From contig CALMYH010000158.1 of the NCBI GenBank assembly GCA_937873395.1, positions 1 to 40,104 on the forward strand: a stretch of DNA of 40,104 bases, in the 5' to 3' direction. The stretch comes from an uncultured Burkholderiales bacterium (GTDB lineage Bacteria > Pseudomonadota > Gammaproteobacteria > Burkholderiales > Burkholderiaceae_C). Numbering within the stretch: position 1 is the first letter of the stretch; each line of letters starts with the position of its first letter. A program made the position numbers and the translations under genes. Positions 1-40,104 of the stretch are shown here, in pieces. The notes beneath the pieces were generated by a model. The model was not told the origin of the DNA, ran no database searches, and saw only the letters and a program-made list of their open reading frames with translations.

Positions 1-40
1 CTGAAACACAGGGTTTGCCCGGATCGGGTATGGTTCGGGC

Positions 41-2572
41 ATGGTGTCTGTTCCCGTCTCTTTCTGGTCCCTGGGCTGGCGCACTCTCTGGCGCGACTGG
101 CGTGCGGGCGAGTTGCGCCTGCTGCTGATTGCGGTCACGCTGGCGGTCGCGGCCCTGACCGCGGTGGGCTTCTTCGCCGACCGCCTGCAAAACGGCCTGC
201 AGCGCGACGCCCGGGCACTGATCGGTGGCGACGCGGTGGTCAGCAGCGACCAGCCGGCGCCACCGGCCTTCGAGGCGCAGGCCCGCGAACTGGGCCTGCA
301 GGTGGCCCAGACCCTGAGTTTTCCGACCATGGGCCGCGCGCCCGACGAGCTCGGCGGCGCCGCGCGCCTGGTGGCCCTGAAGGCGGTGAGCGATGCTTAC
401 CCGCTGCGGGGCGCTTTGCGCCTGGCCGACCGGCCCGGTGGCACCGACCAGGCGGTGGCCGAGGTGCCGCCCCGGGGTCGCGCCTGGGTGGATCCGGCGC
501 TGCTGGGTGTGCTGGAGCTGGAGATCGGGCAGACCCTGTGGCTGGGCGATAGCGCGTTCGTGCTGGACAAGGTCATCGTGGTCGAACCCGATCGCGGGGC
601 CGGCTTCATGAGCTTTGCGCCCCGGGTGATGATCCATGCCGACGACCTGCCGGCCACTGGTCTGGTGCAGCCGGCCAGCCGCCTGAGTTACCGCCTGGCG
701 GTGGCCGGTGACGATGCCGCGGTGGCCCGTTTCGTGCGCTGGGCCGAAGCCGAGATCGACCGGCCCGAAGTGCGCGGCATCCGCCTGGAATCGCTGGAAG
801 GCGGACGCCCCGAGATGCAGCAGACCCTGGAACGGGCCGAGAAATTCCTCAACCTGGTGGCCCTGCTGGCGGCGCTGCTGTGTGCGGTGGCCGTCGCCAT
901 CGCTTCGCGCGGCTTCGCCCAGCGCCACCTGGACGACTGCGCCATGCTGCGGGTACTGGGCCTGTCGCAGGGCACGATGGCGCGGGCCTACACGCTGGAG
1001 TTCATCCTCGTGGGCTTGATGGCCAGCGCGCTCGGTCTGGTGCTGGGTTTTGCGGTCCACCATGTGTTTGTGGTGCTGCTGGCCGGCCTGGTGGATGCCG
1101 GTCTGCCGGCGCCGGGGCTGGGGCCGGTCTGGCTCGGCCTGGGCATGGGCCTGACTCTCATGATTGCCTTCGGACTGCCACCGGTGCTGCAGCTCTCGCG
1201 GGTGCCGCCGCTGCGGGTGATCCGCCGCGACGTGGGTCAGCTCAAGCCCGCCAGTCTGGCGGTGTTGCTGCTGGGCATGGTCGGCTTTGCCGGCCTGCTC
1301 ATGATGGCCAGCCGCGACCTGCGCCTGGGCGGTATCGCGGTGGGCGGCTTCGCCGTGGCCGTGGTGCTGTTTGCCGTGGTCAGCTACCTGGCGGTGCGCC
1401 TGCTGCGCGCCAGCGTCAATGAAAACACCGCGCCCCGAGCCCTCATCATGGCCACCCGCCAGCTATCGGCCCGCCCGGTGTACGCCGTGGTACAGATCAG
1501 CGCGCTGTCGGTCGGCCTGCTGGCGCTGGTGCTGCTGGTCTTGTTGCGCACCGACCTGATCGCCAGCTGGCGCAACGCCACGCCACCCGACGCGCCCGAC
1601 CGCTTCGTGATCAACATCCAGCCCGATCAGGACCAGGCGTTCCGGGCTGCGCTGAAGGAGGGCGGCGTGAACGAGTTCGACTGGTATCCGATGATCCGCG
1701 GGCGTCTGGTCAGCATCAACGGTCAGACCGTCGACCCCGACAGCTTTGCCACCGACCGTGCCCAGCGACTGGTCGAGCGCGAGTTCAACCTGTCGCACAG
1801 CGCCACCCTGCCGCCGCACAACCCGGTCTCGGCCGGCCGCTGGACCGACGACGAGGCCGATGCCCTGAGTGTGGAGGAGGGCCTGGCCCAGGAGCTGGGC
1901 CTGAAGCTCGGCGACCGGCTGGGCTTCGACATCGCCGGCATCGTCACCGAGGGGCGCATCACCAGCCTGCGCAAGGTGGACTGGGGCTCGATGCGGGTGA
2001 ACTTCTTCGTCATCTTTCCGCGCGCGCAGATGGAGGAGGTGCCGCTGACCTACATCAGCGCTTTCCGCGCCCCCCCGGCCGGTTCCGCCTTCGACAACGC
2101 GCTGGTGCGGCAGTTTCCCAACATCACCAACGTCGACATGAGCCAGACCATCGCCCAGGTGCAGCGTGTGCTGGGGCAGGTGATCCGCGCGGTCGAGTTC
2201 CTGTTTGCCTTCACCCTCGCCGCCGGGCTGGTGGTGCTGCTGGCTGCGGTCACGGCCACCCGGGGCGAGAGGGAGCGCGAGTTCGCCGTCCTGCGGGCGG
2301 TCGGGGCCAGCTCCGGCTTGCTGCGGCAGGTCCAGCGCATCGAACTGCTGGGCGTCGGCTTGCTGGCGGGTGTGCTGGCCTCTGTGGTGGCGGTCGTGGT
2401 GGGTTGGGCGCTGGCCCGGTACGCCTTCGAGTTCGCCTGGACCGCCTCACCGCTGGTGCCTCTGGCCGGCGCGCTGGCCGGTGCCTTGCTGGCGCTGGCC
2501 GCCGGCTGGTGGGGGCTGCGCGGCGTGTTGCGCACCCCGGTGGTGGAAACGCTGAGGCGGGCCGCATCGTGA
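41..2572 (+). CDS. FtsX-type ABC transporter permease (YbbP-like)
   Basis: An 843-residue inner-membrane permease of the MacB/FtsX superfamily, close in size and layout to E. coli YbbP (about 800 residues). An N-terminal membrane segment lies near residues 27-46. A large extracytoplasmic part follows, then a first FtsX block near 265-390, more membrane segments near 405-460 and 480-505, a second periplasmic part, and the last FtsX block near 715-835. Family knowledge suggests export or lipoprotein-type substrate handling together with a separate ATPase; no ATPase is visible, and it may lie left of the window. The substrate cannot be told. The ATG at 41 has no clear ribosome binding site, but a TATGGT hexamer lies six bases before it. 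The stop overlaps the next gene by four bases, so the two are probably co-translated. Confidence 0.9.
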   Translation: MVSVPVSFWSLGWRTLWRDWRAGELRLLLIAVTLAVAALTAVGFFADRLQNGLQRDARALIGGDAVVSSDQPAPPAFEAQARELGLQVAQTLSFPTMGRAPDELGGAARLVALKAVSDAYPLRGALRLADRPGGTDQAVAEVPPRGRAWVDPALLGVLELEIGQTLWLGDSAFVLDKVIVVEPDRGAGFMSFAPRVMIHADDLPATGLVQPASRLSYRLAVAGDDAAVARFVRWAEAEIDRPEVRGIRLESLEGGRPEMQQTLERAEKFLNLVALLAALLCAVAVAIASRGFAQRHLDDCAMLRVLGLSQGTMARAYTLEFILVGLMASALGLVLGFAVHHVFVVLLAGLVDAGLPAPGLGPVWLGLGMGLTLMIAFGLPPVLQLSRVPPLRVIRRDVGQLKPASLAVLLLGMVGFAGLLMMASRDLRLGGIAVGGFAVAVVLFAVVSYLAVRLLRASVNENTAPRALIMATRQLSARPVYAVVQISALSVGLLALVLLVLLRTDLIASWRNATPPDAPDRFVINIQPDQDQAFRAALKEGGVNEFDWYPMIRGRLVSINGQTVDPDSFATDRAQRLVEREFNLSHSATLPPHNPVSAGRWTDDEADALSVEEGLAQELGLKLGDRLGFDIAGIVTEGRITSLRKVDWGSMRVNFFVIFPRAQMEEVPLTYISAFRAPPAGSAFDNALVRQFPNITNVDMSQTIAQVQRVLGQVIRAVEFLFAFTLAAGLVVLLAAVTATRGEREREFAVLRAVGASSGLLRQVQRIELLGVGLLAGVLASVVAVVVGWALARYAFEFAWTASPLVPLAGALAGALLALAAGWWGLRGVLRTPVVETLRRAAS

Positions 2573-2976
2573 GTGCTGGGAAGGCAGAGCCGGCGGCGCC
2601 GGCCACCCCCTTCGAATGGATCGGCGGCGAGGCGTCGGTGCGCGCCCTGGTGGACCGTTTTTACGACCTGATGGACCTGGAGCCAGCCTACCGCGAACTG
2701 CGTCAGGCCCATGGCAGCACGCTGGACGACGCGCGCCAGAAACTGCACTGGTTCCTCTGTGGCTGGCTGGGTGGGCCCCAGCACTACACCGAACGGTTTG
2801 GCCACCCGCGGCTGCGCATGCGCCACATGCCCTTTGCGATCGGCATTCTGGAGCGCGACCAGTGGCTGGCCTGCATGGACCAGGCCATGGTTGATGTGGC
2901 CGTGGACCCCGAGTTGCGCCGCCGGCTCGCGGCCAGTTTCTTCCAGACCGCCGACTGGATGCGCAACACGCCCTGA
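2569..2976 (+). CDS. Group II truncated haemoglobin
   Basis: A 135-residue globin of the short 2/2 fold. I chose the GTG at 2569, which forms a GTGA overlap with the permease stop; an upstream in-frame reading would lie wholly inside the permease gene. His86 (in RMRHMPF) fits the proximal haem ligand F8, Trp99 (in ERDQW) fits the G8 tryptophan that marks group II, and Tyr32 fits position B10. Family knowledge: these proteins bind O2, NO or sulfide and often act in peroxide or nitrosative stress defence; which applies here is not visible. The cytosolic globin is translationally coupled to an ABC permease, but nothing in the sequence shows a functional link. Confidence 0.9.
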   Translation: MSAGKAEPAAPATPFEWIGGEASVRALVDRFYDLMDLEPAYRELRQAHGSTLDDARQKLHWFLCGWLGGPQHYTERFGHPRLRMRHMPFAIGILERDQWLACMDQAMVDVAVDPELRRRLAASFFQTADWMRNTP

Positions 2977-2994
2977 GTGGCGCCGGCTGGCTGC

Positions 2995-3026
2995 TTGAAC
3001 GCGACCCCGGCAGGCTCGAGGATAAT
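2995..3026 (+). promoter_or_regulatory. Possible promoter of the queuosine-precursor transporter
   Basis: TTGAAC at 2995-3000 and GATAAT at 3021-3026, in the 98-base gap after the globin gene. The 20-base spacing is long for a sigma-70 promoter (18 if AGGATA at 3019 is used), so this is a tentative call. Confidence 0.3.
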
Positions 3027-3074
3027 CCGCCATCCGCGCCGCATGGCCGGCCCGGCTTCTCCCGCTTTTCCATC

Positions 3075-3731
3075 ATGACCTACCTGCTTCCCGGCATCCT
3101 GGCCATGGCGGCCATCGTGCTGGCCTCCAACATCCTGGTGCAATTCCTCTTCGGCCAGTGGCTGACCTGGGGTGCATTCACCTACCCGCTGGCCTTTCTG
3201 GTCACGGATCTGGTCAACTTCCTGCACGGGCCGCGGGCCGCCCGCAAGGTGGTGCTGGCCGGCTTCACGGTGGGCATCCTCTGTTCGCTGGTCGGCAGCC
3301 AGATCGTGGGCGAGTTCGGCCCGCTGGTGACCCTGCGCATCGCCCTGGCCTCGGGTGTGGCCTTCCTGGTGGCCCAGATGCTGGACGTGTTCCTGTTCGA
3401 CCGCCTGCGCCAGGGTGCCTGGTGGCGCGCACCCCTGGCCTCGACCGTGGTGGGCTCCACCATCGACACCCTGCTGTTTTTCTCCATCGCGTTCGCGGCG
3501 GCCCTGGTCTGGATCGAACCGGGCAACGACGTGGGCTGGGCCAACGAGATCCTGCCCCTGCTGGGCGTGGGGCCCGATGCGCCGCTGTGGGTGTCCATGG
3601 CCAGCGCCGACTGGCTGGTCAAGCTGGGCCTGGCCTTGCTGGCCCTGGTGCCGTTCCGATTCGTGGTGCAGCGCCTGCTGGCGCAACGGCGTGTGCTGGC
3701 TCAGACCGCCGGCTCGCGCAAAGCGCCCTGA
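3075..3731 (+). CDS. yhhQ: Queuosine precursor transporter (YhhQ/VUT family)
   Basis: A 218-residue integral membrane protein with about six hydrophobic segments. It has the VUT-family signature of a polar membrane stretch (TDLVNFLHGPRAARKVV near residues 45-60) followed by alternating membrane segments and GSTIDTLLFF near 130-140. E. coli YhhQ imports preQ0/preQ1 for tRNA queuosine modification; that role is inferred by family. The ATG at 3075 has no obvious ribosome binding site. Its last 31 bases overlap the 3' end of the convergent Smr gene, so each transcript would carry a short antisense tail to the other. Confidence 0.85.
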   Translation: MTYLLPGILAMAAIVLASNILVQFLFGQWLTWGAFTYPLAFLVTDLVNFLHGPRAARKVVLAGFTVGILCSLVGSQIVGEFGPLVTLRIALASGVAFLVAQMLDVFLFDRLRQGAWWRAPLASTVVGSTIDTLLFFSIAFAAALVWIEPGNDVGWANEILPLLGVGPDAPLWVSMASADWLVKLGLALLALVPFRFVVQRLLAQRRVLAQTAGSRKAP

Positions 3732-4363
3732 GCCTGCCTGAGCAGCACCAGCAGGGCCCCGGCACCGCCGTCCACAGGGCGTGCCTGGGCGAAAGCGAGC
3801 ACTTCGCTTTTCTGCACCAGCCAGCGCGGCACCCGGTCCTTGAGCACCGGGGTCCGTCCGGGGGACCCCAGGCCCTTGCCGTGCACCACACGCACGCAGC
3901 GCAGCCCTTGCTGGTGGCATTCACGCAGGAAACGCCCCAGGGCTTCGCGCGCTTCGTCGGTGCGCAGGCCGTGCAGGTCGATCTGCCGCTGGATGCTCCA
4001 GCGCCCGGCCCGAAGCCGCACCAGCACATCCGGCCCGAGGCCAGGCCGCAGAAAACTCAGGCGATCGTCGGTGTGCAGCAGGGTCTCGACGTCGAACTCG
4101 TCCGACAGGGCCTCGCGCATCACCGCCTCTTCGTCGCGTTGCCGCTGCAGCGGCAGGGTTGATGCACCCGGTCGGGGGTGCAGCACGCGGCCTGTCTCGC
4201 GCAGGGCGCGCACGGGCCCCACGGCCAGCTCGAACTGGCGTCGTTCCCGCATCTCGCGCTCCCGCCGCTCCCGCTCCGCCTGCTCACGTGCAGCGGCGGC
4301 CGCGGCGCGCTCGCGCATCAGCTGTCGCAGCGGCTGGAGATCGGCCAGAGATCGCACCTTCAT
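3701..4363 (-). CDS. Smr-domain protein
   Basis: A 220-residue protein. Residues 15-45 are a highly charged Ala/Glu/Arg stretch likely to form a helix or coiled coil. The Smr domain runs from about 125 to 205, with IDLHG at 128-132 and HGKG at 161-164, the two hallmark motifs of the domain. Family knowledge: Smr domains bind or nick nucleic acids (the MutS2 C-terminus) or cleave mRNA during ribosome rescue (SmrB). This one stands alone, without MutS parts. It lies 54 bases downstream of radC on the same strand. The ATG has no ribosome binding site and sits six bases after GACAAT, so it may have its own leaderless promoter. Its 3' end overlaps yhhQ by 31 bases. Confidence 0.85.
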   Translation of the reverse strand: MKVRSLADLQPLRQLMRERAAAAAAREQAERERREREMRERRQFELAVGPVRALRETGRVLHPRPGASTLPLQRQRDEEAVMREALSDEFDVETLLHTDDRLSFLRPGLGPDVLVRLRAGRWSIQRQIDLHGLRTDEAREALGRFLRECHQQGLRCVRVVHGKGLGSPGRTPVLKDRVPRWLVQKSEVLAFAQARPVDGGAGALLVLLRQAQGALREPAV

Positions 4364-4369
4364 GGAGGG

Positions 4370-4375
4370 ATTGTC
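4370..4375 (-). promoter_or_regulatory. Candidate -10 element of the Smr gene (leaderless)
   Basis: On the minus strand GACAAT is followed by six bases (CCCTCC) and then the ATG of the Smr gene. A start site at the usual distance would fall on or next to the ATG. No convincing -35 box is visible. Confidence 0.35.
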
Positions 4376-4417
4376 GGCCAGTGGACCGGCCGTGTCCGGA
4401 CCCAGGGCCCAAGACCC

Positions 4418-5110
4418 TCAGACCAGCCCCATTTCGGCCATCGACACCGCCTGGCTGCGGGTGACGATGAAATGGTCCAGCACGCGGATGTCCACCAGGG
4501 CCAGAGCGGCCTTGAGCGACTGCGTCAGCGATTCGTCGGCACGCGAGGGCTCGGCCACCCCGCTGGGGTGGTTGTGGGTGAGCACCACCGCCGCCGCGTG
4601 GTGATGCAGGGCGCGCAGCACCACCTCGCGGGGATAGACGCTGGTCTGTGTCAGAGTGCCGCGAAACAGCTCCTCCATGGCAATCAGGCGGTTCTGGCTG
4701 TCCAGGTACAGGACGGCGAACACCTCGTGGGCACGCGCCCCGAGCTGCAGCTGCAGGAAGTCCCGCACCGCTCGCGGGCTGTCGAACAGGGGCCGGCTGC
4801 CCAGTTCCTGGGCCAGCGCCCGTCGGGCCAGTTCAAGCACGGCGACCACCTCGGCCCGTTTGGCCGGTCCCAGGCCTTTGATTTCCCGCAGCGCGTCGGC
4901 ACCGGTGTGCAGCAGGCCGGCCAGACCGCCAAAGCGGTCCAGCAGTTCCTGCGCCAGCTGTAGCACGTGCTTGCCAGGCAGGCCGGTGCGCAGCAGCAGG
5001 GCCAACAGTTCTGCATCACCCAGGGCCGCAGGGCCGCGTGTGAGCAACTTTTCCCGGGGTCGCGCGTCGGGCGGCAGGCTGCGCAGCCCGGACATCACCG
5101 CTTCTGCCAT
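4418..5110 (-). CDS. radC: RadC family JAB-domain protein
   Basis: A 230-residue protein. The N-terminal part (about 15-95) has the UPF0758 layout with a helix-hairpin-helix-like segment ([10 protein letters not shown] near 79-88). The C-terminal part is the JAB/MPN metalloprotease-like domain, with a glutamate at 146/147, His179 and His181 (THNHPSG) and Asp192 as the likely zinc site. It is full length for the family. The historical name implies DNA repair, but that role is disputed, so treat the function as unknown. The ATG at 5110 is preceded by a good GGAGG ribosome binding site about seven bases away. It is divergent from the FKBP gene and upstream of the Smr gene. Confidence 0.9.
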
Positions 5111-5140
5111 GAGGTTTCCTCCCTTGTTCTCCCGGGTTTT

Positions 5141-5146
5141 TACAAT
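5141..5146 (+). promoter_or_regulatory. Candidate -10 (TACAAT) upstream of fkpB-ispH
   Basis: TACAAT lies 85 bases before the FKBP gene start, in the radC/fkpB divergent gap of 121 bases. TTGTTC at 5124 is too close (11 bases) to be an ideal -35. The same TACAAT hexamer recurs before serS and the PHP gene. Confidence 0.35.
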
Positions 5147-5231
5147 AGAGGACCTGGGTTTCTCGCGCGGCCTTCCCCCATCAGGGGTATGCCGCCCGGA
5201 CAGCCCCCCTCATCACCTTTGCCCCATACCC

Positions 5232-5677
5232 ATGCCACAGGTCCAGGACGGCTCTTTTCTTACGCTGCATTACCGCCTCTCGGGCGCCGACGGTCGTGTG
5301 TTGATCGACACCTTCACCGGACAGCCCGCGACCCTGAGCATTGGCAGCGGTCAGCTCTCGCCCGCCATCGAGCAGCGGCTGATCGGTCTGGACGAGGGCA
5401 CAAGCACCACCATTGAACTGGCCGCCGGCGAGGCTTTTGGCGAGCACCAGACTGACATGGTCCAGTGGGTGGCCCGCAAGCTGCTGAACGAGCTGGGCGA
5501 TCCTCACGAACGGTACGCGCTCGGCGACGTGGTGCAGTTCCCCACCCCGGACGGCCTGGGCAGCTACGCCGGTGCCGTGCGCGAGGTGCGCGAAGACGGT
5601 GCTGTGCTGTTCGATTTCAACCATCCGCTGGCGGGCCAGCCCGTGACCTTCCAGGTCGAACTGATCGGGGTGCTGTG

Positions 5678-5678
<1 letters not shown>
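5232..5678 (+). CDS. fkpB: FKBP-type peptidyl-prolyl isomerase (FkpB/SlpA-like)
   Basis: A 148-residue protein with the SlyD/FkpB layout: an FKBP fold split by an insert-in-flap segment. [13 protein letters not shown] opens the FKBP strand, [14 protein letters not shown] near residues 38-51 is the FKBP core, and [13 protein letters not shown] leads into the inserted domain. The role is proline isomerisation and chaperoning in the cytosol (family knowledge). The ATG at 5232 is chosen because homology begins at PQVQDG; there is no clear ribosome binding site. It is followed by ispH with a one-base stop/start overlap, the same neighbour pair as in E. coli. Confidence 0.88.
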
Positions 5679-8045
<2,367 letters not shown>

Positions 8046-8062
8046 CGGACGCGGCCAGCCAC

Positions 8063-8090
8063 AAAAAAAGCCCGGCGGTGCCGGGCTTTT
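8063..8090. terminator. Bidirectional terminator between serS and tRNA-Ser
   Basis: An inverted repeat (AAAGCCCGGC / GCCGGGCTTT) around a three-base loop, with A7 on the left and T4 on the right. The T7 tract on the minus strand suits the tRNA-Ser transcript; the plus strand serves serS. Confidence 0.85.
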
Positions 8091-8097
8091 GCGTCTG

Positions 8098-8189
8098 TGG
8101 CGGAGAAGGAGGGATTCGAACCCTCGATACAGTATGAACTGTATGCCGGATTTCGAATCCGGTGCATTCGACCACTCTGCCACCTCTCC
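8098..8189 (-). tRNA. tRNA-Ser (anticodon CGA)
   Basis: A 92-base class II tRNA on the minus strand. The seven-base-pair acceptor stem (GGAGAGG / CTTCTCC) contains one G-U pair; the discriminator is G and CCA is encoded. The anticodon arm is CCGGA-TTCGAAA-TCCGG with anticodon CGA, reading UCG. A long variable arm (TACAG/CTGTA) is typical of serine tRNAs, and the T arm holds GGTTCGAATCC. It is convergent with serS. Confidence 0.96.
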
Positions 8190-8204
8190 GCGGTCAAGCC
8201 CTGC

Positions 8205-8210
8205 ATTCTA
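8205..8210 (-). promoter_or_regulatory. Candidate -10 (TAGAAT) of tRNA-Ser
   Basis: TAGAAT on the minus strand, with its nearest base 16 bases before the mature 5' end, in the context GCTAGAAT. The same GCTAGAAT precedes the tRNA-Thr gene at 31784. A weak GCGACT lies about 18 bases upstream. Confidence 0.35.
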
Positions 8211-8296
8211 GCAGCATCCGCATGTGCCAGTCGCCACGGTGTCAGGCCTGGCCGGCGGTGCGACAATGGCAACAGATCCATTTGCGATTGCGCACG

Positions 8297-9730
8297 ATGC
8301 TTGTCGATACCCAGCCCGCGACCCACCAGCACATTCCCGCGTCGCCCGAGGTGCGGGAGCAGTGGGTCAACGCCCAGTTGATCGGTGTCGTGATGGACGG
8401 GGCCATGACCTCGCTGCTGGCCTCGTGCATGGCCTTGCCGGCTCTGGTGTTCGTGCTGCTCGGTGAGGTCGACACCTACCTGTTGCTCGGGTGGATGGCG
8501 TTGATGGTGTTCATGCTGCTGCACCGCTACCGCGTCATCACCATCTACCGCATGCGTTATGACAGCGTCGGCGGCAGCACGCGGCAGGACTTCATGCAGC
8601 GTTACAGCTGGTCCTGGGTGCTGGCGGCTGCGGCCTGGGGTGTTCCCATCGGGCTGGCGTTCTTGCGGGCCGACATCTACGTGCAGTTTGTCTGCGCGCT
8701 GGTGGTGCTGGCACAAGGGCTGATTTCCATCATCACGCTCAGCGCCTGGTTTCCGCTGTTTCGTATGGCCAATGCGGCGGTGTTGCTGACGGTGACCGGC
8801 GGTATCGGGTTGCAGATCGCCCTGAGGGGACTGGACCAGCAAACGCTGGAAACCATGGCGATTCTCGTGGCGCTCCTGCTGATCTACTGGTGGCTTTTGC
8901 TGGTGGGCGGACGTCGTCTGCACGCCACGCAGCATTCGAATCTGGAGCTGCAGTTCTCCAACCAGGAGCTGATCGATTCGCTGACCCTGCAGACGCGGGC
9001 CTCACTGCGCGCCGTGGCCACCAAGAACCGTTTTCTCGCATCGGCTGCCCATGACCTGCGCCAGCCCGTCCATGCCCTGAGCCTGTATGCCGACTGGCTG
9101 GCGACCGAACCCGAAATGGCGCGCGACATTGCCCCGCGCATCCTGCAGTCCACGCGCGCCATCAACGAGTTGTTCGACTCGCTGTTCGACCTCACCCGCA
9201 TCGACGCCGGCAATTACAAGGTCAAGCTGCAGAATGTGTCGGTGCAGGCCTTGCTGGCCGATGTGGTGCTGCAGTTTGCGCCCGTGGCGGCAGCGAAGTC
9301 CCTGCGCCTGCGTTCCAGGGCCCCCGATGTGACCATCTGGGCCGATCCGGTGGTGCTGCGCCGCATTCTCGGCAACCTGGTGTCCAACGCGCTCAAGCAC
9401 ACCCAGAAGGGCGGCGTGCTGCTTGGCCTGCGCGTGCGTCGCGACATGGTGGTGTTCGAGGTCTGGGACACGGGCGTGGGCATTCCGCGTGAACACCAGC
9501 AGGCGATCTTCCAGGAGTTCTTTCGGGTGTCCCAGCACCAGGGCACCGAAGACAGCCTCGGTCTCGGGCTCACCATCGTTTCCAAGCTGGCGACCCTGAT
9601 GGGTTATCAGCTGGCTCTGAACTCCCAGGCCGGTCGGGGCAGTGTGTTTCGGGTGATGGTGCCGGCATTCACCCAGCCGGCGGCGTTGCGCGATCTGGGG
9701 CGCCCGCGGCCGCTGCCCAAGACTTCCTGA
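8297..9730 (+). CDS. Membrane sensor histidine kinase
   Basis: A 477-residue kinase. The N-terminal half (about 33-205) has six or so hydrophobic segments with short loops and no large periplasmic sensor, so the signal is probably sensed in or at the membrane. A short linker leads to the dimerisation/phosphoacceptor helix with His252 in AAHDLRQPVHAL. The ATPase domain has the N box (LGNLVSNALKHT near 358-369), G1 (DTGVGIP 391-397), the F box (FQEFFR) and G2 (GLGLTIVSKL 422-431). No receiver domain is attached. The ATG at 8297 is used; the reading frame is open upstream but runs into the tRNA. It converges with a response regulator 39 bases away, its likely partner. Confidence 0.9.
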   Translation: MLVDTQPATHQHIPASPEVREQWVNAQLIGVVMDGAMTSLLASCMALPALVFVLLGEVDTYLLLGWMALMVFMLLHRYRVITIYRMRYDSVGGSTRQDFMQRYSWSWVLAAAAWGVPIGLAFLRADIYVQFVCALVVLAQGLISIITLSAWFPLFRMANAAVLLTVTGGIGLQIALRGLDQQTLETMAILVALLLIYWWLLLVGGRRLHATQHSNLELQFSNQELIDSLTLQTRASLRAVATKNRFLASAAHDLRQPVHALSLYADWLATEPEMARDIAPRILQSTRAINELFDSLFDLTRIDAGNYKVKLQNVSVQALLADVVLQFAPVAAAKSLRLRSRAPDVTIWADPVVLRRILGNLVSNALKHTQKGGVLLGLRVRRDMVVFEVWDTGVGIPREHQQAIFQEFFRVSQHQGTEDSLGLGLTIVSKLATLMGYQLALNSQAGRGSVFRVMVPAFTQPAALRDLGRPRPLPKTS

Positions 9731-9769
9731 AGCGTTCGCTCTCCCACGCGGAGGCGAGGCGACGGCGCT

Positions 9770-10363
9770 TCAGAGTTCGAGCAGGCCGGCGGTGCGGGCC
9801 AGATGGCTGGCCTGGGAACGGCTCTTGACGTTCAGGCGCCTGAACAGGCGCCACAGGTGGACTTTGACCGTGTGCTCGCTGATCTGCAGCTGTTCGGCGA
9901 TGTCGCGGTTCGACAGACCCCGGTCCAGCATCACCAGCAACTGCTTCTGCCGCTTGGACAGCTTCTCGGGAATGGTCGGGGCGTTCTCGTCTTCGGGCTC
10001 GTCCGCCAGGAACTCGCGCAGGACCCGGGCGATCTGGGCGGCGCCGGCCGATTTTTCGACGTAAGCGTCTGCACCGGCTTCGCGCGAAAGATCCTCGTAG
10101 TCGGAGGCTGGCGAGGCAGACAGAACAATGAGGGAGGTGTCGGGCAGCATCTGCCGGATCTCACGCACCCCGGACACCCCGTTGGTGTCGGGCAGTTTCA
10201 GGTCCAGGCAGACCAGTTCAGGTTCTCCGTGCTCCGCAATCGCCCGGCTGACCGAGGCCAAGCGCTCGAGCTCGACCACCTGGGTCGATGCCCGCAGGCG
10301 GCGCAGCAGCATCACCACCGCTTCCCGCATCAATGGATGGTCGTCTATGACAAAAATGCTCAT
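9770..10363 (-). CDS. NarL/FixJ-type response regulator
   Basis: A 197-residue two-domain regulator. The receiver domain (about 1-118) has the acidic pair Asp7/Asp8, phosphoacceptor Asp54 (CLDLKLP), Ser82-type switch position (LSAS) and Lys104 (EKSAG). The LuxR-type helix-turn-helix follows (about 133-192: LSKRQKQLL, LSNRDIAEQLQISEHTVKVH). It likely binds DNA after phosphorylation by the convergent histidine kinase; the pairing is inferred from position, and target genes are unknown. The ATG at 10363 has no ribosome binding site; TATACT lies exactly six bases upstream. Confidence 0.92.
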   Translation of the reverse strand: MSIFVIDDHPLMREAVVMLLRRLRASTQVVELERLASVSRAIAEHGEPELVCLDLKLPDTNGVSGVREIRQMLPDTSLIVLSASPASDYEDLSREAGADAYVEKSAGAAQIARVLREFLADEPEDENAPTIPEKLSKRQKQLLVMLDRGLSNRDIAEQLQISEHTVKVHLWRLFRRLNVKSRSQASHLARTAGLLEL

Positions 10364-10369
10364 GGCGAA

Positions 10370-10375
10370 AGTATA
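10370..10375 (-). promoter_or_regulatory. Candidate -10 (TATACT) of the response regulator gene (leaderless)
   Basis: On the minus strand TATACT, then TTCGCC, then the ATG. An alternative -10 (TAATAC at 10376-10381) with TTGGGC at 10397-10402, 15 bases away, would give a short leader instead. Confidence 0.4.
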
Positions 10376-10522
10376 GTATTACAGGATGCGGCGTGTGCCC
10401 AAGCATAAGGGCAAAGGGGCGGTTTGGCGATAGCCGGACCGGCTTGCAAAGGGTGCTTGTGCCCTGTGTTCATCGGCACGCCCTGTCCGGTCTGGAATCC
10501 GCGAGCGTCAGCGCAAGACCCC

Positions 10523-11821
10523 TCACGGCCCGGCCTGCCCGGTGAAATGGGACAGGGCGGACGCCACGGCCTGCGCGTCCGCCTGCTCTTCCAGCAGATG
10601 CCCGAGGGCCGGCAGGGCGTCCACACCTTCTTTCTGCAGGCGGCCGATGGCCTGGGCTGCCTCGCGCGGTGAGCTGAAACCGGCACTTTGCAGCAGCAGA
10701 TGGCCTCGCGCATCCAGCAGCTTGAAACGGAACTGCCCATCGGACTCGCGGTACTGCTTGAAACTGGGGGCCGAGGCCTTTCCCACCTTGGCCGTCGGGT
10801 TGTCTCCCTGGACGCTGTCCAGTGCCCGCAGGCCGACCGCATGGCGCAGCCGGGCGGTGAACGGGGTCGCAATGGCACGGGCCTTTTCGGCGCCGGCCTT
10901 CAATGTGCGCTCGATACGGGCCGGGTCGCGCATGAGTTCGTCGTAGACCACACGCATCGGGGCAATCTCCTGGTCAAGGCGCTCGAACAGGCGCTCCTTG
11001 GCCTCGCGCCAGGCGATGCCATCGGCAAAGGCCTTGGCCAGCTCGGCAGTTTCCGTCTCGCTGGCAAAGGCCTGGAACAGCTGGAACAGGGCCGATCCTT
11101 CGGTGTCCTTGGGCTCGCCGGGCACCCGGGAATCGGTCAGGATGCCCATGATGAGCTTGCGCAACTGCTCGCGCGGCACGAACAGCGGGATGGTGTTGTC
11201 GTAGCTCTTGCTCATCTTGCGGCCGTCCAGCCCCGGCAAGGTGGCCACATGGGCTTCGATTTCGGCTTCGGGCAGTGTGAAGTGCTCGCCGTAGAGGTGG
11301 TTGAAGCTCGAGGCCATGTCGCGCGCCATCTCGATGTGCTGCACCTGGTCGCGGCCGACCGGCACCTTGTGCGCGTTGAACATCAGGATGTCGGCGGCCA
11401 TCAGCACCGGGTACATGAACAGGCCGGCCGTCACGCCGTCGTCGGGCTCGGCGCCGGCCGCGGTGTTCTTGTCCACCGAGGCCTTGTAGGCATGGGCGCG
11501 GTTGAGCAGGCCCTTGCCGGTCACGCAGGTCAGCAGCCAGGTCAGCTCGGGAATCTCGGGGATGTCGGACTGCCGATAGAAGGTGACCTTGTCGGGGTCC
11601 AGGCCGCAGGCCAGCCAGGTGGCCGCGATTTCCAGCGTCGAGCGCTGCACGCGGGCCGGCTCCCCGACCTTGATCAGGGCGTGGTAGTCGGCGAGGAAAT
11701 AGAAGCTGTCGACATGGGCCAGCCGGCTGGCCCGTACGGTGGGCCGGATGGCACCGACGTAGTTGCCGAGGTGGGGGGTGCCGGAGGTGGTGATGCCGGT
11801 GAGGACGCGCAGGGTTTTCAT
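10523..11821 (-). CDS. trpS: Tryptophanyl-tRNA synthetase with YegP-like C-terminal domain
   Basis: A 432-residue class I synthetase. The HIGH-type motif is PHLGN at 16-20 and the KMSKS loop is at 202-206. Residues 1-330 cover the whole of a normal TrpRS (E. coli has 334). About 100 extra residues follow; 353-400 (SFKQYRESDGQFRFKLLDAR, then a HLLLQSAGFSS stretch) resemble one DUF1508/YegP repeat, a small beta-beta-beta-alpha fold. The extension is in frame with no sign of assembly error. I believe similar extensions occur in other Burkholderiales TrpRS, but cannot check. It is the last gene of the PHP-EamA-YciO-M50-trpS run, 16 bases after the protease gene. No clear terminator is visible in the 159 bases before the response regulator. 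Confidence 0.95.
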   Translation of the reverse strand: MKTLRVLTGITTSGTPHLGNYVGAIRPTVRASRLAHVDSFYFLADYHALIKVGEPARVQRSTLEIAATWLACGLDPDKVTFYRQSDIPEIPELTWLLTCVTGKGLLNRAHAYKASVDKNTAAGAEPDDGVTAGLFMYPVLMAADILMFNAHKVPVGRDQVQHIEMARDMASSFNHLYGEHFTLPEAEIEAHVATLPGLDGRKMSKSYDNTIPLFVPREQLRKLIMGILTDSRVPGEPKDTEGSALFQLFQAFASETETAELAKAFADGIAWREAKERLFERLDQEIAPMRVVYDELMRDPARIERTLKAGAEKARAIATPFTARLRHAVGLRALDSVQGDNPTAKVGKASAPSFKQYRESDGQFRFKLLDARGHLLLQSAGFSSPREAAQAIGRLQKEGVDALPALGHLLEEQADAQAVASALSHFTGQAGP

Positions 11822-11837
11822 GGGACGGACAGGAGGC

Positions 11838-12506
11838 TCAGAGCAGCAGCAGGCGCAGCGGGGTCAGCAGGACTTCGATCGCCTGGGCGGACAGGTTCAT
11901 GAGCGGGCGCAGCCAGAGGTTGCCGACCAGGCCCGTCAGGACCAGGGCCAGCACGATGAAGAAACCGTAGGGCTCGACCCGGGACACGGTGTAGGCCAGC
12001 TGGTTGGGCAGCAGCCCGACCAGAATGCGGCCACCGTCCAGCGGGGGCAGCGGAAACATGTTGAAAGCGAACATGACCAGGTTGACCAGCACGCCGGCAC
12101 GGCACATCTGCAGGAAGAAGCGCTCTTCCACGCCGCTGGCCACCAGGAGGTAGAGCAGCACGGTCCAGCCGATGGCCTGCAAAAGGTTGGCGCCCGGGCC
12201 GGCCAGGGCCACCCAGATCATGTCGCGCTTGGGGTTGCGCAGGCGCCCGAAATTGACCGGCACCGGCTTGGCATAGCCGAACAGGAAGGCGCCAGCGGTG
12301 GCGAAGTACAGCAGCAAGGGCATGGCGATGGTGCCGACCGGGTCGATGTGCTTGGCCGGGTTGAGCGTGATGCGTCCGAGCATGTGGGCCGTGTTGTCGC
12401 CGAAATGCCGCGCCGCGTAGCCGTGCGCCGCCTCGTGCACGGTGATCGCAAACAGCACCGGAATGGCGTAGATGGCGACTGTCTGGATGATGAGGGCGAA
12501 GTCCAT
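11838..12506 (-). CDS. M50 family site-2 metalloprotease
   Basis: A 222-residue membrane protease. HEAAH at 24-28 supplies two zinc ligands and the catalytic Glu, and Asp157 in FPLPPLDGGR supplies the third ligand. About five hydrophobic segments surround these. It is the compact type with no PDZ domain, so it is not RseP. Family knowledge: intramembrane cleavage of regulatory or signal-peptide substrates; the target is unknown. The ATG at 12506 is preceded by a GACAAT hexamer 24 bases upstream (12530-12535), a possible -10. Position between the YciO-type gene and trpS is, to my knowledge, usual in Burkholderiales. Confidence 0.9.
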   Translation of the reverse strand: MDFALIIQTVAIYAIPVLFAITVHEAAHGYAARHFGDNTAHMLGRITLNPAKHIDPVGTIAMPLLLYFATAGAFLFGYAKPVPVNFGRLRNPKRDMIWVALAGPGANLLQAIGWTVLLYLLVASGVEERFFLQMCRAGVLVNLVMFAFNMFPLPPLDGGRILVGLLPNQLAYTVSRVEPYGFFIVLALVLTGLVGNLWLRPLMNLSAQAIEVLLTPLRLLLL

Positions 12507-12566
12507 GGGGTCCCGGGCAAAACGGCTATTGTCCCAGATGGCGCCGCCCGGACACGGGTCCGGCCC

Positions 12567-13202
12567 TCAGAGCCCCAGGGGCTGCAGCGGGCCCTGCCCC
12601 TGGCGCAACACCTCCGGCTCACCTCCGGTGCCCATGGGGGTGAGGTCGATCACCGTGGTGGGGTCGAGCGCGCAGGCACCGGCATCGATGACTCCCGCAA
12701 GTTCATGTTCGAAGCGTTCCCGGATTTCGTGGGCATCGTTGAGCGGATCGGTCTCGCCGGGCGGGATCAGGGTGGTGGCCAGCAGGGGGGCGTTGTGCAG
12801 GGCCAGCAGTTCGGACAGGGTGCGGTGCTGCGGCACGCGCAGGCCGATGGTTTTGCGCGAGGGGTGGCTGAGCCGTCGCGGCACCTCCTTGCTGGCTTCG
12901 AGGATGAAGGTGTAGGGGCCGGGAGTGGCCAGCTTGAGCAGCCGGTACTGTCGGTTGTCGACACGGGCGTAGCTGGCGACTTCGCTGAGGTCGCGGCAGA
13001 GCAGGGTCAGGTGGTGCCGGTCATCGACCTGCCGGATACGGCGCAACCGGTCGGCAGCCGCCTTGTCGTCCAGGTGGCAGACCAGGGCGTAGCTGGAATC
13101 GGTCGGGACGGCCAGCACGCCGCCACGTTCGAGCAGCTGCACCGCCTGCTTCAGCAGCCTCGGTTGCGGGTTGTCGGGGTGAACGTCGAAGAACTGTGAC
13201 AT
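12567..13202 (-). CDS. YrdC/Sua5-domain protein, YciO type
   Basis: A 211-residue protein consisting of one YrdC-like domain, which in Sua5/TsaC makes threonylcarbamoyl-AMP for the t6A modification of tRNA. The N-terminal motif PTDSSYAL (near 33-40) and the RRIRQVDDRHHLTLLCRDLSE region match the YciO branch rather than TsaC. YciO proteins may have lower or different activity, so I do not assign tsaC. The ATG at 13202 has no ribosome binding site; CACAAT lies six bases before it. It ends 60 bases before the protease gene and begins 21 bases after the EamA gene stop. Confidence 0.88.
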   Translation of the reverse strand: MSQFFDVHPDNPQPRLLKQAVQLLERGGVLAVPTDSSYALVCHLDDKAAADRLRRIRQVDDRHHLTLLCRDLSEVASYARVDNRQYRLLKLATPGPYTFILEASKEVPRRLSHPSRKTIGLRVPQHRTLSELLALHNAPLLATTLIPPGETDPLNDAHEIRERFEHELAGVIDAGACALDPTTVIDLTPMGTGGEPEVLRQGQGPLQPLGL

Positions 13203-13208
13203 GGCGTC

Positions 13209-13214
13209 ATTGTG
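13209..13214 (-). promoter_or_regulatory. Candidate -10 (CACAAT) of the YciO-type gene (leaderless)
   Basis: On the minus strand CACAAT, then GACGCC, then the ATG. It would sit in the short gap after the EamA gene. The match to the consensus is only four of six, and the spacing is what makes it noteworthy. Confidence 0.3.
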
Positions 13215-13223
13215 CGCCAGCGT

Positions 13224-14108
13224 TCACGAAGGTCTGGGCAGGCGTGCGGTCAGCCAGCTGGCCGTGGCGCCGCAGAGCACGATGAGTGCGATGCCGGAGA
13301 GTTCCAGGGCTCCCGGCACGTGGTCGAACACCACCCAGCCACACAGCATGGCGAAGCCGATCTGTCCGTACAGGTAGGGGGTCAGGGTGGAGGCCGGGGC
13401 CCGTGCGAAAGCCAGGATGAGCAGAAAATGCCCGACCGTGCCCATCAGCCCGACCAGGCACAACAGGGCCAGCGTCCGCAGGTCGGGGATGGCTTGCCAG
13501 ACCAGGGGCACCAGCAGCGTGGCGACCAGGGCGCCGACCCAGCCGGTGTAGAAGTGCATGGTCATCGGGTCCTCGGTGCGCGCCATCCGGCTGGTCAGGA
13601 TCTGGAACACCGCATAGGCGGTGACCATGGCCAGGGGCAGCAGGGCAGACCAGCCGAACAGCTCGCCGCCCGGGCGCACCACCAGCAGTGCGCCCGCAAA
13701 GCCACCGGCCACCAGCAGCCAGCGCAATGGGCTGACGGGCTCCTTCAGAAACAGGGCTGCCAGCAGGGTGACCACCAGCGGGGTGGTCATGACGATGGCC
13801 GTGAACTCCCCCACCGGCATGTACTGAACGCTGACAAACGACAGCAGGCTGACGGTGAACAGCAGCAGGCCACGCAGCAGCTGCAGCTTCGGTTGCCTGG
13901 TCTGCAGCAGGCTGCGTCCCCGCACCGGGAGCATGAACAGGGTGACCGCCACGGCCTGGAACAGGTAGCGGAACCAGACCGCCACGAGCACCGACATGAC
14001 CGCGCCCACCACCTTCACACCGGTGTCCAGCACCGCAAAACAGGCGGTGGCACCCACGAGAAACAAGATGCCCTGCAGCGCACGCGGGCTGGTGTTGTCG
14101 GACGCCAT
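13224..14108 (-). CDS. EamA/DMT family transporter
   Basis: A 294-residue membrane protein with about ten hydrophobic segments in two EamA repeats (roughly 10-140 and 150-285), the drug/metabolite transporter fold. The substrate cannot be read from sequence; relatives export amino acids, nucleotides or drugs. The start is the ATG at 14108, which shares its A with the stop of the PHP gene (TGATG), so the two are probably translationally coupled. The reading frame runs on upstream inside the PHP gene, but that stretch has no membrane character and is rejected. Confidence 0.9.
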   Translation of the reverse strand: MASDNTSPRALQGILFLVGATACFAVLDTGVKVVGAVMSVLVAVWFRYLFQAVAVTLFMLPVRGRSLLQTRQPKLQLLRGLLLFTVSLLSFVSVQYMPVGEFTAIVMTTPLVVTLLAALFLKEPVSPLRWLLVAGGFAGALLVVRPGGELFGWSALLPLAMVTAYAVFQILTSRMARTEDPMTMHFYTGWVGALVATLLVPLVWQAIPDLRTLALLCLVGLMGTVGHFLLILAFARAPASTLTPYLYGQIGFAMLCGWVVFDHVPGALELSGIALIVLCGATASWLTARLPRPS

Positions 14109-14962
14109 CAATGGATGCGCGATTCGAGCAGCTCCCACACGGGCCTGACCCCGCCAGGCAGGTCGGGCAGCTGGCCGAGGTCGATGCGGCTCTCCTGCGG
14201 GCTGTGGAAATCGCTGCCGCGCGAGGCGGCGAGGCCGAACTCGCGGCAGAAGTCGGCGTACTTGACCGTCTCGGCCTGGCTGTGCGCCGCGGTCACGACC
14301 TCGACGGCCTGGCCGCCGAGTTGTCTGAACTCGCTGAACAGCGCGTATTCCTCGTTGGTGGTCAGGCGATAGCGCGCCGGGTGGGCAACCACGGCCACGC
14401 CACCGGCACCGGTGATCCATGTCACGGCGTCGCGCAGACTGGCCCAGCGGTGGGGAACATAGCCGGGCTTGCCTTCGGCCAGGAAACGGCGGAACACCTC
14501 GTGCGTGTCGGCACAGACGCCGCTGTCCACCAGGTGGCGGGCGAAATGGGTGCGCGAGATCAGTTCCGGGTTGTCCACGTAGCGCAGCGCGCCTTCGTAG
14601 GCACCACCGATGCCCGCGCGCTCCAGGTCGGCCGACATCGCACGGGCGCGGGCTTCGCGCCCGCCCCGGGTGGCTCGCAGGCCTTCGACGAGGGCCGGGT
14701 GTTCGGTGTCCATGCCCAGCCCCACGATGTGCACCGTGGTGCCGGCGAAGCTGACCGAAATCTCGGTGCCGGTGAGATAGCGCAGCCCCAGGCGGCAGGC
14801 CGCCTCCAGGGCTCTCGCCTGGCCAGCCAGCTCGTCGTGATCGGTCAGCGCCCAGAGTTCGACGCCCTGCGCGCTGGCGCGAAGCGCCAGGGCTTCAGGC
14901 GTGAGGGTGCCGTCGGAGATCAACGAGTGGCTGTGCAGGTCGGCGTTCAGAAGGTGGCTCAC
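14108..14962 (-). CDS. PHP-domain phosphoesterase (YciV/RNase AM-like)
   Basis: A 284-residue metal-dependent phosphatase of the polymerase-and-histidinol-phosphatase fold. The first motif has Asp8, His10, His12 and Asp17 (DLHSHSLISDG), followed by TDHDEL, GTEIS, HPARY and a C-terminal SRGSDFH that completes the metal site. E. coli YciV (293 residues) removes nucleotides from small RNA 5' ends and hydrolyses 3',5'-bisphosphates; that activity is inferred. I chose the GTG at 14962 because homology begins just after it; an earlier in-frame ATG adds 21 residues of no family character. It has no ribosome binding site, and TACAAT lies six bases upstream. Confidence 0.9.
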   Translation of the reverse strand: MSHLLNADLHSHSLISDGTLTPEALALRASAQGVELWALTDHDELAGQARALEAACRLGLRYLTGTEISVSFAGTTVHIVGLGMDTEHPALVEGLRATRGGREARARAMSADLERAGIGGAYEGALRYVDNPELISRTHFARHLVDSGVCADTHEVFRRFLAEGKPGYVPHRWASLRDAVTWITGAGGVAVVAHPARYRLTTNEEYALFSEFRQLGGQAVEVVTAAHSQAETVKYADFCREFGLAASRGSDFHSPQESRIDLGQLPDLPGGVRPVWELLESRIH

Positions 14963-14968
14963 AGGGTG

Positions 14969-14974
14969 ATTGTA
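14969..14974 (-). promoter_or_regulatory. Candidate -10 (TACAAT) of the PHP-EamA-YciO-M50-trpS run (leaderless)
   Basis: On the minus strand TACAAT, then CACCCT, then the GTG start codon. The same hexamer and spacing precede serS. No good -35 is seen. Confidence 0.4.
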
Positions 14975-14984
14975 GGCAGCGCCG

Positions 14985-15006
14985 CCGGTCCGGACGACCG
15001 GTCCGG
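14985..15006. repeat. Short direct repeat CCGGTCCGG
   Basis: Two exact copies of CCGGTCCGG at 14985-14993 and 14998-15006, separated by ACGA. They lie between the ppc stop and the PHP gene start, just upstream of its candidate -10. The segment can also fold (GCCGG/CCGGC outer arms), so it could be a ppc terminator-like structure or an operator. No T tract follows. Confidence 0.4.
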
Positions 15007-15051
15007 CCATTGTCCTTGCCGGCACGTCACCGGGCCCTGCGTGGCCAACGT

Positions 15052-17907
15052 TCAGCCCGTGTTCCTCAGGCCGGCGGCGATGCCGTTGATCGAGAGGTGG
15101 ATGCCGCGCCGGATGCGGCCGTCCCTATCGGTGCCATCCTGTCCTTCCCGGTGTCTGCGGATCAGTTCGACCTGCAGGTGGTGCAGCGGGTCGATGTAGG
15201 GAAACCGGTGCCGGATGGAGCGTTGCAGCGCGGCATTGCCGGCCAGTCTCTGTTTCTGCCCGGTGATCCTCTCCAGCGCCTGCACGGTGCGCTGCCATTC
15301 GTTCCGGATGGACTCGTGCACGCGCGCGCGCAGCCGTCTGTCCGGCACCAGTTCGGCGTAGCGTGAGGCCAGCGCCAGGTCGCTTTTGGCCAGCACCATG
15401 TCCATGTTGGAGAGCAGGGTGGCAAAAAAGGGCCACTCCCGGGCCATCTGCCGCAGCAGCCGCTGGCGCTGGGCAAGCCGGGCCGGGCCAGCCTCGTGAA
15501 GGAAGCTTTCCACCGCCGAACCAAAGCCGTACCAGCCGGGCAAGGTCAGGCGGCACTGGCCCCAGCTGAATCCCCAGGGGATGGCGCGCAGGTCTTCGAT
15601 GCGCTGGGTGGCCTTGCGCGAAGCCGGGCGGGAGCCGATGTTGAGCTCGGCAATCTCGCGGATGGGGGTGGCGGCAAAGAAGTACTCGGCAAAACGGGGG
15701 GTTTCGTAGACCAGGGAACGGTACGCAGCCATGCTGTGGCGCGACAGGGCATCTGCGGCGTCCATGAAGGCTGCGGGTGCTTCTCGGGTGGGTTGCAGCA
15801 GGGTGGCCTCAAGGGTGGCAGCGACCAGGGTTTCGAGGTTGCGCCGGCCGATGTCGGGATTGGCGTACTTGGAGCCGATGACCTCGCCCTGCTCGGTCAG
15901 CCGGATCTGGCCCCGCACGGTGCCGGGGGGCTGGGCCAGGATGGCCTGGTAGCTGGGGCCGCCGCCGCGACCCACGGTGCCACCCCTGCCATGGAACATC
16001 CTCAGCCTGATGGACTTTTCGCCGCTGCGATTGAGGCTGTCGAATAGCTCGACCAGCGCAATTTCGGCGCGGTAGAGCTCCCAGTTGCTGGTGAAGATGC
16101 CGCCGTCCTTGTTGCTGTCGGAGTAGCCCAGCATCACGTCCTGCTCGCTGTACCCCGTGGGTTCGCCTGCCTGCACCATGGACCGGATACCGGGCAGGGC
16201 GTAGTAGTCGCGCATGATCGGAGCGGCGTTGCGCAGGTCTTCGATGGTCTCGAACAGGGGAACCACGATCAGGTCGCAGCGGGCCGGAGGCCCTGCCTCG
16301 GTCACCCGGCCGTGCAGCAGCCCGCATTCCTTTTGCAGCAGCAGCACTTCCAGCAGGTCGCTGACGGTTTCGGTGTGGCTGATGATGGCGTGGCGGATGG
16401 CCTGGGCACCGAAGCGCTGGCGTCCTTCGCGTGCGGCGTTGAAAATGGCCAGTTCGCTGCGCGTGTGGTCGCTGTACTTCGCATCCGGCACCCTCAGCGG
16501 TCGCGCGTCGTCCAGCTGCCGCAGCAGAAGGGCCTGCTTGGCCGCTTCGTCCAGGGCGCTGTAATCGGCCTCGATGCGCGCCACCGCCAGCAGTTCGGCC
16601 ACGACCTCCTCGTGTTTGTCGGAGCTTTGTCGCAAGTCGATCGTGGCCAGGTGGAAGCCGAACACCTCGACGGCACGGATCAGGGGTTGCAGGCGTTCCC
16701 GCGCCAGCGCCTGTCCGTGGTGGGCCAGCAGCGAGGCTTCGATGGTGCGCAGGTCGGCCAGAAACTCTTCGGCTTTCCCGTACGGATCCTGGGGCGCCAC
16801 CGCATGGCGTGCAGCCTCGCCACCGGTGAGTGCTTGCAGCGTGGCAGCCAGACGGGCGTAGATGCCTGTGAGCGCACGGCGGTAGGGCTCGTCCTGGCGG
16901 TGCGCGTTGGTGTCGGGGGAGCGCCCGGCCAGGGCCAGCATGTCCGCACTGAAATCGGCCAGCATGGCCGACATGGACAACTCGGCGCCGAGCAGGTGCA
17001 CCTGGGTCAGGTGGTGACGCAACACCAGTTCGGACTGGCTGCGCAGGGCCAGCTGGAGCGTCTGCGCAGTGACGAATGGGTTACCGTCGCGGTCGCCGCC
17101 GATCCACTGGCCCATGCGCAGGAAGCTCGGCACCGTGCCGACGGCAGCGCCTTCGGCCTGCAGGCTGTCTTCCAGGTCGCGGTACAGCCTGGGAATCTGC
17201 TCCAGGAAGGTCGCCTGGTAATAGCTCAGCGCGTTCTCGATCTCGTCGGCCACCGTCAGTTTGGTGAAGCGCAGCAGCCGCGTCTGCCACAGTTGCACAA
17301 TGCGTGCCTTGATTCGCGCTTCGTTCTCGGCCAGTTCGCGGGGCGTCTGACCGCCAGCACCTTCACGCTCGGCCAGCAGCCGGGCGATGGCCCGCTCCGC
17401 GTCCAGAATGCTCTTGCGCTGCACCTCGGTCGGGTGGGCGGTCAGCACCGGCGACACATGGAAATCGGCGAGTGCCCGGACCACGTCGCTGGCGCCGAAG
17501 CCGGCCTCACGCAGGCGCTGCAAGCTCATGGTCAGGCTGCCCAGCTGCAGGTCGCCTGCCCGGTCGTGCACGGCGCGACGGCGTATGTGGTGGCGGTCTT
17601 CGGCCAGATTGGCCAGATGGCTGAAGTAGGTGAAGGCCCGGATCACGCTGACGGTCTGATCGGCGCTGAGCCGTTTCAGCAGCTTCTTCAAGTCCCGGTC
17701 GGCCGACGCGTCGTCGTGACGCCGGAAAGCAACCGAGAGTTGCCGCACCTGCTCGATCAGGTCGAAGGCGGCCGGCCCTTCCTGCTCGCGGATCACGTCC
17801 CCGAGAATGCGCCCGAGCAACCGGATGTCCTCGATCAGGGGTCGGTCCTTGTCGATGGTGCGTGGCTCGCGTGGGGCGGGAGCGGGTCGTGCGGTCGCTG
17901 GGCTCAT
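15052..17907 (-). CDS. ppc: Phosphoenolpyruvate carboxylase
   Basis: A 951-residue bacterial PEP carboxylase, which adds bicarbonate to PEP to make oxaloacetate and refill the TCA cycle. His158 in [12 protein letters not shown] is the first catalytic signature. [20 protein letters not shown] is the PEP-site loop, [14 protein letters not shown] is the glycine-rich catalytic loop, and the C-terminus ends NTG, as the allosteric C-terminal tail of the family does. It is slightly longer than E. coli Ppc (883). The ATG at 17907 begins a Pro/Ala/Arg-rich tail before homology starts near residue 20. It is divergent from hemC across a 128-base gap in which I see no convincing promoter. Confidence 0.97.
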
Positions 17908-18035
17908 GAGGCGGTCTTGCTGAAAAAACGGGCAATGCCCATGCTAGCATCCGAAAGCTGACATCCACCCGTCGATCCGTTACGAACCGGGCTTGAAACG
18001 CCGGAACGGAACTGAATTCTTCTCAAACCCACGCC

Positions 18036-19004
18036 GTGTCTTCTTCAACACCCCCCGCGCCCCTGTCCATCACCATCGCGACGCGCGAGAGCCGGCTGGC
18101 CCTCTGGCAGGCCGAACATGTCAAGTCCATGCTGGAGCGGCAGGGGCATCGGGTGAGTCTGCTGGGCATGACCACCCGGGGTGACCAGATCCTGGACCGA
18201 AGCCTGTCCAAGGTGGGGGGCAAGGGGCTCTTCGTCAAGGAACTGGAGGTGGCGCTCGAAGAGGGCCGTGCCGACATCGCCGTGCACTCGCTCAAGGATG
18301 TGCCGATGGAGTTGCCGGACGGTTTCGAGCTGGCCTGCGTGATGGAGCGCGAGGACCCGCGCGACGCCTGGGTGTCGGCGCATGCCGCAGGACTGGCCGA
18401 GCTGCCACCCGGTGCGGTGGTGGGAACCTCCAGCCTGCGCCGGCTGGTCCTGCTTCGCGAGTCGCTGGATCGGCTGGGCCGCCAGGACGTGCGCATCGAG
18501 CCGCTGCGTGGCAACCTCGACACACGACTGCGCAAGCTCGACGAAGGCCAGTACCACGCGATCGTGCTGGCCGCGGCCGGACTCAAGCGCCTGGGGCTGG
18601 CCGAGCGCATCCGCGCCGTGTTCGAACCCGAACAGTCGCTGCCGGCGGCCGGGCAAGGTGCCCTGGGCATCGAGATCCGCGCGGGTCGTCCGGAACTGGT
18701 GTCGGCGCTGGCTTCACTGGTCCACATGCCCACCTGGCTGCGCGTGGCGGCCGAGCGAACCGTCTCGCGCGTCATGGGGGGCAGCTGTTCGGTGCCGCTG
18801 GCCGCCTACGCCGACTGGCAGACCGGGCAGGCCGACCTGATGGCCATGGAAGCCGCCTGGGGGGATCCCGATGGGCGTTTGCCGGTGCTGCGGGTGCGTC
18901 AGGCGGCCCCCGTGCGCACACTTCAGGACGCGCAGGCGCTGGGCACGGCGGTGGCCCAGGCGCTCAAGGCCGCCGGTGCGCGGCCGCCGGCGCAGGAGGC
19001 CTGA
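18036..19004 (+). CDS. hemC: Porphobilinogen deaminase (hydroxymethylbilane synthase)
   Basis: A 322-residue cytosolic enzyme that joins four porphobilinogens into hydroxymethylbilane. Asp88 in HSLKDVP is the catalytic aspartate, and Cys251 in MGGSCSVPL carries the dipyrromethane cofactor. [11 protein letters not shown] near 159-169 is the substrate-binding signature. The GTG at 18036 is used; homology starts at [14 protein letters not shown] (residue 12 onwards). TTGAAA at 17993 with ATTCTT 17 bases downstream is a weak promoter candidate. It is first in the hemC-hemD-hemX-hemY run, with hemD starting four bases after its stop. Confidence 0.96.
18994..18999 (+). promoter_or_regulatory. Ribosome binding site that fixes the hemD start
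   Basis: A perfect AGGAGG inside the last codons of hemC, nine bases before the TTG at 19009. No other start codon nearby has such a site, so it decides the hemD start. Confidence 0.75.
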
Positions 19005-19008
19005 GCAC

Positions 19009-19869
19009 TTGGCTGACCGGTCGGCTTCTGCGCCAGCCGCGCGCCGCAGGCCGACGGTGGTGGTGACCCGTCCGCAAGAGGATGCGGGTCGCTGGGTGGA
19101 GGCCTTGCAGACGCGCGGCTGGTCCACCCTGGCCCTGCCCCTGATCGACATCCGTGCGCCTTCCTCTCCCGGGGTGCTGGCGGTGCTGGACCAGGCCCGC
19201 GCGTCCTGGTGGACGTTTGACGCGCTGATGTTTGTCAGTGCGGCTGCCGTGCGCCACTTTTTTACCGGTGTTCATGTCCCACCGCCATCCTGTGGCCGGA
19301 ACACCCGCTTCTGGGCGCCGGGCCCCGGCACCGCCCGCGAGTTGGCCCAGGCACTGGCAAAGCTCGGCATTCCGGCCGACCGCCTGGATGCACCGCCTGC
19401 GGATGCGGGCCAGTTCGATTCCGAACACCTGTGGCCGCAGGTCCAGGCACAGATGGGCATGGGTCGACGCCTGCTGGTGGTGCGCGGTGGCGGAGCTGCC
19501 GGGCAGCCCCAGGGAGCGGGGGTTTCCGCGGGGCAGGGGCGCGAGTGGCTGACGGCGCAATGCCGGGCGCGCGGCGCCGAGGTGCAGGCCTGCATGGCCT
19601 ATGAGCGCTGCCCGCCCCCCGAAGATGACGAGCTTCGTCAAAAGGCCCTCGACAGTCGCGGTCCCTGGTCAGTCTGGCTGTTCAGCAGCTCGGAGGCGGT
19701 CACCAACCTGCGTTTGTGGTTGCCCGGGTTCACGGCGGACGGTGCAAGCGCCCTGGCCACCCATCCGCGCATCGCGGAGACTGCCACGATGGCCGGTTTT
19801 GCCCGGGTGCTGATCAGTCGTCCGGCGTTGCCGGACGTGCTGGCGGCCCTAGAATCCCAATGGCCATGA
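19009..19869 (+). CDS. hemD: Uroporphyrinogen-III synthase (TTG start)
   Basis: A 286-residue enzyme that cyclises and inverts ring D of hydroxymethylbilane. The family is poorly conserved. Recognisable parts are VVVTRPQEDAGRWVEAL near 17-33, FVSAAAVRHFF near 75-85, RRLLVVRGGGAA near 155-166 and WLFSSSEAVTNL near 223-234. I chose TTG at 19009 because it has a perfect AGGAGG nine bases upstream; a GTG in the VVVTRP stretch would remove about 17 residues. The central loop (PQGAGVSAGQGREW) is a little long. The end overlaps hemX (ATGA). The position between hemC and hemX confirms the call. Confidence 0.88.
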   Translation: MADRSASAPAARRRPTVVVTRPQEDAGRWVEALQTRGWSTLALPLIDIRAPSSPGVLAVLDQARASWWTFDALMFVSAAAVRHFFTGVHVPPPSCGRNTRFWAPGPGTARELAQALAKLGIPADRLDAPPADAGQFDSEHLWPQVQAQMGMGRRLLVVRGGGAAGQPQGAGVSAGQGREWLTAQCRARGAEVQACMAYERCPPPEDDELRQKALDSRGPWSVWLFSSSEAVTNLRLWLPGFTADGASALATHPRIAETATMAGFARVLISRPALPDVLAALESQWP

Positions 19870-21017
19870 GTTCCATCCCGCCCGAAGCCCCTCCAGCCCC
19901 CCCTGCGGCGCCAGCGCCCGGCTCTCCGCCGGCTGGCCCGGGTAGCCCGGCGACCCGCCGCCCCATGGCGGGCCTGGCCGTTTCGCTGGCCCTGGGTGCC
20001 GCCCTGCTGTCCCTGCTGGTCACCGGCATGCTGTGGCAACGGCTGGGCCAGACCCAGCAGGAGCTGGCGCGCCGCAGCCAGGATGTGACGCTGGAGGTGG
20101 CGCAGGCGAAGACCAAGGCCACCGAGGCCGAATCGCTGGTCAATGAGCTCCAGGCACGGCTGAGCGTGGCCGAACTGCGTCTTTCCGAAGTCAGTCTCCA
20201 GCGCAGTCAGCTGGAAGAGCTGATGCTCAGCCTTTCGCGCTCCCGTGACGACCACCTGGTGCAGGACCTGGAATCGGCCCTGAGGCTGGCCCAGCAGCAG
20301 ACCGATCTCACCGGCAGTGCCCAGCCGCTGATTTCCGCCCTGCAGGCGGCAGACGCACGCATCGCACGGGCCGCTCAACCCCGCCTCAATCCGGTGCAAA
20401 GGGCCATCGCTCGCGACCTGGACCGGATCCAGGCAACACCGGTGGCCGATGTCCCCACGGCCGTGCAGGTGCTCGACGAGCTGGTCCGGCAGGTCGACGA
20501 CTGGCCCTTGCTCAACCGGGTGGGTACGCAGGAGGAGGCGCGGAGCCTCACTCCGGCCGGTCCGCCTCAGCGCCCCGAGGGCCAGTCGGACGAAGGCACG
20601 GCCGATGCACACGATCAGCCGGCAGCTTGGGCCAGGGTGTCGACCTGGTGGCGCGGATGGTGGCAGCGCGCCTGGTCGGAAATGACCCGCAGCGGCCGGG
20701 AGCTGGTTCGCGTGAGCCGGATCGACACCCCCGAAGCAGCCCTGCTGGCCCCGGACCAGGCGTTCTTCCTGCGCGAGAACCTGAAGCTGCAGCTGCTCAA
20801 CGCACGCCTGAGCCTGCTCGCGCGCCACAACGCGTCGGCACGTGCCGACCTGGCTGCGGTCGAGCAGGCGCTGAAGACGTTCTTTGATGGCGGAGTTCCC
20901 ATGGTGGCCAGTGCCCGCAGGACACTGGCCGGTCTGAGCGAGGATCTGGTCGGGCACGAACTGCCCCGGGCCGACGACACCCTGGCCGCACTGGCGGTGG
21001 CGGCGGGAGGCCGTTGA
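19866..21017 (+). CDS. hemX: HemX-like membrane protein
   Basis: A 383-residue protein. Residues 1-32 are Pro/Ala-rich and cytoplasmic, 35-56 form one membrane segment, and 57-130 are a heptad-rich coiled coil. The HemX domain follows, with a conserved LNPVQRAIARDLDRIQ stretch and a C-terminal region containing QAFFLRENLKLQLLNARLSLLAR. It is often annotated uroporphyrinogen-III C-methyltransferase, but the sequence has no methyltransferase motifs, so an enzyme role is doubtful; a scaffold in haem synthesis is more likely. ATG at 19866 overlaps the hemD stop (ATGA). An ATG six bases earlier is equally possible. Confidence 0.85.
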   Translation: MSSIPPEAPPAPPAAPAPGSPPAGPGSPATRRPMAGLAVSLALGAALLSLLVTGMLWQRLGQTQQELARRSQDVTLEVAQAKTKATEAESLVNELQARLSVAELRLSEVSLQRSQLEELMLSLSRSRDDHLVQDLESALRLAQQQTDLTGSAQPLISALQAADARIARAAQPRLNPVQRAIARDLDRIQATPVADVPTAVQVLDELVRQVDDWPLLNRVGTQEEARSLTPAGPPQRPEGQSDEGTADAHDQPAAWARVSTWWRGWWQRAWSEMTRSGRELVRVSRIDTPEAALLAPDQAFFLRENLKLQLLNARLSLLARHNASARADLAAVEQALKTFFDGGVPMVASARRTLAGLSEDLVGHELPRADDTLAALAVAAGGR

Positions 21018-22348
21018 TGCGGAGTCAACAGACAGGCATGGTCCGCGGCGTGTTCGTGCTGCTCGGATTGGCCGTTCTGGCCGTGGCACTCTCCTTGCTC
21101 GTGGGAGAGAACGAAAGCACGCTGACCCTGTTCTGGTCCCCCCATCGGGTGGACGTCTCCTTCAACCTCGTGCTGTTCCTGCTGGTGTTCGGCTTCGGTC
21201 TGCTGCATCTGGCCTTGCGTGCCCTGTCGGCCATCCGTGACCTGCCGGCCCAGGCCAGGCGCTGGCGCAGCCAGCAACAGGAGCGGGCGGTCGTGGGTGC
21301 GGTGCTCGATGCGCTGGCCCATCAGCTGGCCGGGCGTTTTGTTCGTGCGCAGTCCAGTGCCCAGCAGGCACTCGACCAGATCGCGTCCTCGTCGACATCC
21401 CTTTGGCCGCGCAAGGAGCAGATGGAGTTCCTGGCCCATCTTCTGCTGGCAGAGAGTGCGCAGTCGCTGCAGAACCGGTCCCTGCGTGACCTGCATCTGG
21501 CGCGCGCGCTGGAGCCCCGCTGGTCCCGCCTGATGCCTGAAGCGAGCGAAGGGGCCTTGCTGCGGGCCGTGCGCTGGGCGGTGGAGGACCGCGATCCGGT
21601 CCAGGCGCGCGCGCGCCTGGCCTTGCTGCCACAGGGCGCCGGGCGGCGCATCCAGGCGCTGCGCCTGAAGCTGCGGGTGGCCAGAATGGATGGTGCCGGT
21701 GCCGAGGCGCTGGAAACGGCGCGCCTGCTGGCCAAGCACAAGGCTTTTTCGGCGGCGGCTTCCGTCAGCCTGATCCGCGGGCTGGCGCTGGATGCCCTGG
21801 GCCAGGCCCACGACCTGTCTCAGTTGCAGGAAGTCTGGGCCGGCTTCGACAAGGCCGAACGAGGCATGCCCGAACTGGCGCTGGCAGCCGCCCAGCGCGC
21901 ACTGACCCTGGTCCAGGCGACGCCTGCGTCGGCGGAGTGGACCGACTCCCTGCCTTCCGATCCGGCCGCGGAAACCCGACAGTGGGTTCGGCAGTGCCTG
22001 GAGCCGGTCTGGGACCGGTTTGACGCGCTGGAGGAGCCCCTGCAGGCACAGCTGGTGCGAGTCCTCGAGCCTGCCCTGACGGACATCGACGACGCCTGGC
22101 TGGGACGCCTCGAGCAGCGCCAGCGACAGTGGCCGGACAATCCGTTCCTGCAGTACCTGACCGGACAAGTCTGCCTGCGGCGCCAGCTGTGGGGCAAGGC
22201 TGCCCAGTTGCTGGGGCAGGCCAGTGGGCGGCTGACCGACCGGACGCTGCTGCGGCGCTGCTGGCGATCCATCGCCCGCCTCGCCCAGGAACGAGGCGAT
22301 CACGCATCGGCGCTGCAGGCCTGGCAAAAGGCGGCCGAGATCGACTGA
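21017..22348 (+). CDS. hemY: HemY-like TPR membrane protein
   Basis: A 443-residue protein with two N-terminal membrane segments (about 8-28 and 44-66), the HemY_N region, followed by a helical TPR-like domain (roughly 85-440; for example AGRFVRAQSSAQQAL). This is the proteobacterial HemY, unrelated to the Bacillus protoporphyrinogen oxidase of the same name. Its role in haem synthesis is inferred from conserved linkage to hemCDX. The ATG at 21017 shares its A with the hemX stop. It ends the haem cluster and faces rne across a terminator. Confidence 0.87.
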   Translation: MRSQQTGMVRGVFVLLGLAVLAVALSLLVGENESTLTLFWSPHRVDVSFNLVLFLLVFGFGLLHLALRALSAIRDLPAQARRWRSQQQERAVVGAVLDALAHQLAGRFVRAQSSAQQALDQIASSSTSLWPRKEQMEFLAHLLLAESAQSLQNRSLRDLHLARALEPRWSRLMPEASEGALLRAVRWAVEDRDPVQARARLALLPQGAGRRIQALRLKLRVARMDGAGAEALETARLLAKHKAFSAAASVSLIRGLALDALGQAHDLSQLQEVWAGFDKAERGMPELALAAAQRALTLVQATPASAEWTDSLPSDPAAETRQWVRQCLEPVWDRFDALEEPLQAQLVRVLEPALTDIDDAWLGRLEQRQRQWPDNPFLQYLTGQVCLRRQLWGKAAQLLGQASGRLTDRTLLRRCWRSIARLAQERGDHASALQAWQKAAEID

Positions 22349-22386
22349 TCAGGCGGGTCGGTGACGCACTCACCGAAGCCAGAAAA

Positions 22387-22411
22387 AAGCCCGTCCGATC
22401 GGGACGGGCTT
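22387..22411. terminator. Terminator between hemY and rne
   Basis: Ten-base arms (AAGCCCGTCC / GGACGGGCTT) around GATCG. Six As on the left become a T6 tract on the minus strand, a good rho-independent end for rne; the plus-strand tail (TTGTGTC) is weaker but may also stop hemY. Confidence 0.8.
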
Positions 22412-22440
22412 GTGTCAGCAGGTGCCAGGAGCTTGCGTGC

Positions 22441-25245
22441 TCAGACCTGCTCGAACGGCAGCGTCACCTGGCGCAGGTCTCTGCGGGTCTCGACCAGCAC
22501 CAGTGGTCCTTCGTCGATCACGGGCACCGGCTTCGGTTCGCGTGGAACATGGATGGGACGGGGCTCGGCGGCGATGGCGGCCTGGGCGGCGGCCACTTTG
22601 GCGCTGTCCGAATTGACCCATTCCAGACCACTGTCCCTGGCCACTTCCTCCAGCTCGGCAATCGAGAGGACATAGGGCTTGACCTTGGGCAGACCTGGGG
22701 TGCTGTTCGCCGCCGCCGGGGCCGCAGGCTCCACCGCCACCGCCACCTGTGCGGGTGAGGCGACCGGTGGCACGCTCACGGCTTCAGCCGGAGCCGGCAT
22801 GGTGAAGTAACTGGAGCGAACGGGTGCAGCTTCGGCTCTGTCGACGGGTTCCGCCGGAGCTTCGGCGACCGGTTCGATTTCCTGTTCGTCACGGCCGGTG
22901 GGCTGGGCGCGTTCGCGGCGGTCACGGCCGTAGCGGTCCCGGCTGCGGCGTTCGCGGGGAGCGCGCTCCTGACCTTCCGCCGTCACTTCACCTTCCGCCG
23001 CACCACCGGGTTGAGTGTTGCCCAGATCCGCGCTTGCGCCGCCGGTTCCGGTGGCCGTTTCGGTCGTCTCCGGGCGGCGACGACCTTCACCACGCCCGCG
23101 CCGGTCACGCCGTCCGGTCTGCTCACCGGCTTCGGTCGCCGGGCGTTCGGCTGCGTCGGGGGTGACCGTGGCCGACTGGGGGCTGGCCTCCTCGCTGGTC
23201 TGACCGTCACGCGGGCGGCGCGGGCCGCTTTGGCGGTTGTCGCTACGCTCACCGCGGCGTGCATCCCCTCCGCGCCCCTCCGGTCGTCCGTCGGTACGCC
23301 CCTGACCTTCGGCACGGGTTTCGCCCCGGCCCTGTCGTCCGCCGCCTTCGCGGGTTTCGCCGTTGCCGCGGCGCTGCTCATTGCCGCCGCGTCCACCGCG
23401 ACCGCCGCGACGTCCGTCCTGACGCTCTTCGCGGGCTTTGGGCTCGGCCGGCTTTGCCGTCGGGCTGGCGACCGGTGCGGGCAGGGGCTCCGGTGTGCCG
23501 AGTCCGAACAGGCCCTTGAGCCAGGCGAAGAAGCCCTTTTCGGCCGGCGCGGCAGCCGCCGGCACCACCGCGGCCGGCACCGGAGCGGGCATCACCGCTG
23601 CAGGGGCAGGCTGTTCGGGCTTGGGGGCAGCGACCGGGGCCGGGCCGTCGGGCAGCACGCCCTTGATCACCGGTTCCTGCTTGTTGGTGCGCTCCTGGCT
23701 GCGGCGGGTGAAGCTGGCCACGTCGTCGACTTCCTCGGCCAGCTTGTAGCTGGAGTCGAGGTTGTCCAGGCGCGGGTCATCGTGCTTGAGGCGCTCGAGC
23801 TTGTAGTTGGGTGTGTCCAGCGACTTGTTGGGCACCAGCAGCACATTGATGCGCTGCTTGAGTTCGATCTTGGTGATCTCGGTGCGCTTTTCGTTGAGCA
23901 GGAAGCTGGCCACTTCGACCGGCACCTGCACCAGCACGGCGGCCGTGCTGTCCTTCAGCGACTCTTCCTGGATCACGCGCAGGATCTGCAGTGCCGAGCT
24001 TTCGGTGTCGCGAATGTGGCCGGAGCCGCCGCAGCGCGGGCAGGGGATGGAGGCGCCTTCGCTGAGCATGGGCTTGAGGCGCTGGCGGCTCATTTCGAGC
24101 AGGCCGAACTTGCTGATGGAGCCGAACTGCACGCGGGCGCGGTCCTGGCGCAGCGCGTCGCGCAGGCGGTTCTCGACCTCGCGGCGGTTCTTCGACTCGT
24201 CCATGTCGATGAAGTCGATCACGATCAGGCCGCCAAGGTCGCGCAGGCGGGCCTGGCGGGCCACTTCGTCGGCGGCTTCCAGGTTGGTGCGGGTGGCGGT
24301 CTCCTCGATGTCACCGCCCTTGATGGCGCGGGCAGAGTTCACGTCCACCGCCACCAGGGCTTCGGTCTGGTCGATCACGATGGCGCCACCGCTGGGCAGT
24401 TGCACGATGCGGCTGTAGGCGGTCTCGATCTGGTGTTCGATCTGGAAGCGGCTGAACAGCGGTGCGTCGTCGCGGTAGCGCTTGACCCGGCGTTCGTGCT
24501 CCGGCATCACGTGGCTCATGAACTGGTGAGCCTGTTCGTAGATGTCGTCGGTGTCGATCAGGATCTCGCCGATGTCGCTGTTGAAATAGTCGCGGATGGC
24601 GCGAATCACCAGGCTCGACTCCTGGTAGATCAGGAAGGCGCCTTTGCCGCCCTTGGCGGCGCCGTCGATGGCGTTCCAGAGCTTGAGCAGGTAGTTCAGG
24701 TCCCACTGCAGCTCGGCTGCCTCGCGGCCGATGCCGGCCGTGCGGGCAATGATGCTCATGCCGTTGGGGTATTCGAGCTGGTCGAGGGCGGCCTTGAGTT
24801 CGGCGCGGTCCTCACCCTCGATGCGGCGGCTGACGCCACCACCGCGCGGGTTGTTGGGCATCAGAACCACATAGCGGCCGGCCAGGCTCACGAAGGTGGT
24901 CAGCGCGGCCCCTTTGTTGCCGCGCTCTTCCTTCTCGACCTGGACCAGCAGTTCCTGCCCTTCCTTGATGACGTCGTTGATGCGCGCCTGCGACGGCGAG
25001 ACGTTGCCCTGGAAGTACTGCTTGGAAATTTCCTTGAACGGCAGAAAACCGTGCCGTTCCTCGCCGTAGTCGACGAAACAGGCTTCGAGCGAGGGCTCGA
25101 CCCGGGTCACGACGGCCTTGTAGATGTTGCCCTTGCGCTGTTCGCGCCCTTCGATTTCGATTTCGTAGTCGAGCAGTTTCTGCCCGTCCACGATGGCCAG
25201 GCGGCGTTCTTCGGCCTGCGTGGCGTTGATCAGCATGCGTTTCAT
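22441..25245 (-). CDS. rne: Ribonuclease E
   Basis: A 934-residue endoribonuclease. The S1 RNA-binding domain spans about 36-120. The DNase I-like catalytic domain has Asp301 (VAVDVNS) and Asp344 (VIDFIDMDE), and the zinc-link CPRCGG has Cys402 and Cys405, within two residues of E. coli numbering. After about 510 the protein is disordered: Pro/Ala-rich, then Arg/Gly-rich with RGG repeats (about 605-685), then acidic and Ala-rich, ending in a short conserved-looking tail ([15 protein letters not shown]). The tail probably binds RNA and other degradosome proteins; the partners are unknown. ATG at 25245 has an AAGGAAA ribosome binding site and begins at the family start MKRMLIN. Confidence 0.96.
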
Positions 25246-25846
25246 GTCGCGTTTTCCTTCGTTCAGACACACACAGCCTCACCCGCCCGGGAAGGGGCGA
25301 GGAAGCTCCATGCCACGAGCCTTCAGGAAACAGCGAACGGGGGGTGGGAATTGCCGGAGAGCCGTTGTCCGGGCATTCGGGGCCACTGGAGGCCGGGCAC
25401 CTGGGGTGCCGCTTCGAATTGCCGGGTCAGGGCGTAGGCGCTGGACGTTGTCAGCTCAGGGCAGGCAGGGGGCGGATCGTCATGGACAGTGTCCGGCCGG
25501 TGTCTCTCTGGTCTGGCTTCGTCCTCGCCCAGCCGTCTTGTGGGGGCTGGGCGTTGGGGGGTATTCCGTCTGTCGGGTTCGCAGGGTTCCTGGGCAGGCT
25601 CTCCCGCCGCTTCGGCCGTTTTCCTGTCAGGAGGCCGGGCGCCAGAACGGGCGCCGGACCACCGCCGAGAACGGGTGCCGCGGGTGGCAGCTCATGGCCG
25701 GTCGGGGGGCAGCAACCTGCCCTGGGGGCATGGTTGCCGGTGGGCTGCCTTAAACTCAAGGCAAATCAAACACTTAACACCCACGACTGGCTTGACCCAT
25801 TATAAGTCGGCTCGTTGCGGCCGTGGTGCTCTTCTTTTTGCTTTCC
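25246..25846. promoter_or_regulatory. rne/rluC divergent region with a long candidate rne leader
   Basis: A 601-base stretch with no credible gene. If the TATAAT at 25799-25804 (minus) is the rne promoter, the rne leader would be about 550 bases. Inside are possible hairpins: CGCCCAGC/GCTGGGCG (25526-25533 and 25546-25553), GGCACC/GGTGCC (25396-25401 and 25405-25410), GGCGCC/GGCGCC (25638-25643 and 25650-25655) and TCCTGTCAGGA (25622-25632). In E. coli a structured rne leader of about 360 bases lets RNase E control its own mRNA, and rne and rluC are divergent there too. Self-regulation here is inference. Confidence 0.5.
25774..25806. promoter_or_regulatory. Back-to-back promoter elements for rne and rluC
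   Basis: An AT-rich island in GC-rich surroundings. On the minus strand a perfect TATAAT (25804-25799) points to rne but lacks a good -35. On the plus strand TTAACA at 25774-25779 and CATTAT at 25798-25803, 18 apart, point to rluC. The two -10 elements overlap, so the promoters would compete. Confidence 0.4.
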
Positions 25847-26842
25847 ATGTCCAGCCAGACACCGCCTGCGGCCGTCCGTCACATCACAGTCGATGAAGAG
25901 TCGACCGGCCAGCGGCTGGACAACTTTCTGGTGCGTCACCTCAAGGGAGTGCCCAAGAGCCACATCTACCGGATCATCCGTTCGGGCGAGGTGCGACGCA
26001 ACAAGGGTCGGGCCAGCGCGGAGGACCGGGTGGAGCGGGGGGATGTGCTTCGCATTCCGCCAATCCGGCTGTCCGGGCGGGCCGACGAGAAGGCTGCCCA
26101 ACCCGCTCCGGCACGCGATTTCCCGGTGCTTTATGAAGACGATGCGTTTCTGGCCATCGACAAACCGGCCGGTGTGGCGGTGCACGGTGGAAGTGGGGTG
26201 AGCTTCGGTGTCATCGAACAGCTGCGCCAGGCCCGGCCGCAGGCGCGTCTGCTGGAACTGGTGCACCGCCTCGACCGCGAAACCAGCGGCCTGCTGCTGG
26301 TGGCCAAAAAGCGCAGTGCGCTCAAGGCCTTGCAGGACCAGTTCCGCGAGCGCCAGACCGGCAAGACCTACCTGGCGCTGGTCAAGGGCCGCTGGCCGGC
26401 GCGGCTGAAGGTGCTGGACCAGCCGCTGCACAAATACCTGCTGCCCGACGGGGAGCGGCGCGTCAAGGTCACCGGCCGAGACGATCCGGACGCCATGCCG
26501 TCGTTGAGCCTGGTGCGCGTGGCCGGACACCTGCCTGCGCCACCCGGGCTGACTCAGACCGCACCCGAGGGCTTCACCCTGCTGGCGGTGACGATCAAGA
26601 CGGGCCGGACCCACCAGATCCGGGTGCACCTGGCCAGCGCTGGCCATGTGATCGCCGGAGACGACAAATACGGAGATTTCGAACTCAATCGCCAATTGGC
26701 TCGCGCCGGATTGAAACGCATGTTTCTGCACGCCTGGCGATTGCGGCTGAAGCATCCATTGACAGGTGAAGACATGCAGTTGCAATCCGATTTGCCACCG
26801 GATTTGTCGCCTTGGACGCCGGTCGATCGGGAATGTGATTAA
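25847..26842 (+). CDS. rluC: 23S rRNA pseudouridine synthase RluC
   Basis: A 331-residue RluA-family enzyme. The N-terminal S4 RNA-binding domain is at about 20-75 (GQRLDNFLVRHL, RSGEVRRNKGR). The catalytic domain has Asp143 in HRLDRETSGLLL, the nucleophile, and the late motif KTGRTHQIRVHL. RluC modifies U955, U2504 and U2580 in E. coli 23S rRNA; the target here is inferred by family and by the rne neighbour, which is the same in E. coli. I use ATG at 25847; in-frame GTG codons at 25823/25826 would add eight hydrophobic residues. No candidate has a clear ribosome binding site. The last about 150 bases are less GC-rich than the rest. Confidence 0.92.
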   Translation: MSSQTPPAAVRHITVDEESTGQRLDNFLVRHLKGVPKSHIYRIIRSGEVRRNKGRASAEDRVERGDVLRIPPIRLSGRADEKAAQPAPARDFPVLYEDDAFLAIDKPAGVAVHGGSGVSFGVIEQLRQARPQARLLELVHRLDRETSGLLLVAKKRSALKALQDQFRERQTGKTYLALVKGRWPARLKVLDQPLHKYLLPDGERRVKVTGRDDPDAMPSLSLVRVAGHLPAPPGLTQTAPEGFTLLAVTIKTGRTHQIRVHLASAGHVIAGDDKYGDFELNRQLARAGLKRMFLHAWRLRLKHPLTGEDMQLQSDLPPDLSPWTPVDRECD

Positions 26843-26905
26843 AATGGCGATTGCATCGTTGGGGTGCAATTGTCTTTCATAATCCATTAATCGTCAGGAA
26901 CACCC

Positions 26906-27208
26906 ATGGCAACCTATTCCGAACTCATGGCCCAGGCGCAGGCACTCATGGCCCAGGCCGAGCAGGCACGCAAGAACGAACTGTCCGAAGTCATTGCCGA
27001 CATCAAGGCCAGAATGAAACAGTACGGTATCACCGTCGCCGATCTGGGTGGCGGATCTGTCCGCAAGGCTGGCAAATCGAAATCGTCCGCACCGGCCAAA
27101 TACCGCGGGCCCAACGGTGAGTTGTGGGCCGGCGGCCCGGGTCGCAAGCCGCAATGGGTGCGTGACGCCCTGGCGGCCGGCAAGAGCATCGAAGATTTCC
27201 GCATCTGA
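26906..27208 (+). CDS. hns: H-NS family DNA-binding protein
   Basis: A 100-residue nucleoid protein. Residues 1-45 form the helical oligomerisation part (with a repeated MAQAQ/MAQAEQ stretch) and 46-64 are a basic linker (RKAGKSKSS). The C-terminal H-NS domain at 65-100 has YRGPNGELWAGGPGRKPQWV, where the GGPGRKP core matches the AT-hook-like loop that enters the minor groove. It is short compared with E. coli H-NS (137) but normal for Burkholderiales BpH3/MvaT-like forms. It likely silences AT-rich or foreign DNA. It has a ribosome binding site (AGGAA) six bases before ATG, and an AT-rich upstream stretch with an inverted repeat ATTGCA/TGCAAT (26850-26870). Confidence 0.93.
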   Translation: MATYSELMAQAQALMAQAEQARKNELSEVIADIKARMKQYGITVADLGGGSVRKAGKSKSSAPAKYRGPNGELWAGGPGRKPQWVRDALAAGKSIEDFRI

Positions 27209-27219
27209 GCCGGTCCGAC

Positions 27220-27260
27220 ATCATGAAAAAACCCGCCTGACTGGCGGGTTTTTTCATGAT
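27220..27260. terminator. Perfect 18-bp bidirectional terminator (hns / acyl-CoA synthetase)
   Basis: Arms 27220-27237 and 27243-27260 are exact inverse complements around TGACT: ATCATG, A6, then CCCGCC. Read either way the GC-rich stem is followed by T6, so it can stop both convergent genes. Confidence 0.93.
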
Positions 27261-27281
27261 CTGCTCTCGCAGGGGCGGACT

Positions 27282-28973
27282 TCAGTCCTTTTGCCAGATC
27301 ACCCGCTTGCCCGAGTTCTCCCAGGCGTCGTAGAAACGGGCATACAGGTCTTCGATCCGGTTGCGCTTGACCTTGAAGGTGGGCGTGATCACATCGTTGT
27401 CGACCGTCCAGGCAGTGGTGACCACCACCACGCATTGCAGGCGTTCGTGCGGGTCGAGCGTGTCGTTGATGCTCCTGAGGTGGCTTTCCAGCGATTTTTC
27501 AAGCTCGCTGCGTCCTTCAGGCTGCCTGGCGCGGGACACGAACTCGGCATTGAGCATCACGATGCCCAGTGGCTGGCCCAGGTTGGCGCCGGTGACCACA
27601 CAGGCTTCGACGGACTCGTGCATGACCAGCTTGTCCTCGATCGGGGCCGGCGCCACGTACTTGCCCTTGCCGGTCTTGAACAGGTCCTTGACCCGCCCGG
27701 TGATGCGCAGCAGACCCTGTGCGTCGATGCTGCCCTTGTCGCCGGTGCGCAGCCAGCCATCGGCCGTGAAGGCCTCGGCCGACTTGCCCGGCTCCTTGTA
27801 GTAGCCCAGCATCAGGGCCTGGCTGCGCATCTGGATCTCGCCGGATTCCGGGTCGATGCGGTGTTCCACCCCTTCGTAGGTGGGGCCCACAGTGCCCTGC
27901 TGGTTCTTGCCCGGCTCGGTGATGTGCGAGAGTGCCAGGTTCTCGGTCATGCCGTAGCCCTCGTTGATGTGCAAACCCAGCTTGCTGTACCACTCCAGCA
28001 GGGCGATGGGCATCGGAGCGGCACCGCCGGCGGCGAACCGGCACTGGTCCAGACCCAGCGCCTTGAGCACCTTGCGGCGCACGATGCCGCCCAGGATCGG
28101 AATGCCCAGCAGCCGGTTGAGCTTGGCCGGCGGCATCTTGTGGTGCACGCCCTGCTGGAACTTGACCCACAGGCGCGGCACCGAGAAGAAGATGGTGGGC
28201 CGGGCGCGCTGCAGGTCGGTGGTGAACGTGTCCAGCGACTCGGCGAAGTACAGATGCATGCCGGTGTGCATCCAGCCGTGCTCCACGAGCATGCGTTCCA
28301 CCACATGGGCCAGCGGCAGGTAGGACAGCATGCGGTCGTCGGACGACATGGGAATACGCTTGAGACCCATTTCAAGCGCCCAGGCAAAGTTGCCGAAGCT
28401 GTGCATCACGCCTTTGGGCATGCCAGTGGTGCCCGAGGTGTAGATCAGCGTGGCCAGTTCGGCCTCGTCGCGCACCGGCGTGCCTTTCATGGGCGAGGTG
28501 CGGGCACAGATGGCGTCCCAGCCCTCGTAGGAGCGGATCGCGTCATCGGGAGACAGCGGGTAGCTGATGCAGGGCATGCCGGCCGGCACACCGGGTTTCA
28601 TGCCCTCCCAGCCATCGAGCTTGCCGACGAAGCAGGCCTTGGATTCGCTGTGTTCGAGGATCTGCCGGATGGTATCGGGAGCCAGGGTCGGGTACAGGGG
28701 CACCGACACGTAGCCGGCCATCCAGATCGCCAGGTCACTCATCAGCCACCAGGCGCAGTTCTTGGAGAGGATGGCCACCTTGGACCCGGGCTCCCAGCCC
28801 TGGGACTGCAGGTGCTGCGCCATCCGGCGCGCCTGGTCGGCCACCTGGGCCCAGGTGAAGTCCTTGACCACGCCACCGCCCATGGGTTGCGTCAGGGTGA
28901 CGCGGTCGGGTGAGGTTTTCTCCCAGCGGTAAAGGCATTGCAGGGCCAGGCGGTCGGCAGCAACTTTGCTCAT
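27282..28973 (-). CDS. Long-chain acyl-CoA synthetase (AMP-binding, FAA1 type)
   Basis: A 563-residue adenylate-forming enzyme that activates fatty acids with ATP and CoA. The P-loop LIYTSGTTGMPKG is at 176-188. The FAA1-type parts are LPLAHVVERM and YGMTENLALSH, the hinge motif is DGWLRTGDKG with GRVKDLFKTGKGKYV, and the catalytic lysine region is the C-terminal TPTFKVKRNRI. Chain preference cannot be told. The ATG at 28973 has a GGAGA ribosome binding site; the frame runs 11 codons further with no such support. The 139-base gap to the carboxylesterase is relatively AT-rich and probably holds divergent promoters that I cannot pin down. Confidence 0.92.
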   Translation of the reverse strand: MSKVAADRLALQCLYRWEKTSPDRVTLTQPMGGGVVKDFTWAQVADQARRMAQHLQSQGWEPGSKVAILSKNCAWWLMSDLAIWMAGYVSVPLYPTLAPDTIRQILEHSESKACFVGKLDGWEGMKPGVPAGMPCISYPLSPDDAIRSYEGWDAICARTSPMKGTPVRDEAELATLIYTSGTTGMPKGVMHSFGNFAWALEMGLKRIPMSSDDRMLSYLPLAHVVERMLVEHGWMHTGMHLYFAESLDTFTTDLQRARPTIFFSVPRLWVKFQQGVHHKMPPAKLNRLLGIPILGGIVRRKVLKALGLDQCRFAAGGAAPMPIALLEWYSKLGLHINEGYGMTENLALSHITEPGKNQQGTVGPTYEGVEHRIDPESGEIQMRSQALMLGYYKEPGKSAEAFTADGWLRTGDKGSIDAQGLLRITGRVKDLFKTGKGKYVAPAPIEDKLVMHESVEACVVTGANLGQPLGIVMLNAEFVSRARQPEGRSELEKSLESHLRSINDTLDPHERLQCVVVVTTAWTVDNDVITPTFKVKRNRIEDLYARFYDAWENSGKRVIWQKD

Positions 28974-29112
28974 CTTTGTCTCCGGTTGTTGGATATGAAA
29001 TACCAATTTAACAATTCTTTGCTACCGTGTTTAGAGGGTATTGCCTGAATCGGACGAGTTGCAGTCCCTGGACCCATGCGCTGGCCGACCGTGCCGCGGT
29101 TATGCTGGCGCC

Positions 29113-29802
29113 ATGAATGACGACTCCCTGGAACTGTTGGAACTCTCGTCCTCCGGCACTTTGCCGGCCACGGCGAGCGTGATCGTGCTGCACGGGCTCG
29201 GGGCCGATGGGGAGGATTTCGTGCCGGTGGTCCAGGCCCTGGACCTGGAACGGCTCGGATCCGTGCGCTTCGTCCTGCCCAGCGCTCCCGTGCGGCCGGT
29301 CACCATCAACGGGGGGTACCGCATGCGGGCCTGGTACGACATCCACCCTGTGCCGGCCGATCCCGCAAAGCCCAGAACGGAAGACGAGGCGGGCCTGATG
29401 GCGTCCCGCGCGCTGGTCCAGCAACTGATCGATCGCGAGGTCGATAGAGGCGTTCCGTCGACCCGTATCGTGCTGATGGGCTTTTCACAAGGCTGTGCCC
29501 TGACGCTGCTGGCGGGTTTGCTGGCCCCCGCCCGGCTGGCAGGGCTGGCAGGACTGTCCGGCTATCTGCCGATGGCCGGCCAGGCCAAGGTGGACCAGAT
29601 CGGCCATCAACGGTCGATGCCGGTATTTCTGGCCCATGGCGAGCACGACGACATCGTGACACCGGACCGTGGTCTGGCGGCGCGCGACGCCCTGCTGTCG
29701 CTGGGTGTGTCGGTGGACTGGCACAGTTATCCGATGGGGCACGAGGTTTGCATGCCCGAGATCGAGGACCTGAACCGGTGGCTGTTCAGGGTGCTGGGGT
29801 AG
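29113..29802 (+). CDS. Alpha/beta-hydrolase carboxylesterase (EstB/phospholipase type)
   Basis: A 229-residue small esterase. Ser125 in GFSQG is the nucleophile, Asp180 (HGEHDDIV) the acid and His210 (PMGHEV) the base; VLHGLGADGEDF near 25-36 shapes the oxyanion hole. The length and motifs match the acyl-protein thioesterase/carboxylesterase family (E. coli YpfH and Pseudomonas EstB group). The substrate is unknown. The ATG at 29113 has no ribosome binding site; a weak TATGCT sits six bases before it. Its last 17 bases overlap the 3' end of the opposite-strand membrane protein gene. Confidence 0.92.
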   Translation: MNDDSLELLELSSSGTLPATASVIVLHGLGADGEDFVPVVQALDLERLGSVRFVLPSAPVRPVTINGGYRMRAWYDIHPVPADPAKPRTEDEAGLMASRALVQQLIDREVDRGVPSTRIVLMGFSQGCALTLLAGLLAPARLAGLAGLSGYLPMAGQAKVDQIGHQRSMPVFLAHGEHDDIVTPDRGLAARDALLSLGVSVDWHSYPMGHEVCMPEIEDLNRWLFRVLG

Positions 29803-31627
29803 GCGGTTGCTGATCATGGGGGCGTGCCTCCAGTCCAAGCTGTTTGGCGAGATCGCCTTGCAGCTGGGCCACCGACTCCAGGATGGCTTGCCGGTGCGCC
29901 TCCCGTCGGAACAGTTCCTCGGTCTTGAGGAGCAGGAATTCCGTGCCCAGTCCGATGCCCAGGCCGCCCAACACACCACCGACGATGGCGCCCGTCGCGG
30001 TGCCGAGACCGGGAATCACCGATCCGACTGCGGCGCCCGTGGCAGCACCCGCGCCCGCACCACCCAGCGCGGCCCCCGAGCGGGCCAATGCCGCCCGGCT
30101 GAGGGTGCTCGCGGCCATGCGCAGGGTGCCGCGGGCCGCCATGCGCATCACGACCTGGCGGGCGATCAGTGCACTGACGACGCCGGTGGCTCCCCCCACC
30201 GCGAATCGTTGCTCCAGTGTGGTCAGGCTCTCGTGCTGGCTGAGGTGCTGAAGGTCGTTCATGGAGAACCGACCCACCACGTCGAAGGGTGAGTCGGCTG
30301 GCAGATCGACGCGTCGCGACTGCAGAAGCTCGGCAGACCGGCGCTGAGTGTCCTCAGCGAGTTGCCGGTCCGTCTGCACGGCCCGATCAATGGCCATCTG
30401 GAACGCCTCGAAGGGATCCCCGGCGCCGAGGGTGTCCTGCAAGCGCCTGTGCAGATGGGCTTCCAGCCCGCCGGTGGCTGCGCTGAACAGTCTGACGTAC
30501 TCGGCGCCCAGGCTGTAGTACCAGTCCGGGTAGCGCTCGACATTCTGACGAAGCCGGTCGAAGCTGTCGTCGTAGGCAACCATGACCTGTTGCATCGCTT
30601 CGCGCTGCCGGCGTGCGGCTTCCATCTGCAAATGCCGCAGCTCGGCAGCGGTCCCCGGTTGAACGGGCACGCCGTCAATCAGCTCAATGGCGATTCCCCG
30701 CGCCTGGCTTGGCATCTGGCTTGCCGTGTCGTGGCGCTGCAGCCGGGATTCCAGCATGACCACCACCGGCACAAAGACAAAGGCCACCAGCACGGCCAGT
30801 AGGCTGGCCACCGCAGCCAGGCGGTGAGGTGGAACGGGCAGAGGTTCGTCGAGCGCTTGCGGTGGCATCAGCACGCGCGTCAGTTCCCGGGCGGGCAGGG
30901 CAAACGCGGCCATCGAAAGAGCCACAAACAGGTGATAGGGCAACTGGGTCAGGGTCACCAGAGGTCTCAGCAACCAGCCGAGAGGCGCGCCACTGTGTTG
31001 TGCTCGGGCGATCAGGTGCAGCTCCAACCCGCGCACAAGACTGGCCCAGTCGGCGACAGCGGCAGCCAGCGCACTGGTGCCGAGCCAATGCCGGGTGGCG
31101 CCGGCCTGATCGATGGCTTCGGCCAGGGTGAGCGGGCCGATCGAAGGCGCTGTCGGGTGGCGAAGCAGCAGATCGGCCGGCACCATCGACAAGGCGGTGA
31201 ACACGGCAATCCACCAAAGAGGCCAGCCGAAACGGTAAGCCGGCTGCAGTTCGAGTTGCAGTTTCGGCATCAGCCAACGGTGCAGGCCCCAGAAGACCAA
31301 GGCCGAGAGCGCCAGCAGCCAGCCGTCGATGGCTTGCCATGTCAGCACCCGGGGCGCGAGAAAAGCGGTGGCGACAAAGGCCGCAGCGACGCCCCCCAGC
31401 ACACGCAGCCAAGGTCCGGAGAGCCAGGCCAGGGCTTTCGAGCCGGAGGACCATACCGCCATGTTGCGGATACGACGCAGGGTGGCCAGGTAGGTCGAGA
31501 ACAGGCCGGCTGGCGCGGCCAGCAACAGCAGGCACAGCGCCGGCCAGACAGGACCGGCCTGGTGGCTTGCCAGGCTGCCAAAAGCCACCAGACTCAGGAC
31601 GAACAAGGCAATGGCGACGACGCGCAC
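29786..31627 (-). CDS. Unrecognised multi-pass membrane protein with glycine-zipper C-terminus
   Basis: A 613-residue protein I cannot place in a family. Hydrophobic segments lie near 3-20, 28-48, 76-95, 100-118, 136-154, 222-245 and 268-292. A soluble part follows (about 295-510), rich in Arg/Gln with helix-like heptads and a YPDWYYSLGAEYVRLFSA stretch near 366-383. Residues 515-565 are a Gly/Ala-rich hydrophobic hairpin (glycine zipper), then a charged amphipathic tail. GTG at 31627 has a GGGAGG ribosome binding site about six bases away. Gene composition matches its neighbours, so recent transfer is not indicated. It overlaps the esterase gene by 17 bases at the 3' end. Confidence 0.75.
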   Translation of the reverse strand: MRVVAIALFVLSLVAFGSLASHQAGPVWPALCLLLLAAPAGLFSTYLATLRRIRNMAVWSSGSKALAWLSGPWLRVLGGVAAAFVATAFLAPRVLTWQAIDGWLLALSALVFWGLHRWLMPKLQLELQPAYRFGWPLWWIAVFTALSMVPADLLLRHPTAPSIGPLTLAEAIDQAGATRHWLGTSALAAAVADWASLVRGLELHLIARAQHSGAPLGWLLRPLVTLTQLPYHLFVALSMAAFALPARELTRVLMPPQALDEPLPVPPHRLAAVASLLAVLVAFVFVPVVVMLESRLQRHDTASQMPSQARGIAIELIDGVPVQPGTAAELRHLQMEAARRQREAMQQVMVAYDDSFDRLRQNVERYPDWYYSLGAEYVRLFSAATGGLEAHLHRRLQDTLGAGDPFEAFQMAIDRAVQTDRQLAEDTQRRSAELLQSRRVDLPADSPFDVVGRFSMNDLQHLSQHESLTTLEQRFAVGGATGVVSALIARQVVMRMAARGTLRMAASTLSRAALARSGAALGGAGAGAATGAAVGSVIPGLGTATGAIVGGVLGGLGIGLGTEFLLLKTEELFRREAHRQAILESVAQLQGDLAKQLGLEARPHDQQPPTPAP

Positions 31628-31658
31628 CAGGGTCCTCCCAGGTGTTCCGGAAACAAAA

Positions 31659-31682
31659 AAGCCAACCTTGTGAGGTTGGCTT
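31659..31682 (-). terminator. Terminator of the tRNA-Thr transcript
   Basis: Arms AAGCCAACCT/AGGTTGGCTT around TGTG, followed on the minus strand by T6. It lies 16 bases beyond the tRNA 3' end and before the membrane protein gene. Confidence 0.88.
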
Positions 31683-31697
31683 GATCTGAAAGGTTCA

Positions 31698-31773
31698 TGG
31701 TGCCGGAAAGAGGAATCGAACCCCCGACCTTCTCATTACGAATGAGCTGCTCTACCGACTGAGCTATTCCGGC
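31698..31773 (-). tRNA. tRNA-Thr (anticodon CGT)
   Basis: A 76-base tRNA on the minus strand with acceptor stem GCCGGAA/TTCCGGC, discriminator A and encoded CCA. The anticodon loop TTCGTAA gives CGT, reading ACG. It is close to E. coli thrW, including the mismatched top of the anticodon stem. It starts 24 bases after the fbp stop codon. Confidence 0.96.
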
Positions 31774-31783
31774 CAAGCTCGCT

Positions 31784-31789
31784 ATTCTA
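31784..31789 (-). promoter_or_regulatory. Candidate -10 (TAGAAT) of tRNA-Thr
   Basis: TAGAAT on the minus strand, with its nearest base 11 bases before the tRNA 5' end, in the same GCTAGAAT context as tRNA-Ser. It sits between the fbp stop and the tRNA. No good -35 is seen. Confidence 0.4.
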
Positions 31790-31797
31790 GCAAAGCA

Positions 31798-32832
31798 TCA
31801 GGTTGTTGCCCGGTCCGCCTCGTGGTGGTAGGCCGTGACACGCTCGACCTCGTTCCGGGACCCGAGAATGACGCTGACCCGCTCGTGCAGCTTGCCGGGC
31901 ACGATGTCGAGGATGCGCTGGCGGCCGTTGGTGGCGGCGCCGCCGGCCTGCTCGACCAGCCAGCCCATGGGGTTGGCTTCGTACATCAGGCGCAGCTTGC
32001 CCGGCTTGTCCGGCTCCCGCTTGTCCCATGGGTACATGAAGACGCCACCCCGGGTCAGGATCCGGTGCACGTCGGCCACCATGCTGGCAATCCAGCGCAT
32101 GTTGAAGTCCTTGCCGCGCGGACCTTCCTTGCCCTGCAGGCATTCGTCGATGTAGCGGCGCACCGGAGCGTCCCAGTGACGCATGTTGCTCATGTTGATG
32201 GCAAACTCCTTGGTGTCCGCTGGAATCTGCACCTGGTCCTGTGTCAGCACCCAGGAGCCCTGTTCCCGGTCGAGTGTGAACATGGCCACGCCGTCACCCA
32301 CCGTCAGCACCAGGGTGGTCTGCGGTCCGTACACGCAGTATCCCGCGGCCACCTGCTGGCTGCCGGGCTGCAGGAAGTCGGCCTCACTGACCGGATCGAT
32401 GATCTTCGGGTCGTCGTGCTGCTTTCGAAGCACCGAGAAGATGGTGCCGATGCTGACGTTCACATCGATGTTGCTGGATCCGTCCAGCGGGTCGAACATG
32501 AGCAGGTATTCCCCTTGGGGAAAGCGGTTGGGCACCACGTAGATGCTGTCCATTTCCTCGGAGGCCATGGCCGCCAGGTGGCCGCCCCACTCGTTGGCCT
32601 CGATCAGCACCTCGTTGGCGATCACGTCCAGCTTCTTCTGCACCTCGCCCTGCACGTTTTCGGTGTCCGCGCTGCCCAGGATCTCGCCCAGCGCCCCTTT
32701 GTTGACATTGATCGAGATGCGTTTGCAGGCCCTGGCGACAACCTCGATGAGCAGGCGCAGTTCGGGGGGAATGCGGCCATGCACGCGCTGCTGCTCGACC
32801 AGGTAGCGGGTCAGGGAGATTCGGTCGGTCAT
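31798..32832 (-). CDS. fbp: Fructose-1,6-bisphosphatase class 1
   Basis: A 344-residue gluconeogenic/Calvin-cycle phosphatase that releases phosphate from fructose-1,6-bisphosphate. The metal-binding DPLDGSSN is at 114-121, and SEEMDSIY near 91-98 carries further metal-site acids. [22 protein letters not shown] in the C-terminal part is the substrate side. The size is normal for the bacterial class 1 enzyme (E. coli 332). The ATG has an AAGGA ribosome binding site. It begins 13 bases after the pepN stop, so it is probably in one transcript with prfB and pepN. No Calvin-cycle gene is visible nearby. Confidence 0.96.
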
Positions 32833-32845
32833 GGGAATGTCCTTC

Positions 32846-35542
32846 TCAGTCGGCGAGCGATCGGGTGACCACTTCGCGCACGTCGTTGCTCAGGTCGGGC
32901 CGCGCCGCCACGCGGGCGATGGCTTCGCGCGCCGAACTGCGGTAGGGTTCCGCCAGTTTCTTCCAGCGGTCCATGGCGCGCGCCAGGCGGGCGGCCACTT
33001 GCGGGTTGAAGGCATCGATCTCGATCACGCGCTCGCTCCAGAACACGTAGCCGGCGGCATCCAGCCGATGGAAAGCGCCTGGGTTCGCATGGCACAGGCT
33101 GAAGATCACACTGCGGGCCCGATTCGGATTGCGCAGGTGGAAGTCCGGATGCTGCATGAGCTGGCGCACCAGGGGCAGCACGTGACCGTTGCGGTCGGGT
33201 GCGCCGGCCTGCAGGGCAAACCACTTGTCCAGCACCAGCGCTTCGTGGCGGAACATGGCGTGAAAGCGCCTGAGCGCATCCTGGGCCAGCGGCTGGCCGC
33301 TCACCACCAGCGCCGACAGGGCATTGAAGCGGTCAGTCATGTTGCCGGCGTCCTTGAAACGCTGGTAGGCCTTGCCGGGCCAGACCGGGTTGCCGTTTTC
33401 GCGCGCCGCCAGGCACAACATGGTCAGGGCCATGCCCGCCAGGGCGCGGCGGCCGGTGCTCACCGGGTCCGGGCGGTAGGCGCCGCTGTCCTTGTGTTGT
33501 TCCCAGGCCCAGATCCAGTCTTCGTGCAGGGCGTGGGCCAGCTGCTCGCGCATCGCTTCGCGCACCGTGTGCACCCGCTGCGGGTCGACCGCATCGAGCT
33601 GCTCTGCGATGTAGGTTTCGGACGGCAGGGTAAGGACCAGTTCCTTGAAGGCAGCGTCCAGCCCCGGGTGGCGCAGTACGGCCCGCATGGCTTCGGTGAA
33701 GGCCGGGTCCAGGGGGTGCTGGCTGACCGGCCCGTCCTGTCGGATGGCCGCCAGCGCGCGACGCAGGGCCAGTCGCTGGCCGGCTTCCCAGCGGTTGAAG
33801 GCATCGGTGTCGTGGGCCAGCAGCGTCAGCAGTTGCTCATCGCTTTGCTGCATGTCCAGCACGACCGGGGCCGAGAAGCCGCGCAGCAGCGATGGCACAG
33901 GTTCGGATGCCAGCCCGGTGAACACCAGGGTCTGCTCGGCTTCGGTCAGCACGACCGTGTGGCTGCCCTGGCGCGCTTCGGACCAGCCTTCCAGTTGCAG
34001 GGGCAGCTCCCGCCCCTGCGCATCAAGCAGGCCCAGGCTCAGGGGAATGACAAACGGCAGCTTGTCGGCCTGGCCCGGGGTGGGTGCGCAGTGCTGGCGC
34101 AGCGTCAGCGTGTAGCGGCCGCCGGCCGCGTCCCACCGACCCTGGGCCTGCACATGGGGCGTCCCGGCCTGGCTGTACCAGCGCTTGAACTGCGGCAGCA
34201 GGCGCGCCAGTTCGCTGTCCTCGTTGGCGTCTGCGATGGCTTGCGCGAAGTCGTCGCAGGTGACCGCCTTGCCGTCGTGGCGCTGGAAGTACAGGCTCAT
34301 GCCCTTGCGGAAACCGTTGCGGCCCACCAGGGTCTGCATCATGCGCACGACCTCGGCCCCCTTTTCGTAGACGGTGACGGTGTAGAAGTTGTTGATCTCG
34401 ACGTAGCTGTCGGGTCGGACCGGGTGGGCCATGGGGCCGGCGTCTTCCGGGAACTGGGCGGTGCGCAGCACCCGCACGTCCTCGATGCGCTTGACCGCGC
34501 GCGCCGACGGGTCGGCACACAGGTCCATGCTGAACTCCTGGTCGCGAAAGACGGTCAGGCCCTCCTTGAGCGAGAGCTGGAACCAGTCGCGGCAGGTGAC
34601 GCGGTTGCCGGTCCAGTTGTGGAAGTACTCGTGGCCGACGACCGATTCGATGTTGGCAAAGTCCGTGTCGGTGGCGGTGGCGCTGTTGGCCAGCACATAC
34701 TTCGTGTTGAAGATGTTCAGGCCCTTGTTCTCCATCGCGCCCATGTTGAAGTCCGCGGTGGCGACGATCATGAAGCGCTCCAGGTCGAGCGGCAGGCCGA
34801 AACGGGCTTCGTCCCAGACCACGCTGGACATCAGCGAATTCATGGCGTGCTCGGTCTTGTCCATGTCGCCGGGGCGCACATAGATCTGCAGCAGGTGCTC
34901 CTTGCCGGTGCGCGAGACGATGCGCTGCTCGCGGGCCACCAGCTTGCCCGCGACCAGGGCGAACAGGTAGCAGGGTTTCTTGTGCGGGTCGACCCACTTG
35001 GCGAAGTGGCGGTTGTCGGGCAGCTCACCCGACTCCACCAGGTTGCCGTTGGACAGCAGCACCGGATACTTTGCCTTGTCTGCACGGAGGGTGACGGTGT
35101 AGCTGGCCATCACGTCCGGGCGGTCCAGGAAGTAGGTGATCCGCCGGAATCCCTCCGCTTCGCACTGCGTGAAGAAGGTGCCTTCGCTCACGTACAGCCC
35201 CATCAGCTGCGTGTTTTTCTCGGGGGCGCAGGTGGTGAAGATTTCCAGATCGAAGGGTTCGCTGCCTTCGGGCAGGTTCTCCAGCACCAGGGTCTGGCCG
35301 TCCATGCGGAACGAGGTGCCGGCACCGTTGACCAGCACGCGGGCCAGGTTCAGGTCCTCGCCGTCAAGCCGCAGCGCCTGCGCGGGCACATCGGCGTTGC
35401 GGCGCAGGCGCATGCGGTTGAGCACCCGGGTCTTGGCGGGGTCCAGGTCGAAGCTCAGGTCGACGGTGTCGATCCAGTAGGCGGGAGCGACATAGTCTTC
35501 ACGGCGCACGACGATGGCCGGGCCTTCACGCAGAGCACTCAT
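32846..35542 (-). CDS. pepN: Aminopeptidase N
   Basis: An 898-residue M1 zinc aminopeptidase that trims N-terminal residues from peptides in the cytosol. GAMEN at 268-272 binds the peptide amino end; HEYFH at 304-308 with Glu327 is the zinc site; KGLNIFN and [14 protein letters not shown] follow the family pattern. E. coli PepN has 870 residues. I start at ATG 35542, which has AAGGAG seven bases upstream; ATG 35548 overlaps the prfB stop (ATGA) but lies too near that site. The frame runs on inside prfB and is rejected there. It is between prfB and fbp on the same strand. Confidence 0.95.
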
Positions 35543-35544
35543 GC

Positions 35545-36649
35545 TCATACTCCTTGTTTGAGGGATGCTTCGATGAAGGGGTCCAGATCGCCGTCCAGCA
35601 CCTTCTGGGTGGCGGAAATCTCGACGTTGGTGCGCAGGTCCTTGATGCGGCTGTTGTCCAGCACATAGGAGCGGATCTGGTGGCCCCAGCCGACATCGGT
35701 CTTGGTGTCTTCCAGCTTCTGCTGTTCTTCCATGCGCTTGCGCATTTCCAGGTCGTACAGCTTGGAGCGAAGACGCTGCCAGGCCATGTCCTTGTTGCTG
35801 TGCTGGCTGCGGCCATCCTGGCACTGCACCACGGTCCCGGTCGGGATGTGCGTCAGGCGCACCGCCGAGTCGGTCTTGTTGATGTGCTGGCCGCCGGCGC
35901 CGCTGGCGCGGTAGGTGTCCACCCGCACGTCGGCCGGGTTGATGTCGATCTCGATCGAGTCGTCGATCTCGGGGTAGACAAACACCGAGGCAAACGAGGT
36001 GTGGCGACCGCCCGAGCTGTCGAACGGGCTCTTGCGCACCAGGCGGTGCACGCCGGTTTCGGTGCGCAGCAGGCCGAACGCATACTCGCCCTCGATCTTG
36101 ATGGTGGCGCTCTTGATGCCGGCCGTATCGCCCGGGGTTTCTTCCTCGACCGCGGTCTTGAAGCCCTTGCGCTCGGCATAGCGCAGGTACTGGCGCAGCA
36201 GCATGCTGGCCCAGTCGCAGGCTTCGGTGCCGCCGGCGCCGGCCTGGATGTCCAGGAAGCAGTTGAGCGGGTCGGCCGGGTTGTTGAACATGCGCCGGAA
36301 CTCGAGCTTCTCGACCTCGGCGGCCATGCCGGACGCCTCGCCCTCGATGGTCTGGATGCCGGCCTCGTCACCGTCGGCCTCGGACATCTCGAACAGCTCG
36401 GTGTTGTCGGCCAGGTCGCCACTCAGGCGATCGAGCACCAGCACCACGTCCTCCAGGGACTTTTTCTCGCGCCCCAGGTCCTGGGCGCGCTTGGGGTCGT
36501 TCCAGACGGTCGGGTCCTCCAGGGCGGACTCGACCTCGCGGAGCTTCAGTGCCTTGGCATCGTAGTCAAAGATACCTCCGAAGCTCGGCGACCCGTTCGG
36601 TCAGGTCGGCAAGCTGGTTGCGAAGGGCGTTGGTGCGTTCGGCGTCCAT
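35545..36649 (-). CDS. prfB: Peptide chain release factor 2 with programmed +1 frameshift
   Basis: Release factor 2 (367 residues after frameshifting; E. coli 365), which ends translation at UGA and UAA. The reading begins at ATG 36649 with a GGAGAG ribosome binding site, encodes 27 residues and meets TGA at 36568-36566. Skipping one base gives the main frame from 36567 to 35545. SPF (207-209) recognises stop codons, and GGQ (252-254) triggers peptide release; the residue matching E. coli Thr246 is Ala. A tool that ignores the frameshift would call only a 300-residue fragment from 36447. Confidence 0.95.
36565..36580 (-). promoter_or_regulatory. prfB programmed frameshift site
   Basis: On the minus strand CGGAGG, TAT, CTT, TGA, C. 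This matches the E. coli RF2 site (SD-like purines, TAT CTT TGA C): the ribosome slips +1 at CTT when RF2 is scarce, so RF2 controls its own synthesis at its own stop codon. Confidence 0.93.
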
Positions 36650-36754
36650 GGTCGTTCTCTCCGGGTGTCGGTCCGAGCTCGTGGCCACCGGCCCGTTCAG
36701 GGGGTGGATGAGCAAACTTTGGATTTTCTCATGAACAACCCCCCGGTGCAGCGG

Positions 36755-37666
36755 CTAGGCGGTCAGGAAGTTCTCCACCAGCCCCGCCAGCGCCTGTGGC
36801 TGATCGTGGTGCAGCATGTGGCCGGCGTCCCGCACCTCGGCTTCGCTCAGGCGAGGCACCGTCCGGATGCGCTCGCGGTATTCGGCCAGGGTGTACTTGC
36901 CGCGCCACCACAGACCCAGGCTGTCGTCGCTGGCGGTGATGCTCAGGGTGGGCGCGGTGATGCGGCGGAAGATCTCCAGCACCTCATCGACCCGGTACAG
37001 CTGGGCACTGACGACCTTGTGGGCGGGGTCTCCGAGGATGCGCCAGCGCCCCTGGGCATCGGGCCGGGCCCAGTGCTGCGCCAGCCATTCGGCCTTGTCG
37101 CGATCCAGCCGCGGGTTGGTCTTCATGAGACGGCGGGCCACGGCCTCCACATCGTCGTAGTCCTTGAGCGTGGTCTGACCCTGCCGCAAGGCGCGGATTT
37201 CGTCCAGCCACTGACCGTAGCGGCCCGGGGCCTGGGCAGGCCGCGTGGCCGGCATGCCGAAGCCCTCCAGGTTCACCAGGCGTCGCACGCGGGCCGGCCG
37301 AATGCCGGCGTACACCATGGCCACGTTGCCGCCCATGCTGTGTCCGACCAGGTCGACGGCGCGGTCCGGCACCAGATGGTCGAGCAGGGCGTCAAGGTCG
37401 GCCAGGTAGTCCGGGAACCAGTAGCTGTCGACCGCAGGGCCTTCGCTGCGGCTCAGACCGAAGCCGCGCCAGTCGGGCGCAATGATCCAGCGGCCGGCGG
37501 CCATGGCGTCGACCATGAACTGCCAGGAAGCGGCCACGTCCATCCAGCCGTGCACCAGCACCAGTGGCGCGACGTCCGGGTCGGGCGCTCCCCAGACACG
37601 CAGGTGGTATTGCTGGTCACGGATCGGGAGGAAATCGCTGCGCGAGGGGCGGATGACTTGGTACAT
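36755..37666 (-). CDS. Alpha/beta hydrolase
   Basis: A 303-residue hydrolase. VHGWMD at 38-43 forms the oxyanion hole, GHSMGG has nucleophile Ser110, and AGHMLHHDQP near the end supplies the catalytic His; the acid is likely the Asp of TASDD. The substrate is unknown; relatives include esterases, haloalkane dehalogenases and thioesterases. I start at ATG 37666 (MYQVIRPS). Two ATGs at 37675 and 37678 are alternatives, and the frame continues far upstream as an antisense shadow of the acyl-CoA synthetase. TATGAT lies seven bases before the chosen start. It is divergent from the acyl-CoA synthetase with a 34-base gap. Confidence 0.88.
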   Translation of the reverse strand: MYQVIRPSRSDFLPIRDQQYHLRVWGAPDPDVAPLVLVHGWMDVAASWQFMVDAMAAGRWIIAPDWRGFGLSRSEGPAVDSYWFPDYLADLDALLDHLVPDRAVDLVGHSMGGNVAMVYAGIRPARVRRLVNLEGFGMPATRPAQAPGRYGQWLDEIRALRQGQTTLKDYDDVEAVARRLMKTNPRLDRDKAEWLAQHWARPDAQGRWRILGDPAHKVVSAQLYRVDEVLEIFRRITAPTLSITASDDSLGLWWRGKYTLAEYRERIRTVPRLSEAEVRDAGHMLHHDQPQALAGLVENFLTA

Positions 37667-37700
37667 TCCACGCATCATAGAAAACACCAGGAGACAAGGC

Positions 37701-39674
37701 ATGCGCACGAGTCGTCGCAGCGACAGCGGCCGGGCCGCGGTGGATGCCCACGCCGCCCTGCATCGGGACTTCGGCTGGGCGTTGCCCGAATGGTTCAACA
37801 TGGCCCAGGTGTGTTCGCGCCGCTGGGCCGAGGATGCCGCCCACGCAGCCCGCACCGCCATCATCGCGAGCAGCCCGGGCCGATCCGACCGGCACCACAG
37901 CTATGCCGAGCTCCAGGCGCAGGCCAACCGGCTGTCCAACGCCCTGATCGCACTGGGCGTGGGGCGGGGCGACCGGGTGGCCATCGTGCTGCCCCAGCGG
38001 TTTGAAACCGCGGTCGCCTACATGGCGGTGCTGCAGATGGGGGCCGTGGGCATGCCGCTGTCCCAGTTGTTCGGGCCGGAGGCACTGGCCTACCGCCTGC
38101 ACGACAGTGAAGCCGTGGTGGCCATCTGCGATGCCAGCACCCTGGCGGCCGTCGAGACGGTCCGCAGCGAGTGTCCGGCCTTGCGTGCGCTCCTTGCCGT
38201 CGAGGGGGCCGATGCAGGCCGCTCGGTGCTGGATTGGGGCTCGGCGCTGGCCGACGCGGCCGACCGGTTCGATCTGGTGCAGACCCGCGCCGAGGAAGCG
38301 GCCGTGCTCATCTACACCAGCGGGACCACCGGCAACCCCAAGGGTGCGCTCATTCCGCACCGGGCCCTGATCGGCAACCTCAGCGGCTTCGTCTGCAGCC
38401 AGAACTGGTTCGGCTTCGACCCGTTCGATGCCTCGGTGCCATCGCAAGCGGTGTTCTGGTCGCCGGCGGACTGGGCCTGGACCGGTGGCCTGATGGATGC
38501 CTTGCTGCCCACGCTGTACTTCGGACGTCCCATCGTCGGCCACAACGGCCGTTTCAGCCCCGAGCTGGCCTTTGAGCTGCTGGAACGCCACCGGGTCACC
38601 CACAGTTTCCTGTTTCCCACCGCTCTCAAGGCCATGATGAAGGCCTGCCCCCAACCACGCCAGCGCTACGACATTCGCCTGCAAGGCCTGATGAGCGCCG
38701 GTGAGGCAGTGGGCGACGCGGTGTTTGCCTGGTGCGAGCAGCAGCTGGGCATCACGGTCAACGAAATGTTCGGCCAGACCGAGATCAACTACATCGTGGG
38801 CAACTGTTCGATGCGGCTACCCGCCGCAGCGTCGGGCCGCCCCAAGCAAGGCGGCGCCCCCTCGGGGGGCAGCGACCCGCGCAGCGGTGGAGCGTGGGGG
38901 CAAACGGCTGGGTCTGCCGCCGGGCCGTCCCAAGGCGGGCCAGCCCCCTTGGGGGGCAGCGACCCGCGCAGCGGTGGAGCGTGGGGGCAAACAGGTTGGC
39001 CGGCCAGGCCTGGCAGCATGGGCAAGGCCTATCCGGGCCATCGGGTGGCGGTGATCGATGAGGCGGGCAACGAGTGTCCCGTCGGTGTGCCCGGCGATGT
39101 GGCGGTGCACCGGCTGGACGTGCATGGCCGGCCCGATCCGATCTTCTTCCTGGGCTACTGGAAGAACGAGGCCGCCACGCGCGCCAAGTTCACGCCGGAC
39201 CCGGCGGCCACCGAGGCCCAGCGGGCCGAATTCGACGAGGTGCTGGGCGTGCCCCTGCACAGCTGGTGCCGCACCGGTGATCTGGCGGTCAGGGATGCCG
39301 ACGGCTACCTCTGGTACCAGGGTCGGGCCGACGACGTGTTCAAGGCGGCCGGCTACCGCATCGGGCCCAGCGAGATCGAAAACTGCCTGGTCAAGCACCC
39401 GGCCGTGGCCAACGCCGCCGTGGTGCCCAAACCGGACCCCGAACGCGGCGCCGTGGTCAAAGCCTACGTGGTGCTGGCGACGGGGTTTGCGCCGGGCGAG
39501 GGGCTGGTGAAAGAACTGCAGGCGCACGTCAAGGGCAAGCTGGCGCCCTACGAATACCCGAAAGAGATCGAGTTCGTCGACGCCTTGCCCATGACGACCA
39601 CCGGCAAGGTGCAGCGCCGCGTCCTGCGGCTGCAGGAAGAGGCTCGCTATCAGGCCGGCAGGGCTTCACGCTGA
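37701..39674 (+). CDS. Acyl-CoA synthetase with an in-frame repeat insertion
   Basis: A 657-residue AMP-binding enzyme of the acetyl/medium-chain acyl-CoA synthetase branch. The ATP loop is VLIYTSGTTGNPKG at 202-215, NEMFGQTEINYIVGNCS is the acyl/AMP site, and WCRTGDLAV with GRADDVFKAAGYRIGPSEIE forms the hinge. The C-terminal TTTGKVQRRVLR carries the catalytic Lys. Relatives read NCS then xWPxRPGSMG; here 61 residues of Gly/Ser/Pro-rich repeat lie between (372-432), encoded by 38814-38996. Whether the enzyme still folds is unknown. ATG 37701 has AGGAGA seven bases upstream. Length without the insertion is about 596. The substrate is not assignable. Confidence 0.85.
   Translation: MRTSRRSDSGRAAVDAHAALHRDFGWALPEWFNMAQVCSRRWAEDAAHAARTAIIASSPGRSDRHHSYAELQAQANRLSNALIALGVGRGDRVAIVLPQRFETAVAYMAVLQMGAVGMPLSQLFGPEALAYRLHDSEAVVAICDASTLAAVETVRSECPALRALLAVEGADAGRSVLDWGSALADAADRFDLVQTRAEEAAVLIYTSGTTGNPKGALIPHRALIGNLSGFVCSQNWFGFDPFDASVPSQAVFWSPADWAWTGGLMDALLPTLYFGRPIVGHNGRFSPELAFELLERHRVTHSFLFPTALKAMMKACPQPRQRYDIRLQGLMSAGEAVGDAVFAWCEQQLGITVNEMFGQTEINYIVGNCSMRLPAAASGRPKQGGAPSGGSDPRSGGAWGQTAGSAAGPSQGGPAPLGGSDPRSGGAWGQTGWPARPGSMGKAYPGHRVAVIDEAGNECPVGVPGDVAVHRLDVHGRPDPIFFLGYWKNEAATRAKFTPDPAATEAQRAEFDEVLGVPLHSWCRTGDLAVRDADGYLWYQGRADDVFKAAGYRIGPSEIENCLVKHPAVANAAVVPKPDPERGAVVKAYVVLATGFAPGEGLVKELQAHVKGKLAPYEYPKEIEFVDALPMTTTGKVQRRVLRLQEEARYQAGRASR
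38814..38996 (+). repeat. 183-bp in-frame repeat insertion of two palindromic units
   Basis: Exactly 61 codons between ATG 38811-38813 and TGG 38997-38999 in the acyl-CoA synthetase. Each unit contains a GCCCCC/GGGGGGC hairpin and a common 42-base core, identical in both units, at 38864-38905 and 38951-38992; the offset is 87 bases (29 codons), so both copies encode the same peptide (GGSDPRSGGAWGQT). All three forward frames are open across it. Similar GC-rich repeats occur in intergenic regions of Comamonadaceae as I recall; this is from memory. The ends are set by where the protein alignment breaks. Confidence 0.8.
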
Positions 39675-39702
39675 GGCGCTACACCTTGCCGGCCGGACCG
39701 GT

Positions 39703-40104
39703 TCAGCGGGCAGCTGCGGTCTGGGCCTCGGCGACGTAGATTTCGACGCGGCGGTTCTGGGCGCGTCCGGCGGCGGTGGCATTGTCGGCCACAGGTTCAC
39801 GCGACCCGCGACCTTCGGTGGCGAAGCGCGAGGGCGACACGCCCCGGCCCACCAGGTAGTCGCGCGCCGCGTTGGCCCTGTCCAGCGACAAGGGGTTGTT
39901 CACCGCGTCGCTGCCGCTGCTGTCCGTGTGCCCGACGATGGTCACGGTGGTGACGTTGTGGGCATTGAGCGTGCCGGCGAACTGGTCGAGCACCCGGGCC
40001 AGGTTGGGCCTGACGGTGGAGCGCCCCACATCAAAGCCCGCGTCCGCCGGAACATCGAGCCTGAGGCGGTTGTCGGCCGTCTGGCTGACCGCGATGCCGG
40101 TACC
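39703..40104 (-). CDS. OmpA-like domain protein (5' end beyond the window)
   Basis: The C-terminal about 133 residues of an OmpA-family protein; the frame stays open to the right edge. VTTVTIVGHTDSSGSDAVNN, LSLDRANAARDYLV and GRAQNRRVEIYV match the peptidoglycan-binding OmpA domain, with the Asp of LDRA and the Arg of NRRV at the usual diaminopimelate-binding positions. It probably anchors the outer membrane to the wall. The N-terminal part, such as a lipobox or glycine zipper, is not in view. A GTG at 40029 is an internal codon, not a start. The gap to the convergent synthetase is 28 bases. Confidence 0.9.
   Translation of the reverse strand, partial: GTGIAVSQTADNRLRLDVPADAGFDVGRSTVRPNLARVLDQFAGTLNAHNVTTVTIVGHTDSSGSDAVNNPLSLDRANAARDYLVGRGVSPSRFATEGRGSREPVADNATAAGRAQNRRVEIYVAEAQTAAAR

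Follow-up and report, generated by a model that had tools for sequence, protein, structure and literature searches.

An in-frame repeat array in an acyl-CoA synthetase gene

The window analysed here, a stretch of 40,104 nucleotides from an uncultured Burkholderiales bacterium, carries towards its end an ORF, open from 37482 to 39674, that encodes an AMP-binding acyl-CoA synthetase (ACS) according to Pfam. The region shared with homologues begins at 37719, within this ORF. Between the peptide segments NCSM and WPARPGSMG lies a GC-rich stretch holding two copies of a repeat at a spacing of 87 bp. The features of the locus are as follows.

37719..39674, + strand: AMP-binding acyl-CoA synthetase gene, given as the homologue-shared region including the stop; Pfam AMP-binding and AMP-binding_C flank the insert
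38814..38993, + strand: in-frame insertion, 60 codons net, corresponding to protein residues 366-425 and absent from 26/30 same-genus loops; pLDDT falls below 50 over exactly these residues
38818..38901, + strand: repeat unit 1, of the stem type seen at this site in single-unit relatives (L231, L232, L234)
38823..38854, + strand: hairpin 1 of unit 1 (approximate), formed by the conserved GGGCCGCCCC loop and a variable stem, which is imperfect here
38856..38871, + strand: hairpin 2 of unit 1 (GCCCCCTCGGGGGGC), nearly invariant
38876..38888, + strand: hairpin 3 of unit 1 (CCGC-GCA-GCGG), which covaries across genera
38906..38988, + strand: repeat unit 2, differing from unit 1 in its first stem and having the same 3' half

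Elsewhere in the window, Rfam identifies two tRNA genes on the minus strand (31701-31773 and 8101-8189).

A preliminary description, made from the sequence alone, had given the sequence, coordinates and open frame of this gene correctly, as well as two copies 87 bp apart with an identical 42-bp core, which proves to lie within an aligned repeat of 63 nt at 90% identity. It had also held that all three forward frames are open through the insert, as is the case. Its figure of 61 codons was right as to an in-frame insertion and one codon too large: measured against empty orthologues from FGQTE to PG (90 versus 30 residues), the net gain is 60 codons. Both units are trailed by AAAC, a tetranucleotide found at no other array-bearing locus of the same genome, which suggests that the pair arose by tandem duplication.

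The proposal that the enzyme might be damaged is not borne out. The gene keeps its frame and retains the residues that are invariant across 30 aligned homologues, including TSGTTG, FGQTE and GK, whose roles as motifs we presume, and from its sequence the enzyme appears undamaged. The suggested alternative of a tolerated surface loop agrees with an AlphaFold model built from the 30-homologue alignment, in which pLDDT drops below 50 at residues 366-425 (block means 25-28) against an overall mean of 78.6, the remainder being confidently predicted. As modelled, the insert is a disordered loop of 60 residues on an otherwise intact enzyme.

Anatomy and folding of the repeat unit

The unit measures about 84 bp and comprises three hairpins and a conserved 3' end, arranged as a variable stem 1 around the constant GGGCCGCCCC loop, a near-invariant GCCCCC/GGGGGC hairpin, a small hairpin 3 and finally GCGTGGGGGC. 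Among 55 units from the same genome, both sides had changed in 8 of 9 stem-1 pairs, and 112 cells were changed on both sides compared with 43.6 in shuffles, none of 500 of which reached that value. A set of 33 units taken across genera behaved similarly, with changes on both sides in 7 of 8 stem-1 pairs and 4 of 5 hairpin-3 pairs, 93 cells changed on both sides (38.1 expected), and a covariation score of 0.280 against 0.123, slid controls staying at or below 0.125; pairing was retained in only 65.6% of the stem-1 cells of this set. Two of five whole-structure covariation measures were unexceptional in both sets, namely how many pairs had changes on both sides (equalled or exceeded in 51 of 500 shuffles for the 55 units and 48 of 500 for the 33) and the further pair types (84 and 126 of 500, respectively). 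Folding energy was no lower than in shuffles (z -0.01 and z -0.73), and covariation, not energy, is taken here as the evidence for structure. Compensatory change thus supports hairpins 1 and 3, whereas hairpin 2, being nearly invariant, offers no such test. RNAalifold further predicts pairing of GCCCC in loop 1 with GGGGC at the 3' end, which together with stem 1 would form a pseudoknot whose columns vary too little for covariation to test.

That compensation could be read as the mark of an RNA function, the repeat being maintained as a regulatory element or structured RNA and present in coding sequence as a by-product. We regard this as unlikely: the compensatory changes in hairpins 1 and 3 and the possible pseudoknot speak for it, but the same compensation also fits a single-stranded DNA substrate and so does not exclude mobility, and the occupancy of sites varies among species of one genus. 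Nor did a search of Rfam with eight sources and the window stretch match the repeat to a known structured RNA at gathering score.

The units have a GC content of 80%, and 20 of 55 are free of stops in all six frames, compared with 17.6 in mononucleotide shuffles. Freedom from stops is mostly a matter of composition, and the "selected stop-free design" of the preliminary description is not supported; it is a low-charge frame that looks selected instead (see below). The inference of recent amplification, which had been drawn from the identical cores, stands only in part. Once the AAAC is set aside, the core differs little from the consensus of the repeat across the genome (the exact 38-mer occurs with T in 8 of 55 units and with C in 15 of 55), so that its identity alone is no proof of recent amplification, and it is the shared AAAC that suggests a tandem duplication.

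Distribution across genomes

A search of the same genome, as had been recommended for the core, showed the repeat to be dispersed well beyond chance, with 46 blastn matches to the 183 bp at E<=0.001 and at least 86 matches to R1, a covariance model derived from the 55 units; the latter count is a lower bound from scoring 150 of 6452 first-look candidates. Copies are intergenic as well as intragenic, single or in tandem arrays, and in both orientations. Several contigs of this draft genome (C8, C61, C70, C155 and others) begin or end within a unit. Such breaks render unit numbers uncertain, and indicate that the repeat disrupts short-read assemblies.

In a search of 30 genomes, R1 detected the repeat in all 18 of the genus and in none of the 12 that represent other families within the order. 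Within the family, a draw of 120 genomes, searched with stricter filters and 38 candidates scored per genome (so that copies per genome are lower bounds), placed it in 102 genomes and 101 of 119 genera, G053 and G054 being among those without it. It also occurs on three plasmid records, and in none of the phage records searched. On a plasmid of Rhodoferax antarcticus (L259:761-1993), the repeat lies within a gene annotated as a Fic family protein (WP_075587959.1).

Copies within genes and the frames they use

Of 65 arrays recovered by blastn from fetched loci of the same genome (seven of them shorter than 60 nt), 22 lie in frame and free of stops within ORFs that have Pfam matches. Two of the 86 R1 matches fall outside this set, one at C105:50-124, where the locus was left out, and one at C149:6482-6556 (L168), which blastn missed. 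Candidate coding arrays were pre-scored by an ad hoc codon script; Pfam then matched 21 of 26 submitted ORFs, and five of six weaker candidates, being unmatched, were dropped as genes. The genes concerned encode TrpE, an OHCU-decarboxylase/M20 protein, a topoisomerase, GcvT, MeaB, an HrpA-like helicase, sulfite reductase, nitronate monooxygenase, HypD, PutA (two arrays, at two contig ends), a UvrD-like helicase, acyl-CoA dehydrogenase, a MetX-like hydrolase, a molybdopterin-binding dehydrogenase (partial unit), CobO, an M20 peptidase, CobQ (two arrays), the window ACS, RsmG and a second AMP-binding enzyme (partial unit). Some of these names are more specific than the Pfam label, and we assume them from the sequence. 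In L098 and L105 the array is situated just beyond the Pfam envelope, and in other genes between two domains. The two PutA fragments (L105 and L107, at the ends of contigs C44 and C149) carry one element each, and are possibly one gene with two inserts that assembly has split at the repeats. The genic share varies between samples, and 22/65 may not be typical: among 20 listed high-scoring copies of genome G001, only three, as judged from the flanks, sat in a single open frame with coding-like sequence to either side.

Arrays within genes show a bias of frame. Twelve of 15 arrays in the same orientation as the gene are read in the APSGGSD frame (11 by script and HypD by eye), the other frames accounting for two and one; all seven reverse arrays are read in the SLPPEGA frame (five by script, two partial ones by eye). 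If translated, the inserts would add peptides of the type APSGGSDPRSGG to ACS, CobQ and TrpE. The two frames used have mean net charges of +1.6 and +1.2 over the 55 units, which include copies inside genes, as against +3.7, +5.0, +5.0 and +5.5 in the remaining four. The preferred forward frame has stops in more units (7 of 55) than either of the other two forward frames (3 of 55 each). Genic copies are read in the frames of lowest charge, and these are not the ones most free of stops. This bias would reflect selection on the encoded peptide, although a bias of insertion may produce it instead.

Occupied and empty sites within the genus

Searches with L089 and L094 each returned orthologous matches in 17 of 18 genomes of the genus, and the comparison reveals sites in several states. 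The TrpE site is filled in the genome of the window and empty in 15 others shown; that in CobO is filled in the same genome and in G004, and empty in ten shown. CobQ (L094:3583-5739) contains elements at two separate sites, each independently empty or filled in relatives. Site 1 is empty in four loci (L201, L209, L210, L228), has one unit (+84 bp) in six relatives and two (+159) in the genome of the window, and shows 15 extra bp in L211; in L221 (G004) it is occupied by four tandem units in the orientation opposite to that in the other filled relatives, adding 345 bp, a multiple of three. Site 2 is empty in seven and filled in the genome of the window, G001, G007, G008 (several units) and G009, while L216 (G012) has a short remnant that starts like the reverse element (GCCCCCACGC) and is apparently a decaying insert. 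At filled sites the edges of the element are ragged.

For four coding sites, 65 of 66 comparisons (all alignable loci, several per genome included) differ in length from the window genome's copy by a multiple of three. The lone exception, a difference of 94 in CobO of L214, appears to be a gap in the flank alignment, as the length of its site matches other empty sites. At an intergenic control site, 10 of 12 comparisons also gave multiples of three, so that length modulo three discriminates only weakly by itself.

The acyl-CoA synthetase loop across the family

In the genus, 30 ACS loops could be read, 26 at a baseline of 30 residues and four with the element; L231, L232 and L234 each have a single unit, of the stem type of unit 1 in the window. 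The statement of the preliminary description that relatives lack the insert thus holds for these 26, but not for the family at large: beyond the genus, where the best 80 of at least 589 ACS homologues were taken and 79 loops read (L043 being left out), R1 units occupy this loop in 18 of the 80. Twelve are in the plus orientation and six in the minus; L025, one of the twelve, has both, since in its loop (L025:5075-5337) two plus units come after a minus unit. In a quick tree with 86 rows, on which loci named Hydrogenophaga lie near the window, presence of the element requires at least 13 changes (six of them forced by starred branches), or 16 when orientation is considered, counts that cannot separate gain from loss. 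The six minus-orientation loops stand apart on this tree and require six changes, four forced by starred branches.

Repeated insertion into this loop must be weighed against one ancient insertion, inherited with many losses. Plus copies in seven loci (L011, L012, L013, L025, L028, L051 and L054) share the sub-variant GCAAGGC(A/G)CGGCCCCC, and as these belong to several genera, one old plus insertion followed by losses is possible for them, the more so because the tree does not distinguish gains from losses. As an account of the loop as a whole, however, ancient insertion is rather improbable. The minus loops are scattered on the tree, the minus copies shown have differing stems and need separate events, L025 combines both orientations, and CobQ site 1 has been filled in both orientations within one genus.

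Interpretation

These observations are best reconciled, at a probability of roughly 0.8, if the insert is a pair of units from a repeat dispersed in this bacterial family that is non-autonomous, forms hairpins and stays in frame in its genic copies. The likeness to Rickettsia palindromic elements surviving inside genes, which the preliminary description had proposed, is upheld by the dispersed copies, the empty and filled orthologous sites, the 22 genic arrays and the disordered insert. In the mechanism we propose, some machinery would copy or move the folded element into new sites, most likely as a single strand; genic copies would persist only in tolerant surface loops, with a net length divisible by three and in a frame whose peptide is near-neutral and rich in Gly, Pro and Ser, not one rich in Arg; arrays would then grow by tandem duplication, resident copies would overwrite them, and their decay would leave new loops behind. 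Of these steps, only the last ones are directly supported by sequence.

A broader proposition is more tentative, and we consider it possible but on balance doubtful: that a family-wide mobile element with no known transposase re-enters the same enzyme loops either way round, its folded single strand (stem 1 together with the GCCCC/3' GGGGC pairing) serving as the guide, and constitutes a steady source of flexible protein segments screened by charge. As to a target duplication, which either reading might lead one to look for, direct repeats of at least 4 nt lie at the junctions of 31 of 52 arrays, compared with 23.8 in mismatched pairs, a small excess with no sharp class. No conserved downstream target is evident, the flanks being merely AT-leaning.

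Elements of the REP/BIME type, moved by a RAYT (Y1 tyrosine) transposase, provide a more conventional model that we find highly improbable here. REPs are likewise palindromic, dispersed and at times intragenic (PMC3733652), and the genome of the window has one Y1_Tnp gene. The locus of that single RAYT-like gene (L121; G000:C106:4910-5200), however, shows only 15-18-nt matches to the unit; none of the tags GTAG, CTAC, CGTC and GACG was seen near a given end in more than 6 of 65 arrays; the units, with their three hairpins and about 84 bp, exceed the 20-40 bp given for REPs (PMC3733652); and Y1_Tnp is found in 75 of 102 genomes that have the element and in 13 of 18 that lack it, frequencies that indicate no association. 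Membership of the REP (GTAG/CGTC) group was rejected on the rarity of the terminal tag and the absence of a RAYT (Y1_Tnp) association. An assembly artefact or a decayed gene is scarcely credible: several draft contigs do end inside units, but a one-unit insert exists at the same loop in three other genomes, one of which (G169, with L231) comprises three contigs, and the ACS frame and homologue-invariant residues are kept.

Within the portions of the literature examined, protein-coding palindromic elements have so far been characteristic of Rickettsia and Wolbachia, and REP cases are scattered among other bacteria; here, many copies per genome occur over 101 of 119 genera of one family, and named bacteria of free-living habit are among the relatives. 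The same sites can be compared in filled, empty, reversed and decayed form, which makes the movement of the element, the rate at which proteins gain segments, and the kinds of peptide they tolerate testable, the charge bias being a concrete prediction as to the last. A family-specific repeat of this kind is also relevant to those who annotate and assemble these genomes.

Relationship to known palindromic elements

We judge the repeat to be a new family of protein-coding palindromic elements, set apart from RPE, WPE and VeiPR1 by description, the sequence check being that against Rfam. Verminephrobacter eiseniae, the source of VeiPR1, is presumably a betaproteobacterial relative, a family placement that we assume. 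VeiPR1 is a palindromic repeat making up about 2.3% of that genome and is called unique to V. eiseniae in one account (PMC3975124); it may be related to the repeat described here, a comparison that is by description only. No description of the present repeat was found in a search of open-licence literature, in which the available part of one source (PMC2755013) treats CRISPR alone.

Small MITE-like repeats, ERIC/RU-1 and Correia (NEMIS), have been found fused in frame to ORFs according to the relevant passages of PMC2229807, and resemble the present element in that respect; unlike them, it shows no convincing target duplication. In Thauera and R. conorii, intragenic REPs of the GTAG and CGTC superfamilies contribute peptides that reach 43-82 aa, and recB of two Xanthomonas has one at about the same site (PMC3733652). 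Like these, the present repeats are dispersed palindromes able to add peptides to proteins, but they have no terminal tag, a larger unit and no association with Y1_Tnp.

The closest functional parallel is to the elements of Rickettsia and Wolbachia. RPEs occur in 19 reading frames, and an RPE-bearing guanylate kinase is still active (PMC2229807, in part); WPE-like inserts are found in frame in addA, addB and priA (PMC4224334, in part). In common with both, as these sources in part describe them, the present repeats are palindromic, lie in frame in conserved genes and are also intergenic, and in functional terms they constitute a dispersed palindrome, within and between genes, with in-frame copies whose orthologues are empty. 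They differ in taxon and lifestyle, the relatives of the window being named as free-living Comamonadaceae, and in several properties of their own, including three-hairpin units about 84 bp in length, covarying stems, tandem arrays, a preference for low-charge frames, and the reuse of one site in both orientations.
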